Positions 1-64,000 of a stretch of 64,000 nucleotides of DNA are shown piece after piece. How positions within the stretch are numbered: the stretch's first letter is position 1; each line of letters starts with the position of its first letter. The position numbers and the translations under genes were made by a program. The DNA lies in the NCBI RefSeq assembly GCF_030813515.1, contig NZ_JAUSUK010000001.1:930001-994000 (forward strand), written 5' to 3'. The notes below the pieces were generated by a model, which was given only the letters and a program-made list of their open reading frames with translations, had not been told where the DNA came from and did not search any database. The stretch comes from Rhodopseudomonas julia (GTDB lineage Bacteria; Pseudomonadota; Alphaproteobacteria; Rhizobiales; Afifellaceae).

Positions 1-720
1 GGCATCGCCGCAGCCATGCTGAACGGCGTCAAACGCGGCCTCTTCTCCAACGAGGCGGGCATGGGTTCGGCACCGAACATCGCCGCCGTCGCCACGCCCG
101 ACCCGCATCATCCCTCCAGCCAGGGCATGGTGCAGGCGCTCGGCGTCTTCATCGACACGCTTCTCATCTGTTCGGCGACCGCGCTGATGATCCTTTTGTC
201 CGGCGTCTATACGCCCGGCCAGGAGGTCACCGGAACGGAGCTGACGCAGAACGCGCTCTCCGCCCATATCGGCGATTGGGGCGTCTATTTCGTCGCCGTG
301 GCGATCTTCTTCTTCGCCTTTACCTCCATCATCGGCAATTACTCCTATGCCGAAAACGCCATGACCTTCCTCGGCTTCGGCGGCAAGGGAGGGCTCACGG
401 TCCTGCGCATCGCAGCACTCTTGATGGTCGTCTGGGGATCGCTGCAATCGGTGCGCACGGTCTTCAACACGGCCGATGCCTCGATGGGATTGATGGCCAC
501 CATCAACCTCATCGCCATCGTCGCCCTGTCGGGCACGGTCACCAAGCTCACGCACGATTACTTCAAGCAGAAGAAAGCGGGCAAAGAGCCGACCTTCGAC
601 AACGACTTCTATCCAGAACTTGCCGGCAAGATCGACGGCACGATCTGGACGAAGCATGGCGATCTCGGCAAGCGCGACACGCAAGCGGCCGACGAAGAGA
701 CCGCTTCCAGCCGCGCCTGA
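1..720 (+). CDS. Alanine/glycine:cation symporter (AGCS family), C-terminal part
   Basis: This is the last 239 codons of a Na+-coupled alanine/glycine symporter; the frame is open to the left window edge, so the start lies outside. The early run KRGLFSNEAGMGSAPNIAA is the signature region of the AGCS family. At least four hydrophobic segments follow, including one near LLICSATALMILLSGVY and one near VYFVAVAIFFFAFTSIIGNYSYAENA. The hydrophilic tail is rich in K, D and E and should be cytoplasmic. The protein acts in the inner membrane, importing small neutral amino acids with Na+. The substrate is inferred from the family. Confidence 0.93.
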   Translation, partial: GIAAAMLNGVKRGLFSNEAGMGSAPNIAAVATPDPHHPSSQGMVQALGVFIDTLLICSATALMILLSGVYTPGQEVTGTELTQNALSAHIGDWGVYFVAVAIFFFAFTSIIGNYSYAENAMTFLGFGGKGGLTVLRIAALLMVVWGSLQSVRTVFNTADASMGLMATINLIAIVALSGTVTKLTHDYFKQKKAGKEPTFDNDFYPELAGKIDGTIWTKHGDLGKRDTQAADEETASSRA

Positions 721-840
721 GCCACGATCATGGACAGGTGGGGCTAATCAACCGAGGTGCCGGACCAGTGCCGGCACCTTCCGCATTGTGCCCGCGGATC
801 GCTTTATTCTGCGGACCGGATTGCCTATCTCGCCTGCCTC

Positions 841-1128
841 ATGGCTTTGCGTGATCACCCTGCCCACACCTGCTGGCTGTGCGGGCGCCCGCTCGGGCGG
901 CGCGTCGAATGGCATCATCCGGTGCCCAAAAGCCGTGGCGGGCGGGAAACGGTGCCGATCCATCCGATCTGCCACCGCACGCTGCATGCGGTCTTCTCGA
1001 ATGCCGAGCTTGCACGCTTCGAGGCGGAGGGCATGCCGCTCTCCGCCCATCCGGCGATTGCAAAATTTCTCGCCTGGATCGCCAACAAGCCGCCGGATTT
1101 TCACGCCCCGACGCATCGCCGGCGCTGA
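841..1128 (+). CDS. Small HNH endonuclease-like protein
   Basis: A 95-residue protein with a compact HNH fold signature: a CWLC zinc-knuckle pair near the N-terminus, the WHHPVPKSRGG strand with the double histidine, and a distal ICHRTLH motif. The family is widespread in Hyphomicrobiales as short free-standing proteins. Whether it cuts DNA is not known from the sequence. The start at 841 begins just before the conserved core; an in-frame ATG at 757 would add 28 residues of low-complexity sequence. No clear ribosome binding site decides between them. It lies downstream of the symporter on the same strand and converges on pncB. Confidence 0.75.
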   Translation: MALRDHPAHTCWLCGRPLGRRVEWHHPVPKSRGGRETVPIHPICHRTLHAVFSNAELARFEAEGMPLSAHPAIAKFLAWIANKPPDFHAPTHRRR

Positions 1129-1180
1129 TTGCGACAGACAGGCCGGCCCGCCACGCAGCCGCGCGGGCTCTCGCAGAGCC

Positions 1181-2485
1181 TCAGACGAAAACCTCGCGAT
1201 CGATGCGGCCCTTGGAGCCGAAGACCTTCAGATAGCGCTCGATCTCCTCTTCCGGTCCGCTCGCCTTTCGCGGATTGTCGGAGAGCTTGACGACCGGATG
1301 GCCGTTGGCGCTGCTCACCTTGCAGACGAGCGAGATCGGATCGAGCGCCCCGCAAGGCTCCGGCGCGCAGCCGCGGAAATCGTTGGTGAGATTGGTGCCC
1401 CAGCCGAAGGACATGCGCGCCCTGCCGGAAAAATGCCGGTAGGTCTCCTCGATCGTGTCGACATCCATGCCGTCGGAGAAGATCAGGAGCTTTTCCGTCG
1501 GGTCACGTCCCTTCGAGCGCCACCAGGCGATGATCTCCTCGCCGGCGGGAATGGGCGGGGCGGAATCGGGGCGAAAGCCGGTCCAGTCGGCGACCCAGTC
1601 GGGCGCATTCTTCAAAAACGCCGTCGTGCCGTAGGCGTCGGGCAGGACGATCAGAAGATTGCCGCCGTAAAGCGTCTCCCATTCGCGCAGCACCCGGTAG
1701 GGTGCGCCCTGAAGCGCCGCGTCATCGGGCGACAGAGCCGCCTCCACCATCGGCAGCTCGTGGGCATTGGTGCCGATCGCCTCCAGATCGGCATCCATCG
1801 CCAGAAGCACGTTCGAGGAGCCGATGAAGGCGTCGCCCAGCCCCTCCTTCAAGGCCTCCACGCACCAGCGCTGCCACAGAAAGGAATGCCGCCGTCTCGT
1901 GCCGAAATCGGAGAGCCGCAAATTCGGCAGCCGGCGCAGCCGCTCCACCTTGTCCCAGAGTTTCGCCTTGGCGCGGGCGTAGAGCACGTCGAGCGCGAAG
2001 CGTCCCATCGGGCGCATGGCAGAGCGTGAGCGGAGCTCGTTGACGATGGCAAGAGCCGGGATCTCCCACATCGTCGTGTGCGTCCATGGACCGTGGAAAT
2101 CGAGCTCGAACTGCCCGTCGACCCGCTTCAGCTCGTATTCCGGCAGGCGGAACTTGGCGAGCCAGGCGAGGAATTCCGGCTCGAAGATCTGCGAGCGGCC
2201 ATAAAACGAATTGCCGGCGAGCCAGATCATCTCCTTCTTGGTGAAGGAAAGCGAGCGGGCATAATCGAGCTGGTCGCGCAGCTCCGCCTCGTCGATCTCT
2301 TCGGCGAGTTTGACGCGGCTCGTGCGGTTGATCAGCGAGAAGGTCACCTGCGTGTCGCGATGCAGACGCCAGATCATCTGCAACATCAGGAGCTTGTAAA
2401 AATCCGTGTCGAGCAGGGAGCGAACGATCGGGTCGAGCTTCCAGGTGTGATCGTAGACGCGGCTCGCGAGATCGGTCGTCGCCAT
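1181..2485 (-). CDS. pncB: Nicotinate phosphoribosyltransferase
   Basis: A 434-residue PncB, the usual proteobacterial length. It makes nicotinate mononucleotide from nicotinate and PRPP with ATP, the first step of the Preiss-Handler NAD salvage route. The family hallmarks are visible: the N-terminal [19 protein letters not shown] segment, the [19 protein letters not shown] block near residue 130, and the [16 protein letters not shown] stretch in the phosphoribosyl-binding part, followed by [11 protein letters not shown]. It is cytoplasmic. It appears monocistronic, with 214 bp between it and the MFS gene upstream. Confidence 0.97.
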
Positions 2486-2685
2486 TTAAGGATTTCCGTC
2501 TTCTTCGACGCCAGGGGGGAGAAGGGCCGTCCCCGAAAGGCAAGCCCCTGGGGGCGGCACAGTCAAGCATTCCTGGCGTGTGGAGAAAACGGCGAAAGCC
2601 AAAAAGCCGCGCCGGTGCCGGGGGATGAAACCTGCCGGGAGGATTTTGCGCACGGCGAACCGGCGCCAGCGGGCGATATGACCTC

Positions 2686-2708
2686 AAAAAACGATCGGAC
2701 TAACGATC
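2686..2708 (-). terminator. Weak intrinsic terminator of the MFS gene
   Basis: On the minus strand a 5-bp stem (GATCG/CGATC, loop of 6) overlaps the stop codon of the MFS gene and is followed after one base by six T. The stem is short, so termination may be partial. Confidence 0.35.
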
Positions 2709-4133
2709 CTTTTCGGGCGGCGCGTTCTCGTCGTCGTCCACGTATTCCGGCCCGTAATCTTCCTTGTGCTGCAGGTTTTCCGGCGCCGGCTCCTCGACCT
2801 CCGGGGCCGGCTCGTCGCCATCCGAGGCCGCCTGATCGGTTTCCGACGCGCCCTCGCCGTTGCCCGATTTGGTCTCGGCGCCTTCCTCCTCGTCGCTCTC
2901 CGAGGCTGCCTCGGTGTACCATTCATAGGCCGCCTCGACGGCGACGGTCGACGAGTTCGGCAGCACGCTGACATAGGCGGAATCATCGCCGGCCGGGGCC
3001 GGACGCTGCGACATGCGCCAGCCGGTATGGACCGCGATGATCGCAAAGAGCACCGCCAGGATGACCCAGAAGAATTGCGGGCCGGCGAGATCCATCGCCT
3101 GACCGGTCATCAGCGGGCCTGCGACCGCGCCGACCCCATAGATGAAAACCATGCCGCTCGCGGCTGCCGGCATATCTTCATGGTCGAGGTAATCGTTCGT
3201 GTAGGCGATCAGGAGCGAGTAGAGCGGGCTTGCCATACCGCCCATGACGAGGCCGGCCGCCAGAAGCGCGATCAGGTTTCCCGACAGCGTGAAGGCGACG
3301 CCACAGGTCACCGCGCCGACGGTCGAAAGCGTCAGGATCAAGACCCTCCGGTCCATGAAATCCGACATCCGACCGACCGGAAACTGAAACAGGAAGGAGC
3401 CGGTGAAGAGGGCGGCGACGAGCGCCGAGATCTCGCGCACATCGAGCCCGATCTTGGCGCCGTAGACAGGAGACATGCCCATCTGCGCCGCCAGCACGCC
3501 ACCGAGCACCAGCGTGCCCACCGCCGCCGTCGGCGAGCGGTCGTAGAGCTGGCGCAGCGACATCGCCTTGGGCGATTGCACCGCCGGAATCGGCACGGCC
3601 GACAGGAGCACCGGCGTGAAGGCGAGCGAGACGAGGATCGACGCCCAGACGAACAGGGAGAAGCCCGCCGCATCGCCGAAATTCAAAAGCCCCTGCCCTG
3701 CCACCATGCCGAGCATCTGCGCCACCATATAGGACGACAACAGCATGCCGCGCGTCTCGTTGGTGGCGCGGTCGTTGAGCCAGCTTTCCGACGTCACATA
3801 GATGCCCGACAGGCAGAAGCCGAGCATCAGGCGCAGGATCGTCCACGACCACGGATCGGTCAGAAGCGGAAAGGCGATGAGCCCGGCCGACATCAAGGAG
3901 CCGAGCGCTGCGAAGACGCGCACATGGCCGACTTTGCGGATCATCTCCGGCGTCCAGCGCGAGCCGACCAGAAAGCCCAGGAAATAGCCCGACGTGACGA
4001 GCGACAGCTCGAACGTCGAAAACCCCTCGATATCGCCGCGCACACCCATCAGCGTCGACTGCATGCCGTTGCCGACCATGATCAGGAAGACACCGAAGAG
4101 AAGCGCCCAGACGCTCGTGACGAGCTGAAACAT
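2700..4133 (-). CDS. MFS transporter with a long acidic C-terminal tail
   Basis: A 477-residue major facilitator protein with 12 predicted membrane segments in the first 400 residues. It resembles the YcaD-type group of uncharacterised MFS proteins: short N-terminus and GYFLGFLVGSRWTPEMIRKVGHVRVFA between helices 2 and 3. The last 75 residues or so form an unusual cytoplasmic tail dominated by E, D, S and P, ending APPEKDR. The substrate is unknown. Its start is directly preceded by six degenerate 15-bp tandem repeats (4171-4260), which may hold its promoter or operator. Confidence 0.88.
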   Translation of the reverse strand: MFQLVTSVWALLFGVFLIMVGNGMQSTLMGVRGDIEGFSTFELSLVTSGYFLGFLVGSRWTPEMIRKVGHVRVFAALGSLMSAGLIAFPLLTDPWSWTILRLMLGFCLSGIYVTSESWLNDRATNETRGMLLSSYMVAQMLGMVAGQGLLNFGDAAGFSLFVWASILVSLAFTPVLLSAVPIPAVQSPKAMSLRQLYDRSPTAAVGTLVLGGVLAAQMGMSPVYGAKIGLDVREISALVAALFTGSFLFQFPVGRMSDFMDRRVLILTLSTVGAVTCGVAFTLSGNLIALLAAGLVMGGMASPLYSLLIAYTNDYLDHEDMPAAASGMVFIYGVGAVAGPLMTGQAMDLAGPQFFWVILAVLFAIIAVHTGWRMSQRPAPAGDDSAYVSVLPNSSTVAVEAAYEWYTEAASESDEEEGAETKSGNGEGASETDQAASDGDEPAPEVEEPAPENLQHKEDYGPEYVDDDENAPPEKDR

Positions 4134-4170
4134 ATTTTCCCCCGATGCCTGAATGCATTTCGGTCGCCGA

Positions 4171-4260
4171 TGTCGCGGCGCTCACTTTCACCGCGATCAC
4201 TTTCACCGTGATCACCGTCGCCACGCTCACGTTCAGCGCGATCACGTTGACCACGATCAC
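4171..4260. repeat. 15-bp tandem repeat, six degenerate copies
   Basis: Six consecutive 15-bp units end in CTCAC or ATCAC: tgtcgcggcgctcac, tttcaccgcgatcac, tttcaccgtgatcac, cgtcgccacgctcac, gttcagcgcgatcac and gttgaccacgatcac. Read from the MFS gene strand, each unit begins GTGATC or GTGAGC. They sit 38-127 bp upstream of the MFS start codon, in the place expected for operators, although a simple slipped-strand repeat is equally possible. Confidence 0.8.
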
Positions 4261-4668
4261 GGCCCCCCGCCTTCACCCCGCCCCGAGGTCTCCGGCCGGC
4301 TTTTCAGCCCAGCCTTCGCCCCAAGTCGTCGCTCGGCGGCTCGCTCGCACGCCGCGCAGGCGTGTCGACCAGGAACCTAGATTTCGCGGATTTTTGCGAT
4401 GTCCAGCAAAACGACGATGACAGCGGCCAGAACAACCCCGTCCTGAAGACTCAAGACAGGCTCAACCGGACCAAAACGCCGCCCGCGCAGACACCGCCGC
4501 CCCCATGCCCGAGACGCTCTCTGCAAGCTTGCCGGAAAGCGACACGCGGATGGCTCGGGTACGGCACGGGGAGAGAACGCGCCGTCAAGCGATCCCGGCG
4601 TTGAGAGAAATATCTCACTCCCACAAAGCCGCGGCGATCCACCAGTCAGTCGCTAGATTTCGCTCCCC
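4261..4668. other. Intergenic stretch without a recognised gene
   Basis: This lies between the 15-bp repeats upstream of the MFS gene and the end of the P-type ATPase gene. Short open frames here have no recognisable motif or codon pattern. A small inverted repeat, GAGAAATATCTC, occurs near 4605-4616. I see no RNA gene or strong terminator. Confidence 0.5.
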
Positions 4669-7416
4669 TCACCCCCTCCACCTCCGCATCACCCCCTTCT
4701 CCACCTCCAACACCGCAAACAGCACCACACCCACCCCGAGGATCATCGCACCTTCAGCCACCGAAAGCGGGCGGCTTGCGAAAATGAACTGCGCCGGCGG
4801 GGCGTAGGTGAAGAGAAGCTGCGCCGCGACCTGGATCGCCACGCCGATCAAGACGGCGCGCGTGCCCATCAGGCCGCGCCAGGTGAGCGAGGGGCCGCCG
4901 ATATAGCGGATGGAAAAGAGATAGGCGATTTCCATCACCACCATGGTGTTGACGACGATGGTGCGCGCCGTCTCCACGCTCTCGCCGCGCCAGAGCGCGA
5001 GATTGAACATGCCGAACAGCCCAACGACGAAGAGCCCCGAGACGAAGACGATCCGCCACAACAGGAAGGGCGAGACGAGCGGCTCGTCCGGCTTTCGCGG
5101 CGGCCTTGCCATGGTGCCGGGCTCCGTCGGCTCGAAGGCGAGCGTCAGCCCGAGGGTGACGGCCGTCACCATGTTGATCCAGATGATCTGGGCGGGCGTC
5201 ACCGGCAGCGTCAGGCCGAACAGCATGGCGCCAATGATCGCCGCCGCCTCGCCGCCATTCGTCGGCAGCGTCCAGGCGACGACCTTTTTCAGATTGTCGT
5301 AGACGGTGCGCCCCTCGCGCACGGCGGCGACGATCGAGACGAAATTGTCATCGGCGAGCACCATGTCGGCCGCCTCCTTGGCGGCCTCCGTGCCCTTTTT
5401 CCCCATCGCGACACCGACATCGGCCCGCTTCAGGGCCGGCGCGTCGTTCACCCCGTCGCCGGTCATGGCGACGACCGCGCCTTGCGCCTGCAGCGCCTCC
5501 ACGATGCGCAGCTTGTGGGCGGGGCTTGCGCGCGCGAACACGTCGGTCGCGGCGATCCGGGCGGGAAAGTCCGCCTCGCCGATCTGATCGAGCTCGGGTC
5601 CGGTCAAGACGGCGACGTCGCCGCTCAAGCCGAGCCTGCGACCGATCGCACCGGCGGTCGCGGCATGGTCGCCGGTGATCATCTTCACGGCGATGCCGGC
5701 GCGCTTGCAATCGGCGACGGCCTCGCGGGCCTCCTCGCGCGGCGGATCGATGAGCCCGACGAGCCCGATGAGGCTCAGCCCTTCTTCCACATCGGCCGGC
5801 GCCAACACGTCGACGCTGTCGCCCACCACTTTGGCCGCGAATGCGAGAACCCGGCGCCCGTCCGCCGCCAGCATCTCCACATGGCTTTGCCATTTCGCCC
5901 GGTCGAGCGGCACTTCGCCGTCCGCGTCGACCTGGCGGTCGCACATCTGAAGCACGCATTCGGGCGCGCCCTTCACATAGACGATGCGGGCGTCATCCTC
6001 CTGGTGCAGCGTCGCCATGAACTGGGTGGTGGAATCGAAGGGCAGCTCGTCGCGCCGCTCAAAGGCGCCGCGCGTCGTCTCCCAGTGCCAGCCGGCACGC
6101 GCGGCAAAGGTGACGAGCGCCCCCTCCATCGGGTCGCCCTCAACGACCCAGCCGTCCTCCGTCTGGCGCAGGCTCGCATCGTTGCAGAGAAGCGCGGCGC
6201 GGGCGAGAAGCCCGAGCGCGAAATGCGCCTCCGTGTCGACCGGCTCGCCGTTTCTGATGGGCTCTCCTTCCGGGGCATAGCCCGAACCCACGATCTCGAT
6301 CTCGCCATCGGCCAGGATCGCGGAGGAGACGATCATCTCGTTGCGCGTCAGGGTGCCGGTCTTATCGGAGCAGATGACGGAGACGGAGCCCAGCGTCTCG
6401 ATCGCCGGCAGGCGGCGGATGATGGCGTTGCGGCGCGCCATACGTTCCACGCCGATGGCGAGCGTGATCGTCATCACCGCTGGCAGGCCTTCCGGGATCG
6501 CGGCCACCGCAAGCCCGATCACCGCCATGAAGGCCTCTTCCCAGGGATATCCGGTGAGGAAAATTCCCCACAGGAAGACGAGTATCGCAGCGCCCAGAAT
6601 GACGAAGGTGAGCTGGCGCGCAAAAATGTCCATCTGGCGCAGAAGTGGCGTCGTCAGCTGTTCCACCGAGGACAGAAGCTGCGTGATATGGCCGAGCTCC
6701 GTCGCCTCGCCGGTGGCGACGACCACGCCCGCGCCCTGGCCGTTGACGGCAAGCGTGCCGAAAAACGCCATCGAGGTGCGGTCGCCGATCGACGCATCCG
6801 CCGGAACCTCGCCCGGCGCCTTGTCGGCGGGCACGGATTCGCCGGTAAACGCCGCCTCCTCGATCCGAAGCCCGCGGGCGCGAAAGAGCCGGAGATCGGC
6901 GGGCACACGGTCGCCCGCCTCCAGAAGCACGACATCGCCGGGCACCAGCTCTTCGACCGGCACGGTGAGGCGCCGCCCGTCGCGCAGGACGGAAGCATGC
7001 GGGCTCACCATGCCGCGGATCGCCTCGAGCGCCTTTTCCGCCCGTCCCTCCTGGATGAAGCCGACGACGGCGTTGATGACGACGACGGCGAGGATCAAGG
7101 ACATGTCGATCCATTCCGCCAGAAGCGCGGTCACCACCGCCGCCGCCAGGAGAACGAAAATCAGAAGGTTGTTGAACTGGGCGAGGAAACGCAGAAGCGG
7201 TCCGCGCGGCTTCGCGACGGGCAGGCGGTTTTCCCCGAAGCGGGCAAGCCGGTCGGCCGCCTCCGCCGCACTCAGCCCGTCTCGGCTTGCGCCAAGCGCG
7301 TCGAACACCGTCTCGAGCGGAGCCGCATGGACGGCGACATCGGCTCGCGCCTCCGCAGCTCGATCAGGCCTCAGAGCCGCCTTGTCCGATCCCTCGCCTC
7401 GGCTACCCAACGCCAT
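4669..7416 (-). CDS. Cation-transporting P-type ATPase (type II, Ca2+-ATPase-like)
   Basis: A 915-residue P-type ATPase with all catalytic motifs: an actuator TGES loop (AAFTGESVPADK), membrane helix 4 with PEGLP, the phosphorylated Asp351 in SDKTGTLT, and the hinge TGDGVNDAPALKRADVGVAMG. An N-terminal cation-ATPase domain precedes helix 1, and a C-terminal domain of four more helices follows. The architecture is that of SERCA/PMR1-type pumps. In helix 6, however, the WINMVTAVTLGL segment keeps Asn and Thr but has Ala where Ca2+ pumps carry the ion-binding Asp, so the transported ion is uncertain. It stands alone, divergent from a diguanylate cyclase gene. Confidence 0.92.
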   Translation of the reverse strand: MALGSRGEGSDKAALRPDRAAEARADVAVHAAPLETVFDALGASRDGLSAAEAADRLARFGENRLPVAKPRGPLLRFLAQFNNLLIFVLLAAAVVTALLAEWIDMSLILAVVVINAVVGFIQEGRAEKALEAIRGMVSPHASVLRDGRRLTVPVEELVPGDVVLLEAGDRVPADLRLFRARGLRIEEAAFTGESVPADKAPGEVPADASIGDRTSMAFFGTLAVNGQGAGVVVATGEATELGHITQLLSSVEQLTTPLLRQMDIFARQLTFVILGAAILVFLWGIFLTGYPWEEAFMAVIGLAVAAIPEGLPAVMTITLAIGVERMARRNAIIRRLPAIETLGSVSVICSDKTGTLTRNEMIVSSAILADGEIEIVGSGYAPEGEPIRNGEPVDTEAHFALGLLARAALLCNDASLRQTEDGWVVEGDPMEGALVTFAARAGWHWETTRGAFERRDELPFDSTTQFMATLHQEDDARIVYVKGAPECVLQMCDRQVDADGEVPLDRAKWQSHVEMLAADGRRVLAFAAKVVGDSVDVLAPADVEEGLSLIGLVGLIDPPREEAREAVADCKRAGIAVKMITGDHAATAGAIGRRLGLSGDVAVLTGPELDQIGEADFPARIAATDVFARASPAHKLRIVEALQAQGAVVAMTGDGVNDAPALKRADVGVAMGKKGTEAAKEAADMVLADDNFVSIVAAVREGRTVYDNLKKVVAWTLPTNGGEAAAIIGAMLFGLTLPVTPAQIIWINMVTAVTLGLTLAFEPTEPGTMARPPRKPDEPLVSPFLLWRIVFVSGLFVVGLFGMFNLALWRGESVETARTIVVNTMVVMEIAYLFSIRYIGGPSLTWRGLMGTRAVLIGVAIQVAAQLLFTYAPPAQFIFASRPLSVAEGAMILGVGVVLFAVLEVEKGVMRRWRG

Positions 7417-7712
7417 CGCATCCTCCAGCCCACCAGTCTTCCGGCGCTTCCGTTTCAGGAGGTTTTCTGCGGGCGCGAGAACGCAAGAACACGGTCACGC
7501 ACCGCGTCATCCTTGAAGTGGCGTCGGCCGCATGGCTGGTCAAAGCCTGACTGGCGATATGTCGCGCCCATCCAATCCCCGCGCATTTCGCCGTCCGCTG
7601 CCACAAGTTGCGAGTTGCGCCAGCAAACAGTTACAAATTTTGCGATCTCGCCAAAGACCTGTTCAGGAATAGGGACTAGTTTCCGCGGCGGAACGGAAGG
7701 TTCGGCGCACCC
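7417..7712. other. Divergent intergenic region, ATPase / diguanylate cyclase
   Basis: About 300 bp between two divergently transcribed genes, so it should hold both promoters. It is less GC-rich around 7620-7680. I see no recognisable operator or RNA gene. Confidence 0.5.
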
Positions 7713-8528
7713 ATGCTTTCAGAAGTTTCTCCGCGGGGACGTATGCAGATCCTGCGCTGGACGACGCTCGGCACGCTTTTCTGCGTCGTTTTCGCCGTGG
7801 CCTTCAATTTCGTGCTGTTTCGCGATCTCGGTGAGCCGGCGCTGACGCGCGCGTTGTTCAGCTCCGCCGTCGTGGCGTCCATCCTCGCCACCCCGTCCTT
7901 CTTCTATCTGTCGCTGAAACTTCGCCAGCTCGCCAAGACCAATCATCGCCTCAACACCATCGCCTCGCTCGACGGGCTCACCGGCTGTCTCACGCGGCGC
8001 GCCTTCTCTACCCTCGTCGACGACTGGCTGCATGGCGGCGATGTTCCTGACGAAACGAAGGGCGACCTGGCGTGCAAGCGGCCGGGGACCCTTCTCGTGA
8101 TCGACGCCGACCGCTTCAAGAGCATCAACGACCGCTTCGGCCATCAATGCGGGGACGAGGCCTTGTGCGTCATCGCGGCGGCGATCCGCTCCAGCATGCG
8201 CATTGACGACCTTGTGGGCCGGCTCGGCGGCGAAGAATTCGGCGTCTTTCTGCCCGGCACGGTCGATCCCAGCGAAATCGCCGAACGCATCCGCCGCAAG
8301 GTGGAAACCGCTTCTTTTTCTCCGCAGGAATGCCCGCACCAGCTCACCGTCAGCATCGGCGGTGCGAGCATCTCGGCCGGCGGCACCTTCAACCACCTCT
8401 ACCGTCTCGCCGATGAACGCCTCTACGAGGCAAAGCGCGGCGGGCGCAATCGCATCGCCGTCGGGCCTGTGTCGAACACGGTCCCTCCGCTCAGGCTCGT
8501 CAGCCAAAATCTCGCTTCGGCGAGCTGA
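7713..8528 (+). CDS. Membrane-bound diguanylate cyclase (GGDEF)
   Basis: A 271-residue protein with two N-terminal membrane helices (about residues 15-36 and 46-68) and a GGDEF domain starting at LDGLTGCLTRR. The active-site motif is GGEEF at 172-176. An inhibitory I-site, RIDD, lies exactly five residues before it (163-166), so product feedback is expected. It should make c-di-GMP from two GTP at the inner membrane. No sensor domain beyond the helices is present. ATG codons occur at 7713 and 7743; the second has a better ribosome site (GGGGA) and would shorten the protein by 10 residues. Confidence 0.93.
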   Translation: MLSEVSPRGRMQILRWTTLGTLFCVVFAVAFNFVLFRDLGEPALTRALFSSAVVASILATPSFFYLSLKLRQLAKTNHRLNTIASLDGLTGCLTRRAFSTLVDDWLHGGDVPDETKGDLACKRPGTLLVIDADRFKSINDRFGHQCGDEALCVIAAAIRSSMRIDDLVGRLGGEEFGVFLPGTVDPSEIAERIRRKVETASFSPQECPHQLTVSIGGASISAGGTFNHLYRLADERLYEAKRGGRNRIAVGPVSNTVPPLRLVSQNLASAS

Positions 8529-8534
8529 TCTCTC

Positions 8535-10361
8535 TCAGAACGGCAAAAGCCAGGGAACGAGCGTCACCGTGGCGACGAGCGAGATGGCCGCAAAGGGCAC
8601 GCCGACACGCACGAAATCCATGAAGGTGTAGTCACCCGGACCGATGACGAGCGTGTTCACCGGCGAAGAGACCGGCGTCATGAAGGCGGACGAGGCCGCA
8701 AGCGCCACCGTCATCGCAAAGGGATAGGGCGAGGCATGAAGCTCGGCGGCGACGGCCACGGCGACCGGCGCCATCAGAACCGCCGTCGCGGTGTTGGAAA
8801 TGAACAGCGAAAACGCCGCCGTCACGATGAAGATGCCGACGAGAACGGCGCGCGGCCCCGCCTCGCCGACGACCGACAAAAGCGCATCGGCAGCGAGATC
8901 GACGCCCCCCGTCTTCTGCAAGGCGAGCGAAAAAGGCAGCATGCCGACGATGAGGACGAGGCTCTGCCAATGGATCGAGCGGTAGGCGCTCGTCATATCG
9001 ACACAGCCGAAAAGCCCCATGACGAGGCAGGCGATCAACGCCGCCTGCACGTTCGGCACCACGCCTGACACCATCAGCCCGACGAGAAGCGCAAGGGCTG
9101 CGAGCGCATAGGGCGCGCGCCCCGGCGCCGGCAGCGCGTCATCGAGTTCGGCCGGCAGATTGAGGACGATTGTGTCGCTTGCCTCCGCCTGCAACGCTCG
9201 GATCGCCCGCCACGGCCCGAAGACGAGAAGCGTGTCGCCGAGCTTCAGGGGCTCGTCGAGGATCGAGGTCGTCACCGCCTTGCGCCCACGCTTCAGGCCG
9301 ACGACGGCAAGGTCGGTCTCGGAGCGGAAGCGCGCCTCCACGACGGTGCGACCGATCAGGCTCGATTCCACCGGCACCATCATTTCCGCCATGCCGATTT
9401 CCTGCGAGCGATCGGTGAAATAGGCGCCGGAGAGGGGCAGCCGGGCGAGACCGAAACGCTGGCAGATATCGGCGATGTCGATCGTCGGCACAAAGACATC
9501 GAGAAAGAGAATGTCGCCTTCGTGCAGCTGCGTCTGCGCCAGCGGGCGGATGAGATGGCGGGCAAAGCCGCGACCGCGCTCGATCGCGATGACGTTGACG
9601 CCCGAGGTGGAGCGCAGGTTGAGATCCTTCAGGCGGTGGCCGATGAGCGACGAGCCCGGCTCGATGCGCAACCGCCCCTCGCGCTCGGCAAGCCCGTATT
9701 CCTCGACCCAGTCGGAGAGATGCGGGCGCACGGCCCCACCCGCCTTCTTCGCCTTGCCGGGCAGGAGACGGCGGGCAAAAAGCATGTAGACGATCGCGAG
9801 AACGAGAAGCGGCACGCCGAAGGGCGTGATGGCGAAGAAGCCGAAGCCTTCGTAGCCCTGCCGCAACAGCTCCGAATGGACGATGAGGTTCGGCGGCGTC
9901 GCCACGAGGGTCATCATGCCGCTGATGAGACCGGCGACGCTCAAGGGCATCATCAGACGTCCGGGCGCGAGGTCGGCAGAACGGGCGACGCGCAAGACGA
10001 CCGGGATGAAGAGCGCCACGACGCCGGTCGAGCTCATCACCGAACCGACCAGCGCCACCGTCACCATCAACAAGACGATGAGGCGGGCCTCATTGCCGCC
10101 GGCGCGTGCCACGATGCGCTCGCCGAGCCTTTGGGCGATGCCGGTGCGCACCAGGCCCTCGCCGATGATGAAGAGCGCCGCGATCAACACGACATTGGGA
10201 TCGGACAGGCCCGACAGCGCCTCAGAAACGGTGAGCACGCCCGTGAAGGGAAGCGCCACCATCATGATCACGGCCACCGCATCCATGCGCGGGCGGTTGG
10301 CGACGAACATCACGATCGCGGCGCCGAGAAGCGCCAGAACGAGGGCAAGGTCGGTCGTCAT
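8535..10361 (-). CDS. SLC13-family permease with two RCK/TrkA-C domains
   Basis: A 608-residue inner-membrane transporter. The N-terminal half carries membrane helices including LSDPNVVLIAALFIIGEGL and STGVVALFIPVVLRVAR. Two soluble TrkA-C-type domains follow (about residues 205-285 and 300-380, each with a SSLIG motif), and a second helix bundle ends with FMTPVSSPVNTLVIGPG. This domain order is typical of SLC13/DASS-like bacterial permeases of sulfate or dicarboxylates; the substrate cannot be set from sequence. I place the start at MTTDLALV (10361), where the first helix begins; an upstream in-frame ATG at 10415 adds an unlikely hydrophilic leader. Confidence 0.9.
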   Translation of the reverse strand: MTTDLALVLALLGAAIVMFVANRPRMDAVAVIMMVALPFTGVLTVSEALSGLSDPNVVLIAALFIIGEGLVRTGIAQRLGERIVARAGGNEARLIVLLMVTVALVGSVMSSTGVVALFIPVVLRVARSADLAPGRLMMPLSVAGLISGMMTLVATPPNLIVHSELLRQGYEGFGFFAITPFGVPLLVLAIVYMLFARRLLPGKAKKAGGAVRPHLSDWVEEYGLAEREGRLRIEPGSSLIGHRLKDLNLRSTSGVNVIAIERGRGFARHLIRPLAQTQLHEGDILFLDVFVPTIDIADICQRFGLARLPLSGAYFTDRSQEIGMAEMMVPVESSLIGRTVVEARFRSETDLAVVGLKRGRKAVTTSILDEPLKLGDTLLVFGPWRAIRALQAEASDTIVLNLPAELDDALPAPGRAPYALAALALLVGLMVSGVVPNVQAALIACLVMGLFGCVDMTSAYRSIHWQSLVLIVGMLPFSLALQKTGGVDLAADALLSVVGEAGPRAVLVGIFIVTAAFSLFISNTATAVLMAPVAVAVAAELHASPYPFAMTVALAASSAFMTPVSSPVNTLVIGPGDYTFMDFVRVGVPFAAISLVATVTLVPWLLPF

Positions 10362-10484
10362 AATCGGGTCAGAGGGGCTGATACGGCAAAAGGACGGGGT
10401 GCATTCCCCCGCCATAGCGGATTCTCAGCCGTCCGTCGCCCGCCCCAGGCGACGCGGGCGTCAGGAGACACGGGTGTCAGGCGT

Positions 10485-11204
10485 TCAGCGTCGTGTCCGC
10501 CGCCGCGGCGCCGGTTGCGCCGCCTGATCGCCGGAACTGCGCGTCGCAAGCCAGATGACATGGCGGGCGCCGGCGCCGTTGGAGCGGGCCCGCACCTTCT
10601 GTTCGGCAACGGCAAAACCCGACTGGCGCAGCCTGTCGGCAAAGGCGCGATCGGGGGCGGCCGACCAGATCGCGAGCACGCCTCCGGCCGTCAGCGCCCG
10701 GCGTGCCGCCCCGAGCCCGCGCCAGGCATAGAGCGTCTCGTTGTCTTCCGCGACGAGACCGTCCGGCCCATTGTCGACATCGAGCAGGATCGCATCATAG
10801 GTGCCGTTCGCATCGGCGATCAGCCGAGCGACATCCTCCTCCACGATGGTGACGCGCGGATCGGAAAGGCTCGTGCCGTAAAGCTCCGCCAGCGGCCCGC
10901 CGGCCCAGGCGACCACGGCCGGCACGAGTTCTGCAACGGTGACGCGCGCCTCCGGCGGAAGATCGGCAAGTGCTGCACGCAGGGTAAACCCCATGCCGAG
11001 ACCGCCGATCAGAATATGCGGGCGCTTGCGGTTGGAAATGCGCGCACAGGCGAGATGCGCCAGCGCCTCTTCGGAGCCGCTCTGGCGAGAGTTCATCAGT
11101 TCGGCGCGGCCGACCATGATGGCGAAGTCGCCGCCGCGCTGCATGAGACGCATTTCGCCGCCTGCCGGCAACGGCGCCGTATCGAGCTTGAGCCAGGGGA
11201 GCAA
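10485..11204 (-). CDS. Spermidine synthase-like SAM-binding protein
   Basis: A protein of about 239 residues with a Rossmann methyltransferase fold of the spermidine synthase group: SAM-binding ILIGGLGMGFTLRAAL, an acidic second strand ending VTVAELVPAVVAW, and LLDVDNGPDGLV. The polyamine-binding residues of true aminopropyltransferases are not evident, so a methyltransferase or an orphan relative is equally possible. The start is chosen at a TTG at 11204, preceded by an AGAGG ribosome site and immediately before the conserved PWLKLD; an ATG at 11276 would begin inside the terminator hairpin upstream. The C-terminus is basic. Confidence 0.8.
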   Translation of the reverse strand: MLPWLKLDTAPLPAGGEMRLMQRGGDFAIMVGRAELMNSRQSGSEEALAHLACARISNRKRPHILIGGLGMGFTLRAALADLPPEARVTVAELVPAVVAWAGGPLAELYGTSLSDPRVTIVEEDVARLIADANGTYDAILLDVDNGPDGLVAEDNETLYAWRGLGAARRALTAGGVLAIWSAAPDRAFADRLRQSGFAVAEQKVRARSNGAGARHVIWLATRSSGDQAAQPAPRRRTRR

Positions 11205-11263
11205 GGGAGACCTCTGGGATGGGGGGAAGCTCGCCCTTGCACCATTTGGCGGCAAGAGGAAAG

Positions 11264-11300
11264 GCGGGGCAGCCATGCCGCTGCGGCATGGCTGCCCCGC
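11264..11300 (-). terminator. Perfect 17-bp hairpin after the padR gene
   Basis: gcggggcagccatgccg and its exact reverse complement are separated by a 3-base loop, starting 5 bp after the PadR stop codon. On the minus strand it is followed by CCTTTCCTCTT, only moderately T-rich. A terminator or mRNA-stabilising structure is likely. Confidence 0.7.
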
Positions 11301-11304
11301 AGGA

Positions 11305-12288
11305 TCAGCTTTGCTCGACGGCGCGTGCCGCTTCGTCGAGAATTGCGGCGATCGCCTGGGCTTCCTCCTTCGACAGCGCACCCCGCTCGCGGCGGAGCGA
11401 CAGCGCCATTTTGAGGTTCTCGAAAGCCCGCAGCACCTCCGGCGCGGAGCGCGAGGGTTGTGCCGCGGCCACTTTTTCCATGCGCGCGAAGATCGCGTTC
11501 ACCAGCGTCTCATGCGCCTCGAGATAGGTGCGCCCTTCGTCGGTGATCGCATAGAGCTTGCGGCCGTCGCGCTCCTCGATCGAGGCATGCCCCATCTCCT
11601 CCAGCATGTTGAGGTTCGGATAGATGACGCCCGGGCTCGGCACATAGGCGCCGGCGAGCTTTTCCTCGATCGCCTTGATGAGGTCGTAGCCGTGGCGCGG
11701 CTCGTCGCGGATCAGCGTCAGGATGACGAGGCGCAGATCGCCCTGGTCGAAGATGCGTCCGCCGCGCCCGCGTCTGCCGCCATGGCTTCCATGCCCGCCG
11801 CCGAAGCCGCCATCCGGACCACCCCGGGGGTCGCCGCCAAAGCCGCCTCCAAAGCCGCCACGGAGACCACCCCGCGGGCCGCCACCAAAACCGCCGCGGG
11901 GACCGCCCCGGGGCGCTCCATGAAGCGCATCACGAGGCCCGCCATGGGGACCGTCATGGCCATGCCCATGCCCATGGCCGCCGCGTCCAAACTCGTGCCC
12001 GAAGGGATGACCATGGCGACCATGCCGCCCGCCTTCAGCCTCCCAATCGCCGAAGTCTTGGCGATCGTCCGGCCTGCGGGCATCGCCGCGGCCAGCTCCT
12101 CTCGCCCTGCGCTCAGGCCCGAAACCGTCGCAGCCTTTGGCCTCGTCGTCGCACATGTCCCGTTCGAAAGTCTCGTCCTCAAAATACGCGCGGCCCGGAT
12201 CGCCGCATGCATCGTGCCGGTGACGGCGACCGCCGCCGAAACGATGATGTCCGCGCTCCGCGCCCGGATGGTTGTGATGATGACGCAT
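11305..12288 (-). CDS. YqjI-like PadR regulator with a giant His/Gly/Arg-rich N-terminal extension
   Basis: A 327-residue regulator. Residues 178-327 form a PadR winged-helix domain (DLRLVILTLI, HGYDLIKAIEE, PSPGVIYPNLNMLEEMG) and a C-terminal helix bundle, closest in pattern to Escherichia coli YqjI, a Ni-responsive repressor. Residues 1-177 are of very low complexity: the start is MRHHHNHPG, the middle contains HGRHGHPFGHEF and HGHGHGHDGPHGG, and the end is made of GGPRGG and GGFGG repeats. YqjI also has a His/Cys-rich N-terminal tail, but of only about 50 residues. I infer metal sensing, probably Ni2+ or another divalent ion. The start at 12288 has a GGAGAA site 7 bp upstream. The gene diverges from the autotransporter gene. 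Confidence 0.9.
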   Translation of the reverse strand: MRHHHNHPGAERGHHRFGGGRRHRHDACGDPGRAYFEDETFERDMCDDEAKGCDGFGPERRARGAGRGDARRPDDRQDFGDWEAEGGRHGRHGHPFGHEFGRGGHGHGHGHDGPHGGPRDALHGAPRGGPRGGFGGGPRGGLRGGFGGGFGGDPRGGPDGGFGGGHGSHGGRRGRGGRIFDQGDLRLVILTLIRDEPRHGYDLIKAIEEKLAGAYVPSPGVIYPNLNMLEEMGHASIEERDGRKLYAITDEGRTYLEAHETLVNAIFARMEKVAAAQPSRSAPEVLRAFENLKMALSLRRERGALSKEEAQAIAAILDEAARAVEQS

Positions 12289-12322
12289 GTCATTCTCCGA
12301 TGCATTTCGATATGTCGTCGAC

Positions 12323-12336
12323 TTAGATATATCTAA
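12323..12336. promoter_or_regulatory. Palindrome TTAGATATATCTAA, candidate PadR operator
   Basis: A perfect 14-bp palindrome of pure A/T-rich character in high-GC surroundings. It lies 34 bp upstream of the padR start and 85 bp upstream of the autotransporter start. Position and symmetry fit a dimeric winged-helix repressor controlling both genes; binding is inferred. Confidence 0.65.
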
Positions 12337-12421
12337 ATGCATCGGACGCAAGAGGGCGTCGCACAAAATTCTCTCCGGCCGAGAGCGGATTGGTAACCAA
12401 TGCGTGGCACAAGAGCGGCAA

Positions 12422-15400
12422 ATGCGTATCAGTTTGTTGCGTTCTGCATTTTCGGGCGTGGGAGTCGGCCTTCTGGCCGCAGGTTTTGGATTCCCCTCGC
12501 CGGGCCTTGCCGGCGACACCGCCTGGCAGGCGACAGCAAGCGACACCTGGCTCGATCCCCGAAACTGGACCTCCGGCACGCCCTCCCGCGACGATGCGGC
12601 CGTCATCGATGCCGCGCCCGCCGTGCGTCTCGAAGGTGAGGATGCAGAGGCTGGGTCGCTCGCCGTCGGCGCTTCGGCCAGCGGCACGATCCGGATTCTG
12701 AGCCGTCTTGCGACGCAAACCGCCACCATCGGCGCAGCAAGCGGAGCGGAGGGCCATGCCACCGTCATCGGCGACCGCGCCAGCTGGCAGAATGCCGGGA
12801 CCCTTGTCGTCGGCGACGAGGGCCAGGGCACACTCAGCGTCGAAGGCGGCGCCTCTCTCGTCACCTCCTCGCTCTCGCTCGGCGAAGCGTCTGGCGGCGG
12901 CGGAAAACTCATCATCACCGGCCAGTCTCTCGCCACGGTCGCCACAGCCCTCATCGTCGGCAAAGCCGGCATCGGCGAGCTTGAGCTTTCTTCCGGCCGG
13001 CTCACAGCCGACAGCGCCCTTCTCGGCGATTTCGCCGGCTCTGAAGGCGTCGCGATCGTCTCCGGCAATCGCGCCACCTGGACCGTCGCGCACAGCCTCA
13101 CCGTCGGTGGCGCCGGGTCCGGTCGCCTCGACATCGTCGCAGGCGGCGAGGTCGCAAGCGCTTCAGGCACGATCGGCGACCAGGCCGGCGGAACTGGCCA
13201 CGTCAGACTCGACGGGCGCGGCTCGTCCTGGACCGTCATCGATGGCATTGCCGTCGGCACACGCGGCTCGGGGCTTCTCTCCGTCTCGGGCTCCGCATCG
13301 GTCGCCTCGGGCTCAGGTATGGTTGGGGCGGAGGCCGGCGCTGACGGCAAAGTCGTGATCAACGGATCGGACAGCCGCTGGACGACGGGCGCTCTCACTG
13401 TCGGCGGCAAAGGCGCGGGCGACATCGAGGTCGCGGCCGGCGGAACGCTCACGAGCGGCGACAGCACGCTCGGCGCCGAAGCCGGCTCAGACGGCTACGT
13501 CACGGTTTCCGGCGAAGGCTCGTCTTGGACGACGAAGGCGCTTGCGATCGGCGGCAACGCTGACGCGCGATCGGCAGGCGGCGCGGGATCGACAGGCGGC
13601 AGGGGCACCCTCGACGTCACCGCCGGCGGTTCGGTCACAAGCGACAGCGCCGCACTCGGCGCGGCGCAGGGCGCAACCGGGACCGCCAGCCTCGAAGGCT
13701 CCGGCTCGTCCTGGACGGTGATCGACGGAATTTCCATCGGCACGCGCGGCTCCGGCCTTCTCGCCATCGACAGCGGCGCAAGCGTCACTGCGGCCGAAAC
13801 GATCGTCGGGGCAGAAACGGGCAGCGAGGGCGCCGTCCGTATCACGGGCGCGGGCTCCTCGCTCGAGGCCGGCCAGGACCTCGTCATCGGTGACGGCGGC
13901 AGCGGCGACGCCAAAATCGCGGCGGGCGGCGAAGCCAGCGCCATCCGCATCGTCATCGGCAGAAAGGCCGGCTCGTCCGGCACGACGACGATCGAGGGCA
14001 ACGGCTCAGACCTCGTAAGTTCAAGCGACATCACCATCGGCGAGGCGGGATCCGGCAACCTCGCCGTATCGCGCGGCGGACACGCCGCAGGCCAGGAGAT
14101 CGTGCTCGGTAGGGCCGCCGGCGCATCCGGGGCCGCCAGCGTCACCGGCAACGGCTCCCACCTCGCCTCTTCCGACACGATCACCGTTGGAGATGACGGC
14201 ACCGGCACACTGCACGTCTCCGGCGGCGGCCGGGTCACGGCCGCAAATGTCGTCGTCGCCCGCCAGAAAGGCTCCACCGGCACGGTGATTGTCGGCGCCG
14301 AAGACACCCCGGTCTCCGCCGGCCGTCTCGGAGCCAAAACGATCGCTTTCGGGGAGGGCACCGGCACGCTCCTCCTCAACCATTCCGATCCAGATTACAG
14401 GCTCGACACGGCTCTTACCGGCAATGGCGCGGTCAAAGTCCTCTCCGGCACGACGATCCTGACCGGGGATTCCTCCGATTTCACCGGCACGACAGAGATC
14501 CGCAACGCGCGCCTGCTCGTGGGCGCCGAGAGCGGCAGCGATGCGGCCCTCGCCGGCGCGCTTCAGGTCGGCGACAACGGTCTTCTCGGCGGCACCGGCA
14601 GCGTCGGCACGACCCGTATCGGCGCGGGCGGCACGCTCTCGCCAGGTGCTTTCGGGATCGGCACCTTGTCGGTCGACGGCGATCTCACCCTCTCCTCCGG
14701 CTCGACCTATTCGGCCGAACTCGGCACTGACGGATCGAGCGACCGCGTCGATGTCACCGGCAAGGCCGTGATCGAGGGCGGCAGCCTCGCTTTGACCGGC
14801 ACGCGCGGGCCCGGACATTACACGCTCCTGACGGCGAGCGAGGGCGTCACCGGCCGCTTCGACACTCTCCTTGCGACGAGCCGGCTCTTTCTCGATCTCG
14901 CTCTCGATTACGAAAGCGGTGCCCTGTCGCTTGCCGTCACGCGCAATGGGCTCGCCTTTCAGGATGCCGCCATCAGCGCCGATCAGCGAGCCGTCGCCGC
15001 GGCGGCCGAAAGCCTCGGCGCCGGCAATGCGCTCTACGACGCCCTCCTGCTTTCGCCGGATACCGTGGTTGCGGCCGGCGCCTACACCGCTCTGTCCGGA
15101 CAGGTGCATGGCGAGGCGCGCCGCGCCGTCGTGCAGCAGGGCCGTTTCCTGCGCGATGCCGTCGGAGAGCGCCTGCGGACGACGTTGCGTGATGATCCAC
15201 CCTCGCGGTTTTCACCGCTTGCCTATACGGGCGACGATCTTCTGGAGCCCCCGGCCATCGAGGCGCTCTCCTATGCCGCCGGCCAAAAGACCGGCCATGA
15301 GCCGGACGCGACCCAGCGCAACATTTGGGCCAGGGCCTTTGGCAGCTGGGGGGCTTTTTCCGCAGAGACCGGAAGGCCGGGTTATTCGATCAAGGAAGGC

Positions 15401-16138
15401 GGGTTCGTCGCCGGCCTCGACAATATGGTCGGCTCGGCCTGGCGCCTCGGCACCGCCGTCGTCCTCGGGCGCGCCTCCCTCGACGGACGCGATGGCGCGG
15501 ACGCCGTCGTCGACAGCTATGGCGCGGCCCTTTACGGCGGCCGCCACATCGGCGCTTTCGGCCTGACGGGCGGAGCCGCCTATAGCTTCAACCATATCGA
15601 GACGAAGCGCGACGTCGTCATCGGCGAATTCGCCGAACGCGAGCGCGCCGATTACTGGAACCGGACAGGCCAGGTCTTCGGCGAGCTGAGCTACGAAACC
15701 TCGCTCGCCGCCCTTGCCATCGAGCCTTTTGCCGGCCTCGCCTTCATGCATGTCGAGGGCGCGGATATCTCGGAGACGGGGCAGATAGCAGGGCTTGCCG
15801 GAGATTTCGAAAGCCAGAACCTCCTCTTCTCCACGCTCGGCCTGCGCGCATCGAGCCTCTTCACGCTTCCCGGCGGTCGGCTCGCCCTTGTTGCCGGACA
15901 TGTCGGCTGGCGCCATGCGGAGGGCGACCTTTCCCCCGCCTCGACGCTCCGCTTCGCGGCGGGCGGTCCGAGCTTTTCCACGCAAGCCTCGCCGGTTGCC
16001 GCCGACGCGGCGCTTCTCGGCGCGTCCCTCTCCGTCGCGATCGCCGAAATGACGATGCTGTCGTTTTCCTATGACGGCGAGTTCGCCGGCAAAGGCCACA
16101 GCCACGATTTCAACGGCAGCTTTTCGATGCGGTTTTAA
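12422..16138 (+). CDS. Large autotransporter adhesin (type Va secretion)
   Basis: A 1238-residue autotransporter. A signal peptide (MRISLLRSAF... to about GLAG, residue 31) is followed by a passenger built of about ten imperfect units of 45-55 residues, each of the form GxGSSWT - VGxxGxGxLxV - GGxV - GxxAGxxG, typical of a beta-helix (about residues 95-625). A linker with SPGAFGIGTLSVDGDL leads to an alpha-helical segment and the C-terminal translocator barrel from about residue 966, ending FNGSFSMRF with the terminal Phe of outer-membrane barrels. It should display the passenger on the cell surface, most likely for adhesion. The start at 12422 gives a proper signal peptide; an earlier in-frame ATG at 12287 would run across the operator region. 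Two units share almost identical protein but differ at silent sites. Confidence 0.93.
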   Translation: MRISLLRSAFSGVGVGLLAAGFGFPSPGLAGDTAWQATASDTWLDPRNWTSGTPSRDDAAVIDAAPAVRLEGEDAEAGSLAVGASASGTIRILSRLATQTATIGAASGAEGHATVIGDRASWQNAGTLVVGDEGQGTLSVEGGASLVTSSLSLGEASGGGGKLIITGQSLATVATALIVGKAGIGELELSSGRLTADSALLGDFAGSEGVAIVSGNRATWTVAHSLTVGGAGSGRLDIVAGGEVASASGTIGDQAGGTGHVRLDGRGSSWTVIDGIAVGTRGSGLLSVSGSASVASGSGMVGAEAGADGKVVINGSDSRWTTGALTVGGKGAGDIEVAAGGTLTSGDSTLGAEAGSDGYVTVSGEGSSWTTKALAIGGNADARSAGGAGSTGGRGTLDVTAGGSVTSDSAALGAAQGATGTASLEGSGSSWTVIDGISIGTRGSGLLAIDSGASVTAAETIVGAETGSEGAVRITGAGSSLEAGQDLVIGDGGSGDAKIAAGGEASAIRIVIGRKAGSSGTTTIEGNGSDLVSSSDITIGEAGSGNLAVSRGGHAAGQEIVLGRAAGASGAASVTGNGSHLASSDTITVGDDGTGTLHVSGGGRVTAANVVVARQKGSTGTVIVGAEDTPVSAGRLGAKTIAFGEGTGTLLLNHSDPDYRLDTALTGNGAVKVLSGTTILTGDSSDFTGTTEIRNARLLVGAESGSDAALAGALQVGDNGLLGGTGSVGTTRIGAGGTLSPGAFGIGTLSVDGDLTLSSGSTYSAELGTDGSSDRVDVTGKAVIEGGSLALTGTRGPGHYTLLTASEGVTGRFDTLLATSRLFLDLALDYESGALSLAVTRNGLAFQDAAISADQRAVAAAAESLGAGNALYDALLLSPDTVVAAGAYTALSGQVHGEARRAVVQQGRFLRDAVGERLRTTLRDDPPSRFSPLAYTGDDLLEPPAIEALSYAAGQKTGHEPDATQRNIWARAFGSWGAFSAETGRPGYSIKEGGFVAGLDNMVGSAWRLGTAVVLGRASLDGRDGADAVVDSYGAALYGGRHIGAFGLTGGAAYSFNHIETKRDVVIGEFAERERADYWNRTGQVFGELSYETSLAALAIEPFAGLAFMHVEGADISETGQIAGLAGDFESQNLLFSTLGLRASSLFTLPGGRLALVAGHVGWRHAEGDLSPASTLRFAAGGPSFSTQASPVAADAALLGASLSVAIAEMTMLSFSYDGEFAGKGHSHDFNGSFSMRF

Positions 16139-16209
16139 AGAGGCACACTTCTGACGGGCGGTTCTGATGCGACAACCCGACCAGGACGCCCGAGGCATCT
16201 GTGCAGCCC

Positions 16210-17997
16210 TCAGGCGGCACATCCCTCCAGCCGCTCCGCCGCGTGCCCCTTGAGCCAATCGGCGAAAGCCTCCGGCGGCAACGGGCGGGCGAAAAGATAG
16301 CCCTGACCTTCATGGCAGCCCGCCTCGATCAGGAAATCGGCGACCTCCTGCGTCTCCACGCCTTCCGCCACCACCCGGTAGCCGAGGGCGTTGGCCATAT
16401 GAATGAGACTTTGCACCAGGGTTGAGCCCCGGCTTCCCGGCTCCAGGTCGCGAATGAACGTCTGGTCGATCTTGATGATGTCGGCCGGAAAATCATGCAG
16501 ATAGGAGAAGGTCGAATAACCGGTACCGAAATCGTCGATGGCGCAGACGACGCCGAGCTCGCGGATGTCGGTCAAGTTCTTCACCACGCGGCGGCGGTTG
16601 GAGATGAAGGTGCTTTCGGTGAACTCGATCTCCAGGCACGAGGACGGCACGCCGTTCTCGGCGAGCACGCCTGCAAGGCGAAGACCAAACTCCTCCTCTT
16701 CCAGATTGGCGGCGGAAACGTTGATGGACACGCGCAGATCGTAGCCCTCGTCACGCCAGGCGCGCAGCTGGGCGATGGCCTGGCGCTTCACCCAGGAGGT
16801 GAGCGGACGCATGAGATCCGTCTGCTCGGCCAACGGAATGAATTCGGCCGGGGATACCGGCCCGTATTCGGGATGCTCCCAGCGCAGCAGCGCCTCGGCG
16901 CCGTAACAACGGCCGGTCTTCAGATCGATGCGCGGCTGGTAGACGAGCGACAGCTGCCCGTCGCCACCCATCTCCAGAAGCTCGCGCAAAGCGGCGATCA
17001 GGGCATAGCGGCGCTTGTGCTCTTCGTCGGTCGCGGCCGAATAAATACCGACGACCCGGTCGCTCTCGCGGGCATCTTGAGCGGCATGATGGGCGGCGCG
17101 CAGAACGTCGGGGGCCTTGGCCTTGCCGAGGATAAAGGGGGCGATGCCGCAGGCCATGTGGCTCAGGCTGGCCGCACCCTTGCCACGACTGAAATCGGCA
17201 AGGATGTTGAGCCGCTTGATGAGCTCGCTCTCGACCCTTTCTTCGTCGGCGTCGTCGATCACGGCGATAAGCTGAGCTGCGCCCACATGATAGACCGTAT
17301 GCCCATCGGCCTTCAGATTGCGCACGGCATCGACGGACAGACGCATCAGATCGTCGAGATAAGTCGGCCCGAGAACCCGCAGGGCCTGAACGATCTGGTT
17401 GGGCGGCGCGAGATCGAGAAGGATCGCCAGACGCCGCTCGCCGGCGAAATCGCGCTCCATGTCCTCCAGATTCTCAGTGAATTGCTGACGATTGGGCAGG
17501 CCGCTCACCGGATCGATGCGGCCGAAAGCATGCTGCAGCTCGATCTGCGTCATGACCATGGCCGCGAGGTCGCGCAGCACCTTCCGGTCACCCTCCGCGA
17601 TCTCGCGGGGAACCGTGTCGAGGATACACATGGAGCCGAGCGTAAACCCATCTTCGGTCATGAGCGGGGCGCCGGCATAAAAGCGCACGCCATTCTCCAC
17701 GAGCACACTCTGATTGAAGCGCGGATCCTTGCTGATATCGGAGACGACGAGCATCTCACCCGAGCGCGTCACCTCGGCGCAAGGGGCATGCTCGCGAGGA
17801 ATTTGAGGGCCGCAACCGACCCGCGATTTGAACCATTGCCGATCGACGTCGGTGAGAGAAACCGCCGAAATCGGCGTCTCGAAAAATTCCGCGGCAAGGC
17901 GGGTGATGCGATCGAAGTTTTCGCTCGGCGCCGTATCCAAAAGATTGAGCTCGCGGAGCACGCGCAGGCGCTCCTCTTCTTTTTCGTCGGCAGCCAT
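16210..17997 (-). CDS. GAF - degenerate GGDEF - EAL c-di-GMP phosphodiesterase
   Basis: A 595-residue cytoplasmic protein. A GAF domain (about 20-150) is followed by a GGDEF-like domain (about 160-320) whose active-site motif is lost (VGAAQLIAV in its place) and an EAL domain (about 340-585). The EAL residues are present: EALLRW, SINVSA, EFTES, IDDFGTGYSTFSYL, IKIDQTFI, VVAEGVET and QGYLFARPLPP. I expect hydrolysis of c-di-GMP to pGpG, with the GGDEF part as a regulatory or GTP-binding module. It converges on the autotransporter gene, which suggests but does not prove a link to surface adhesion. Confidence 0.94.
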   Translation of the reverse strand: MAADEKEEERLRVLRELNLLDTAPSENFDRITRLAAEFFETPISAVSLTDVDRQWFKSRVGCGPQIPREHAPCAEVTRSGEMLVVSDISKDPRFNQSVLVENGVRFYAGAPLMTEDGFTLGSMCILDTVPREIAEGDRKVLRDLAAMVMTQIELQHAFGRIDPVSGLPNRQQFTENLEDMERDFAGERRLAILLDLAPPNQIVQALRVLGPTYLDDLMRLSVDAVRNLKADGHTVYHVGAAQLIAVIDDADEERVESELIKRLNILADFSRGKGAASLSHMACGIAPFILGKAKAPDVLRAAHHAAQDARESDRVVGIYSAATDEEHKRRYALIAALRELLEMGGDGQLSLVYQPRIDLKTGRCYGAEALLRWEHPEYGPVSPAEFIPLAEQTDLMRPLTSWVKRQAIAQLRAWRDEGYDLRVSINVSAANLEEEEFGLRLAGVLAENGVPSSCLEIEFTESTFISNRRRVVKNLTDIRELGVVCAIDDFGTGYSTFSYLHDFPADIIKIDQTFIRDLEPGSRGSTLVQSLIHMANALGYRVVAEGVETQEVADFLIEAGCHEGQGYLFARPLPPEAFADWLKGHAAERLEGCAA

Positions 17998-18302
17998 ATC
18001 GATATGTTATTCCACCTTCTGACCAATTACGGATTTAAGAAATCAAAGACTTCAGAAGCGTTTCGGCAATTCGCCGGCGCTTTTCTCTACCGTCGCTTTC
18101 GGGAACGTCCGACTAATGGAATAGTTCATAGCCAGCTTCACATTCTCGTCATCTGAGCTTTTGAGCAGCTTTCCCGCGGGCTTGGACGGATGGGAAATTA
18201 TACTGTCTCGCGACCTCTCCCCCGCATCTTCACAGCACGGCTTGACTCTCTTCGCCATCTCGGGAATCCATGTGAACAAAATAGGAACATGATCCCATCG
18301 CT
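17998..18302. other. Divergent intergenic region, EAL gene / imuA
   Basis: Just over 300 bp with the promoters of both neighbours. It contains the LexA box described separately at 18274-18288. Nothing else is recognisable. Confidence 0.6.
18274..18288 (+). promoter_or_regulatory. LexA (SOS) box upstream of imuA
   Basis: GAACAAAATAGGAAC is a perfect match to the alphaproteobacterial LexA site, a direct repeat GAAC-N7-GAAC. It ends 14 bp before the imuA start codon, so bound LexA would block transcription of the whole mutagenesis cassette. Confidence 0.92.
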
Positions 18303-19154
18303 ATGGTCGGAGCACAACACGACAAAGGCTGGCGCGCGGCCGTTCTCAAGGAGCTGCGCCGCGAAGTGGGCGCCCTGGAGGCCGGGGCTCGCCCGGATGC
18401 GCCGGCGCTCGCCTTCGAGGCGGAGGCGATCGATGCGCATCTGCCGGAGGGGGGATTGCGGCTTGGCGCCCTGCACGAGATCTGGGGCGGGTCCGCCGCC
18501 CCGATCGACCGCCAAGACCCTGACGGAACAAACAAAACCGGGATCGAAAATGCTGGCGGGAATGGCGGCGCAGAAGACATCGCCGCCGCCACCCTGTTTC
18601 TGGCCGGCCTTCTCGCCCGCCTCTCCGGCCCCGTTCTGTGGTGCCTCAAGGCCCGCGATCTCTTCACGCCGAGCCTTGCGGCCGCTGGCCTCGATCCGGA
18701 CCGGGTGATCTATGCCGAAACCTGGCATGAGCGCGACGTGCTCGCCGCCATGGAAGAGGGTCTGCACCATCCGGGACTTGCCGCCGTCGTCGGCGAGGTG
18801 GCGCGGCTCGGCCTCACCGCATCGCGGCGCCTGCAGCTTGCCGCCGAAAGCGAAGGCGTGACGGCCTTCACGCTCCTGCGGCCGCATCGCCAGACGGGGG
18901 CGGAGCCGACGGCCGCCGCGACACGCTGGCGGATCCGTTCCGCCCCCTCGCTGCCGCTGATGCCCTCGTCTTCTGCCGCCAATCCTGTCGCCGGCATCGG
19001 GCGCGGGCGCTGGCGTGTCGATCTCATGCGCTGCCGGGGTGCGGACCCGGCCAGCTTCATCACGGAGGCCTGCGATGGCACGGGTCGTCTCGGTGTGTCT
19101 GCCCTTCTTCGCGACGGAGCGGATGCGCCTCACCTCGACCGATCTGCCGCCTGA
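18303..19154 (+). CDS. imuA: ImuA, RecA/SulA-like mutagenesis protein
   Basis: A 283-residue protein of the ImuA family, a RecA-fold relative that works with ImuB and DnaE2 in damage-induced mutagenesis. Family features are the HLPEGGLRLGALHEIWGG motif near residue 50 and the FLAGLLARLSGPVLWCLKARDLFTPSLAAAGLDP region. A stretch of about 25 residues around 75-100 (DRQDPDGTNKT...) is a lineage-specific insertion. The start codon has no good ribosome site and lies only 14 bp after the LexA box, so the mRNA may be leaderless. The 3' end overlaps imuB by 80 bp in another frame, implying coupled translation. Confidence 0.9.
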   Translation: MVGAQHDKGWRAAVLKELRREVGALEAGARPDAPALAFEAEAIDAHLPEGGLRLGALHEIWGGSAAPIDRQDPDGTNKTGIENAGGNGGAEDIAAATLFLAGLLARLSGPVLWCLKARDLFTPSLAAAGLDPDRVIYAETWHERDVLAAMEEGLHHPGLAAVVGEVARLGLTASRRLQLAAESEGVTAFTLLRPHRQTGAEPTAAATRWRIRSAPSLPLMPSSSAANPVAGIGRGRWRVDLMRCRGADPASFITEACDGTGRLGVSALLRDGADAPHLDRSAA

Positions 19155-20640
19155 GACGCCTCTCGCCTTGACGACGCGCATCGGCGCCCAGCGCCTCATC
19201 GCCGCCGTCGATGCGAAAGCCTTGGCGCATGGGCTGAAGCCCGGCATGGCGGCGACGCAGGCGCAGCTGCTCCTGCCGGGCCTCACCTTGCGCGATTACG
19301 CACCCAGGGCCGACGCCCATGGCCTTGCAAAACTCGCTGCCTGGTGTCTTGCCCGCTACAGCCCCGTCGTGATGCCCGCCCCGCCGGACGGGCTCTTTCT
19401 CGATGTCACCGGCTGCACGCATCTTTTTGCGGCAAGGACAGCGGGGCAGAGCCGCAATCTGGACGAAGGCGAGGACAACCTCCTCGCCGATCTCGCCGCC
19501 CGCCTCGCCCGCCGTGGCCTGACGGCAAGGCTGGCGCTTACCGGAAGCGTCGGCGCTGCGCATGCGCTCGCCCGCTTTGCCGCGCCCGACTGCACCCGCA
19601 TCGCCGAAACGCAGAGCCTCACGCGCGCGCTCGCTCCCTTGCCGGTGGAGGCCCTGCGCCTTTCGCCGGAGACGACGCAGGCCTTGCGACGACTCGGCTT
19701 TGAGCGCATCGGCGACCTCATCGGCGTCAAGCGTGCACCGATCACCCGCCGCTTCGGCCATGACGTGTTCCTGCGCCTCGACCAGGCGCTCGGCCTGTCG
19801 CGCGAGCCGCTCGTCCCCCTCATCCCGCCCGAGCTCGTCTCCACGACACTTTCCTTCGTGGAACCGGTCATCACGGCGGAGGGGCTCGCCCAGGCGGTGG
19901 AACGTCTCTGCCAGGATCTCGCTGCCGCCCTGGAGGCGCGCCAGCACGGGGCAAGGCGGCTCGACCTGCACGTCACCCGGCTCGATCGCAGCACCAGCAT
20001 CGTCTCGGTGCGCATGGCCAAACCCAATCGTGCACCAGAGCATATGGCGCGCCTCATCTGCGAAAAGCTTACGGGCCTCGATTGCGGCCTCGGCGTGGAG
20101 AAAGTCCTTCTCGCCGCCCCTTTCACGCGCCCGCTCCTGCCCGAGCAGATCGCCTCCGAGCTTTGCGGCCGGCCGAAGGAGCCCGATCTTTCCACCCTCG
20201 TCGACCGGCTCGCCAACCGGCTCGGCGCGGGCCGCATCTACCGCACGGCGCCCGTCGAAAGCGACTGGCCGGAACGCTCTGTGCGCCGGGTGGCGGCCCT
20301 TGCCCCGAAACCCAAAGTGGAGACGCCGCGGCCGGAGAATTGGGTGCGCGCCTGGCCGCGGCCGGCGCGACTTCTGGCCGATCCGATGCCCGTCGAAGTC
20401 ATCGCGCTTTTACCCGATTATCCGCCGGCCCTCTTCATCTGGCAGGGGCGGCGCCACCGCATCTGCCGCGCCGACGGTCCGGAGCGGATTTTCGGCGAAT
20501 GGTGGCGGGCCTCCGGCGAAATCGCGCTCGCCCGCGATTATTTCCAGGTCGAGGACGAGGCCGGCCAGCGCTTCTGGCTGTTTCGCGAGGAAGCGGGCGG
20601 CCGCCCCCAGCGCTGGTATCTGCACGGCTTCTTCGCATGA
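19075..20640 (+). CDS. imuB: ImuB, catalytically inactive Y-family polymerase homologue
   Basis: A 521-residue Y-family relative. At the N-terminus, [11 protein letters not shown] replaces the DMDAFF motif of active polymerases. Near residue 105, [11 protein letters not shown] has Gly where the catalytic Glu of the DE pair should be. Two catalytic carboxylates are thus missing, as known for ImuB, which serves as a hub bringing ImuA and DnaE2 to the beta clamp. Helix-hairpin-helix and little-finger regions follow. The start at 19075 has a GGAGG site 6 bp upstream. It ends in a 4-bp ATGA overlap with dnaE2. Confidence 0.94.
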
Positions 20641-23600
20641 GTGCAGCCCCTTACGCCGAATTGCAGGCGACCTCGAACTTCTCCTTCCTGCGCGGCGCCT
20701 CGCATCCGGAGGAATTGTTCGCCGAGGCGGCACGTCTCGGCCTGCCGGCGCTGGCCCTCACCGATCGCGGCTCGCTCGCCGGCCTGGTGCGCGCCCACCA
20801 GGCCGCGAAGACGACGGGCGTGCGCCTCGTCGTCGGCTGTCGGCTCGATCTCGCCTGCGGCATGCCCCTTCTTCTCTATCCGCGCGACCGGGCGGCTTAC
20901 GCCAGGCTCTGCCAGCTCCTCAGCCTCGGCAAGAAACGCGCCGGCAAGGGCGCCTGCGTGGTCACGGCGGAGGAAGTGACGGCCTTCGGCGAAGGCCAGA
21001 TGGCGACGCTCATTCCAGACATGGCGGATGCGGAACTCGCCGCCCGGCTCGCCTGGCTCAAGGAAATCTTCGGCGCCGATGCCTCACTCGCCCTCACCTT
21101 GCGCCGCCGGCCCAACGATGCGGCGCGTCTTGCCGCGCTCGTCGCCATGGCGGAGCGGGCCAAAGTCGCGCCGGTCGCCACCAATGACGTCCTCTATCAC
21201 GAGCCGGAACGGCGCATCCTGCAGGATGTCGTCACCTCTATCCGCGAAGGCGTCACCATCGACGAGCTCGGTTTTCGCCGCGAGCCCTTCGCGGAACGCC
21301 ATCTGAAGCCGCCGGAAGAGATGGCGCGGCTTTTCTCCGCCTACCCGCAGGCACTCTCAAGAAGCCTGGAGATCGCCGCCGCCTGCCGCTTCTCGCTCGA
21401 CGAGCTCAAATATCAGTATCCGGCGGAGGTCTCGATCCCCGGCCTCACGCCGCAGGAGGCGCTTACCAAACTCACCTGGGAGGGGGCGCAATGGCGCTTT
21501 CCGGACGGCGTGCCGGAAAAGGTCGCGGCTCAGATCACCCATGAACTTAATCTCGTCGCGGAGCTCAACTACGCGCCTTATTTTCTCACTGTCCATTCCA
21601 TCGTGCGCTTCGCCCGTTCCAAGGGCATCCTCTGCCAGGGGCGCGGCAGTGCGGCCAATTCCGCCGTCTGCTTTGCGCTCGGCATCACCTCCATCGATCC
21701 GGAGCGCAACGACCTCCTGTTTGAGCGCTTCGTGTCGCGCGACCGCGGCGAGCCGCCCGATATCGACGTCGATTTCGAGCATGAGCGGCGCGAGGAGGTG
21801 ATCCAGTGGATCTACGAAACCTATGGGCGGCACCGTTCCGCCCTCTGCGCCACCGTCATCCGCTACCGCTCCAAGGGTGCGGTGCGCGAGGTCGGCAAGG
21901 CGCTCGGCCTCACCGAAGACGTGACCGCCGCCCTTTCCTCGCAGATCTGGGGCTGGAGCAAGGAAGGCGTCGAAGAGCGCCATGTCGCCGATCTCAATCT
22001 CAATGGCAGCGATTACCGGCTCCAGCTCACCTTGAAGCTCGCCAAGGCGCTGATCGGCTTTCCCCGGCATCTGTCGCAGCATCCGGGCGGCTTCGTCTTG
22101 ACCGAAGATCGGCTCGACACGCTCGTTCCGATCGAGCCCGCGGCGATGGCCGACCGTCAGATCGTCGAATGGGACAAGGACGACATCGACATTCTAGGCT
22201 TCATGAAGGTCGATGTTCTGGGGCTCGGCATGCTCGGCTGCCTGCGCCGCGCCTTCGATCTTCTGAAGGACCATTGCGGGCGCGATCTCAACATCGCCAC
22301 CGTTCCATCTGAGAAACGCGAAGTCTACGAAATGATCGGCCATGCCGACACGATGGGCGTCTTTCAGATCGAAAGCCGCGCCCAGATGGCGATGTCGCCG
22401 CGCCTCAAGGCGAAAAACCTCTACGATCTCACCATCCAGATCGCCATCGTCCGCCCGGGCCCGATCCAGGGCGAGATGGTGCATCCTTATCTGCGCCGCC
22501 GCGAGGGCAAGGAGACACCCTCCTATCCGACGCCGGAATTTCAACGCGTTCTCGGCAAGACCCTCGGCGTGCCGCTCTTCCAGGAACAGGCGATGTCGCT
22601 TGCCGTCCATTGCGCCGGCTTCACACCCTCTGAGGCCGATCAGCTCCGCCGCTCCATGGCCACCTTCAAATTCACCGGCGGGGTCAGCGCCTTTCGCGAC
22701 AAATTCATCACCGGCATGTGCGCGCGCGGCTACGACCCGGACTTCACCGAGCGCGCCTTCAAGATGATCGAAGGCTTCGGCTCTTACGGCTTTCCCGAAA
22801 GCCACGCCGCGTCCTTCGCACTTCTCGCCTATGCGAGCTCCTGGGTGAAATGCCACCACCCCGACGTCTTCCTGGTGGCGATCCTGAACAGCCAGCCGAT
22901 GGGCTTTTACGCCCCCGCCCAGCTCGTGCGCGATGCGCGCGCGCATGGTGTCGAGGTGCGGCCCGTCTCAGTCAACGACAGCCGCTGGGATTCCACGCTC
23001 GAGCCGCTCGAAGGCCAGGAGGGCCGCTTTGCCGTGCGCCTCGGGCTGCGGCTTGCCAAGGGATTGGCCAACAAGGACGGTGCAGCACTTCTCGCCGCCC
23101 GCCATCGTCCCTATCAGAGCCTGGAAGAGATCTGGCGGCGGGCCGGATTGCCGGTGGCGGCGCTGGAGCGGCTTGCCGAAGCCGACGCCTTTTCATCCAT
23201 CGGCCTCTCCCGACGCCAGGCGCTCTGGGAGATCCGCGCTCTGGCCGACAGCCCGCTGCCGCTCTTTGCCGCCGCCGATGCGCGCGAGGAGAAGATCCGG
23301 CCGGAGGGCAACGAGCCCGCAATCGCCTTGCAGGCGATGAAGCCCGGCCGCGAAGTGGTCGAAGATTATGCCGCCACGGGATTGAGCCTGCGCCGTCACC
23401 CGGTCGCCTTCCTCCGGGAGGATCTCACACGCCGGCGCATCGTGCCGACGGCCGATCTCGCCGATCTCAGAGAGGGACGCTTCGTGACCATCGCCGGCCT
23501 CGTCCTGGTGCGTCAGCGCCCGGGCAGCGCCAAGGGCGTCATGTTCATCACCATCGAAGACGAGACCGGCCATGCCAATCTCATCATCTGGCCGAAGCTC

Positions 23601-23906
23601 TTCGAACGACAGCGGCGCATCGTCCTGTCGGCCGGCATGATCGCCTGCCGCGGTCGCCTGCAGCGCGAGGGCGAGGTCACCCATATCATCGCCGACCAGC
23701 TCATCGATCTTTCCGACCTCTTGAAAAAGGTCGGCGAGCGCGAGGCGCCCTTCCCCTTCCAGCGCAGCCGCGCCGATCAGGCGAAATCCGGCGGCGGGCC
23801 GGATTCCCGCGAAGTGAAGGCCATGGGCATGCGCGGCCGCGACATCTTCATTCCCGACCTCAGATTCGACGGCGGCATTAAAGTGAAAACGCGCGATTTC
23901 CATTAA
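20637..23906 (+). CDS. dnaE2: Error-prone DNA polymerase DnaE2 (ImuC)
   Basis: A 1089-residue C-family polymerase, the catalytic partner of ImuA/ImuB in translesion synthesis. The PHP domain starts at [22 protein letters not shown]. The polymerase core has the catalytic Asp motif [14 protein letters not shown] near residue 380 and [21 protein letters not shown]-terminal OB-fold region ([19 protein letters not shown]) matches DnaE2 rather than DnaE1. The C-terminal end [16 protein letters not shown] is typical. ATG overlaps the imuB stop (ATGA), so the three genes are one SOS-controlled transcript. Confidence 0.97.
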
Positions 23907-24021
23907 CCAAATCGCCATCCGTCTCGTCCCGCCCGCAGCCGCGGATTCCCGGGCTTTGTGCCCGCCCCCGGCGAGCTCTTCCCTTTCCCGCGAAAACGAT
24001 TTCTGCCCCGCCCAGCCGCGA

Positions 24022-24039
24022 CTGTCATTCAAGTGTCAT
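24022..24039 (+). promoter_or_regulatory. Pho box upstream of pstS
   Basis: CTGTCAT-TCAA-GTGTCAT: two 7-bp PhoB half-sites in direct repeat with 4-bp spacing, matching the alphaproteobacterial Pho box with one mismatch. A weaker third half-site (ATTTCAC) follows in phase at 24044-24050. It lies about 100 bp upstream of the pstS start and should activate the operon under phosphate limitation. Confidence 0.9.
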
Positions 24040-24138
24040 ACTAATTTCACAAACCTGTTTCGCCCGACGCCTAGGAAGGCACCCGGTCATCGCTGCATGG
24101 CCATGCTTTCTTATGAAGCAAAACAGGGAGATATCTCA

Positions 24139-25185
24139 GTGACTTACAAGCTTCTCGCTGGTGTCGCGGCGCTGGCCGTAGGCGCCGCCTTCTCGGCCGG
24201 CGCTGCCAACGCCCAGTCCCGCGACACGATCCAGATCGCCGGTTCCTCGACCGTCCTGCCTTTCGCCTCCATCGTGGCGGAAGAATTCGGCAACGCCTAT
24301 CCGGACTTCAACACCCCGGTCGTCGGCTCCGGCGGCTCCTCGGGCGGTCTGCGTCAGTTCTGCCAGGGCGTCGGTGACAACACCATCGACATCGCCGACG
24401 CGTCGCGCCGCATCAAGCCGTCCGAAATCAAGGCTTGCAACGACGCCGGCGTCAAAAAGATCATCGAAGTCCGCATCGGCTATGACGGCATCGTCTTCGC
24501 CACCAATGCCGACAAGGAAAACTTCGCCCTGAAGCCGGTCGACGTCTACAAGGCGCTTGCCGCCAAGGTCCCGCAGGACGGCAAGATGGTCGACAATCCT
24601 TACACCAGCTGGAGCGACATCGATTCCTCCCTGCCGGATCAGGAAATCCAGCTCGCCATCCCGGCCGGCAATCACGGCACGCGCGAAGTCTTCGAGGAGA
24701 AGGTCGTTCTCCCGGGCTGCGAGGAAGCCGGTCTTCCGGAGATGAGCAAAGACGAGATGAAGGCGACCTGCCTCAACTTCCGTCAGGACCGTGTCACGGA
24801 GATCTCCGGCGACTACACCGAGACGCTGGCGCGCCTTGAAGCCAACGACAACACGATGGGCGTCTTCGGCCTCTCCTTCTACGACCAGAACCGCGACAAG
24901 CTGAAGGTCGCCACGATGTCGGGCGTCGAGCCGAGCATCGATACGATCGCCTCCGGCGACTATCCGGTCTCCCGTCCGCTGTTCTTCTACATCAAGGGCG
25001 AGCACATCGGCGTCATCCCGGGCATCAAGGATTATGCCGAGTTCTTCCTCTCCGACGACATGGCCGGCTCCGGCGGTCGCCTCGAAGAGGCCGGCATGAT
25101 CCCGGCTCCGGAACAGGAGCTCGAGACTCAGCGTCAGAATGTCGAGGACGAAAAGACTCTCTCGGCTTCCGACCTGCAGGGCTAA
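24139..25185 (+). CDS. pstS: Phosphate ABC transporter substrate-binding protein
   Basis: A 348-residue periplasmic phosphate-binding protein with a signal peptide (VTYKLLAGVAALAVGAAFSA... cleaved near ANAQS). The phosphate-binding segments IQIAGSSTVLPFASIVAEEF, VGSGGSSGGLRQFCQG and IPAGNHGTREVFEE are all present. It feeds Pi to PstCAB. I chose the GTG at 24139: it has a GGGAG ribosome site at proper distance and starts the signal peptide; an ATG at 24103 would add 12 charged residues. The Pho box lies upstream, and a strong hairpin lies between it and pstC. Confidence 0.96.
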   Translation: MTYKLLAGVAALAVGAAFSAGAANAQSRDTIQIAGSSTVLPFASIVAEEFGNAYPDFNTPVVGSGGSSGGLRQFCQGVGDNTIDIADASRRIKPSEIKACNDAGVKKIIEVRIGYDGIVFATNADKENFALKPVDVYKALAAKVPQDGKMVDNPYTSWSDIDSSLPDQEIQLAIPAGNHGTREVFEEKVVLPGCEEAGLPEMSKDEMKATCLNFRQDRVTEISGDYTETLARLEANDNTMGVFGLSFYDQNRDKLKVATMSGVEPSIDTIASGDYPVSRPLFFYIKGEHIGVIPGIKDYAEFFLSDDMAGSGGRLEEAGMIPAPEQELETQRQNVEDEKTLSASDLQG

Positions 25186-25193
25186 TCTGATAG

Positions 25194-25230
25194 GGGCGGA
25201 GCGTGTTTACACGCTCCGCCCGTTTCTTTT
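25194..25230 (+). terminator. Strong hairpin between pstS and pstC
   Basis: A perfect 12-bp stem (GGGCGGAGCGTG/CACGCTCCGCCC) with loop TTTA, followed by GTTTCTTTT, 8 bp after the pstS stop. It should partly stop transcription or protect the pstS 3' end, giving more binding protein than membrane components. Confidence 0.88.
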
Positions 25231-25338
25231 GTCGGCTATCTTCGTTCCCTCTCCCCGCGACATGGCCATGACGGCAAGAGACAAAAGGCATCGCGCTTTC
25301 GGTTCGCTCAGCGCGAGCGCGCAACGAGAGGTCTGTTC

Positions 25339-26712
25339 GTGAGTGATCTCATACTCGTCGGTATTCTGCTGACCCTGATGGCGCTCGGCTATCAGGTCGC
25401 ACTCGGCCGCTACCGCAAAGTGACGGGCCATTCGGAGGTCCGCCCCCATTCCCGTCCCGCCTATCACGGCCTGCTTGTCGCCATCTGGTGCGCCATTCCC
25501 GCTCTCGCGGTGATTATCGTTTTCGGGCTCTTTGAACCCGTCATCACCCGCTACGTGATCTTGTCTGCCCTGCCGCCGGAAGTCCGCGACCTGCCGACCC
25601 ACGAATTGCGCGGCGTCATGCAGCGCATCCACCAGATCGCCACCGGCTTCGGCATTGTCGGCGAAGCCAAACCCTATGAGAACGTCGCGGCGACACGGCT
25701 CGGCACCTATCACGCGATCTGGAATTTCGCGCTCATCGCGCTGGTGGCGTCCTCGGCGGTCGCAGGCCTCGTCTATACCTTGCGCCGCATCACGCCCCGG
25801 CTGCGCGCCCGCAACGAGGTGGAGCGCGTCATCCGCGTTCTCCTGCTGCTGTGCTCCGCCGTCGCCATCATGACGACGGTCGGCATCGTCGCCTCGCTTC
25901 TCGGCGAGGCGGTGCGGTTCTTCGGCTTCATCAATCCGCTCGATTTCTTCTTCGGAACGGTTTGGAACCCGCGCTTTTCCTCCGTCGGCGCCGGCCAGGG
26001 CGATTTCGGCCTCCTGCCGCTTCTCGTCGGCACCTTGATGATCAGTGCCATCGCCATCCTCGTGGCACTGCCGATCGGGCTGATGACGGCCATCTACATG
26101 GCCGAATACGCCTCCTCGCATCTGCGCAACATCGCCAAGCCGATCATCGAAATCCTCGCCGGCATCCCGACGATCGTCTACGGCGTCTTCGCCCTCACCG
26201 TCGCGGGTCCCTTCTTCGCCGATATGGGGGCGGCCGTCGGCCTCAACATCAGCGCCACCAGCGCCTTCACCGCCGGCGCCGTCATGGGCGTGATGATCAT
26301 TCCGTTCATCTCCTCGCTCTCCGACGACATCATCACGCAGGTGCCCGCCTCCATGCGCGACGGCTCGCTCGGATTGGGTGCGACGCGCTCTGAAACGATC
26401 AAACGCGTCATCCTGCCGGCGGCGCTGCCCGGTATCGTCGGCGCCTTTCTGCTCGCCGTCAGCCGCGCCATCGGCGAAACCATGATCGTGGTGCTCGCCG
26501 CCGGCAATTCGCCGGTGCTGCGCTTCAACCCGTTCGAGCCGAGCACCAGTGTCACCGTCTCGATCGTCAATCAGCTGACGGGCGACACCGATTTCGCCAG
26601 CCCGCAATCGCTCGTCGCTTTCGCCCTCGGCCTCACGCTTTTCATCATGACGCTCGGCCTCAACGTCGTGGCGCTCTACATCGTCCGCAAATACCGGGAG
26701 CAGTACGAATGA
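25339..26712 (+). CDS. pstC: Phosphate ABC transporter permease PstC
   Basis: A 457-residue PstC, longer than the E. coli protein (319) because of about 140 extra N-terminal residues with additional helices and a periplasmic loop (LPPEVRDLPTHELRGVMQRIHQ). The transport core has the binding-protein-dependent permease motif near ASMRDGSLGLGATRSETIKRVILPAALPGI. It forms the membrane channel with PstA. The GTG start at 25339 is preceded by GAGAGG. Its stop overlaps the pstA start (ATGA). Confidence 0.95.
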   Translation: MSDLILVGILLTLMALGYQVALGRYRKVTGHSEVRPHSRPAYHGLLVAIWCAIPALAVIIVFGLFEPVITRYVILSALPPEVRDLPTHELRGVMQRIHQIATGFGIVGEAKPYENVAATRLGTYHAIWNFALIALVASSAVAGLVYTLRRITPRLRARNEVERVIRVLLLLCSAVAIMTTVGIVASLLGEAVRFFGFINPLDFFFGTVWNPRFSSVGAGQGDFGLLPLLVGTLMISAIAILVALPIGLMTAIYMAEYASSHLRNIAKPIIEILAGIPTIVYGVFALTVAGPFFADMGAAVGLNISATSAFTAGAVMGVMIIPFISSLSDDIITQVPASMRDGSLGLGATRSETIKRVILPAALPGIVGAFLLAVSRAIGETMIVVLAAGNSPVLRFNPFEPSTSVTVSIVNQLTGDTDFASPQSLVAFALGLTLFIMTLGLNVVALYIVRKYREQYE

Positions 26713-28079
26713 GCGCGACCGACACCATGTCCGCTTCGACGCCCATCGACAGCCAGCTCAACGCCGTCCGCGCAGGCCTCAAGCGCCGTCACGCGCAGGA
26801 GCGTCGTTTTCAGGTGCTCGGCCTTGCCGCGATCTTTGCAGCGCTCACCATGGTGGCGGTGCTCTTCGGCTCGGTTCTCTTCAAGGGGTTGCCGGCCTTC
26901 TGGCAATCGACCCTGCATCTTGAAATCTCGCTGACTGCGGACGTCATCGACGTCGGACCGCCGCCCGTCCAGAAGGCCGACCAGAATCCGGCCGAGTTCG
27001 AGGCGGAGCTGACCGACTGGCGGCGCGCTCTCGCCCGTGTCAGCTGGAACAAGATCCTGGAAAAGGCCGTGCGCGGCGTCCTGCCGGCCGATCTCGCCGA
27101 CGCCAAGGCCCGCGACATCATCGGCATCGTGGCAAGCGGCGAACGCTACACCTTGCGCGACATGGTGCTCGAAGATCCGAGCCTCATCGGCCAGAAGATC
27201 GATGTCGATCTCCTTGCCGACGCCAATGTCGACAATTGGCTCAAAGGCAATATCGATCGTTCGCTCGGGCAAAGCCGCCAGCAGCTCTCGGCCGGCGAGC
27301 AGGAGATTGCCGATGCGCTCGCGGAAAAGGGCGTCATCACGCAAAGCTTCAATTCCGGCATCTTCTTCAATGTCGATTCGCGCTCCTCGCCGGCCTCCGC
27401 CGGTCTCGCCGGCGCCTTCATGGGCTCGCTCTACATGATGCTCGTCGTCATCATGCTCGCGGTCCCGATCGGCGTCGCCAGCGCCATCTATCTGGAAGAA
27501 TTCGCTCCGACGAACCGCTTCACCGATTTCATCGAGGTCAACATCAACAACCTCGCCGCCGTGCCGTCGATCGTCTTCGGCCTCCTCGGCGCCTCGATCT
27601 TCATCAACTGGATGCATCTGCCCCTGTCGGCGCCGCTCGTCGGCGGTCTCGTGCTGACCCTGATGACGCTGCCGACGATCATCATCGCCACCCGCGGCAC
27701 CTTGCGCGCCATCCCGCCGTCGATCCGCGAGGCGGCGCTCGGCCTCGGTGCCTCGCGCACGCAGATGGTCTTCCACCATGTTCTGCCGCTCGCCATTCCG
27801 GGCATTCTGACGGCCACCATCATCGGCGTCGCCCAGGCGCTCGGCGAGACCGCGCCGCTCCTTCTCATCGGCATGAACGCCTTCGTGGCGAGCGTGCCGT
27901 CGAGCCCGATGGATCAGGCGACGGCGCTGCCCGTGCAGATCTACCTCTGGCAGGGCAATGAGAACTTCAACTTTTTCGAAGCCCGCACAAATGCCGCCAT
28001 CATCGTCTTGCTTGGTCTGATGATCAGCCTCAACGCGATCGCGATCCTGCTGCGCCAGCGCATCGAGCGGCGCTGGTAA
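26709..28079 (+). CDS. pstA: Phosphate ABC transporter permease PstA with DUF3333 domain
   Basis: A 456-residue PstA. After a cytoplasmic N-terminus and one helix (about 36-60), a periplasmic domain of roughly 170 residues of the DUF3333 type follows, with LRDMVLEDPSLIGQKIDVDLLADANVDNWL. The permease core begins near AGAFMGSLYMMLVVIMLAVPIG and contains the coupling motif IREAALGLGASRTQMVFHHVLPLAIPGI. The domain is known from rhizobial PstA proteins and is absent from E. coli. It pairs with PstC and is translationally coupled to it. Confidence 0.95.
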   Translation: MSATDTMSASTPIDSQLNAVRAGLKRRHAQERRFQVLGLAAIFAALTMVAVLFGSVLFKGLPAFWQSTLHLEISLTADVIDVGPPPVQKADQNPAEFEAELTDWRRALARVSWNKILEKAVRGVLPADLADAKARDIIGIVASGERYTLRDMVLEDPSLIGQKIDVDLLADANVDNWLKGNIDRSLGQSRQQLSAGEQEIADALAEKGVITQSFNSGIFFNVDSRSSPASAGLAGAFMGSLYMMLVVIMLAVPIGVASAIYLEEFAPTNRFTDFIEVNINNLAAVPSIVFGLLGASIFINWMHLPLSAPLVGGLVLTLMTLPTIIIATRGTLRAIPPSIREAALGLGASRTQMVFHHVLPLAIPGILTATIIGVAQALGETAPLLLIGMNAFVASVPSSPMDQATALPVQIYLWQGNENFNFFEARTNAAIIVLLGLMISLNAIAILLRQRIERRW

Positions 28080-28094
28080 TACGGAGAATTCGCC

Positions 28095-28934
28095 ATGAAC
28101 GATATCAGCCACAGCCCGAGCGCGGCTCAAGCCACGGCGACAAAAGCGCCGCCCGAAGTGCCGCAGGAGAGTGCAGCCGTGCCGAAAATGCGCGCCGAAA
28201 AAGTTTGCGTCCATTACGCCGACAAGCAGGCCCTGTTCGACGTCGATCTCGACGTGCCGGAAAATCAGGTCATCTCGCTGATCGGACCGTCCGGCTGCGG
28301 CAAGTCCACCTTCCTCAGATGCCTCAACCGGATGAACGACACGATCGACATCGCCCGCGTCTCCGGCCACATCACGCTCGACGGCGAAAACATCTACGAC
28401 AAGTCGCTTGATGTCGTGGAGCTCAGGGCCCGGGTCGGCATGGTCTTCCAGAAGCCCAACCCGTTCCCGAAATCGATCTACGAGAACGTCGCCTACGGGC
28501 CGCGCATCCATGGCCTCGCCTCCGGCAAGCGCGAGCTCGAAGAGATCGTCGCAACCAGCCTGCAGCGCGCCGGCCTCTTCAACGAGGTCAAGGACCGGCT
28601 CGACGAACCCGGCACCGGTCTCTCCGGCGGTCAGCAGCAGCGCCTGTGCATCGCCCGGGCGATCGCCGTGAACCCGGAAGTCATCTTGATGGACGAGCCG
28701 TGCTCGGCGCTCGACCCGATCGCCACCGCCAAGGTGGAAGAACTGATCGACGAATTGCGCGAAAACTATACGATCGTCATCGTCACCCATTCGATGCAGC
28801 AGGCGGCGCGCGTTTCGCAGCGCACGGCCATGTTCCATCTGGGCTATCTGGTTGAGGAGGGGCCGACGGACATGATGTTCACCAATCCGACCGACAAACG
28901 CACCCAGGACTACATCACCGGCCGCTTCGGCTAA
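28095..28934 (+). CDS. pstB: Phosphate ABC transporter ATPase PstB
   Basis: A 279-residue ATPase with Walker [10 protein letters not shown], the Q-loop [21 protein letters not shown], signature [16 protein letters not shown], Walker [23 protein letters not shown] and switch His in [12 protein letters not shown]. These are all PstB-specific forms. About 30 low-complexity residues rich in Ala, Pro and Ser precede the fold. It drives Pi import through PstCA at the inner face of the membrane. Confidence 0.97.
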
Positions 28935-28945
28935 CCGGGAGAGGA

Positions 28946-29641
28946 ATGAGCCCCGTGTCTGAACATATCGTCACCTCCTATGACGAGGAATTGCGGGAAC
29001 TTGCCCGCTCCATCGCCGAAATGGGAGGCCTCGTCGAACAGCAGCTCGATGATGCCGTGAATGCGCTGTTGAGCACCAATTCGCAGCTCGCCCAGGACGT
29101 CATCCTCGGCGACCGCCAGATCAACCAGATGCATTACCAGATCGAGGAGCGGGCGATCCTCGTCATCGCCAAGCGCCAACCGATGGCCCAGGATCTCCGC
29201 GAAACCGTCGCCGCGATCCGCATCTCGCACGATCTGGAACGCGTCGGCGACCTCGGCAAGAACATCGCCAAGCGCGCGCTCGCCATCGAGGATCAGCGGA
29301 TGAACCACCAGCTTCGCCGCGGTGTCGAACATCTGGCGAGCCTCGGCCTACGCCAGCTCAAGGACGTGCTCGACGCCTATGGCTCGCGCGACGTGCAGAA
29401 GGCGATCTCGGTGTGGCGCTCCGACGACGAGATCGACGCCATGTATGTGTCGCTGTTTCGCGAGATGCTCACCTACATGATGGAAGATCCGCGCAATATC
29501 GGCATGTGCACGCATCTTCTCTTCTGCGCCAAGAACATCGAGCGGATCGGCGACCACGCCACCAACATCGCCGAGACGATCACCTATCTCGTCACCGGCA
29601 AGCAGATGGAACGCGCGGCGACTGCGCCGTCCGCGGGTTGA
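28946..29641 (+). CDS. phoU: Phosphate signalling protein PhoU
   Basis: A 231-residue helical protein made of two PhoU repeats, with the metal-binding motifs RISHDLERVGDLGKNIAKR and FCAKNIERIGDHATNIAE. It links PstSCAB to the Pho histidine kinase and lowers Pho regulon activity when Pi is abundant. The ATG at 28946 is in frame, but a GTG at 28955 has the better spacing to the AGAGGA site and gives the usual N-terminus SEHIVTSYDEEL; the true start is probably one of these two. Confidence 0.95.
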   Translation: MSPVSEHIVTSYDEELRELARSIAEMGGLVEQQLDDAVNALLSTNSQLAQDVILGDRQINQMHYQIEERAILVIAKRQPMAQDLRETVAAIRISHDLERVGDLGKNIAKRALAIEDQRMNHQLRRGVEHLASLGLRQLKDVLDAYGSRDVQKAISVWRSDDEIDAMYVSLFREMLTYMMEDPRNIGMCTHLLFCAKNIERIGDHATNIAETITYLVTGKQMERAATAPSAG

Positions 29642-29652
29642 CGGAGTGAGCC

Positions 29653-30354
29653 ATGCAGGTGCCCCGGATTCTCGTCGTCGAGGATGAAGAACCGCTGACG
29701 CTGCTTCTGCGCTACAACCTGGAGGCGGAAGGCTATTCCGTCGATACGGTGGGGCGCGGCGACGATGCGGAGTTGCGCCTTCTGGAAGAGGCGCCCGACC
29801 TCCTCGTTCTCGATTGGATGCTGCCGGGCCTCTCCGGCATCGAACTCTGCCGACGCGTTCGAATGCGCGAGGCCACCTCAAAACTCCCCGTCATCATGCT
29901 GACGGCGCGCGGCGAGGAAGACGAGCGCATCCGCGGCCTTGCCACCGGCGCAGACGATTACGTGGTCAAACCCTTCTCGGTGCCGGAGCTGATGGCCCGC
30001 GTGAAAGCGCTCCTGCGCCGCACGCGTCCGGAAATGGTCGCCGACAAGCTCGCCGCCGGCGATCTCGAACTCGACCGCGGCACCTTCCGCGTGTTTCGCG
30101 GGGGCCGCGAGATCCATCTCGGGCCGACGGAATTCCGGCTTCTGGAATTCCTGATGCGCAGCCCGGGGCGGGTCTTCACCCGCGAGCAGCTCTTGAACGG
30201 CGTCTGGGGCCGCGACGTCTATGTCGACGAACGCACGGTCGATGTGCATGTCGGCCGCCTCAGAAAGGCGATCAACCGCGGCCGCATGCGCGACCCGATC
30301 CGCACCGTCCGCGGCGCCGGCTACGCGCTCAACGAGCAGTTCGTTACGACCTGA
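29653..30354 (+). CDS. phoB: Phosphate regulon response regulator PhoB
   Basis: A 233-residue OmpR/PhoB-class regulator. The receiver domain has the acidic pocket EDEE (10-13), phosphoacceptor Asp54 (LVLDWMLPG) and Lys in VVKPFS; the winged-helix domain ends VRTVRGAGYALNEQF. It should bind the Pho box upstream of pstS. The gene is 11 bp after phoU, in the same transcript. The kinase gene phoR, often next to this cluster in related species, is not within the window. Confidence 0.95.
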   Translation: MQVPRILVVEDEEPLTLLLRYNLEAEGYSVDTVGRGDDAELRLLEEAPDLLVLDWMLPGLSGIELCRRVRMREATSKLPVIMLTARGEEDERIRGLATGADDYVVKPFSVPELMARVKALLRRTRPEMVADKLAAGDLELDRGTFRVFRGGREIHLGPTEFRLLEFLMRSPGRVFTREQLLNGVWGRDVYVDERTVDVHVGRLRKAINRGRMRDPIRTVRGAGYALNEQFVTT

Positions 30355-30362
30355 GCCGCGGC

Positions 30363-31007
30363 CTATTTCGTCCCGTACATGCGGTCGCCGGCATCGCCGA
30401 GGCCCGGCAGGATATAGCCGTGCTCGTTCAGATGGCTGTCGATCGCGGCCGTCACCACCGGCACGTCGGGATGGGCGGCACGGAAGCGCTCCACACCTTC
30501 GGGCGCGGCCAGCAGGCAGACGAAGCGGATATCCTTCGCCCCGCGCTCCTTGAGGCCCCGGATCGCGGCGATCGCCGAATTTGCCGTCGCCAGCATCGGA
30601 TCGACGGCAATGACGACGCGTTCGTGCAGATCTTCCGGCGCCTTGAAGTAATATTCCACCGGCTGCAGCGTCTCCGGATCGCGGTAGAGCCCGACATGGG
30701 CGACGCGCGCCGCCGGCACCAGATCCAGCATACCTTCCAGAAGGCCGTTGCCGGCGCGCAGGATGGAGGCGAAGACGAGCTTCTTGCCGGCCAAGGTCGG
30801 CGCCTCCATCGTGGCGAGCGGCGTCTCGATCGTCGTCGTCGTCAATTCCAGATCGCGTGTCGCCTCATAGGTCAAAAGTGCTGCGATCTCGCGCAACAGA
30901 CGGCGGAAGCTCGCGGTGGAGGTGGCCTTGTCGCGCATGATCGTCAGCTTGTGCTGAACCATCGGATGATCGACGACGGTCACATCTCGTCTCGTTGAAG
31001 CGTCCAC
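30363..31007 (-). CDS. upp: Uracil phosphoribosyltransferase
   Basis: A 214-residue Upp making UMP from uracil and PRPP. Family motifs are [26 protein letters not shown] near the N-terminus, [20 protein letters not shown], the PRPP-binding [16 protein letters not shown] and the C-terminal [14 protein letters not shown]. It salvages the uracil released by phosphorolysis and deamination in the neighbouring nucleoside genes. It is the last gene of the minus-strand nucleoside cluster, 124 bp after deoB, and converges on phoB with 8 bp between them. Confidence 0.97.
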
Positions 31008-31131
31008 GCCCCTCTCCTTCTCGTCTGTCGTTCGTCGGCGGCTTCTGTCTCTCCCTGGGTGAAATGGGTCACGGCACCAAGGTCAACCCGCTGCCTGGAA
31101 CCGAAAGGCGATATTCACCGGCGAAATCGCC

Positions 31132-32355
31132 TCAGATCAGGCTCGCGCCCGCCGCAAGCGGCGGCAAAGCGAGATGCGCCGACAGCGTCTGGCCGACATC
31201 GGCATAGGTCGAAAGCTCTCCCGCCCGGCGCCCTTCGATGCCAGGCCCGAAGGCCAGAACCGGCACTGTTTCACGTGTGTGGTCGGTGCCCGTCCAGGTC
31301 GGGTCGTTGCCGTGATCGGCCGTCAGGATGACGAGATCGCCCGGCTTTAAAAGCGCAAAGAGCTCCGGCAGGCGCCGATCGAAGGCTTCGAGTGCCGCCG
31401 CATAGCCGGCCGGATCCCGCCGGTGACCGTAAATCTGGTCGAAGTCGATGAAGTTGGTGACGATGAGATCGCCGTCCTTTGCCGCCCGCGCCGCCTCCAG
31501 CGTCTTGTCGAACTGGCTCTCGTTCTCCGGCGCCTTCAGCATCTGCGTCACGCCGTGACCTGCAAAAATGTCGGAGATTTTTCCAATCGCCCAGACGTCG
31601 CGTCCCGCCTCCTTCGCCTCGTCGAGAAGCGTGCGCGCGGGCGGCGGCACGGAGAAATCGCGCCGGTTGCCGGTGCGCACAAACGTGTCGGCATTGTCGC
31701 CGGTAAAGGGGCGCGCGATCACCCGGCCGATGCGGTACGGGTCGCAGAGTTTTCTGGCGATGCGACAGGTCTCGTAGAGGCGCTCGAGCCCGAAAGCCTC
31801 CTCATGCGCGGCGATCTGGAAGACGCTGTCGGCCGAGGTGTAGCAGATCGGCTTGCCGGTCTTCACATGATCCTCGCCGAGTTCGGCGATGATCGCCGTG
31901 CCGGAGGCATGTGTGTTGCCGAGAATGCCGGGAAGCCCCGCTTGCGTGATCAGCGCCTCCGTCAACTCCGCCGGAAACGCCGGCTCGCTTGTCGGAAAGT
32001 AACCCCAGGCCTCGCGCAACGGGCAGCCGGCGAGCTCCCAATGGCCCGTCGTCGTGTCCTTGCCGCGCGAGCGTTCGCGGGCAAAGCCCCAGATCGCCTC
32101 GGGTTCTGCGACGTGCTCGACACCGGCCGGATAGGCGCCCGACGCCGCCTCCGCGGCCCGCCCGAGCCCCAGCCGGTTCAGGTTCGGGATGTTGAGCGGG
32201 CCTTGCCGCAGCCCGTCGCGGTCGGCTTCGCCTTCGGCACAGCGCTCGGCGATATGGCCGAGCGTATTGGCCCCTTCGTCGCCGAATTCCGCCGCATCCT
32301 TCGCTCCGCCGATGCCGACGGAATCCATCACCAGGAAGAAACCGCGCGCCATCAT
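31132..32355 (-). CDS. deoB: Phosphopentomutase
   Basis: A 407-residue alkaline-phosphatase-superfamily mutase that converts (deoxy)ribose 1-phosphate to the 5-phosphate. Metal and catalytic motifs are [13 protein letters not shown] at the N-terminus, [13 protein letters not shown] with the phosphorylated Thr, and [18 protein letters not shown] near residue 340. It handles the sugar phosphates from DeoA and PunA. Its ATG overlaps the deoA stop by 4 bp. Confidence 0.97.
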
Positions 32356-33668
32356 TGCAGCCTTTCGACAATCAGTGGATTGGCCGAAACCGGTGTCTCG
32401 GCGATGTGATAGGCTCGCCTGATCGCATGTGCGGCATCGGCGAACGCCTCTTCGTCGCGGGCATGGACGAGCGCCAGGGGATGCTCCGGGCCCACCTCGT
32501 CGCCGATCGCGGCAAGCTGCGTCACGCCGACGGCATGATCGATCGTATCTTCCGCCCGGCGCCGGCCGCCACCGAGTGTCACCACGGCGACGCCGATCGC
32601 GCGTGTGTCGATCGCCTCGACATAGCCCGTACTGGCGGAGCCGACCGAGCGCGTAAACGGCGCTTTCGGCAGATGGCCTTCCGGGTTTTCGACGAAATCC
32701 GCGGGTCCGCCGAGCGCGCTCACCATCTTCTGAAAGCGCTCGGCCGCCGCGCCGTTCGCAAGCGCCGTCCGCGCCATCTCTTCGCCCGCCTCGGCGGAAG
32801 ACGCGAGCGCGCCCAGCCTCAGCATCTCGCCGACGAGCGCGATGACGACGGCCTCAAGCCGAGGGTCGCGATGTCGGCCGGTCAGAAAGTCGACGGCGTT
32901 CTGCACCTCCACCGCATTGCCGGCGGTCGAAGCGAGCGGCTCGTTCATGTCGGTGATGAGTGCGGCCGCGGGAAGGCCTGCGCCCTTCGCGACCGTCACC
33001 AGGCTTTCGGCGAGACGATGCGCATCGGCCGGATCGGCCATGAAGGCGCCGGTGCCGGTCTTCACATCAAGGACGAGGCCGGAAAGCCCGGCCGCGAGCT
33101 TCTTCGACAGGATCGACGCCGTGATCAAAGGCACCGATTCCACCGTCGCCGTCACGTCGCGGATGCCATAAAAACGCTTGTCGGCCGGGGCGAGATCGCC
33201 GGTCTGGCCGATGATGGCGCAGCCCGCCTCCGCCACCACCTTGCGGAAGGTCGCAAGATCCGGCTGCGTCTTATAACCCGGAATGGAATCGAGCTTGTCG
33301 AGCGTGCCGCCGGTATGGCCGAGCCCGCGCCCGGAAATCATCGGCACCAGTCCGCCGCAGGCCGCCACGATCGGGGCCAGCATCAACGAGACATTGTCGC
33401 CGATACCGCCGGTCGAATGCTTGTCGAGGACGGGCGCGTCCGCCTCCGGCCAGGTCAGAACGTCGCCGGAGCGCGTCATCGCCTGCGTCAACGCCACGAT
33501 CTCAGCCTCTTCCATGCCGCGGAAGAAAACGGCCATGGCAAGCGCCGCCACCTGTCCTTCGGTGACGCTGCCGTCGGTCAGTCCCTGAATGAAGAACGCG
33601 ATCTCGTCGGCGCTCAGCGCCGTGCCGTCGCGCTTGTTGCGGATGATTTCCTGCGGCAGAAAACTCAT
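32352..33668 (-). CDS. deoA: Thymidine phosphorylase
   Basis: A 438-residue pyrimidine nucleoside phosphorylase, cleaving thymidine with phosphate to thymine and deoxyribose 1-phosphate. The phosphate- and nucleoside-binding motif [20 protein letters not shown] and the family signature [21 protein letters not shown] are clear, as is VKTGTGAFM. It starts within the punA stop (ATGA), as do several neighbours, so stoichiometric expression is likely. Confidence 0.97.
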
Positions 33669-34474
33669 CTTGCCCCCTCCCCGGAGAAGTGCCGCATCAA
33701 AATCGCCTCAAGCTTCTCTCCCCCGAGCGGTGCCACGGTCTTCGTCTCCTCATGCGAAAGCTCGCGCCCGGTCATGCCGGCCGCATAATTGGTGATGACG
33801 GAAAAGGCCGCGACGCGAAGCCCCAGAAAGCGCGCCAGAATGACCTCCGGCACGGTCGACATGCCGATCGCATCGGCACCCAGAATGCGGGCGGCACGGA
33901 TTTCCGCCGGCGTCTCGAAGGACGGGCCGCTCACCCACATATAGACGCCCTCGTCGATCTCGCGGCGCGCCTCTTCGGCCGCGACCCGGAAATCGCCGAT
34001 CAGCACCCGGTCATAGGCCTCCGTCATGCCGACGAAACGCCGGTCGGACGCCTCGCCAATCAAAGGATTGGCGCCGAGAAGGCTGATATGGTCGGTGATC
34101 TGCATCAGCGAGCCCGGCGGCATGTCCTCGCGCAGGCTGCCGGCCGCATTGGTCAAGATCAGCGTTTCGACGCCGAGGGCTTTCAGCGTCTCCAGCGCCG
34201 GGCGCATCACGTCGGCGCGGCCGTGCTCATAAAAATGCGAACGCCCGGCCATGAGCGCGACCGGCGTGCGCCCCAAAATCCCGAGCACGAGTTCCCCCGC
34301 ATGACCGGAGACGGAGGGCCGCGGAAAGCCGTCGAGCTCCGCATAGGGGATCGCCACGGCATCCTTGAGCTTATCGGCGAGGCCCGACAGGCCGGAACCC
34401 AGAACGATCGCCGCCTTCGGCGCGATCCCGGTGCGGTCGGCGATGGTCTTTGCGGTTGTCTCGGCCGTCATCAT
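33665..34474 (-). CDS. punA: Purine nucleoside phosphorylase (trimeric type)
   Basis: A 269-residue PNP of the trimeric PNP/MTAP-like family, cleaving purine (deoxy)nucleosides to base and pentose 1-phosphate. Motifs: [12 protein letters not shown] (phosphate loop), [60 protein letters not shown] and VITNYAAGM with the purine-binding Asn. The start is the ATG at 34474 that overlaps the cdd stop (ATGA); the frame is open further upstream, but that part is the antisense of cdd. Confidence 0.96.
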
Positions 34475-34860
34475 TCGTCGTCCAGATCGAAAGCGAGCGG
34501 CAGGAGCGTGCCGAGCGACGCATAGGCGACGGGGCCCGTCGCATCGCAGAGATGCACGAGCGTCTCTTCGGTGCCGAATTCGCGCAGCCGCTGGCGGCAA
34601 CCACCGCAGGGCGTGATGCGCGGCATCTTGGCAGCGAGAATGGCGATTTCGGCAATCTCGCGTTCGCCGGCCGCGACCATCGCCGCGATCGCGGAGGTCT
34701 CCGCGCACCAGCCTTCCGGGAAGCTCGCATTCTCCACATTGGCGCCGACGAAAATCTTGCCGCTTGCGGTGCGCAACGCCGCGCCGACGGGAAAATCCGA
34801 ATAGGGGGCATGCGCGTTCAGCATCGCCTTCCGCGCCGCTTCGAAAAGATCGCGCGCCAT
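34471..34860 (-). CDS. cdd: Cytidine deaminase
   Basis: A 129-residue homotetrameric-type cytidine deaminase. The zinc site and catalytic residue are Cys52-Ala-Glu54 and Cys85-x-x-Cys88 (PCGGCRQ), with NVENASFPEG just before. It converts (deoxy)cytidine to (deoxy)uridine for further phosphorolysis. It lies 1 bp after the upstream ABC permease gene and overlaps punA. Confidence 0.97.
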   Translation of the reverse strand: MARDLFEAARKAMLNAHAPYSDFPVGAALRTASGKIFVGANVENASFPEGWCAETSAIAAMVAAGEREIAEIAILAAKMPRITPCGGCRQRLREFGTEETLVHLCDATGPVAYASLGTLLPLAFDLDDE

Positions 34861-34861
34861 T

Positions 34862-35830
34862 CTAGCGCTCCTTCACGTAAGGGATGCCGCCGGCCTTCGG
34901 CGGCACTGCGCGGCCGATGAAGCCTGCGAGCAGGATGACGGTCAAGATATACGGGAGCGCCTGCATGAACTGCACCGGCACCTCGCCGATCACCGGCACG
35001 TTGGCGCCCTGCAAGCGGATCGACACGGCATCGAGAAACCCGAAGAGAAAACAGGCCCCCATCGCCGGCCAGGGGCGCCATTTGGCGAAGATCAAGGCGG
35101 CGAGCGCGATATAGCCCTTGCCGGCCGACATGTTGACGATGAAACCCGCCGATTGCGCGATCGCGAGATAGGCACCGGCGACCCCCGTCAGGACGCCGCA
35201 GATGATGACGGCCCGGTAGCGCAGGAAGGGCACGGAGACGCCCGCCGTATCGACTGCCGCCGGGTTCTGTCCGACGGCCCGCAGCCTCAGGCCGAAACGG
35301 GTGCGAAACAGCACCCACCAGGTGAGCGGCACCATCAGAAAGGCGACATAGACGATGAGATTGTGGCCCGAGATGAGCTCGTAATAGATCTCGCCCACGA
35401 CCGGCACGTCGCGCAGAGCCTCCGCCCCCGGCAGGGTGATCGCGCCGAAGCGCGCATCGCCGCCGAGCTGCGGTGTGCGTCCGCCCTGCGAGAACCAGGC
35501 CTGGCCCAGAAGCGCCGTCATGCCGGCCGCAAGAAAGTTGATCGCAACGCCTGAGACGATCTGGTTGCCGCGCTGGGTGATGGAGGCAAAACCGTGCACC
35601 AGCGCCAGCACGATGGAGGCCGCGATTGCGGCGAGAAGCCCGAGCCAGGCGGAGCCCGTCCAATAGGCGGCGGCCGCCGCAAAGAAGGCCCCGGCCAGCA
35701 TCTTGCCTTCCAGGCCGATATCGAAAATGCCGGAGCGCTCGGAATAAAGCCCGGCGAGACAGGCGAGAAGCAGCGGCGTTGCGAGCCGCACCGAAGAATC
35801 CAGGATGAGGACGATCGTGGTCAGATCCAT
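34862..35830 (-). CDS. Nucleoside ABC transporter permease (NupQ-like)
   Basis: A 322-residue inner-membrane permease of the BPD_transp_2 family, with about eight to nine helices. The GLYSERSGIFDIGLEGKML segment near residue 27 and LRAVGQNPAAVDTAGVSV near residue 180 are typical of the Bacillus NupQ/YufQ group of nucleoside importers. It pairs with the larger permease encoded upstream. The position directly before cytidine deaminase and the phosphorylases supports nucleosides as substrate. Confidence 0.93.
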   Translation of the reverse strand: MDLTTIVLILDSSVRLATPLLLACLAGLYSERSGIFDIGLEGKMLAGAFFAAAAAYWTGSAWLGLLAAIAASIVLALVHGFASITQRGNQIVSGVAINFLAAGMTALLGQAWFSQGGRTPQLGGDARFGAITLPGAEALRDVPVVGEIYYELISGHNLIVYVAFLMVPLTWWVLFRTRFGLRLRAVGQNPAAVDTAGVSVPFLRYRAVIICGVLTGVAGAYLAIAQSAGFIVNMSAGKGYIALAALIFAKWRPWPAMGACFLFGFLDAVSIRLQGANVPVIGEVPVQFMQALPYILTVILLAGFIGRAVPPKAGGIPYVKER

Positions 35831-35864
35831 CTTGGCCTCCCTCCGGCTCGCACTCTCCCCCGCC

Positions 35865-37004
35865 TCACGGCCTCTCCTCCTCGGCCACGACGCGCTCGCG
35901 CTGGCTCGTCGACATCAGCGCAAACGCCCGCCCGATCCCCGGCCGGAACATGTGTTCGAGCGCGCCGGCAAAGAGAATGACGAGCGCCTGGATGACGACG
36001 ATCATGTCGCGCGAGATCGTCGGCATGTCGAAGGCGAGCTCCGCGCCCCCCTGATAGAGCATGCCGAAGAGAAAGGCCGCGAGCACCACGCCAACGGGAT
36101 GCGCGCGCCCCATCAGCGCGACCGCGATACCGACGAAACCCGCTCCCTGAACGAAATCGATCTGCAGGCGCTGCTGGTCGCCCATCACCGGGTTCAAAGC
36201 CATCAGCCCGGCGAGCCCGCCGGAGACGAGCATGGTGACGATGGTGATCTTCACCGTCGAAATGCCGGCATAGACGGCAGCCGTCGGATTGAGGCCCGTG
36301 GCGCGGATCTCGTAGCCGATCTTCGTGCGCCAGATGAAATAATAGACGAAGACGCAGGCCGCGAGCGCGACGAAGATCGAGATATTGGCGGGCGCCGCCC
36401 CCATATCCGCGCCGAAGAGATGGAAGAGCCCACCGAGCTCCGGCAGCGTGCCGCCCGCCTCGAAGGTGCGGGTTTCCGGCTGCATGGAGCCGACCGGCGA
36501 CAGATGGTCGACGAGGAGCCAGACCATCAGCGAGGATGCGATGAAATTGAACATGATCGTCGTGATGACGATGTGGCTGCCGCGTTTGGCCTGCAGATAG
36601 GCTGGAATGAGCGCCCAGGCGGCGCCGAAGAGCGCGGCGGCTGCGGTCGCCACCGGCAGCGTCACCCACCACGGCACATAGCGGTCGAGCGCCAAGGCCG
36701 CGACGGCGACGCCGAGGCCGCCGAGATAGGCCTGGCCCTCGCCGCCGATATTGAAAAGCCCGGCATGGAAGGCGACAGCGACGGCGAGCCCGGTGAAGAT
36801 GAAGTTCGTCGTGTAGAAGAGCGTGAAGCCGACGCCCTCGCCGAAGCCGAGCGCCCCCCAGATCAGGATCTTCACGGCTTCGAGCGGGTTCTCGCCGATG
36901 AAGAGCACGACGAGGCCCGCGACCAGAAAGGCGACGACGACATTGACGAGCGGGATGACGCCGACCTCGACCCATGTCGGCAGCTTTTCGAACGGCGCGC
37001 TCAT
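35865..37004 (-). CDS. Nucleoside ABC transporter permease (NupP-like)
   Basis: A 379-residue permease of the same family. Motifs are FNIGGEGQAYLGGLG near residue 85 and IRATGLNPTAAVYAGIS near residue 232. Its N-terminal cytoplasmic part is longer than in the partner. It forms the heterodimeric channel of a guanosine/nucleoside-type importer. The last residues of the upstream ATPase gene overlap its start by 4 bp. Confidence 0.93.
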   Translation of the reverse strand: MSAPFEKLPTWVEVGVIPLVNVVVAFLVAGLVVLFIGENPLEAVKILIWGALGFGEGVGFTLFYTTNFIFTGLAVAVAFHAGLFNIGGEGQAYLGGLGVAVAALALDRYVPWWVTLPVATAAAALFGAAWALIPAYLQAKRGSHIVITTIMFNFIASSLMVWLLVDHLSPVGSMQPETRTFEAGGTLPELGGLFHLFGADMGAAPANISIFVALAACVFVYYFIWRTKIGYEIRATGLNPTAAVYAGISTVKITIVTMLVSGGLAGLMALNPVMGDQQRLQIDFVQGAGFVGIAVALMGRAHPVGVVLAAFLFGMLYQGGAELAFDMPTISRDMIVVIQALVILFAGALEHMFRPGIGRAFALMSTSQRERVVAEEERP

Positions 37005-38647
37005 GCTTTTGGCTCCGCTGCGCTCGCGCGGCCCATTTCGCCCTCCGCTTGAGCTTCCTCAGCGCTCTCCCCTTCACCCTCCTCCGGCGTCACGCCGGCC
37101 ATCATCAGGCCGAGCTCGCCTTCCGAGGCCTGGGGCCCACGCTCCCCGACGATCTTGCCGGCGAACATGACGAGGATGCGGTCCGACAGGGCGCGGATCT
37201 CGTCGAGCTCCACGGAGACGAGGAGGATCGCCTTGCCCGCGTCGCGCATCGCCACGAGCTGGTGGTGGATGAACTCGATCGCGCCGATATCGACGCCCCT
37301 TGTGGGCTGGCCGACGAGAAGCACGTCCGGGTCGCGCTCCATCTCGCGGGCGAGCACGATCTTCTGCTGGTTGCCGCCGGAAAAATTCGCCGTCTTCAGG
37401 CGCGGGTCGGGCGGGCGGATGTCGTATTGCTGCATTTTTTCGCGCGCTTCCGCCTCGATCGCGCCGCGGTCGAGAAAGACGCCGCGCCCATAGGTCTTGT
37501 CGCGGTGATAGCCCAAGATGGCGTTCTCGTTTTCCTCAAAGCCCATGACGAGGCCCATGCGGTGGCGATCCTCCGGCACATGCGCGAGTTTCGAACGCCG
37601 CCGCATCGCCGGATCGGCGCGACGGGCGAGATCCTCGCCGTCGGCCAGACGGATTTCCCCCGAGGTCGCGGGACGGATGCCTGACAGCGCCTCCAGAAGC
37701 TCCGACTGGCCGTTGCCCGAGACGCCGGCAATGCCGACGATTTCGCCGGCGCGCACCTCGAACGACACGTCCGACACCCGCGCCACGCCGTTTGCGTCGA
37801 CGACGGAAAGGTTTTTCACCGTCAACAGCGGCGTCCCCGGCGCCGCCTCGCCCTTTTCCACGCGCAAGAGCACATGCCGGCCGACCATCAGCTCGGCGAG
37901 CTGCTCCGGCGTCGTCTCGGCGGTTTCGAGCGTCGCCACGATCTCGCCGCGGCGCATGATCGAGACATTGTCGGTGATCGCCATGATCTCGCGGAGCTTG
38001 TGGGTGATCAAAATCACCGTCTTTCCCTGGCTCTTCAACTGGCGAAGAATGCGAAAGAGGTGATCGGCCTCCGACGGCGTCAAAACGCCCGTCGGCTCGT
38101 CGAGAATGAGCGTGTCGGCCCCGCGAAACAGCGCCTTCAGGATCTCCACGCGCTGCTGCAGCCCGACCGGCAGATCGCCGACGACGGCATCGGGATCGAC
38201 CTGCAGCTCGTATTCGCGTTCGAGCCGTTTCAATTCCGCGCGCGCCCGGCTCACGCCCGCCTTCAGAAGCGTGCCGCCCTCCGCCCCGAGGATGACGTTT
38301 TCCAGAACCGTGAAATTGTCGACCAGCATGAAATGCTGATGCACCATGCCGATGCCGGCCTTGATGGCATCGTCCGGCGCGGTGATTTTTCGCTTCTCAC
38401 CGCGCACGAAAATGTCGCCGGAATCGGCCTCGTAAAACCCGTAAAGGATCGACATCAGCGTCGATTTGCCGGCCCCGTTTTCACCGACGATGCCGTGGAT
38501 CGTGCCTTCCTCGACGACGAGGTCGATGTTGCGGTTGGCCTGGACCGCACCAAAACTCTTGCTGATGCCGGACAGGGCGATCGCCGCGGGCGCCTGCATG
38601 TCGAGCTCGCCCGGCATCCGGCCCGGCACCTCATCACCGGATATCAT
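37001..38647 (-). CDS. Nucleoside ABC transporter double ATPase (NupO-like)
   Basis: A 548-residue protein with two ATPase domains. The first has Walker A GENGAGKST, signature LPVGLQQRVEILKAL and Walker B TLILDEPTGVLTPSE. The second has a loosened Walker A (GVSGNGQSELLEALSG) but a good signature, NFSGGNQQKIVLARE, and Walker B-like VLLVGQPTRGVDIGA. This arrangement is usual for simple-sugar and BMP-type nucleoside importers. A start at MQAPAAIAL (38599) is an alternative that omits 16 residues. The tail (about 25 residues) is rich in E, A and G. Confidence 0.92.
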   Translation of the reverse strand: MISGDEVPGRMPGELDMQAPAAIALSGISKSFGAVQANRNIDLVVEEGTIHGIVGENGAGKSTLMSILYGFYEADSGDIFVRGEKRKITAPDDAIKAGIGMVHQHFMLVDNFTVLENVILGAEGGTLLKAGVSRARAELKRLEREYELQVDPDAVVGDLPVGLQQRVEILKALFRGADTLILDEPTGVLTPSEADHLFRILRQLKSQGKTVILITHKLREIMAITDNVSIMRRGEIVATLETAETTPEQLAELMVGRHVLLRVEKGEAAPGTPLLTVKNLSVVDANGVARVSDVSFEVRAGEIVGIAGVSGNGQSELLEALSGIRPATSGEIRLADGEDLARRADPAMRRRSKLAHVPEDRHRMGLVMGFEENENAILGYHRDKTYGRGVFLDRGAIEAEAREKMQQYDIRPPDPRLKTANFSGGNQQKIVLAREMERDPDVLLVGQPTRGVDIGAIEFIHHQLVAMRDAGKAILLVSVELDEIRALSDRILVMFAGKIVGERGPQASEGELGLMMAGVTPEEGEGESAEEAQAEGEMGRASAAEPKA

Positions 38648-39189
38648 CGGCCCCCGCCCCCAGATGCTTGACGGAGCGCCTCACGGGCCGCCGGCTTTCT
38701 GCCGTCGAGACCTCCGCCAGGGCAAGCCTTGGCTGCGTGGTTCCTGGCCGCCAGACTCGCCGCCGCGCGAACTCTCTTTGCCCGAACCTTGCCGGCCCGA
38801 ACCCTGCTCATCCGAACCGATGCGGCGTCACACCCGCCTTTCGGCCGGGCGGCCTTTGCTTGCGGATCGTCTTTATCGGGTCGGTCCGTTCTGAAATTCA
38901 TGCAAGGCAAAACGCGTGGCAGGCCGGAACATGGCCGGATGGGACGGCTTTCCGCCATCCTGGCACGCCCGGCCGCCGCTTGCACGCCGAAATCACCCGT
39001 CACGAGCGCCTGAAACCCGGCTTTTTCCCCTGCCGCAGCGTCAGGTTTTTCAGATGCCCTTACGTCAGGTTTTCGAGTACGGGCACCAGCGATCGGGTGT
39101 TCTTCTCCCCGCCCCTGTTCCTTGGGGGCGAGGAAAGGTGCTCGTGGTATCGGCGGGAGATCCGCGACCGAGCGAGATCGACGAAACCC
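38648..39189. other. Intergenic stretch with short repeats, no gene recognised
   Basis: A gap of 542 bp between the ABC ATPase gene and the CAP-lipoprotein gene, both on the minus strand. Besides the 15-bp CGAAC array listed separately, it has a direct repeat CGTCAGGTTTT at 39039 and 39063. Open frames here lack any known motif. It must hold the promoter of the nucleoside operon. Confidence 0.55.
38768..38817. repeat. 15-bp periodic CGAAC array, four copies
   Basis: CGAAC recurs at 38768, 38783, 38798 and 38813, exactly 15 bp apart, with partly conserved bases between (cccgaaccttgccgg, cccgaaccctgctca). It lies about 120-170 bp upstream of the ABC ATPase start, in the putative promoter region of the nucleoside operon. 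Function unknown. Confidence 0.65.
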
Positions 39190-39678
39190 CTACCGCATCG
39201 CCTGCCGAGGCTCGCGCTCGGTTCCCAAAATCAGCGCATAGAACCCGCCGGAGCGCGCGGTGGGGGCGACTGCGCCGCCGAAGCCGATCTCCGTCACATA
39301 GGCGTTGCGCAAATTCTTCTCGTGCCCCGGCGAGGCGAGCCAGCCCTGGAACGCCGCTGCCTCGCTCTTGTAGCCGCCGCCGAGGTTTTCCGCGATCGCG
39401 CCCCAATCATAGCCGACCGCCGCCACCCGCTTCGGCAATCTCCCGGCGACGGTATGGCTGATGTCGTTTTCCCGCGCCATCGCCAGCGCCTGGCGTTCGG
39501 CCACCACGTTCAAGCGCGGCGACACGGTGACCGGCCCGAGCCCGTGCCTCGCCCGATACTCCGTCACCATCGCCCGCATCGCCGCCACATCGACCGGCAC
39601 GTTGCGCGCCTCGAATTTTTCCGACGGCCCGGCACAGGCGGCGAGGAGAAGCGAGATGACGAGAATGAAGCTGCGCAT
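39190..39678 (-). CDS. CAP-domain lipoprotein
   Basis: A 162-residue secreted lipoprotein: a short basic N-terminus and hydrophobic stretch end in the lipobox LAAC (MRSFILVISLLLAAC). The remainder is a CAP/SCP-like domain with SHTVAGRLPKRV, WGAIAENLGGGY and FQGWLASPGHEKNLRN. Many bacterial CAP proteins bind cell-wall or lipid ligands; its role is unknown. A GTG at 39690 is an alternative start. The gene sits between the BMP-family binding protein and the rest of the nucleoside importer without obvious relation. Confidence 0.9.
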   Translation of the reverse strand: MRSFILVISLLLAACAGPSEKFEARNVPVDVAAMRAMVTEYRARHGLGPVTVSPRLNVVAERQALAMARENDISHTVAGRLPKRVAAVGYDWGAIAENLGGGYKSEAAAFQGWLASPGHEKNLRNAYVTEIGFGGAVAPTARSGGFYALILGTEREPRQAMR

Positions 39679-39789
39679 TGGATGGGTCACGGTTTTCGGT
39701 CCAACGGTTGCTGAAAGGCCGGACCATCATCCTCCCAACTTGGAAACGAGAATGGCCAGCGGGAATTTTAAACCAAGAGAGAATCGAAA

Positions 39790-39813
39790 CGCCCCAGCTT
39801 TTAAGCCGGGGCG
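39790..39813 (-). terminator. Intrinsic terminator after the nucleoside-binding protein gene
   Basis: A GC-rich stem CGCCCC/GGGGCG continued by GCTT/AAGC with one mismatch lies about 35 bp after the stop codon. On the minus strand it is followed by GTTTCGATT. It separates the binding protein gene from the CAP-lipoprotein gene. Confidence 0.7.
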
Positions 39814-39846
39814 CCTTGTTTCAAAGCGGAAGCGCGGATCGACGCC

Positions 39847-40869
39847 TCACTTCATCGCGGGACACGAATTGTCCGACATGTAATCGTGCACCTTGATCTC
39901 GCCCGAGGTGATCTTCGCAGACGCGTCTTCGACCTTGGTCTTCATCTCGTCGGTGATGAGGTCCTTGTTGGAGTCATCCAGCGCCCAGGCGACGCCGTCT
40001 TCGGCGAGGCCGAGATTCTGCACGCCGCCCCATTCTTCCATCGAAACGCCGTTCTGAACGTCCTCGAAGGCCTGATAAACGGCGTTGTCGACGCGCTTCA
40101 CCATCGAGGTCAGAACCGAGCCCGGATGCAGCATGTTCTGGTTGGAATCGACGCCGATGCCGAGCTTGCCGGCGTCAGCCGCCGCCTGCAGCACGCCGAT
40201 GCCGGTGCCGCCGGCGGCGTGGTAGACGACGTCGGCGCCGCGGTCGAACTGGCTCTTGGCAAGCTCGCCGCCTTTCACCGGATCGTTCCAGGCTGCCCCC
40301 GTCGTGCCGGTCATGTTGGCGTAGATCTCGATATCGGGATTCACCGCCTTGGCGCCTTCGACATAGCCGCATTCGAACTTGCGGATGAGCGGAATGTCCA
40401 TGCCGCCGATGAAGCCGATCTTGCCGGTTTTCGAGGCCATCGCGGCCAGCATGCCGACGAGATAGGAGCCCTCATGCTCCTTGAAGACGATGGAGCGCAC
40501 ATTGGGCTCCTCGACGACCGCATCGATGATGGCGAACTTCGTCTCGGGATATTCCTCCGCCACCTTCTCGATCGCCTGGGCCTGCGAGAACCCGATGCCG
40601 ATGACCGGGTCGAAGCCGCGCTGGGCGAAACGGCGGAGCGCCTGCTCGCGCTGCGAATCGTTCTGCAATTCGAAGTCGCGGTAATCAGTCCCGGTCTCTT
40701 CCTTGAAGCGTTCCGCGCCGATATGCGCCGCCTCGTTGAAGCTCTTGTCGAATTTGCCGCCGAGATCATAGACGATCGCCGGCTTCACCTCCTGCGCCAG
40801 CGCCTGGCCGGCCGACATCGCCATGGCGCATGCTGCAAAAGCGCCGGTCGCGAACCGCATGAGACCCAT
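39847..40869 (-). CDS. BMP-family nucleoside-binding protein (ABC transporter)
   Basis: A 340-residue periplasmic protein of the BMP/Med/NupN family. The signal peptide MGLMRFATGAFAACAMAMSA ends near ALAQE. The mature protein starts KPAIVYDLGGKFDKSFNEAA, the typical BMP motif, and contains VYHAAGGTGIGVLQAA and GVDSNQNMLHPGSVLTSM. No lipobox is present, unlike Gram-positive members. It should deliver nucleosides to the permeases and ATPase encoded at 34.9-38.6 kb. A GGGAG ribosome site supports the start at 40869. It has its own terminator, so it is expressed apart from the other components. Confidence 0.94.
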   Translation of the reverse strand: MGLMRFATGAFAACAMAMSAGQALAQEVKPAIVYDLGGKFDKSFNEAAHIGAERFKEETGTDYRDFELQNDSQREQALRRFAQRGFDPVIGIGFSQAQAIEKVAEEYPETKFAIIDAVVEEPNVRSIVFKEHEGSYLVGMLAAMASKTGKIGFIGGMDIPLIRKFECGYVEGAKAVNPDIEIYANMTGTTGAAWNDPVKGGELAKSQFDRGADVVYHAAGGTGIGVLQAAADAGKLGIGVDSNQNMLHPGSVLTSMVKRVDNAVYQAFEDVQNGVSMEEWGGVQNLGLAEDGVAWALDDSNKDLITDEMKTKVEDASAKITSGEIKVHDYMSDNSCPAMK

Positions 40870-40922
40870 TCCGTTCTCCCTTGAAGTCTTCGCTGGCGGC
40901 TGCGCCGCCCAGGTTGCCATGG

Positions 40923-40967
40923 GCCTCAGATTGACATGGGCCGCCTTAGATTGACATGGGCCCATGT
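40923..40967. promoter_or_regulatory. 20-bp tandem duplication and ACATGGGCCCATGT palindrome between two divergent genes
   Basis: gcctcagattgacatggg (40923-40940) is repeated with one change at 40943-40960, a period of 20 bp. The second copy runs into a perfect 14-bp palindrome, 40954-40967. CATGGGCC occurs three times from 40917 on, and TTGACA, a -35-like hexamer, occurs in both copies. It lies between the divergent binding-protein gene and glk, so it may hold operators for one or both. Confidence 0.6.
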
Positions 40968-41005
40968 GCGTTGCACCTCCTTTATCAGGTTCATCCAGGT
41001 TCGAT

Positions 41006-42031
41006 ATGGCGTCTTCCCACAAGATCGAAACACTCGCCTTTCCCGTCCTTCTCGGAGACATCGGCGGCACCAATGCCCGCTTTGCGCTTCTCCCCGGCAG
41101 GGACGAGGAGGTGCTCCACTTTGCCCCGGTGAGAACGGGCGATTTTCCGAGCATCGAGAGCGCCGTCGGTGCAGCGGTCTTCGACAAGACCGACATCCGG
41201 CCACGCTCGGCACTCTTTGCGCTCGCCGGACCGATCGACGGCGACGAGGTCGATCTCACCAATGCCGAATGGGTCATTCGCCCGCGTGACGTGATGGCCG
41301 CAACCGGCATTTCGGATATCGCGCTTCTCAACGATTTCGAGGCGCAGGCGCTGGCGATCTCCGCCCTCGACGATCCCTGCATGACGACGGAGGCGATCGG
41401 GCCGGAGCTTGCAACCGAAGCGAATTGCCGCGTCGTTCTCGGTCCCGGCACAGGACTCGGCGTCGCCGGCCTCGTCTATGCCTCCGGCCTGTGGACGCCG
41501 GTGCCGGGCGAAGGCGGGCATGTGGCGCTCGGGCCGGATGCCGACGACGAATTCCCGATCTGGCCGCATATCGAAAAGGAGGGGGGGCGCATCTCCGCCG
41601 AGGCGCTGCTCGCCGGACGCGGCATTCCGCGGCTCTACCGGGCGGTGGCCGCCGCCCGCGGGCTTGCCGCAGAGCTTTCGACCCCGGCGGAGGTGACGAA
41701 TGCGGCGCTTGGCGGTCAGGATCCGCTCGCGCTCGCCACCATGACGCTCTATTGCCGCCTCCTCGGGCGCGTCGCGGGCGATCTCGCCCTCGTCTTCATG
41801 GCGACGGGCGGCGTCTTCATCGCCGGCGGCATCGCCCCGCGCATCGCGCTTCTTCTCAAGGAGGGCGAATTCCGCCGCGCCTTCGAGGCGAAATATCCGC
41901 ATGAAAACCTGATGCGGCAGATCGCGACCCGCCTCATCACCGCCAGCCAGCCGGCACTCACCGGCCTTGCCGCGTTTGCACGCGCGCCTGAAAACTTCTC
42001 CGTGCCGCTTGACCGCCGCCGCTGGCGTTAA
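41006..42031 (+). CDS. glk: Glucokinase
   Basis: A 341-residue ROK-unrelated Glk (Pfam Glucokinase). ATP and sugar motifs are visible: LLGDIGGTNARFALL near residue 15, ALAGPIDGDEVDLTNAEWVI, LLNDFEAQALA with the catalytic Asp, VLGPGTGLGVAGL, VPGEGGHVALGP and GGVFIAGGIAPR. It phosphorylates glucose to glucose 6-phosphate in the cytoplasm. The ATG at 41006 starts just before the conserved N-terminus; an ATG at 40964 would overlap the palindrome. Neither has a strong ribosome site. Confidence 0.96.
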   Translation: MASSHKIETLAFPVLLGDIGGTNARFALLPGRDEEVLHFAPVRTGDFPSIESAVGAAVFDKTDIRPRSALFALAGPIDGDEVDLTNAEWVIRPRDVMAATGISDIALLNDFEAQALAISALDDPCMTTEAIGPELATEANCRVVLGPGTGLGVAGLVYASGLWTPVPGEGGHVALGPDADDEFPIWPHIEKEGGRISAEALLAGRGIPRLYRAVAAARGLAAELSTPAEVTNAALGGQDPLALATMTLYCRLLGRVAGDLALVFMATGGVFIAGGIAPRIALLLKEGEFRRAFEAKYPHENLMRQIATRLITASQPALTGLAAFARAPENFSVPLDRRRWR

Positions 42032-42037
42032 GCCGGC

Positions 42038-44497
42038 TCAGCTCTTGCGCCGTTTCGCCCCGGTCGAAGGCGCGGCTGTCGCCGGGTCTTCCGGCCAGTC
42101 GTGTTTCAGATAGCGGCCGCGCATCTCCGCGCGCACGTCGCGCCACGAGCCACGCCAGAAGCCGGGGAGATCCTGGGTCACCTGCATCGGCCGCCCGGCC
42201 GGGGATAGAAGCTCGAAGGTGAGCGGCACGCGCCCGTCCAGAATCCTCGGATGTACATCGAGCGAAAAAAGATTCTGCGGTGTGATCGCGACCGTCGGCG
42301 TCTCTGCCGAATAATCGATCGCGACCTCGCGGCCGGATGGCGCGACGAACGTCGCCGGCGCCTTGCGATCGAGCTCCTTGAGCAGAGACCACGGAATCAG
42401 CGGTTGAGTCGCCTCTTTCACCGAGTCTCGGCTGATTCCGCCGAGCGAGAGACTTGTCCCCGCCAAAGGTAAGAGCCATTCCTCGGCGCGTTCGGCCAGC
42501 GCGTCGTCGGAGAGGTCCGGCCAGGCGTCCCCCTCATGGCGGCGCAAAAAGCGAATGCGATCAAACATTTGCCGGGTTTCGTCGGGCCAGGGCAGCGCCT
42601 CCAGCCCGCGCTTCAGCGCCGCCTCGGCGAGAAGCGCCGCGGCTTTCTCCGGATCGAATGATTTCAAAGGCTTAGCGGACATTACGAGTGCGCCGAGCCG
42701 GCGCACGCGCCGCGCATTGATGCGATCGGCCGCCGAATCATAAGAAAACTCATCGTCTTCTGAAATCTCGAAAGCCGCCTCGATCTCGCCCCGGGTCAGC
42801 GGTGCAGCGAGAAGAATGCGCGCATCGGCGCCGCCGCCCTGGACTTCGGCGATCGCCAAAAACTCTTCTGCGGCAAGGGGATCGTCCTCGTCGAGATAGG
42901 CCCCGCGGCCGTTCGCCATCAAAAAACGGCCGCCCGGTCCGCGCGATTTCGCGACCCTTTCCGGCCAGGCGGCGGCAAGATGAAGCCCTGCCGAGGTCGC
43001 GCCCTCTCGCGGCTTTCGCCCGACCGTCTCCTCCGCCAGTCTCGCCCAGCGCTTCGCCGCCTCGCGCGCCTTCGCCGTCCGCCCGCCGCGTGCACCGCGA
43101 ACGACGGAAAGGCGGTGGTGGAGGTCGCTGGAACGCCCGCCAAGCCCTTGTTCTGAAACGAGAGCCGCGATTTCGGCAGCCTCGCGCGCCTCGCCGTTTT
43201 CGGCCGCAGCTAGGATCATATGGGCCAGCCGCGGGGCGAGCGGGAAAGCCGCAAGCGCCTTACCATGTTCGGAAATGAGGCCCGAACGATCGATCGCGCC
43301 GAGGCGGCCCAGAAGCTCCATTGCCTCCGAGAAGGCAGCCTTTGGCGGCGGATCGAGCCAGGCGAGCGCATCAGGCTCGCGCACCCCCCAGGAGAGAAGC
43401 GACAGCGCGAAGGCGGAGAGCTCCGCTTCCAGGATTTCCGGGCGGTCGAAGGGCATGAGCCCGGCATTCTGCGGCTCGTCCCAGAGCCGCAAGCAAAGGC
43501 CCGGCTCCGTGCGCCCCGCCCGGCCACGCCGCTGATCGGCGGCCGCGCGCGACACCCGCACCGTCTCGAGCCGCGTCAGGCCGGAGCCCGGGTCATAGCG
43601 CGGGCGCCGCGACAGGCCGCTGTCGACGACAATGCGCACACCCTCGATCGTCAGCGACGTCTCGGCGATCGCGCTCGCCAGCACGACCTTGCGCCGTCCG
43701 GCAGGTGCGGAACGCACCGCTCTGTCCTGGTCTTTCAGGTCGAGTGCGCCGTAAAGCGTTGCAATCTCAACATTTTTCCCAACTTTGCCGGAAAGCCGGT
43801 CGGCAAGACGCAGGATCTCCCCCTGGCCGGGCAGAAAAGCGAGGACGCTCCCCTCCTCCTCGCGCAGAGCCTGCAGGATTGCGGCTTCCACGCCGTCTTC
43901 GGTTCGTCTGGTGGGAGCCTGGCCGAGGTAGCGGGTCTCAACGGGAAAGAGGCGACCGGCGCTCTCGACCACCGGCGCATCACCGAAGAGCGCGGAAAAG
44001 CGTGCTCCGTCGACCGTCGCCGACATGGCGCAAAGCTTCACATCCGGGCGCAGCGCAGAGCGGGCATCGAGCGCCAGCGCCACGCCGAGATCGGCATCGA
44101 TCGAACGCTCATGCACCTCGTCAAAGAGGATCGCACCGATGCCGTCGAGCCCCGGATCGTCGAGGATCATGCGAACGAAGACGCCGCCGGTCACGAGCTC
44201 GATGCGCGTCGCACGGGAGATGCGGCTTTCCATGCGCACACGGTAGCCGACGGTCTGGCCCACCTCTTCGCCGAGCATTTTCGCCATGCGGGAGGCGGCC
44301 GCCCGTGCAGCAAGCCGGCGCGGTTCGACGACGATGATCCGTTCGTCATCCGCCAGACCCTCCTCAAGAACCGCAAGCGGCACACGCGTCGTCTTGCCGG
44401 CGCCGGTCGGCGCGATGAGGACGGCGGCGCCCGGCGCGCGCAGCGCCGCAAAAAGCGCGGAAAGCGCCTCCTCGACCGGCAGGCAAGATGGGTTCAT
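42038..44497 (-). CDS. hrpB: ATP-dependent helicase HrpB
   Basis: An 819-residue DEAH/RHA-type helicase. Motif I APTGAGKTTRVPL, motif II DEVHERS (DEVH), motif III SATVD, and motif VI QRRGRAGRTEPGLCLRLW are intact. The C-terminal HrpB region (PRILDGRVPLTFELLSPAGRPMQVTQDLPGFW) marks it as HrpB rather than HrpA. The cellular role of HrpB is poorly known; RNA remodelling is assumed. Its ATG overlaps the stop of the ABC ATPase gene upstream by 4 bp, so it is the last gene of that operon. Confidence 0.96.
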   Translation of the reverse strand: MNPSCLPVEEALSALFAALRAPGAAVLIAPTGAGKTTRVPLAVLEEGLADDERIIVVEPRRLAARAAASRMAKMLGEEVGQTVGYRVRMESRISRATRIELVTGGVFVRMILDDPGLDGIGAILFDEVHERSIDADLGVALALDARSALRPDVKLCAMSATVDGARFSALFGDAPVVESAGRLFPVETRYLGQAPTRRTEDGVEAAILQALREEEGSVLAFLPGQGEILRLADRLSGKVGKNVEIATLYGALDLKDQDRAVRSAPAGRRKVVLASAIAETSLTIEGVRIVVDSGLSRRPRYDPGSGLTRLETVRVSRAAADQRRGRAGRTEPGLCLRLWDEPQNAGLMPFDRPEILEAELSAFALSLLSWGVREPDALAWLDPPPKAAFSEAMELLGRLGAIDRSGLISEHGKALAAFPLAPRLAHMILAAAENGEAREAAEIAALVSEQGLGGRSSDLHHRLSVVRGARGGRTAKAREAAKRWARLAEETVGRKPREGATSAGLHLAAAWPERVAKSRGPGGRFLMANGRGAYLDEDDPLAAEEFLAIAEVQGGGADARILLAAPLTRGEIEAAFEISEDDEFSYDSAADRINARRVRRLGALVMSAKPLKSFDPEKAAALLAEAALKRGLEALPWPDETRQMFDRIRFLRRHEGDAWPDLSDDALAERAEEWLLPLAGTSLSLGGISRDSVKEATQPLIPWSLLKELDRKAPATFVAPSGREVAIDYSAETPTVAITPQNLFSLDVHPRILDGRVPLTFELLSPAGRPMQVTQDLPGFWRGSWRDVRAEMRGRYLKHDWPEDPATAAPSTGAKRRKS

Positions 44498-45156
44498 TCC
44501 CCGCCGGTCCCGCCGAGTTCGATCACGGGACCGCCGGCGGCCGCGGCATCCTGCGGATCGTGCGTCACCAGAAGAACCGGGAGATTGCGCTTGCCGGCCT
44601 CGTCGAAAACAAGCCGGCGCATCTGATCGCGCAACGCCACGTCGAGCTTCGAAAAAGGCTCGTCGAGAAGCAATGCACGCGGGCGCGACAGGAGCGTGCG
44701 CAAAAGCGCGATCCGAGCCTTCTGTCCGCCCGATAGGGTCGCCGGATCGCGGCCTTCCATGCCACCAAGGCCGACTTCGGCTAGAGCCGCCGACACCGTT
44801 TCCTGGCGCACACCACGCGAGGCGCCGGGCCGCAAGCCGAAGAGGAGATTGCCGGCGACGGAGAGATGCGGAAAGAGCAGAGGGTCCTGGAAGAGAAGGC
44901 CCATCTGACGAGATTCGGCGGGCCGATCGGTCACGTCTACGCCCGCGAGCAGCACGCGCCCTTCGGCCGCAAAGATCGGGTCGAGAAAGCCGGCAGCAAA
45001 GGCGAGAAGCGTCGATTTCCCGGAACCCGACGGACCCATGACGGTCAGGACCTCGCCCGGGCGGATCGTCTTATCGACGGACAGGAGCAGCCGGCCTGCG
45101 AGGCTGATCCTCACCTGCGAAAGGCTCAGGCCCTCGGGTGCGTCATCGGCGGTCAT
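44494..45156 (-). CDS. ABC transporter ATPase (YnjD-like)
   Basis: A 220-residue ATPase with Walker A GPSGSGKST, Q-loop LFQDPLLFPHLSV, signature LSGGQKARIALLRTLL, Walker B ALLLDEPFSKLD and switch His in VTHDPQDA. Length and motif pattern match E. coli YnjD. It powers the importer made by the next two genes. It overlaps both neighbours by 4 bp. Confidence 0.93.
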   Translation of the reverse strand: MTADDAPEGLSLSQVRISLAGRLLLSVDKTIRPGEVLTVMGPSGSGKSTLLAFAAGFLDPIFAAEGRVLLAGVDVTDRPAESRQMGLLFQDPLLFPHLSVAGNLLFGLRPGASRGVRQETVSAALAEVGLGGMEGRDPATLSGGQKARIALLRTLLSRPRALLLDEPFSKLDVALRDQMRRLVFDEAGKRNLPVLLVTHDPQDAAAAGGPVIELGGTGGE

Positions 45157-46901
45157 CCACCCGCACGCATGGCCGCGCGGCGGCGAAAAAGCAAGGCCGG
45201 GAGAAGGGCCGCAAGCGTAAAAGCGAAAAATGGCAGACAGGCCTGAACGAGCGCGGTCGCGGCCGTGATGCGCCGATCGCCGCCCGACGACAGCGCCACG
45301 GCCTCCGTCGTCACGGTTGGCCAGCGTCCGGCGCCAATCAGGAGCGTCGGCAGGTAAAGCGAGATCGACACGGCGAAACCGAGAGCCGTCGCGGTTGCAA
45401 TCGCGCGGGCAAGCATCGGCAAACGGATCTTCCAGAAGATTGCATCTGCGCCGCGTCCGAGGCTTCGCGCGATCAGGGCGTAGCGCGGATCAAGCGCTTG
45501 CCAGGGCTGCGACAGCGACAAAAGCACGTATGGGAAGACAAAGACGAGGTGGGCGAGGATGACGGCCAAAAGCCGGCCGTCAAAGCGGAGCGCCACCAGA
45601 AGCATGTCGAGGCCGAAGAGAAAGGCAATCTGCGGCACGAGAAGCGGCAGATAAAGTGTAACCAGCGCCCGAGTTGTCACCGTTCCGCCGGTGCGGGCCT
45701 CATATTCGAGCGCACCGAGAGCAAGGACGACAGCGAGAAAGGAGGAGAGTGCGGCGATCAGAAGGGCGTTGTCGAGAGGCCGGGAGAGGGACGCACCAAG
45801 GTGGCGCCAGGTGTCCAAGGTCAGCGCGTTCGGCCAGACATCCGGGAAAGCCCAGAAGCCCGCAATTGACCAAAGCGCCAGTGTGGCGAGGCCCGCAAAT
45901 ACGAGCCCGGCGGAAAGGCTCATCGTCACCCCGGTCAATTGGCGGAGAAAACCGTCACGGCGGAAGCGACGCCCCGACGTCGTCAGCTTCGCTCCGATCC
46001 TGGCGACAAGCCATTCGAGAGCAAGCCACAGGGAAATAGCGAGAAAGGCGATCACAAACTGCGCCAGCGCGCCAGCAGCTGCGAGGCTGCGCAGGGAGAG
46101 ATCGGGATCCGCCTGCCATTCCAGGATGCGCACGGCAAGCGGGGCCGGCGTCGTCGGCCCGAGGATCAAGGCGACATCGACGACGGAACAGGCATAGGCG
46201 ATGATGGCGAAGATCGGCAGACGAAGCTGAGCGTAAAGAGGCGGCAGAACGGCGAAGAGGAAGGCCGCGACGCGCCCGTAACCGAGCGCCCGTGCCATTT
46301 TGAGGCGAGGCTCCGCCTCGACCTGCGGAAGGGCTGCAAGAGCCATCAGGAAGAGGAAGGGGATCTCTTTCACGACAAGACCCGCCGTCATCGTAAGCCC
46401 CGCCGGATCATGCACGATCAGCCAGTCCGGCGGGCGGTCAAAGCCGCTCGCCCAGGGAGACAGAGCCCGCATCAAGAGGCCGGACGGCGCAATCAGGAAG
46501 GCAAGCCCGAAAGCAGCCGCAGCATGCGGCGCCGCCAGAAGCGGCGCGATGAGACGCCGCAGGGCACGGAAAACCCGCGTCCCATGCCAGGCGGCGACAA
46601 AGCCCGTCACTACCAGGAAGGCGAGCGTCGTCGTGCACAGGCCCGCGCACAGGCTGAGCGCGAGGGAAACCCCAATACCAGGGGCTCCTAAAAGCGCGAC
46701 GAAGGGCTTGAGCGAAAAATCCTCAAGTCCGAGAACCGGAAGGTAGCCAAATGCCGGCAATGCCGCACCGAGGAGGCCGGCCGCCACTGGCAGGACCAGA
46801 AGCGCGAGCACCGTGATCGGAAAAGCGATGAGCCGCGATCTCGGTCGATCCAGCTTCGGTCGGGCCGGAATTATTGGCCGGCTCCGTAGCGCCGCGCCCA
46901 T
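45153..46901 (-). CDS. ABC transporter double permease (YnjC-like)
   Basis: A 582-residue inner-membrane protein with two fused permease halves, each with about six helices and a coupling-loop motif (RALGYGRVAAFLFAVLPPLYAQ in the first half; ARSLGRGADAIFWKIRLPML in the second). This matches the YnjC organisation, in which one chain replaces two permeases. The start at 46901 lies 31 bp inside the binding-protein gene and has a GGAG ribosome site 5 bp upstream. Substrate unknown. Confidence 0.92.
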   Translation of the reverse strand: MGAALRSRPIIPARPKLDRPRSRLIAFPITVLALLVLPVAAGLLGAALPAFGYLPVLGLEDFSLKPFVALLGAPGIGVSLALSLCAGLCTTTLAFLVVTGFVAAWHGTRVFRALRRLIAPLLAAPHAAAAFGLAFLIAPSGLLMRALSPWASGFDRPPDWLIVHDPAGLTMTAGLVVKEIPFLFLMALAALPQVEAEPRLKMARALGYGRVAAFLFAVLPPLYAQLRLPIFAIIAYACSVVDVALILGPTTPAPLAVRILEWQADPDLSLRSLAAAGALAQFVIAFLAISLWLALEWLVARIGAKLTTSGRRFRRDGFLRQLTGVTMSLSAGLVFAGLATLALWSIAGFWAFPDVWPNALTLDTWRHLGASLSRPLDNALLIAALSSFLAVVLALGALEYEARTGGTVTTRALVTLYLPLLVPQIAFLFGLDMLLVALRFDGRLLAVILAHLVFVFPYVLLSLSQPWQALDPRYALIARSLGRGADAIFWKIRLPMLARAIATATALGFAVSISLYLPTLLIGAGRWPTVTTEAVALSSGGDRRITAATALVQACLPFFAFTLAALLPALLFRRRAAMRAGG

Positions 46902-48082
46902 TCCGTCTCCAAGCGCTCCATCCAGCTTGCATGCGGTTCGGGCAGCGCCAGGCCCAGTTTCTCCGGCGGCAGCGTCGCGACGCCAAGGTCGAGCGCGTCA
47001 AAGCGGGCACGATCCTCCTCCGGCAGAGCAGCGACATCGAGCACCGTCGGATCGCCCCAAACATTCGGATCCTGCTTGCGGGCCTGCGCTTCCGGCGACA
47101 TGAGAAAATCCGCGACGACCATCGCACCCGCCTTGGCATTGGCGTTGAACGGGATCGCGAGGAAATGCGAATTGGCGATGGAGCCCGCCTCCGGCACGTA
47201 GCTTCTCACCGTGTCCGGCAATTCGTGGGCCGAAATCGCGCTCGAAGCGTCGGCCGGATTGAACGCAAAGGAGATATCGACCTCGCTATCGGCCAGAAGT
47301 CGGCGCATCGTGCCGTAATTCTGCGGGAAGGCGCGCCCCTGCCGCCAAAGAAGCGGATGGAGTTCGTCGAGGAAGACGAAAAGCGGCTGCGTCTGCCGGG
47401 AGAAGGTCTCGTCATCGGCCGGCTGCATCAGCACTTGCGGATCAGGGGCGAGTTCGTAGAGCGCCTGTTTCAGAAAAGTGGAACCAAGAAAGTCGGGCGG
47501 CTGCGGATAGGTGAAACGGCCGGGATTGTCCATCGCCCATTCCAGGAGAGCCGGCATGGATTTCGGCGGGCTTTGCAGGCGAGCGATGTCGTAGAAGAAG
47601 ACGAGCTTCGCCATGCCCCATGGCGCTTCGAGCCCGTCGGTCGGCACGGTGAAATCCGTCTTGACCGTCGGCTTTCCCTCCTCGTCGACGAAGCGGTAGT
47701 TCGGGAGCTTCGTCGCCCAGGGATGGCCGAGAAGGAGATCCGCCTCCTTCAGAGAGACAAAGTTCTCACCATTGATCCAGACGAGATCGACGGTGCCATT
47801 CTCGTCGCGCCCGGCCGCCTTTTCTGCCACGATCTTAGAGACGACGTTTGCGGTGTCGGCAACCTTTACCTGTTTCAACGTCACGCCGAAGCGCTCTTTA
47901 ACCTCGCCAGCCGCCCAGTTGATGTAAGCGTTGATGCGAGTCTCGCCACCCCAGGCATAGAAATAAACTGTCTCGCCCTTCGCTTCGGCGACGACCGCCT
48001 CCCAGTTCTCCGGATCGGGGGTCTTGGCATGGACCGTCCCCGAAAAGAACAGAGCAGAGACGGCGACAAATATCCTGAACAT
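46871..48082 (-). CDS. ABC transporter substrate-binding protein (YnjB-like)
   Basis: A 403-residue periplasmic protein with signal peptide MFRIFVAVSALFFSGTVHA. It is a YnjB-type solute-binding protein (Fe3+/thiamine/spermidine superfamily): VYFYAWGGETRINAYINWAA near the N-terminus, GTVDLVWINGENFVSLKEADLLLG and PWGMAKLVFFYD. Substrate is unknown in E. coli as well. First gene of the ynjB-ynjC-ynjD-hrpB operon; 190 bp upstream there is no recognisable riboswitch. Confidence 0.92.
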   Translation of the reverse strand: MFRIFVAVSALFFSGTVHAKTPDPENWEAVVAEAKGETVYFYAWGGETRINAYINWAAGEVKERFGVTLKQVKVADTANVVSKIVAEKAAGRDENGTVDLVWINGENFVSLKEADLLLGHPWATKLPNYRFVDEEGKPTVKTDFTVPTDGLEAPWGMAKLVFFYDIARLQSPPKSMPALLEWAMDNPGRFTYPQPPDFLGSTFLKQALYELAPDPQVLMQPADDETFSRQTQPLFVFLDELHPLLWRQGRAFPQNYGTMRRLLADSEVDISFAFNPADASSAISAHELPDTVRSYVPEAGSIANSHFLAIPFNANAKAGAMVVADFLMSPEAQARKQDPNVWGDPTVLDVAALPEEDRARFDALDLGVATLPPEKLGLALPEPHASWMERLETEWARRYGAGQ

Positions 48083-48255
48083 GGGCGTTCCATCTTTCTC
48101 CCGTGCCGCCGCTCACAGGCCGTGCTGAGCCTTCTGCATCCCCTCCCCTTGTGGGGAGCAGAGAAGCCCCGCGCTTGATCCGTTGCATGACGGCTTTCGG
48201 GAGCCAACTCCCGCATGGCACCTTGAGAGCGCGATAGGAGCGTAACCGGCAAGGC

Positions 48256-48278
48256 AAAAAACGGTGAGCCAGTCTCAC
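48256..48278 (-). terminator. Intrinsic terminator of the ggt operon
   Basis: On the minus strand GTGAG-ACTGG-CTCAC forms a short hairpin overlapping the ggt stop codon, followed by CGTTTTTTG with six T. Confidence 0.75.
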
Positions 48279-50056
48279 TCCCCGATCGCAATCCCTTCGC
48301 GGCGGGGATCTGCCCCGCCCGAAAGTCCGTCCGGGCCGATAGCGATCGCATGCAGGCCGGAATTGAGGTCGCTTACCTCGACCTGGTAGCCGAGCGCTTC
48401 AAGCCCGTCCTGCAGATCCTCCGCGGACGTGCCGGCCTCCAGATCAAAGGTTCCGAAGCGATTGACGACATGCGGCAGAGCGGTCGCCGCCTGCACATCC
48501 ATGCCCCAGTCGAGAACGGCGATGAGCGCCTCGGCGACATAGCCGATGATGCGGCTGCCGCCTGGCGAACCAATCGCCAGCACCGGCGCTCCATCGCGAA
48601 GGACGATGGTCGGCGCCATGGAGGATCGCGGCCGCTTTCCCGACTCCACGCGGTTCGCCACGGGGCGCCCGTCCTCCTGGCTCTTGAAGGAAAAATCCGT
48701 GAGCTCGTTGTTCAGGAGAAAGCCACGCACCATCAGGCGCGAGCCGAAACCATTTTCAATCGTCGTCGTCATGGAGACGACATTGCCGTCGCGGTCGACG
48801 ATGACGAAATGGCTAGTTGAGGGAAACTCGATAGCCGCGCCGTCCGCATAATTGAAGGCGTGATCCCATTGAGGCTCGCCGGGTTCGGCCGCCTCAAGGC
48901 GGGCTTCGCCTTCAAGGAGTTTTGCACGTTCCTGGAGATAGGCCGGATCGAGCAGGCCCTTGATCGGCGCCGGCACGAAATCCGTATCGGCGAGATAGCG
49001 GCCGCGATCGGCGAAAGCCAGGCGGGAGGCATCGCCGATCAGGCGCCAGGTGGCAACGCTTTCGGGGCCAAGAGCGGTGAGATCATAACGGGCAAGCAGG
49101 CCCAGGATCTGCCCGACCGTGACACCCCCCGAAGATGGGGGACCCATGCCGCAGACATCATATGCGCGGTAGGCGGCGCAGACGGGTTCTCGCGCCTTCA
49201 CCTCGTAATTCTTCAGATCCTGCAGCCGCATGACGCCCGGATTGGCCTCGAACCCACGGACGGCGGCGACGATGTCTTCCGCGACAGGGCCTTTGTAAAA
49301 GGCGTCCGCACCGTTTGCAGCGAGGAGCTTGAGGGTTGCGGCATAGGCCTCGTTCTTCAGAAGGCCGTCGCCGGCAAGAGCGGCCGACAGATCATCGAGA
49401 AAATACGCTCTCGCTGTCTCCTGGCGGGCAAGGCTTTCGCTTTCTTCCGCAACGAGGCCGGCAAGGCGCGGTGAGACTGGAAAGCCATCTTCAGCTAACC
49501 GGATCGCCGACTCGAAAAGCTCCGGCCAGGCAAGAGTGCCCCAGCGCTTGTGCGCAGCCTCCAGGAGCCGGGGCGTGCCCGGCACCCCAACGGAGCGCCC
49601 GCCGATGACGGCATCGAAGAATTGAAGGGGCTCACCGATTTCATCCAGGAAGAGCTTCGGCGTTGCGGCAGACGGTGCGGTCTCGCGTCCGTCGAGCGTC
49701 GTCAGTTCCTCTGCGTCGGCATCCCAATAGAGAAGGAAGGCGCCGCCGCCGAGGCCAGAGGATTGCGGCTCCACGAGGCCAAGAACGAGTTGTACCGCCA
49801 CCATCGCATCGATGGCGCTCCCGCCTTTTCTGAGAATCTGGGCGCCTGCTTCGGTAGCGAGCGGGTTAGCCGCCGCCACCATCCAGTTCTGGGCATGAAC
49901 CGGGGCGGTCGCAGGCTCCGCGACCTGCGTCGCAAGCTCCGGCTGGATGCGATCGGAGACGTCCTGCGCCGAGACGGTAGACGACAGCACAAAACAAGCG
50001 CAAGCGACAAATCCCGCTCGGGCGAGACCGCGCAGGATCGATAACAGGGTGATCAC
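48275..50056 (-). CDS. ggt: Gamma-glutamyltransferase
   Basis: A 593-residue periplasmic Ntn-hydrolase precursor that cleaves gamma-glutamyl bonds, for example of glutathione, or transfers the glutamyl group. The signal peptide is hydrophobic (GFVACACFVLSSTVSAQ). The autocleavage site is before the Thr of STSHFVIVDRDGNVVSMT near residue 400, which would give large and small chains; small-chain motifs NNELTDF and GSPGGSRIIGYV follow. I use the GTG at 50056, 7 bp after the SDR stop. Upstream in-frame codons belong to the antisense or end of the SDR gene. Last gene of the operon. Confidence 0.95.
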   Translation of the reverse strand: MITLLSILRGLARAGFVACACFVLSSTVSAQDVSDRIQPELATQVAEPATAPVHAQNWMVAAANPLATEAGAQILRKGGSAIDAMVAVQLVLGLVEPQSSGLGGGAFLLYWDADAEELTTLDGRETAPSAATPKLFLDEIGEPLQFFDAVIGGRSVGVPGTPRLLEAAHKRWGTLAWPELFESAIRLAEDGFPVSPRLAGLVAEESESLARQETARAYFLDDLSAALAGDGLLKNEAYAATLKLLAANGADAFYKGPVAEDIVAAVRGFEANPGVMRLQDLKNYEVKAREPVCAAYRAYDVCGMGPPSSGGVTVGQILGLLARYDLTALGPESVATWRLIGDASRLAFADRGRYLADTDFVPAPIKGLLDPAYLQERAKLLEGEARLEAAEPGEPQWDHAFNYADGAAIEFPSTSHFVIVDRDGNVVSMTTTIENGFGSRLMVRGFLLNNELTDFSFKSQEDGRPVANRVESGKRPRSSMAPTIVLRDGAPVLAIGSPGGSRIIGYVAEALIAVLDWGMDVQAATALPHVVNRFGTFDLEAGTSAEDLQDGLEALGYQVEVSDLNSGLHAIAIGPDGLSGGADPRREGIAIGE

Positions 50057-50063
50057 GACGGGC

Positions 50064-50969
50064 CTAGAGATGCTGGCCGCCGTCGATGTTGATCTCCGCC
50101 CCGATGACGTAGGAGGCGGCCTGCGAGCACAGGAAATGCACAACTTCCGCCACTTCCTTCGGGTCGCCGATGCGGCGCATGGGCACGTCACGTTCCACCA
50201 CCTCGTCGGTGCCAGGCGAGAGGATCGAGGTCATGATCTCGCCCGGCGCCACGGCGTTGACGCGGATACCGGAGGCGGCGAGCTCATGGGCGAGTTCGCG
50301 GGTCAGCGCCGAAAGTGCTGCCTTCGAGGTCGCATAAGCGGCGCCGGCGAAGGGATGGATGCGGAAACCGGCGATCGAGGTGATGTTGACGACGGCGCCG
50401 TTGGCACGCCTCAGCGGTTCACGCAGGCCCTGCACCAGCACGGCCGGGGCAATGAAATTGACCATATGGACGTCGCGCCAGATTTCGAGCGGCGTCTCGG
50501 CGGCTCCGAGCCGGCCGCCTTCGGTGTTCTTGGGCGAGATGCCGGCATTGTTGACGAGCGCCGTCAGCCCCTTCTCGCCGACGCGTTCGCGCAGCTGGTC
50601 GATGGCATACTGGATCGACTTCGGATCGGAGAGATCGACCTCAATGTGACGGACGTAGCCCTCCGCCCACGGACAGACGCGCGAAAACGGCGTGCGCGAG
50701 AGGGTGTAGACCTCCCAGTTCTCATCATAGAATTTGCGCACGATGGCATGGCCGATGCCCCGGCTGGCGCCGGTGACGGCCACGATCGGACGCAACCCCT
50801 GATCTCCGGCGAGCGCAGAATGATCCACCGGACATACGGCCGGGGCGTCCGCCGAGGGTTCGGCGGGCGCATCGTGAGCGTGGGCCGGGCAGCCTTCCGG
50901 AGGACGTGTCTCCGTGGGCGCGGCGTGCGCCGGGCATTCACCCGGCTTATCGATCGTCCTGTCGTCCAT
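50064..50969 (-). CDS. SDR-family oxidoreductase with Cys-Pro-rich N-terminal tail
   Basis: A 301-residue short-chain dehydrogenase. The Rossmann motif TGASRGIG lies at 66-73, NNAGIS in the centre, and the catalytic Ser, Tyr and Lys are in NITSIAGF and YATSK. The C-terminus ends GAEINIDGGQHL. Unusually, about 58 residues precede the fold, rich in A, P, H and E, with three Cys-Pro motifs: CPAH (Cys12), CPAHAH (Cys27) and CPVDH (Cys46). The last equals the core of heme regulatory motifs. Substrate unknown; it lies between an aminotransferase and ggt. The ATG at 50969 is 8 bp after AAGGAG. Confidence 0.92.
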   Translation of the reverse strand: MDDRTIDKPGECPAHAAPTETRPPEGCPAHAHDAPAEPSADAPAVCPVDHSALAGDQGLRPIVAVTGASRGIGHAIVRKFYDENWEVYTLSRTPFSRVCPWAEGYVRHIEVDLSDPKSIQYAIDQLRERVGEKGLTALVNNAGISPKNTEGGRLGAAETPLEIWRDVHMVNFIAPAVLVQGLREPLRRANGAVVNITSIAGFRIHPFAGAAYATSKAALSALTRELAHELAASGIRVNAVAPGEIMTSILSPGTDEVVERDVPMRRIGDPKEVAEVVHFLCSQAASYVIGAEINIDGGQHL

Positions 50970-51001
50970 CACGGCCTCTCCTTCGGGGGCCGGTTGGCCC
51001 C

Positions 51002-52345
51002 TCAGGCGAGCGTTGTCTCCACCGCCCGCCGGAATTTCTCGGCAAATTCGCCGACCTGATCTTGCTCGATCACGAGCGGCGGCGAAACAGCAATAATGTC
51101 TCCCAAGGCGCGCACCATCAAGCCTTCCTTCCAGCAGGCTTTAAAGATCGCCTGGCCGCGCTTGCCGGGTTTCTCGCCGGGGCGGAACTCGACAGCGCCG
51201 ATAAAGCCGTAATGGCGGATATCGACGACTTCCGGCAGGTCGCGCAGGCTGAAGAGCGCATCGCCCAAGGCATCGCCGACCGGGCCCGACGCGCGGGTCA
51301 AAAGGTTTTCCCGCTCATAGACGTCGAGGCATGCGATCGAGGCCGCACAGGCTAGCGGATGCGCGGAATAAGTGTAGCCGTGAAGGAGCTCGACACCGCC
51401 TTCCGGCCCGCGCGCCATGATCTCGTCATGGACGGAATCGGCAACGGCAACGGCGCCCATCGGCACGGTGGCGGCGGTCAGGCCCTTTGCCATCGTCAGG
51501 ATGTCGGGCGTAACATCGAATTCCTGGGAGGCGAAGGGCGAACCGAGGCGGCCGAAACCGGTAATCACCTCGTCGAGAATGAGAAGGACGCCGGCCTGAT
51601 CGCAGATCTCGCGCAGCCGCTTCAGATATCCCTTGGGCGGCAGATAGACACCGCCCGCCCCGATCACCGGCTCGACAACAACGGCCGCGACCGTGGAAGC
51701 GTCGTGGAAAGCGATGAGCTCGGCAAGTTCTTCGGCAAGCTCTACACCGTGCTCCGGCAGGCCGCGGGTGAACGCATTTTTCTCTGGCAGATGCGTGTGG
51801 CGCAGATGGTCGGCCGGCAGCCAGGATCCGAAGGCTGTCCGGTTGGCGGTGATGCCGCCGGCGGAGAGACCGCCGAAGCCCACACCATGATAGCCTTTCT
51901 GGCGGCCAATGATTTTCTTGCGGCCGCTCTGTCCGCGCGCATGGTGATAGGCATAAGCGACCTTAATCGCCGTATCACAGGATTCCGAGCCGGAATTGGT
52001 GAACAGGATATGGCCAAGACCATCTGGCAGGATGGCTGAGAGGCGGTCGGCGAGCTCAAAGGAAATCGTATGGCCGAAACCGAAACTCGGCGCGTAATCA
52101 AGGACCGGGAATTGCTCGGCGATCGCCTGGCCGATTTCTTTGCGTCCGTGGCCGAGATGCGAACACCACAGGGCGCCACTCATGTCGAGGACAGGGCGAT
52201 CATCGGGCGTGTAGTAATACATGCCCTCGGCGCGAGCGATCAGACGCGGATCGGCCCGGAAATCGCGGTTAGGGGTGAAGGGAAGCCAATGGTGCTCGAG
52301 GCTGATTGGCCGGTTGCGGGAGAAGTAGGTCGGTTGCTCGTTCAT
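51002..52345 (-). CDS. Class III omega-aminotransferase (PLP)
   Basis: A 447-residue aminotransferase of the beta-alanine/omega-amino acid:pyruvate type. PLP-binding features are TNSGSESCDTAIKVA (phosphate cup), GYHGVGFGGLSAGG, LILDEVITGFGRLG with the pyridine-N Asp, and the Schiff-base Lys in LTMAKGLTAATVPMGAV. The N-terminal HHWLPFTPNRDF is typical of beta-alanine:pyruvate transaminases. It likely converts an omega-amine or beta-alanine to the semialdehyde, which the SDR downstream could reduce or which feeds oxidation; this link is inferred. First gene of the operon with the SDR and ggt. Confidence 0.94.
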   Translation of the reverse strand: MNEQPTYFSRNRPISLEHHWLPFTPNRDFRADPRLIARAEGMYYYTPDDRPVLDMSGALWCSHLGHGRKEIGQAIAEQFPVLDYAPSFGFGHTISFELADRLSAILPDGLGHILFTNSGSESCDTAIKVAYAYHHARGQSGRKKIIGRQKGYHGVGFGGLSAGGITANRTAFGSWLPADHLRHTHLPEKNAFTRGLPEHGVELAEELAELIAFHDASTVAAVVVEPVIGAGGVYLPPKGYLKRLREICDQAGVLLILDEVITGFGRLGSPFASQEFDVTPDILTMAKGLTAATVPMGAVAVADSVHDEIMARGPEGGVELLHGYTYSAHPLACAASIACLDVYERENLLTRASGPVGDALGDALFSLRDLPEVVDIRHYGFIGAVEFRPGEKPGKRGQAIFKACWKEGLMVRALGDIIAVSPPLVIEQDQVGEFAEKFRRAVETTLA

Positions 52346-52500
52346 ATACTATGGGTGCACCCGGCCCCAACTGGCGTCAACTCTCCTTGTGAGCATAAGC
52401 CGCGACAGAATCCTGCAGAGCTCGCGCACCTGGAAACGCCGACATCGCCAGCGCTTGGACAGCGACTTTGCCCCCTGTCGTGCATTCGCCTGCCCGCCTA

Positions 52501-52525
52501 TGATCGTGCCAAGATGACACGATCA
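52501..52525. promoter_or_regulatory. Inverted repeat TGATCGTG-N9-CACGATCA upstream of the hybrid kinase
   Basis: Two perfect 8-bp arms separated by 9 bp end 26 bp before the start codon of the kinase gene. The spacing fits a dimeric regulator site; the binding protein is unknown. Confidence 0.45.
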
Positions 52526-52551
52526 CCGCCCTTCGTCCCGCGAGAAGGAAC

Positions 52552-55500
52552 ATGAACAACGGTCTCGTCGCCGTCCTGGCTGCGATTCTCTATATCGGAG
52601 CGCTATTCGCCATCGCGTCTTACGGCGATCGGCGCGTGCAGCGCGCCGGCGCGAGCGCGCGCCCGAACCTTTTTGCTCTCGCGCTTTCCGTCTATTGCAC
52701 ATCGTGGACGTTCTTCGGCTCGGTCGGCCTCGCCTCGCATTCGGGCCTCGGCTTTCTGCCGATCTACATCGGCCCGATCCTGATGTTCACCTTCGGCTTT
52801 CCGATCCTGCGGCGGATCGTGGCGCTGTCGAAGGAAGAACGCATTACCTCCGTCGCCGACTTTCTGGGTGCCCGCTACGGCAAGAGCCAGGCCGTGGCCG
52901 TCGTCGCGACGCTCATTTCGGTCATCGGCGTCATTCCCTACGTGGCGCTGCAGCTGAAGGCGATCTCGTCTTCCATCTCCACCATGGTTCCGGAGCTCGG
53001 CGAGGATGCGGCCGAAGCGCTTCCCCTCCTCGGGGATACGGCCTTCATCATCGCCGTGGTGCTGGCGATCTTTGCCATCCTCTTCGGCACCCGTCACGCC
53101 GATGCGACGGAGCACCAGCATGGGATGATGCTGGCAGTCGCCTGGGAAGCGGTGGTCAAACTCATCGCCTTCCTGATTGCCGGTATCTTCGTCGTCTTCT
53201 TTCTGTTTGGAGGCCCCTCGGAGCTTTACGCGCTCGCCGTAGAAAGCCGGGAAGTCCAAACGATGGTCTCAAACGGCCTCGTCGGGGGCGAATGGGTGGC
53301 GATGACGGCAATCGCCTTCACCGCCGCGATCCTGCTGCCACGGCAATTCCACATCACCGTCGTGGAAAACAATTCCCTCGCCGAGCTCGAACGTGCGCGC
53401 TGGCTGTTTCCAGCCTACCTCGTCGCCATCAACATCTTCGTCGTTCCCATCGCGATCGCAGGCTTGATCGCTTTCGGCTCTTCCGTTGATGCCGATCTTT
53501 TCGTCCTCGAGCTGCCGCATCGCGCGGATTTCCCGATCGTCGCCTTGGTCGTCTTTCTCGGCGGGCTCTCTGCGGCAACCGCCATGGTCATCGTCGGCTG
53601 TGTGGCGCTTGCCATCATGATCTCCAACGAGATCGTGCTGCCTGCCTATCTGAAGCGGCAGCAAACGCGCCAGCGCGATGACATGTCTCGTTTCATCCTG
53701 ACCGTCCGCCGTATCGCGATCACCGTCATTTTGTTGTGCAGCTATGCTTATTACCGCGCGGCCGGCACAGCCGCGCTTGCCTCGATTGGCCTCCTCGCCT
53801 TTGCAGCCGTCGCACAGCTCGCGCCCGCTTTCTTCGGCGGACTTCTCTCGCGGCGAATTACGGCCCGGGGCGCTATTGCCGGCATGACCTCGGGGCTCGC
53901 CATATGGACCTATACGCTGCTCCTGCCGACGTTCGTCAAAGCGGGACTCATCGGCGAGGGATTTCTCAATCCTGGCCCCTTCGGCATTGCATGGCTCCGG
54001 CCTCAGGCGATGTTCGGTCTCCACCTCGATCCACTTTCGCACGGCGTCTTCTGGAGCATCAGCGTCAATTGCGCCTTGATGATCCTCGTGTCTCTGGCCC
54101 GCGCGCCGGAGGCGATCGAGCGCCTGCAGGCGAAGATCTTCGTCCCCTCCGAGATGGGCCCGACACCGGCTCTCAAGCCTTTGCGCACACATGTTACCTA
54201 CGGAGACCTGAAGGAGACGGTCGCGCGATATCTCGGCCAGGAGCGCACATCGCGCTCGTTCGCCAATATGGAGCAGGCGACGGGTCGCTCGACCGATCTC
54301 AGCGAGCCAGTCGACCATCAGGCGGTCCGCTTTGCCGAGCAGCTTCTCGGGTCGGCCATCGGTGCGGCCTCCTCTCGTCTCGTCATGTCGCTGCTTCTCA
54401 AACGCAGCGATCCCTCGACACGCGAAGCCCACCAGCTCCTCGACGACGCCACCGAAGCGCTGCACTACAATCGCGACCTCCTGCAAAGCGTGCTCGACCA
54501 TATGCGTCAGGGCATCGCCGTCTTCGACAGGGATTTGGCGCTCATTGCCTGGAACCGGCCCTTCCGTCAGATCATGCATCTGCCGATCGAGTTCGGTCAG
54601 GTCGGCGTCTCGCTCCGCGATGTCCTGCGCCACACGGCCCGGATCGGTTTCCTCGGCGAGGGCGATCCGGACCGGCTCGCCGATCAGCGCATGCAAGCGC
54701 TCGTCTCAAGGCTGCAACCCTTCGTGTCGCGTCACCCGGCGACCGATTGCGTCATCCGTATCGAAGCCCGCCGCATGTCCGATGGCGGTATTGCACTGAC
54801 CTTCTCCGACGTGACGGAAGAGGTGGAAAGCAAGCGTGCGCTTGAAATGGCGAAATCCAATCTCGAGCGGCGGGTGGAAGAACGTACCGCCGAGCTCACT
54901 CGCATCAACGAGGCCTTGAAGAAAGCGAGTGCGGCCGCGCAGGAAGCCAATATTTCTAAGACGCGTTTCATTGCAGCAGCCGGCCACGATATCCTGCAGC
55001 CGCTCAATGCGGCGCGGCTTTATGCGACCGCGCTTTCGGACCGCACGAAAGATCTCCCGGCAGCCCCTCTTGTGCGCGATCTCGAAGCCTCACTCGATTC
55101 GGTCGAGGAGATTTTCCGGGCCGTCCTCGACCTCTCGCGACTCGATACGGGCGCAATCACGCCCGAGCTCCGGCCCTTCCATCTGCGTAAATTGTTCGAT
55201 CAGATCCGTGTCGAATTCGAGCCCATGGCACGGGAAAAGGGCCTCGAATTCCGGATTTTGCCGACATCGCTGTCTGTGACGAGCGACCCGTCGTTGCTTG
55301 GCCGTCTCCTGCGCAATCTCGTCTCTAACGCCATCAAATACTGCGCGTCCGGGCGGGTGGTGGTCGGCTGCCGGCGCAAGAACGCCATGGTTTCCATCGA
55401 AATCCTGGATACGGGCATCGGCATTCCCGTGTCAGATCAGGAGGTGATCTACCATGAATTCCGTCGTCTCGATGCCGGCGCCAAGGTCGCTCACGGTCTT

Positions 55501-56055
55501 GGCCTCGGTCTTTCGATCGTCCAGCGACTCGCACGGGTCTTAGGGGCGGAGGTGCGCCTGCAATCGGTCGTCGGAAAGGGAACCCATTTTTCCGTCACCG
55601 TGCCGCTGGCTATCGCCGTGCCGAAGGAAACAAGCGAGGGTGCGCTTCCTGCGCCACCGCCAGGTTCGGTTTCCGGCCTGACCGTGCTTTGCATCGACAA
55701 TGACGAGAAAATTCTCTCCGGCATGGCGGCGCTTCTCGCCGGCTGGGGCTCAACCCCGCTGACCGCCAGCAATATGCGAGAGGGGATGGCCTTGTTGCGC
55801 CGCGAGCGCACACTGCCCGACCTTATCCTCATCGACTATCATCTCGACGAGAGCGACGGGCTCAGCGTCGTGACCGACATGCGGTGGAAGCTGAGCCGGA
55901 CCGTACCGGCGATCCTGATCACCGCAGACCGTTCAGAAGAGGTACGTCAGGCCGCGATGAAGGCCGGCGTCAGAATCCTCAATAAGCCGCTCAAGCCGGC
56001 CGCCCTGCGAGCCTTGATGGCGCAATGCAAACCCGCACCCGTCGCCGCAGAATAA
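52552..56055 (+). CDS. SLC5-transporter-fused hybrid histidine kinase (CrbS-like)
   Basis: An 1167-residue membrane protein. Residues 1 to about 500 form a sodium:solute symporter-like domain with about 13 helices (WTFFGSVGLASHSGLGFLPIYIGP). A STAC linker follows at about 545-625 (HVTYGDLKETVARYLG), then a PAS domain (about 650-750), a coiled coil, a HisKA domain with His812 in AAGHDILQPLNA, an HATPase domain with DTGIGIP and GLGLGLSIV, and a C-terminal receiver with Asp1095 (LILIDYHLDES). This order is that of CrbS/MxtR, which controls acetate and carbon use in other proteobacteria. The response regulator gene follows in convergent orientation. Confidence 0.95.
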   Translation: MNNGLVAVLAAILYIGALFAIASYGDRRVQRAGASARPNLFALALSVYCTSWTFFGSVGLASHSGLGFLPIYIGPILMFTFGFPILRRIVALSKEERITSVADFLGARYGKSQAVAVVATLISVIGVIPYVALQLKAISSSISTMVPELGEDAAEALPLLGDTAFIIAVVLAIFAILFGTRHADATEHQHGMMLAVAWEAVVKLIAFLIAGIFVVFFLFGGPSELYALAVESREVQTMVSNGLVGGEWVAMTAIAFTAAILLPRQFHITVVENNSLAELERARWLFPAYLVAINIFVVPIAIAGLIAFGSSVDADLFVLELPHRADFPIVALVVFLGGLSAATAMVIVGCVALAIMISNEIVLPAYLKRQQTRQRDDMSRFILTVRRIAITVILLCSYAYYRAAGTAALASIGLLAFAAVAQLAPAFFGGLLSRRITARGAIAGMTSGLAIWTYTLLLPTFVKAGLIGEGFLNPGPFGIAWLRPQAMFGLHLDPLSHGVFWSISVNCALMILVSLARAPEAIERLQAKIFVPSEMGPTPALKPLRTHVTYGDLKETVARYLGQERTSRSFANMEQATGRSTDLSEPVDHQAVRFAEQLLGSAIGAASSRLVMSLLLKRSDPSTREAHQLLDDATEALHYNRDLLQSVLDHMRQGIAVFDRDLALIAWNRPFRQIMHLPIEFGQVGVSLRDVLRHTARIGFLGEGDPDRLADQRMQALVSRLQPFVSRHPATDCVIRIEARRMSDGGIALTFSDVTEEVESKRALEMAKSNLERRVEERTAELTRINEALKKASAAAQEANISKTRFIAAAGHDILQPLNAARLYATALSDRTKDLPAAPLVRDLEASLDSVEEIFRAVLDLSRLDTGAITPELRPFHLRKLFDQIRVEFEPMAREKGLEFRILPTSLSVTSDPSLLGRLLRNLVSNAIKYCASGRVVVGCRRKNAMVSIEILDTGIGIPVSDQEVIYHEFRRLDAGAKVAHGLGLGLSIVQRLARVLGAEVRLQSVVGKGTHFSVTVPLAIAVPKETSEGALPAPPPGSVSGLTVLCIDNDEKILSGMAALLAGWGSTPLTASNMREGMALLRRERTLPDLILIDYHLDESDGLSVVTDMRWKLSRTVPAILITADRSEEVRQAAMKAGVRILNKPLKPAALRALMAQCKPAPVAAE

Positions 56056-56065
56056 AACCCCGCTT

Positions 56066-56728
56066 CTATTCTTCGATCGCGCCGCGCCATTCACCAGCTT
56101 CGATGCGGCCGGCCGCGAGCACGGCCTTGGTGCGATTCTCGACGCCGAGCTTTTGCAGGATCGCCGAGACATGCGCCTTGACGGTCGCCTCTGAGACGCC
56201 GAGCTCGTAGGCGATCTGCTTGTTGAGAAGTCCCTCGCCCAGCATCATCAGAACCCGCACCTGTTGCGGGGTCAAGCTCCGCAGACGTTCCAGAAGTTCG
56301 GCCGTCTCGCGATCGCTTTCAGCTCCGATGAGATCGTCCGGGATCCAATGCTCGCCGCGCAGAACCGTGCGAATGGCTTCGGAAATCGTCTCAAGAGAGG
56401 CCGACTTGGAAATGAACCCCGAAGCGCCGAGGCCGATCGCATTGCGGACTGTCGCCGGATCATCCATGGCGGAAATGATGCAGATCGGCGCCGCCGGATA
56501 TTGGCCGCGTAGATACATGAGACCCGAGAAGCCACGCGCGCCGGGCATCTTCAAATCAAAGAGCACGATGTCGGCTTCACCTATGCGATCGAGAGCAGCG
56601 GCTACTTCATCGAGAGTACCCGCCTCAATAATCTCAACATCGGCAAAAGCGGATTGGATCGCGCTCCGCAGAGCATTGCGGAACAACGGGTGATCGTCTG
56701 CAATCACAAAAACAGGACTATCGCTCAA
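56066..56728 (-). CDS. LuxR/NarL-type response regulator (CrbR-like)
   Basis: A 220-residue regulator: receiver domain with DDH (11-13), phosphoacceptor Asp58 (LFDLKMPGA) and KSAS, then a LuxR helix-turn-helix (LTPQQVRVLMMLGEGLLNKQIAYELGVSEATVKAHV, residues about 150-185, given as the domain limits). It is the likely partner of the neighbouring kinase and matches the CrbR/ErdR type. I choose the TTG at 56728 (SDSPVFVIADDHPLF follows; AGGTGA upstream); an ATG at 56800 adds 24 unlikely residues. Divergent from the symporter gene. Confidence 0.9.
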   Translation of the reverse strand: MSDSPVFVIADDHPLFRNALRSAIQSAFADVEIIEAGTLDEVAAALDRIGEADIVLFDLKMPGARGFSGLMYLRGQYPAAPICIISAMDDPATVRNAIGLGASGFISKSASLETISEAIRTVLRGEHWIPDDLIGAESDRETAELLERLRSLTPQQVRVLMMLGEGLLNKQIAYELGVSEATVKAHVSAILQKLGVENRTKAVLAAGRIEAGEWRGAIEE

Positions 56729-57025
56729 ACCGTCACCTAATTGGGGGACAGGGGCGCAGGGCGCCGTTTGGCCGGGATGAATGCCGTAAAAGCATTGCAC
56801 AGAACCTTTTCATACCCTGTTATCGCACATGGTGAAGGACAAAAAGGGACATGGGAGATGCGCCGAATCCGGCTATCCTTCTCTTTCCGCAAACGGATCG
56901 GGTTCGCGCTGCAACGTTCCCAGCGAACAATGAAGGATATCGGACATGCCCGGAACGCGAGAAAAGCCGCGGGTTCGGCGGGCATCGAGGCCTCGTGAAG
57001 TGTCGAGAAAGGCGCGTATCGAAGC

Positions 57026-58924
57026 ATGAGTAACCTTCCTTATTCGATCGATACTGACTTCTTCACCGCTTATGCCCGCACCATCTGGGGCTTCTTTGTC
57101 GCAGTTCTGGTGGGGTCGATTCTCCTGCTTATGGCGCTCGATGCGCTCGGCCTGCCTCAAGCTGTAATCGGGATCGGCTGCCTGGCAGGATCGCTCATCG
57201 CGTTTATCGGCATCGGCCTTGCTTCCGGCAGCACGCAGGCCAAGGGTTTCTTCCTCGCCGGCGGCAGCGTGCCAGCGGGCTACAACGGCATGGCAGCAGC
57301 CGCCGCCTATCTTTCGACCGCGTGGTTCCTGCTTCTTGGCGGCGCCTTCAGCTCCTGGGGGGCGGCCGCATGGGCAATCGTCGCCGGGGCGCTTATCGGC
57401 CTTGCAGCGGGCGGCCATTACCTCGCCGCCCCCATGCGCCAGAGCGGCGCAACGACTACCGCGGATTTTCTCGCCCGACGGCTTTCCAGCCCGTCGGTTC
57501 GCCTTGCGGCCTCCCTCATTGTCATCGCCACCGGCTTCATGCTGCTTGCTGTTATCTTCAATACCGGCGGGCGCATTACGGAAAATCTCCTCGGCCTTCC
57601 CTTTGGCTGGGGTGTCGGCACGATGGCAACGATCGTCGCGCTGATGCTCATTCTCGGCGGCATGCGCAGCACGACGTGGACGCAGACGGCGCAATTCATC
57701 GTCATGTTCGTCGCCTTCCTTCTGCCGGTGGCGGTCGCGGCCGCCGAGCGCTACGGCTGGCCGCTGCCACAGCTCGCCTTACGTGATGCAGCCTCTGCCG
57801 TTCGCACGATCGCCGGTGCCGATCCGCGCGCAGCGTCGGAAGCAGCCGGCCTGTCCCTCTTCGGATATTTCCCGCCGGCCGACATTGCCGGGTTGTTGGC
57901 ATTCACAGCCCTGTGCAGCGTAGCTCTGCCGCATGTTCTTGAACGCTACCTGACGGCGCCTTCTGCCGCGAGCGCCAAACGCAGCTCACGCTGGCTTCTT
58001 CTCTTCGCCGGCCTGTTTCTGGTCACGGCCCCGACCTATGCCGCGTTCAGCCTGCTCGAGCTGCTGCGCGACGTGGTCGGCATGCCGCTGCAATCACTGC
58101 CGGATTGGATTTTCTCGCATGGCCAGGCAGGCAGCCTTGTGCTGTGCGGCGCGCCGGCCGTCTCGCCCGAAGCAATCAGAGCGGCGTGCGGCGCCCGCGT
58201 GGACACGATAGGTCTTTCCCTCTCCGACATCGGCCTCGCCAGCGAAACGCTGGTCATCAGCTTCGCCGAGCGTGAAGGGCTCTCTTTCGCCTTTTCGAGC
58301 CTTATCTTCGCCGGCAGTGTGGCCGCCGCTTTGTCGAGCGCCAGCGGGCTGTTGATGGCAATCGTCGGCACCGCCAGCCATGATATCCAACATCGGCTGT
58401 TGATGCCCGACATGCCGATCGGCAAACGTCTTCTGGCAGCGCGCTTGACGATGCTTGGTGCAATCGCACTCGCCGCAATGTGGGCTCTCGAGCCGAACCG
58501 CGCGGTGATCGATCTTGGTTTCCTGGCTCTCGGCCTTGTCGCTGCGGGACTGATGCCGGTCCTCATCGCAGCGGCGCGCGCACGCCATGTACGGCCACTG
58601 CCGGCACTGCTTTCGATGCTTGCCGGGACGGCGACGCTTCTCACTCTGTTCATGCTGCAACGGTTCGGGTTCGACCTTCGCGCGGCGAGCGGCGACGAAT
58701 GGCGACCTCAAGCCTTTGCGGCCTTGAGCGAGGCCGGCATTCCTCTCGTCGCCTCGATCTTCATCGCCATCGCGGCATCAACGGCGACTCTCATTCTGGC
58801 CTCCGTCCTTATTCCGGCGACTGCGTTGCTGACCCGGCGGGGGCGGCGCCTGAAAGCACAGATCGCACAACAGGAGGAGCTCGTGGGGGCCACCTCCGAG
58901 CGGATGTCTCAGCTGCCGAAATAA
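57026..58924 (+). CDS. Sodium:solute symporter (SSS/SLC5 family, ActP-like)
   Basis: A 632-residue transporter with about 13 membrane helices. The family motif region GFFLAGGSVPAGYNGMAAAAAYLSTAWFLLLGG lies near residue 75, and AALSSASGLLMAIVGTASHDI near residue 435 is typical of SSS carboxylate carriers. A short extra cytoplasmic tail ends the protein. The gene diverges from the response regulator gene and is probably its target; acetate or a related acid is the likely substrate, by inference. The 3' end overlaps yjbQ by 16 bp on the other strand. Confidence 0.92.
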   Translation: MSNLPYSIDTDFFTAYARTIWGFFVAVLVGSILLLMALDALGLPQAVIGIGCLAGSLIAFIGIGLASGSTQAKGFFLAGGSVPAGYNGMAAAAAYLSTAWFLLLGGAFSSWGAAAWAIVAGALIGLAAGGHYLAAPMRQSGATTTADFLARRLSSPSVRLAASLIVIATGFMLLAVIFNTGGRITENLLGLPFGWGVGTMATIVALMLILGGMRSTTWTQTAQFIVMFVAFLLPVAVAAAERYGWPLPQLALRDAASAVRTIAGADPRAASEAAGLSLFGYFPPADIAGLLAFTALCSVALPHVLERYLTAPSAASAKRSSRWLLLFAGLFLVTAPTYAAFSLLELLRDVVGMPLQSLPDWIFSHGQAGSLVLCGAPAVSPEAIRAACGARVDTIGLSLSDIGLASETLVISFAEREGLSFAFSSLIFAGSVAAALSSASGLLMAIVGTASHDIQHRLLMPDMPIGKRLLAARLTMLGAIALAAMWALEPNRAVIDLGFLALGLVAAGLMPVLIAAARARHVRPLPALLSMLAGTATLLTLFMLQRFGFDLRAASGDEWRPQAFAALSEAGIPLVASIFIAIAASTATLILASVLIPATALLTRRGRRLKAQIAQQEELVGATSERMSQLPK

Positions 58925-59382
58925 ATGAGCTTAAAGCTGCGCCTATGCGGGCGCGTGCGATGTTCGACAAGATAGACGCCTTGCCAGGTGCCGAGATCGA
59001 GGCGGCCGTCTTCGACCGGCAGGGTCAAAGAGACATCGGTCAGCATGGTCCGGATATGGGCGGGCATGTCGTCCGGTCCCTCCGTATCGTGCACCCAGCC
59101 GGCGTCTTGCGGGGCCAGGCGGTCGAGCGCGGTCAGAAGGTCCGTCTGCACAGAAGGATCGGCATTTTCCTGGATGGTGAGCGAAGCCGACGTATGCCGC
59201 ACGAAGACGCAGAGAAGTCCGCTCCGGGCTCCCGCCTCGCGCAGCCATTCCTGCAGCTCGGCCGTGATGTCGATGAGGCCTTCGCCGCGCGTCGGCAGTG
59301 ACAGCCCACTTTGCACGAGGCGCGTAGCCGTCGTCTCGATCGTCTGATCGAAGCTCACATCGCGTGCACGTGATCCCGCCAT
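58909..59382 (-). CDS. yjbQ: YjbQ family protein (UPF0047)
   Basis: A 157-residue protein of the YjbQ family, described as having secondary thiamine-phosphate synthase activity in vitro. Conserved features: VFVRHTSASLTIQENADPSV, HDTEGPDDMPAHIRTMLT with metal-binding His residues, and LGTWQGVYLVEHRT. It is cytoplasmic. The 16-bp tail overlap with the symporter gene is on the opposite strand. Confidence 0.95.
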   Translation of the reverse strand: MAGSRARDVSFDQTIETTATRLVQSGLSLPTRGEGLIDITAELQEWLREAGARSGLLCVFVRHTSASLTIQENADPSVQTDLLTALDRLAPQDAGWVHDTEGPDDMPAHIRTMLTDVSLTLPVEDGRLDLGTWQGVYLVEHRTRPHRRSFKLIYFGS

Positions 59383-59413
59383 TGCGTTCAGTCTCGCTCC
59401 ATTCGGGGTGTCG

Positions 59414-59902
59414 TCACAGCCGGTCGTCGTTGAAGTCGCGTTTCAAATCTTCGACCATGCCGAAAAAGCGGCGCATGACCTGATCGGTAAGATCGAAAAA
59501 GCGATTGAGCTTCTCCTGCTCCTCGGTCGTCATTCGCTCGTCGTCGCGGTTGGGGGTGGACGGAGATAATGGGGCGATAGTGAGCTTCTCAAGCTTGGTC
59601 TCCAGCCGATCAAGGCGTTGCGACAAAGCCTCGATCTCCTCCTGATAAGCGAGCCGCTCATCGGCGACGAGGCGGCAGACGGCGCCCTCACCCATGCTTT
59701 CGCAACGCGAGACCTCACCCGTCTTGGTGTCGAGACGCAAGGCGCCCTTCTCGATCGGCACGAAAACGTAACGCTCGGCGGTCGACCGATCGGCGACGCC
59801 ATTGGCAGCGCGCGGCGGCTCGGCCGCGATTCCCGGCGCCAAAGCCGACAAGGAGAGGCCGGCACCCATCAAGAAGACGACGGCAAGCGAAAGAGAACGC
59901 AT
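59414..59902 (-). CDS. Secreted coiled-coil protein of unknown function
   Basis: A 162-residue protein with a signal peptide (MRSLSLAVVFLMGAGLSLSALA, cleaved near IAAEP). The mature part has ERYVFVPIEKGALRLDTKTGEVSRCE, a short beta segment with two Cys residues (SRCES, AVCRL), then a coiled coil (EEIEALSQRLDRLETKLEKL) and an acidic C-terminal helix. I do not recognise a named family; similar exported proteins are common in Hyphomicrobiales. An in-frame ATG at 59926 is an alternative start. Confidence 0.75.
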   Translation of the reverse strand: MRSLSLAVVFLMGAGLSLSALAPGIAAEPPRAANGVADRSTAERYVFVPIEKGALRLDTKTGEVSRCESMGEGAVCRLVADERLAYQEEIEALSQRLDRLETKLEKLTIAPLSPSTPNRDDERMTTEEQEKLNRFFDLTDQVMRRFFGMVEDLKRDFNDDRL

Positions 59903-59977
59903 GGCTCTGACCTTTTTGATGTGCACAAATGCGCAGCGGCGACGGCACCGCTTTCAGCGCGGCGCAGCTTCGTTATC

Positions 59978-60352
59978 ATGGCGGCTGCAATGCAGCATCT
60001 CATCTACAAGATAGCGCCAAAGGCCCTGTGGCGCGAGGCCGAGGCCGCTGGCGTCTTTCACGGAGCCCCAGTCGACCACGCCGACGGCTTCATCCATTTC
60101 TCAAGCGCCGAGCAGGTCGGCGAAACGGCCGCCAGGCATTTTGCCGGCCAGAACGATTGCGTGATCGTCGCCGTGGATGCGGACAGGCTCGGGCCAGCCC
60201 TCACATGGGAGCCGTCGCGCGGCGGCGCGCTTTTCCCGCATCTTTACGGCCCCTTGCCGCTTTCATCTGTTTTATGGGTGAAAGATCTGCCCCTTGGCGA
60301 GGATGGGCGGCACCGTCTGCCGAAGGAGATCTTGGCGGAGGGCGGCGCGTGA
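59978..60352 (+). CDS. DUF952 family protein
   Basis: A 124-residue DUF952 protein: IYKIAPKALWREAEAAGVFHG, DHADGFIHFSSAEQVGETAARHF, and FPHLYGPLPLSSVLWVKDLP. The fold is related to ADP-ribosyltransferase-like or RNA 2'-phosphotransferase folds in other members, but no function is proven. A second ATG at 59990 is possible. Its stop overlaps the pyrD start (GTGA), so the two are co-translated. Confidence 0.9.
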   Translation: MAAAMQHLIYKIAPKALWREAEAAGVFHGAPVDHADGFIHFSSAEQVGETAARHFAGQNDCVIVAVDADRLGPALTWEPSRGGALFPHLYGPLPLSSVLWVKDLPLGEDGRHRLPKEILAEGGA

Positions 60353-61437
60353 ACCTGGATCACATGGCGGCCGGGCTTATGCGGCTCCTGCCGCCAGAGC
60401 GGGCTCATGCACTCGCCTTCGCGATGCTCAAGCGCTTCGGGCAGACCAGCCGCGGGCGCAACGCGCATGGCAAGCTCGCGGTCAACCTCTTCGGTCTCTC
60501 CTTCGCCAATCCGGTCGGCCTCGCCGCCGGTTTCGACAAGAACGCGGAAGCCATCGACGGGCTTCTCAATCTCGGCTTTGGTTCGATCGAGATCGGCACT
60601 GTGACGCCGCGCCCGCAGAGCGGCAATCCGCGCCCACGGCTCTTCCGGCTGACTTCCGACCGCGCCATCATCAACCGCATGGGCTTCAACAATGACGGTC
60701 ACGAGGCCGTCGCCCGGCGCCTCGAAGAACGACGCGGCCGCGGTGGACTCGTCGGCGTCAATATCGGCGCCAACCGCGACCAGGAGGATCCGGCGGCCGA
60801 TTATGTCGCCGGCATTCGCCGCTTCGCCCAGCTTGCGAGCTGGCTCACTATCAACATTTCCTCACCCAATACGCCAGGATTGCGCGGTCTTCAGGAGGCA
60901 GGGACCTTCGACCGGCTTCTTGGCCGCTGCCTGGAGGCTCGCGAAGCGGTGCCGTCGCCGCGGCGCGTCCCGCTTCTCGTCAAGATCGCGCCGGATCTCA
61001 ATGAAAAGCAGCTCGCCTCGCTCATCGAGACCAGTGTCGATATGGGCGTCAGCGGGCTCATCATCTCCAACACCACGATTGCGCGCCCGCCCCTCAAGGC
61101 GAAGCGACTGGCGGAAGAAAAGGGCGGCCTGTCGGGCCTCCCGCTTTTCACCCCCTCGACGGCCATGCTGGCCCGCGCCCGCCAACTCGCAGGGCCGAAG
61201 CTGCCGCTGATCGGCGTCGGCGGCATCCATGATGCACATTCCGCCTGGTCGAAGCTGGTGGCGGGCGCCGATCTCGTTCAGGTCTATACGGGCTTCATCT
61301 TCGAAGGCCCGCGCTTCGCACAGCACATCAAGTCCGGCCTTTCAAAAGAGCTCGCCAAGCGGAATTTCGACGCCATCAGTGATGCGCGTGACATCGAGAC
61401 GGCCCGCTGGGCGGCTGCCTGGCCGCCGCAAGATTAA
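60349..61437 (+). CDS. pyrD: Dihydroorotate dehydrogenase (quinone), class 2
   Basis: A 362-residue membrane-associated FMN enzyme that oxidises dihydroorotate to orotate with quinone in pyrimidine synthesis. Features: N-terminal membrane-associating helices, NPVGLAAGFDKNAEAIDGL, GTVTPRPQSGNPRPRLFRL, NRMGFNNDG, NISSPNTPGLRGLQ with the class 2 catalytic Ser, and GVGGIHD plus QVYTGFIFEGP for FMN binding. It starts with GTG at 60349, overlapping the DUF952 stop. Confidence 0.97.
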   Translation: MNLDHMAAGLMRLLPPERAHALAFAMLKRFGQTSRGRNAHGKLAVNLFGLSFANPVGLAAGFDKNAEAIDGLLNLGFGSIEIGTVTPRPQSGNPRPRLFRLTSDRAIINRMGFNNDGHEAVARRLEERRGRGGLVGVNIGANRDQEDPAADYVAGIRRFAQLASWLTINISSPNTPGLRGLQEAGTFDRLLGRCLEAREAVPSPRRVPLLVKIAPDLNEKQLASLIETSVDMGVSGLIISNTTIARPPLKAKRLAEEKGGLSGLPLFTPSTAMLARARQLAGPKLPLIGVGGIHDAHSAWSKLVAGADLVQVYTGFIFEGPRFAQHIKSGLSKELAKRNFDAISDARDIETARWAAAWPPQD

Positions 61438-61465
61438 CTCTCAGAACCGCGACCACTGCAACGCC

Positions 61466-62863
61466 TCAGATCGCAGCCCTCTCCATGCCCTGTCGCTTGA
61501 CGGGCAGCCGCCAGGCGAGCGTCAAACCGCGCAGCCCGAGAAAGACGAGAAGGGCCGCCCACAGGCCGTGATTGCCGAAAGACGGAACGAGGGCAAAACA
61601 CAGGACAAAAAAGCTGGCGAGAGAGGCGAGCATCATATTGCGCATCTCCTTCGACCAGGTGGCGCCGATAAAGACGCCGTCCATCTGGAAGGCGAGCACG
61701 CCAGCCAGCGGCGTCAGGCAGGCCCAGGGAAGATAAAGCCGGGCCGCGTCCCGCACGGCCTGCGACGTCGTCATCATGTCGACAAGTGTTCTTCCAGCGA
61801 AAAAGTAGAGCCCGGCGAGCGACAGAGCGAGCACGAAGCCCCAGACAACCGTCAGACGCACGGCGCGGTCGAAGGCCGGAGGAAAACGCGCGCCGACGGC
61901 GCGTCCGACGAGCTGTTCGGCCGCGTTGGCAAAACCGTCGAGAAAATATCCGGCGACCAGAAAGAAGTGCATCAACACAGAATTGGCCGCGAGCGTGATC
62001 GCGCCGAGAGCCGCGCCCTGGCGGGTGAAAAAGGCAAAGGCGAAGAGCACCGAAAAGGAGCGGATCATGATATCGCGATTGACGACGATGAGCCGCGCAA
62101 AGCCGGCCTTATCGAACACACGCTTGAGAGATGGCCGCTGTGCGCCGCTCACATGCGGGATGAGGAAGGGGAGGAAAGCGAAAAAAGCCACCATCTCGGC
62201 AATGACCGACGCCGCCGCGACGCCGGTAACTCCCCAGCCAAAATCCAGCACGAAGAGGAGCGACAGGACGATATTGGTGAGCGTCAGCACCGTCTGCAGC
62301 GCCAGCACCAGAAAGGAACGGCCGATGCCGAGGGCCCAGCCGACGAGCGCGTAGTTCGCCAGCATGAAGGGTGCAGCCCAAATGCGCACCAGGAGATAAT
62401 TGGAGGTCGCATCGGCAACCTTCGGTCCGACATCCATGGCGACGATGCCAAGGCGCGTGACCGGCACCTGACAAAGGATGATGACGAGGCCGGCAACGAG
62501 CGCGATCAGAAGCGCGCGCACAAGGGTCGCCTGCTCCTCCTTGCGATCGTTGGCGCCAAATGCCTGGGCGACGAGACCCGTCGTGCCGGAACGCAAGAAA
62601 TTGAGGGTCGTGAAGATCACGTCGAGGATAATGGCGCCGACGGCGATGCCGCCGATGAGCGCCGCGTCTCCGAGCTGGCCAATCACGGCCGTATCCACCA
62701 GTCCCGCGAGCGGCACCGAAAGGTAGGCGAGCGTCATTGGCACGGCGATGCCGAGGACCAGCCGATTGTTGACCACAAAAGGCTTTGGGGCGGGGTCCAT
62801 CTCGGGCTTTGCGGGGGCGCCTGCTTTGTCAGGCGATTGGACGGGGCTCGTCTCGCTCATCAT
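61466..62863 (-). CDS. MATE-family efflux transporter (DinF-like)
   Basis: A 465-residue exporter with 12 helices after a cytoplasmic N-terminus of about 35 residues. The first helix region PMTLAYLSVPLAGLVDTAVIGQLGD is the MATE signature of the DinF-like subgroup, and FLRSGTTGLVAQAFGA follows. It likely exports cationic drugs or metabolites using a Na+ or H+ gradient. It converges on pyrD with 28 bp between. Confidence 0.93.
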   Translation of the reverse strand: MMSETSPVQSPDKAGAPAKPEMDPAPKPFVVNNRLVLGIAVPMTLAYLSVPLAGLVDTAVIGQLGDAALIGGIAVGAIILDVIFTTLNFLRSGTTGLVAQAFGANDRKEEQATLVRALLIALVAGLVIILCQVPVTRLGIVAMDVGPKVADATSNYLLVRIWAAPFMLANYALVGWALGIGRSFLVLALQTVLTLTNIVLSLLFVLDFGWGVTGVAAASVIAEMVAFFAFLPFLIPHVSGAQRPSLKRVFDKAGFARLIVVNRDIMIRSFSVLFAFAFFTRQGAALGAITLAANSVLMHFFLVAGYFLDGFANAAEQLVGRAVGARFPPAFDRAVRLTVVWGFVLALSLAGLYFFAGRTLVDMMTTSQAVRDAARLYLPWACLTPLAGVLAFQMDGVFIGATWSKEMRNMMLASLASFFVLCFALVPSFGNHGLWAALLVFLGLRGLTLAWRLPVKRQGMERAAI

Positions 62864-62975
62864 CTATGCCATACAGCAAACCGCCGGCCGCGAAACCACT
62901 ACAAAAGTTCACACTATGTTCCAAGCGCCGAATGTTCCAAGCGCTGTTCGCAATGAGTGGCGCGCCCGCGAGACA

Positions 62976-63254
62976 TCAGTCCCGGCGCCCGCCCATCAGG
63001 GAGAGCAAGCGCATGATGAGAAAGATCGGCACCACTATGAGCGCGCCAAAAAGAAAGTAGCCGAAGGCGTCGGAAAAGACGGCGAAGCCCATATGGTAGA
63101 CGCGCATGACGAAACGCTCCGCCCAATAATAAATGTCGAACGGATGCACGTTGAGCACCGACAGCACGAGGCCGACGATCACTGACAGGACGATGAGACG
63201 AAGAAGGACCCGAAAAGGGGAATCGCCCAGGAAGCGTGTCATCCGGCCCGCCAT
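62976..63254 (-). CDS. DUF6460 small membrane protein
   Basis: A 92-residue protein with two membrane helices (about residues 18-38 and 62-84) and FDIYYWAERFV between. The pattern matches the DUF6460 family of Hyphomicrobiales, sometimes mislabelled as integrase. Function unknown. The ATG at 63254 has GAGGAG at ideal distance; a GTG at 63260 adds two residues. Confidence 0.88.
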   Translation of the reverse strand: MAGRMTRFLGDSPFRVLLRLIVLSVIVGLVLSVLNVHPFDIYYWAERFVMRVYHMGFAVFSDAFGYFLFGALIVVPIFLIMRLLSLMGGRRD

Positions 63255-63341
63255 ACTCACGTCTCCTCTTGTGCGACCGGCTGAGAGCTAGGGTTTCGCA
63301 GCACGAATGGCAAGCCGATACCTCAAGAGATCGATCGTCGA

Positions 63342-64000
63342 TCATACCTGCTGCGGCAGCAGTTTTTCCAGCTCATCGAGACGATCCGCCTCGGCGGCGG
63401 GCTTGTCCCATCTGATCCGGCTGATGCGGGGAAAGCGCATGGCAACCCCGGATTTGTGGCGACTGGAACGGGCGAGACCTTCAAAGGCCACCTCGAGAAC
63501 GAGACCGGCGTCCGGGCCGGCCCGCACCGCCCGCACCGGACCGAAGCGGTCGACCGTATTGTTGCGCACGAACCGGTCGAGCTCCTTCAGCTCGTCGTCG
63601 GTAAAGCCGAAATAGGCCTTGCCGACGGGCACGAGTTCCCCCTCCTCGGCCTTCTCCGCCGTCCAGACGCCGAACGTGTAATCGGAATAAAACGAGGACC
63701 GGCGGCCATGGCCGCGCTGGGCATACATGAGCACAGCATCGACCAGGAAGGGATCGCGCTTCCACTTGAACCATGGACCTTTCGGTCGCCCGGCCACATA
63801 AGCACTATCCCAGCGCTTCAGCATCAAGCCTTCGGCGATCTCGTCGAGATGCCCCTCGGCGGGCGGATTGCTCCGCAGATGCGCAAGCTCGTCCCAATCA
63901 CGAAAGCCGACCAGGAGGGAAATGTCGATGCGCGGCGACGACAGGCGCACGATAAAGTCCTCGAGCCGGCGCCGCCGTTCTGCGAAGGCAAGCGGGCGGA
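63342..64000 (-). CDS. ATP-dependent DNA ligase, C-terminal part
   Basis: The last 219 residues of a ligase open to the right window edge. The adenylation-domain end has EGLMLKRWDSAYVAGRPKGPWFKWKRDP (motifs IV-V) and the OB-fold domain follows, with FEVAFEG-like VLEVAFEGLARSSRHKSG and MRFPRISRIR. It joins nicked DNA using ATP. In many alphaproteobacteria this type stands next to a ligase-associated helicase and an exonuclease gene; these would lie outside the window. Confidence 0.93.
   Translation of the reverse strand, partial: RPLAFAERRRRLEDFIVRLSSPRIDISLLVGFRDWDELAHLRSNPPAEGHLDEIAEGLMLKRWDSAYVAGRPKGPWFKWKRDPFLVDAVLMYAQRGHGRRSSFYSDYTFGVWTAEKAEEGELVPVGKAYFGFTDDELKELDRFVRNNTVDRFGPVRAVRAGPDAGLVLEVAFEGLARSSRHKSGVAMRFPRISRIRWDKPAAEADRLDELEKLLPQQV

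Follow-up and report, generated by a model that had tools for sequence, protein, structure and literature searches.

The best-described relative of the protein studied here is YqjI, or NfeR, of Escherichia coli (b3071), a nickel-responsive PadR repressor of nfeF (yqjH). According to PMC7981267, excess nickel relieves NfeR repression of nfeF in E. coli, homologues of NfeR have been tied to nickel resistance in fitness screens, and an nfeR mutant of Klebsiella showed an 85-fold increase in nfeF expression with unchanged nickel tolerance. PMC9508795 places nfeR among the genes upregulated in a treatment that we take to be high nickel, and PMC7055735 contains no mention of YqjI, NfeR or PadR. Among the literature matches listed, no title dealt with long-tailed or alphaproteobacterial YqjI-type PadRs.

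The window, that is, the whole stretch of 64,000 nucleotides analysed here, contains a gene of this type on the minus strand at 11305-12288. In the DNA-binding domain, its product shares 39% identity with E. coli NfeR and 44-59% with the other rows of the alignment. Both proteins carry an N-terminal Gly/Arg tail with His residues, and the same 14-base operator, TTAGATATATCTAA, lies just upstream of both genes; in E. coli, the nfeF side carries CAGATATATCTAAA. The two systems differ in the length of the tail (178 residues in the window protein, 56 in E. coli NfeR), in its His and Cys content (20 His and 3 Cys against 12 His and 7 Cys) and in the divergent neighbour, which is an autotransporter gene in the window and nfeF in E. 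coli. YqjI-type PadRs with short tails, found in sphingomonads and other Alphaproteobacteria (L005-L083), share the domain, the operator and a Gly/Arg tail whose last residue before the domain is Arg; their tails, however, do not exceed 80 residues in the 79 loci of the first set other than A. marina. Searches of solved structures by sequence and by fold returned PadR/LmrR proteins (Foldseek E down to 1.3e-04), which have the winged helix of the window protein, the comparison being confined to the domain.

An operator of the GATATATC type just upstream of its own gene is one of the marks of a YqjI-type PadR, together with the domain and an N-terminal tail bearing His and Cys, and the window gene has one. 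The initial annotation had assigned the domain to this type, and that assignment holds: on the evidence of domain and operator together, membership of the YqjI/NfeR family can hardly be doubted. The most likely reading, held with moderate confidence, is that the protein is an autorepressor of the YqjI (NfeR) type, modulated by metal, with an expanded disordered tail. A dimer would bind the operator and block transcription of its own gene, the Arg/Gly arm beside the domain may help to hold or tune this binding, and a first-row metal seated on the His clusters, nickel if the analogy with E. coli holds, would weaken DNA binding and derepress the gene.

Reading frame, operator and putative promoter

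The frame at 11305-12288 (minus strand) has no internal stops and translates into 327 residues followed by a stop codon. The Pfam PadR family (PF03551) matches residues 189-257 with an E value of 4.7e-17 and 62.2 bits, against a curated cut-off of 27; these codons occupy 11518-11724 on the minus strand, and the structural model gives them the helices and strands of a winged-helix domain at pLDDT above 90. Three C-terminal helices of the model (codons 260-326, 11311-11511, minus strand) presumably form the dimer arm, a role assigned from other PadR proteins. Conservation with the homologues sets in at residue 179, which leaves a tail of 178 residues. Directly after the stop codon, a strong intrinsic-terminator-like hairpin of 17 pairs is found at 11264-11300 on the minus strand.

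The source genome (G000, 3.79 Mb) was compared with four congeners (G001-G004), among which G002 is taken to be Afifella marina DSM 2698. The ATG at 12288 is preceded by a Shine-Dalgarno-like GGAG at 12295-12298 (minus strand), identical in G001, and by an operator core 45 nt upstream; the same start is present in the two sister species, G001 and G002. An alternative in-frame ATG at residue 45 is not accompanied by a Shine-Dalgarno-like site in the sister genes. A longer open frame, of 720-729 residues, is mechanical read-through upstream of the ATG at 12288.

The operator, TTAGATATATCTAA, is located at 12323-12336, and this is its only exact copy in the source genome. A second operator-like element, GACATATC on the minus strand, is located at 12309-12316 and is kept in G001 and G002. 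The putative promoter of the gene (12324-12351, minus strand) consists of TTGCGT at 12351-12346, a 16-base spacer and TATCTA at 12329-12324, the last of which falls inside the operator. A generic sigma-70 scan called no promoter at the PadR gene. The TTG is a family-wide feature: at 18-20 nt before the operator core it was counted 134 times over 180 promoters, where about 3 would be expected per distance, and the operator thus probably covers the -10 region of its own promoter. Of 195 homologues, 181 have the exact sequence GATATATC in the 110 nt upstream, compared with 14 of 2,542 random windows from the same loci; the starts of the homologues were partly chosen by operator position, which makes the upstream count lean upward and likewise favours the TTG count and the survey of tail lengths given below. 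From E. coli to Afifella, the operator is kept almost letter for letter. Autorepression is a part of the reading in which we have high confidence, and the protein's own promoter appears to be the clearest DNA target found for it.

Composition, disorder and conservation of the tail

The tail (codons 1-178; 11755-12288, minus strand) contains 20 His, 58 Gly, 28 Arg, 3 Cys and 11 Phe, and its charge is nearly balanced, with 29 Arg and Lys against 25 Asp and Glu. The initial annotation had described a His/Gly/Arg-rich extension of 177 residues, making up over half of the protein and far longer than the tail of YqjI; apart from one residue in the count, this description is accurate, with 178 of 327 residues in the tail and both HGHGHGHDGPH and the PRGG/GGFGG repeats present. 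By composition, the minus-strand sequence begins with a His cap (codons 1-28, 12205-12288) with 8 His, followed by an acidic part (codons 29-58, 12115-12204) with 2 Cys and no His, and by a part rich in Arg and Asp/Glu (codons 59-87, 12028-12114), also free of His. A His-Gly block with 9 His (codons 88-119, 11932-12027) follows, including a 6-base DNA array at 11955-11976, and the tail is completed by GGPRGG/GGFGG repeats (codons 120-178, 11755-11931) that end in RRGRGGR at the domain. The pairs HH and HxH occur 9 times, against a mean of 4.0 in 2,000 shuffles of the same tail (p 0.002); in the A. marina tail, the corresponding excess is not significant (p 0.14). AlphaFold2 pLDDT averages 35-56 over the tail in blocks of ten residues and is mostly above 90 over the domain, a low confidence of the kind given to disordered segments.

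Both sister species retain the whole tail in frame, with gaps of whole codons only. Comparison with G001 over 177 codons puts the dN/dS of the tail at about 0.16, and comparison with G002 over 151 codons puts it at about 0.25; the values for the domain are about 0.10 and 0.16. Of its 20 His, 18 are retained in G001 and 12 in G002, where another 5 fall in gaps. Judged from these comparisons, the tail is translated and under selection. The more distant congeners, G003 and G004, which are the closest other relatives (56% and 59% identical in the domain), carry shorter tails, of 40 and 48 residues, each containing a single His. The worry raised with the initial annotation, that close homologues might lack the tail or fail to conserve its composition, is thus unfounded for the sister species G001 and G002, but the tail is not kept at this length and His content in G003 and G004.

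These data bear on the possibility that the extra length is nearly neutral, low-complexity growth without a function of its own. DNA arrays of period 12, 36 and 48 lie within 11795-11914, in the repeat part formed by codons 120-178, and tail length varies from 151 to 181 among the sisters and from 40 to 48 in the other congeners, as expected of such growth; the several origins of long tails described below point the same way. The dN/dS values of the tail argue against it, as do residues 1-87, which are non-repetitive and yet identical at 83 of 87 positions in G001 and at 71 of 86 in G002. Neutral growth is given a small but real chance. Under the preferred reading of a metal-modulated autorepressor, the extra length would be repeat growth of a tail already present in the family rather than a new domain.

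Tail length and histidine content in the family

In the order, 127 of 397 genomes gave profile matches at E up to 1e-15, a limit that also admits a more distant group; at E up to 1e-42, matches were obtained in 39 of 385 genomes for the class and 40 of 398 for the phylum. The survey combined 120 loci read from these matches with 80 loci of the first set; the 200 homologues correspond to 196 distinct proteins, 182 of which were retained; the 14 that were dropped lacked an operator-like core within 100 nt and include tails scripted as 100 and 103 residues (L250, L247). Starts were scripted from operator position and Shine-Dalgarno score, and some are wrong, as those of L029 and L185 appear to be. 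The median tail length among the 182 operator-anchored homologues was 52 residues, with quartiles of 47 and 59, values that lean long because the additional loci were picked mostly for long open frames; the matches left out have open frames of up to 254 residues, with room for tails of roughly 105 residues at most.

The longest tails were those of G001 (181 residues), the window protein (178) and A. marina (151), followed by tails of 139 (L232), 125, 122 and 116 (L172, L242 and L239), 109 (L249) and 108 (L163) residues. The window tail is thus the second longest of 182, exceeded only by that of its sister. The other long-tailed members share with it the operator-anchored start and a long Gly/Arg tail, but they belong to separate lineages, contain few His (2 in L232 and 3-10 in the rest) and have no HGHGHG block. 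The 12 tails of at least 90 residues require six changes on the tree, and well-supported branches force five of these; the tree is a quick one that carries long-branch warnings. Long tails therefore seem to have arisen several times; the window tail stands near the top of the lengths found, yet long tails recur elsewhere. To this extent, the view that the arrangement has no parallel among PadR proteins is not supported: Gly/Arg tails with some His are, by the survey, the norm among YqjI-type proteins, and other lineages have tails that reach 96-139 residues.

The richness of the tail in Gly and Arg is nearly constant across the 182 homologues, and the residue just before the domain is Arg in 176 and Lys in 4. 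Tails with at most 2 His and at most 1 Cys were found in 26 of the 182, several of them short, and metal sensing is therefore excluded as the role that all tails of the family share. Since these His-poor tails stand behind the same operator, the constant role may be that of a flexible basic arm, to which some members would add metal binding. For the window protein, a metal response is put forward by analogy with E. coli, as somewhat better than an even proposition.

Targets, neighbouring genes and rival roles of the protein

In 40 carrier genomes, selected by the authors from the carriers found, the strict operator WAGATATATCTW was detected at 32 sites in 29 genomes, with none in the other 11. 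All but one of these sites (31 of 32) lie upstream of the PadR gene itself, the exception (G672) being on another contig; of the 29 genomes with the strict operator, 28 thus have it nowhere but at the gene's own promoter. The strict pattern misses weaker sites, such as the E. coli nfeF site CAGATATATCTA, which does not fit it. The sequence AGATATATCTW was present in 6 of 8 other genomes, and a comparison of coordinates in these eight placed it away from the PadR gene only once, in G007 (L122), at a place read as lying inside an LptF-like permease frame. No wider regulon was indicated in the source genome, where TTAGATATATCTAA with up to 3 mismatches occurs at 11 places, the same number as for the reversed-pattern control, and AGATATATCT with up to 1 mismatch occurs at 22 places against 28 for the control, the exact site being included in both searches.

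A repressor whose clearest target is itself raises the question of its role and of the purpose of a variable disordered tail. One answer is that the tail is the output of the gene, a buffer for metal or another ligand, and that the DNA-binding domain mainly sets the protein's own level. Such a role is suggested by the restriction of the strict operator to the gene's own promoter, by the lack of conserved neighbours among the nine frames scanned, by the selection acting on the tail, and by the length and His number of the Afifella tails, which are at the top of the family (20 His in the window tail, equalled by G001). The high-capacity buffer proposed in the initial annotation keeps its basis in this number, but His density is average (11.2% in the window tail; family median 10.6%), and E. 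coli NfeR places its 12 His and 7 Cys in only 56 residues. The limits of the strict pattern, with its missed weaker operators and the 11 of 40 genomes without a site, also weigh against the idea, and we regard it as improbable. A broader proposal, also improbable, is that many alphaproteobacterial YqjI-type PadRs are effectors regulating mainly themselves, whose selected disordered tail, expanded to about 180 residues in Afifella, would be the working part, as a self-adjusting metal buffer or as a nucleic-acid-binding, condensing protein, instead of sensing for a regulon. Having the longest tails of the survey, the proteins of Afifella lend themselves to telling apart what the His blocks, the Gly/Arg repeats and the basic arm beside the domain each do.

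The divergent gene in the window encodes an autotransporter (12422-16138, plus strand, with 12422 as the probable start), recognised by nine matched T5SS/PEP-CTERM-type repeats and a beta-barrel domain (NCBIfam). As the operator sits between the two genes, the autotransporter is a possible second target, and its control from the shared intergenic region might even be the real task of the regulator. G001 and G002 show strong conservation of the upstream block, and each has a divergent frame of similar length at this position. However, the operator, about 85 bases from the probable autotransporter start, occupies the position of the PadR promoter, other homologues have other neighbours, and the palindrome in the conserved block near the autotransporter is a different one; we therefore consider this role quite unlikely. 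The palindrome in question, ATTGGTAACCAAT at 12389-12401, is perfect, lies in a block fully conserved in both sisters, and is likely to be the site of another regulator.

Neighbouring frames of the homologues were picked mechanically for scanning and need not be the true next genes. In G003 and G004, the operator TTCGATATATCGAA is located between the PadR gene and a divergent gene for a Rieske iron-sulfur subunit (L128, about 6196-6413, and L129, about 6560-6670, respectively), the G003 neighbour being recognised by NCBIfam as well. The remaining matches were PRC-barrel, lactate/malate dehydrogenase, MgsA-type ATPase and GrpE, and three of the nine scanned frames had no match.

Condensation, or RNA or DNA binding, driven by the Gly/Arg/Phe part in the manner of an RGG domain is considered very unlikely: RGG is mildly enriched, as the initial annotation's RGG-like domain would have it (7 against a mean of 2.9 in 2,000 shuffles of the same tail, p 0.0145), and the 58 Gly, the 11 Phe and the low pLDDT agree, but RG and GR together are not enriched (20 against 18.2, p 0.33), the charge is nearly balanced, and the RGG excess is not significant in A. 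marina (p 0.09).

The metal-modulated autorepressor reading has its own difficulty in the position of nfeF. An nfeF gene was expected beside the window gene, but the divergent gene there is the autotransporter. The nfeF-like gene of the source genome, a siderophore-interacting protein gene 27.7% identical to E. coli NfeF at the protein level (L131, C1, around 807660), lies elsewhere, divergent from a NikR gene, and no operator of this type was found in the 3,339 bases examined near it. The NikR call rests on NF002815 (174 bits against a cut-off of 83) and is just under the TIGR02793 cut-off; the NikR protein itself ends in a His-rich sequence, HSGGSHDDHDH. The arrangement possibly reflects a nickel-iron wiring different from that of E. 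coli.

Searches with E. coli NfeF and the source-genome homologue also covered 136 loci, including some 1.5-4 kb of flanking sequence. Of the 9 PadR loci from other classes of the phylum, 8 (all except L218) have an nfeF-like gene close to the PadR gene; within the class, such genes were found at L187 and L188 and weakly (1.4e-06) at L197, a further match, L131, being the source-genome gene itself. Among the alphaproteobacterial loci examined, the YqjI-type operator thus rarely adjoins the textbook target nfeF. Near the nfeF-like genes of L224 and L225, the PadR proteins have almost no tail (13 residues by script, in an open frame of 172), so the His tail is dispensable there. At L221, the PadR gene adjoins an nfeF-like gene whose product is 81% identical to E. 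coli NfeF, and the 84-residue tail contains 19 His and 10 Cys with the near-repeats HHEGCCSGEGE and HHHGGCNGE, which suggests growth by His/Cys repeats in another lineage.
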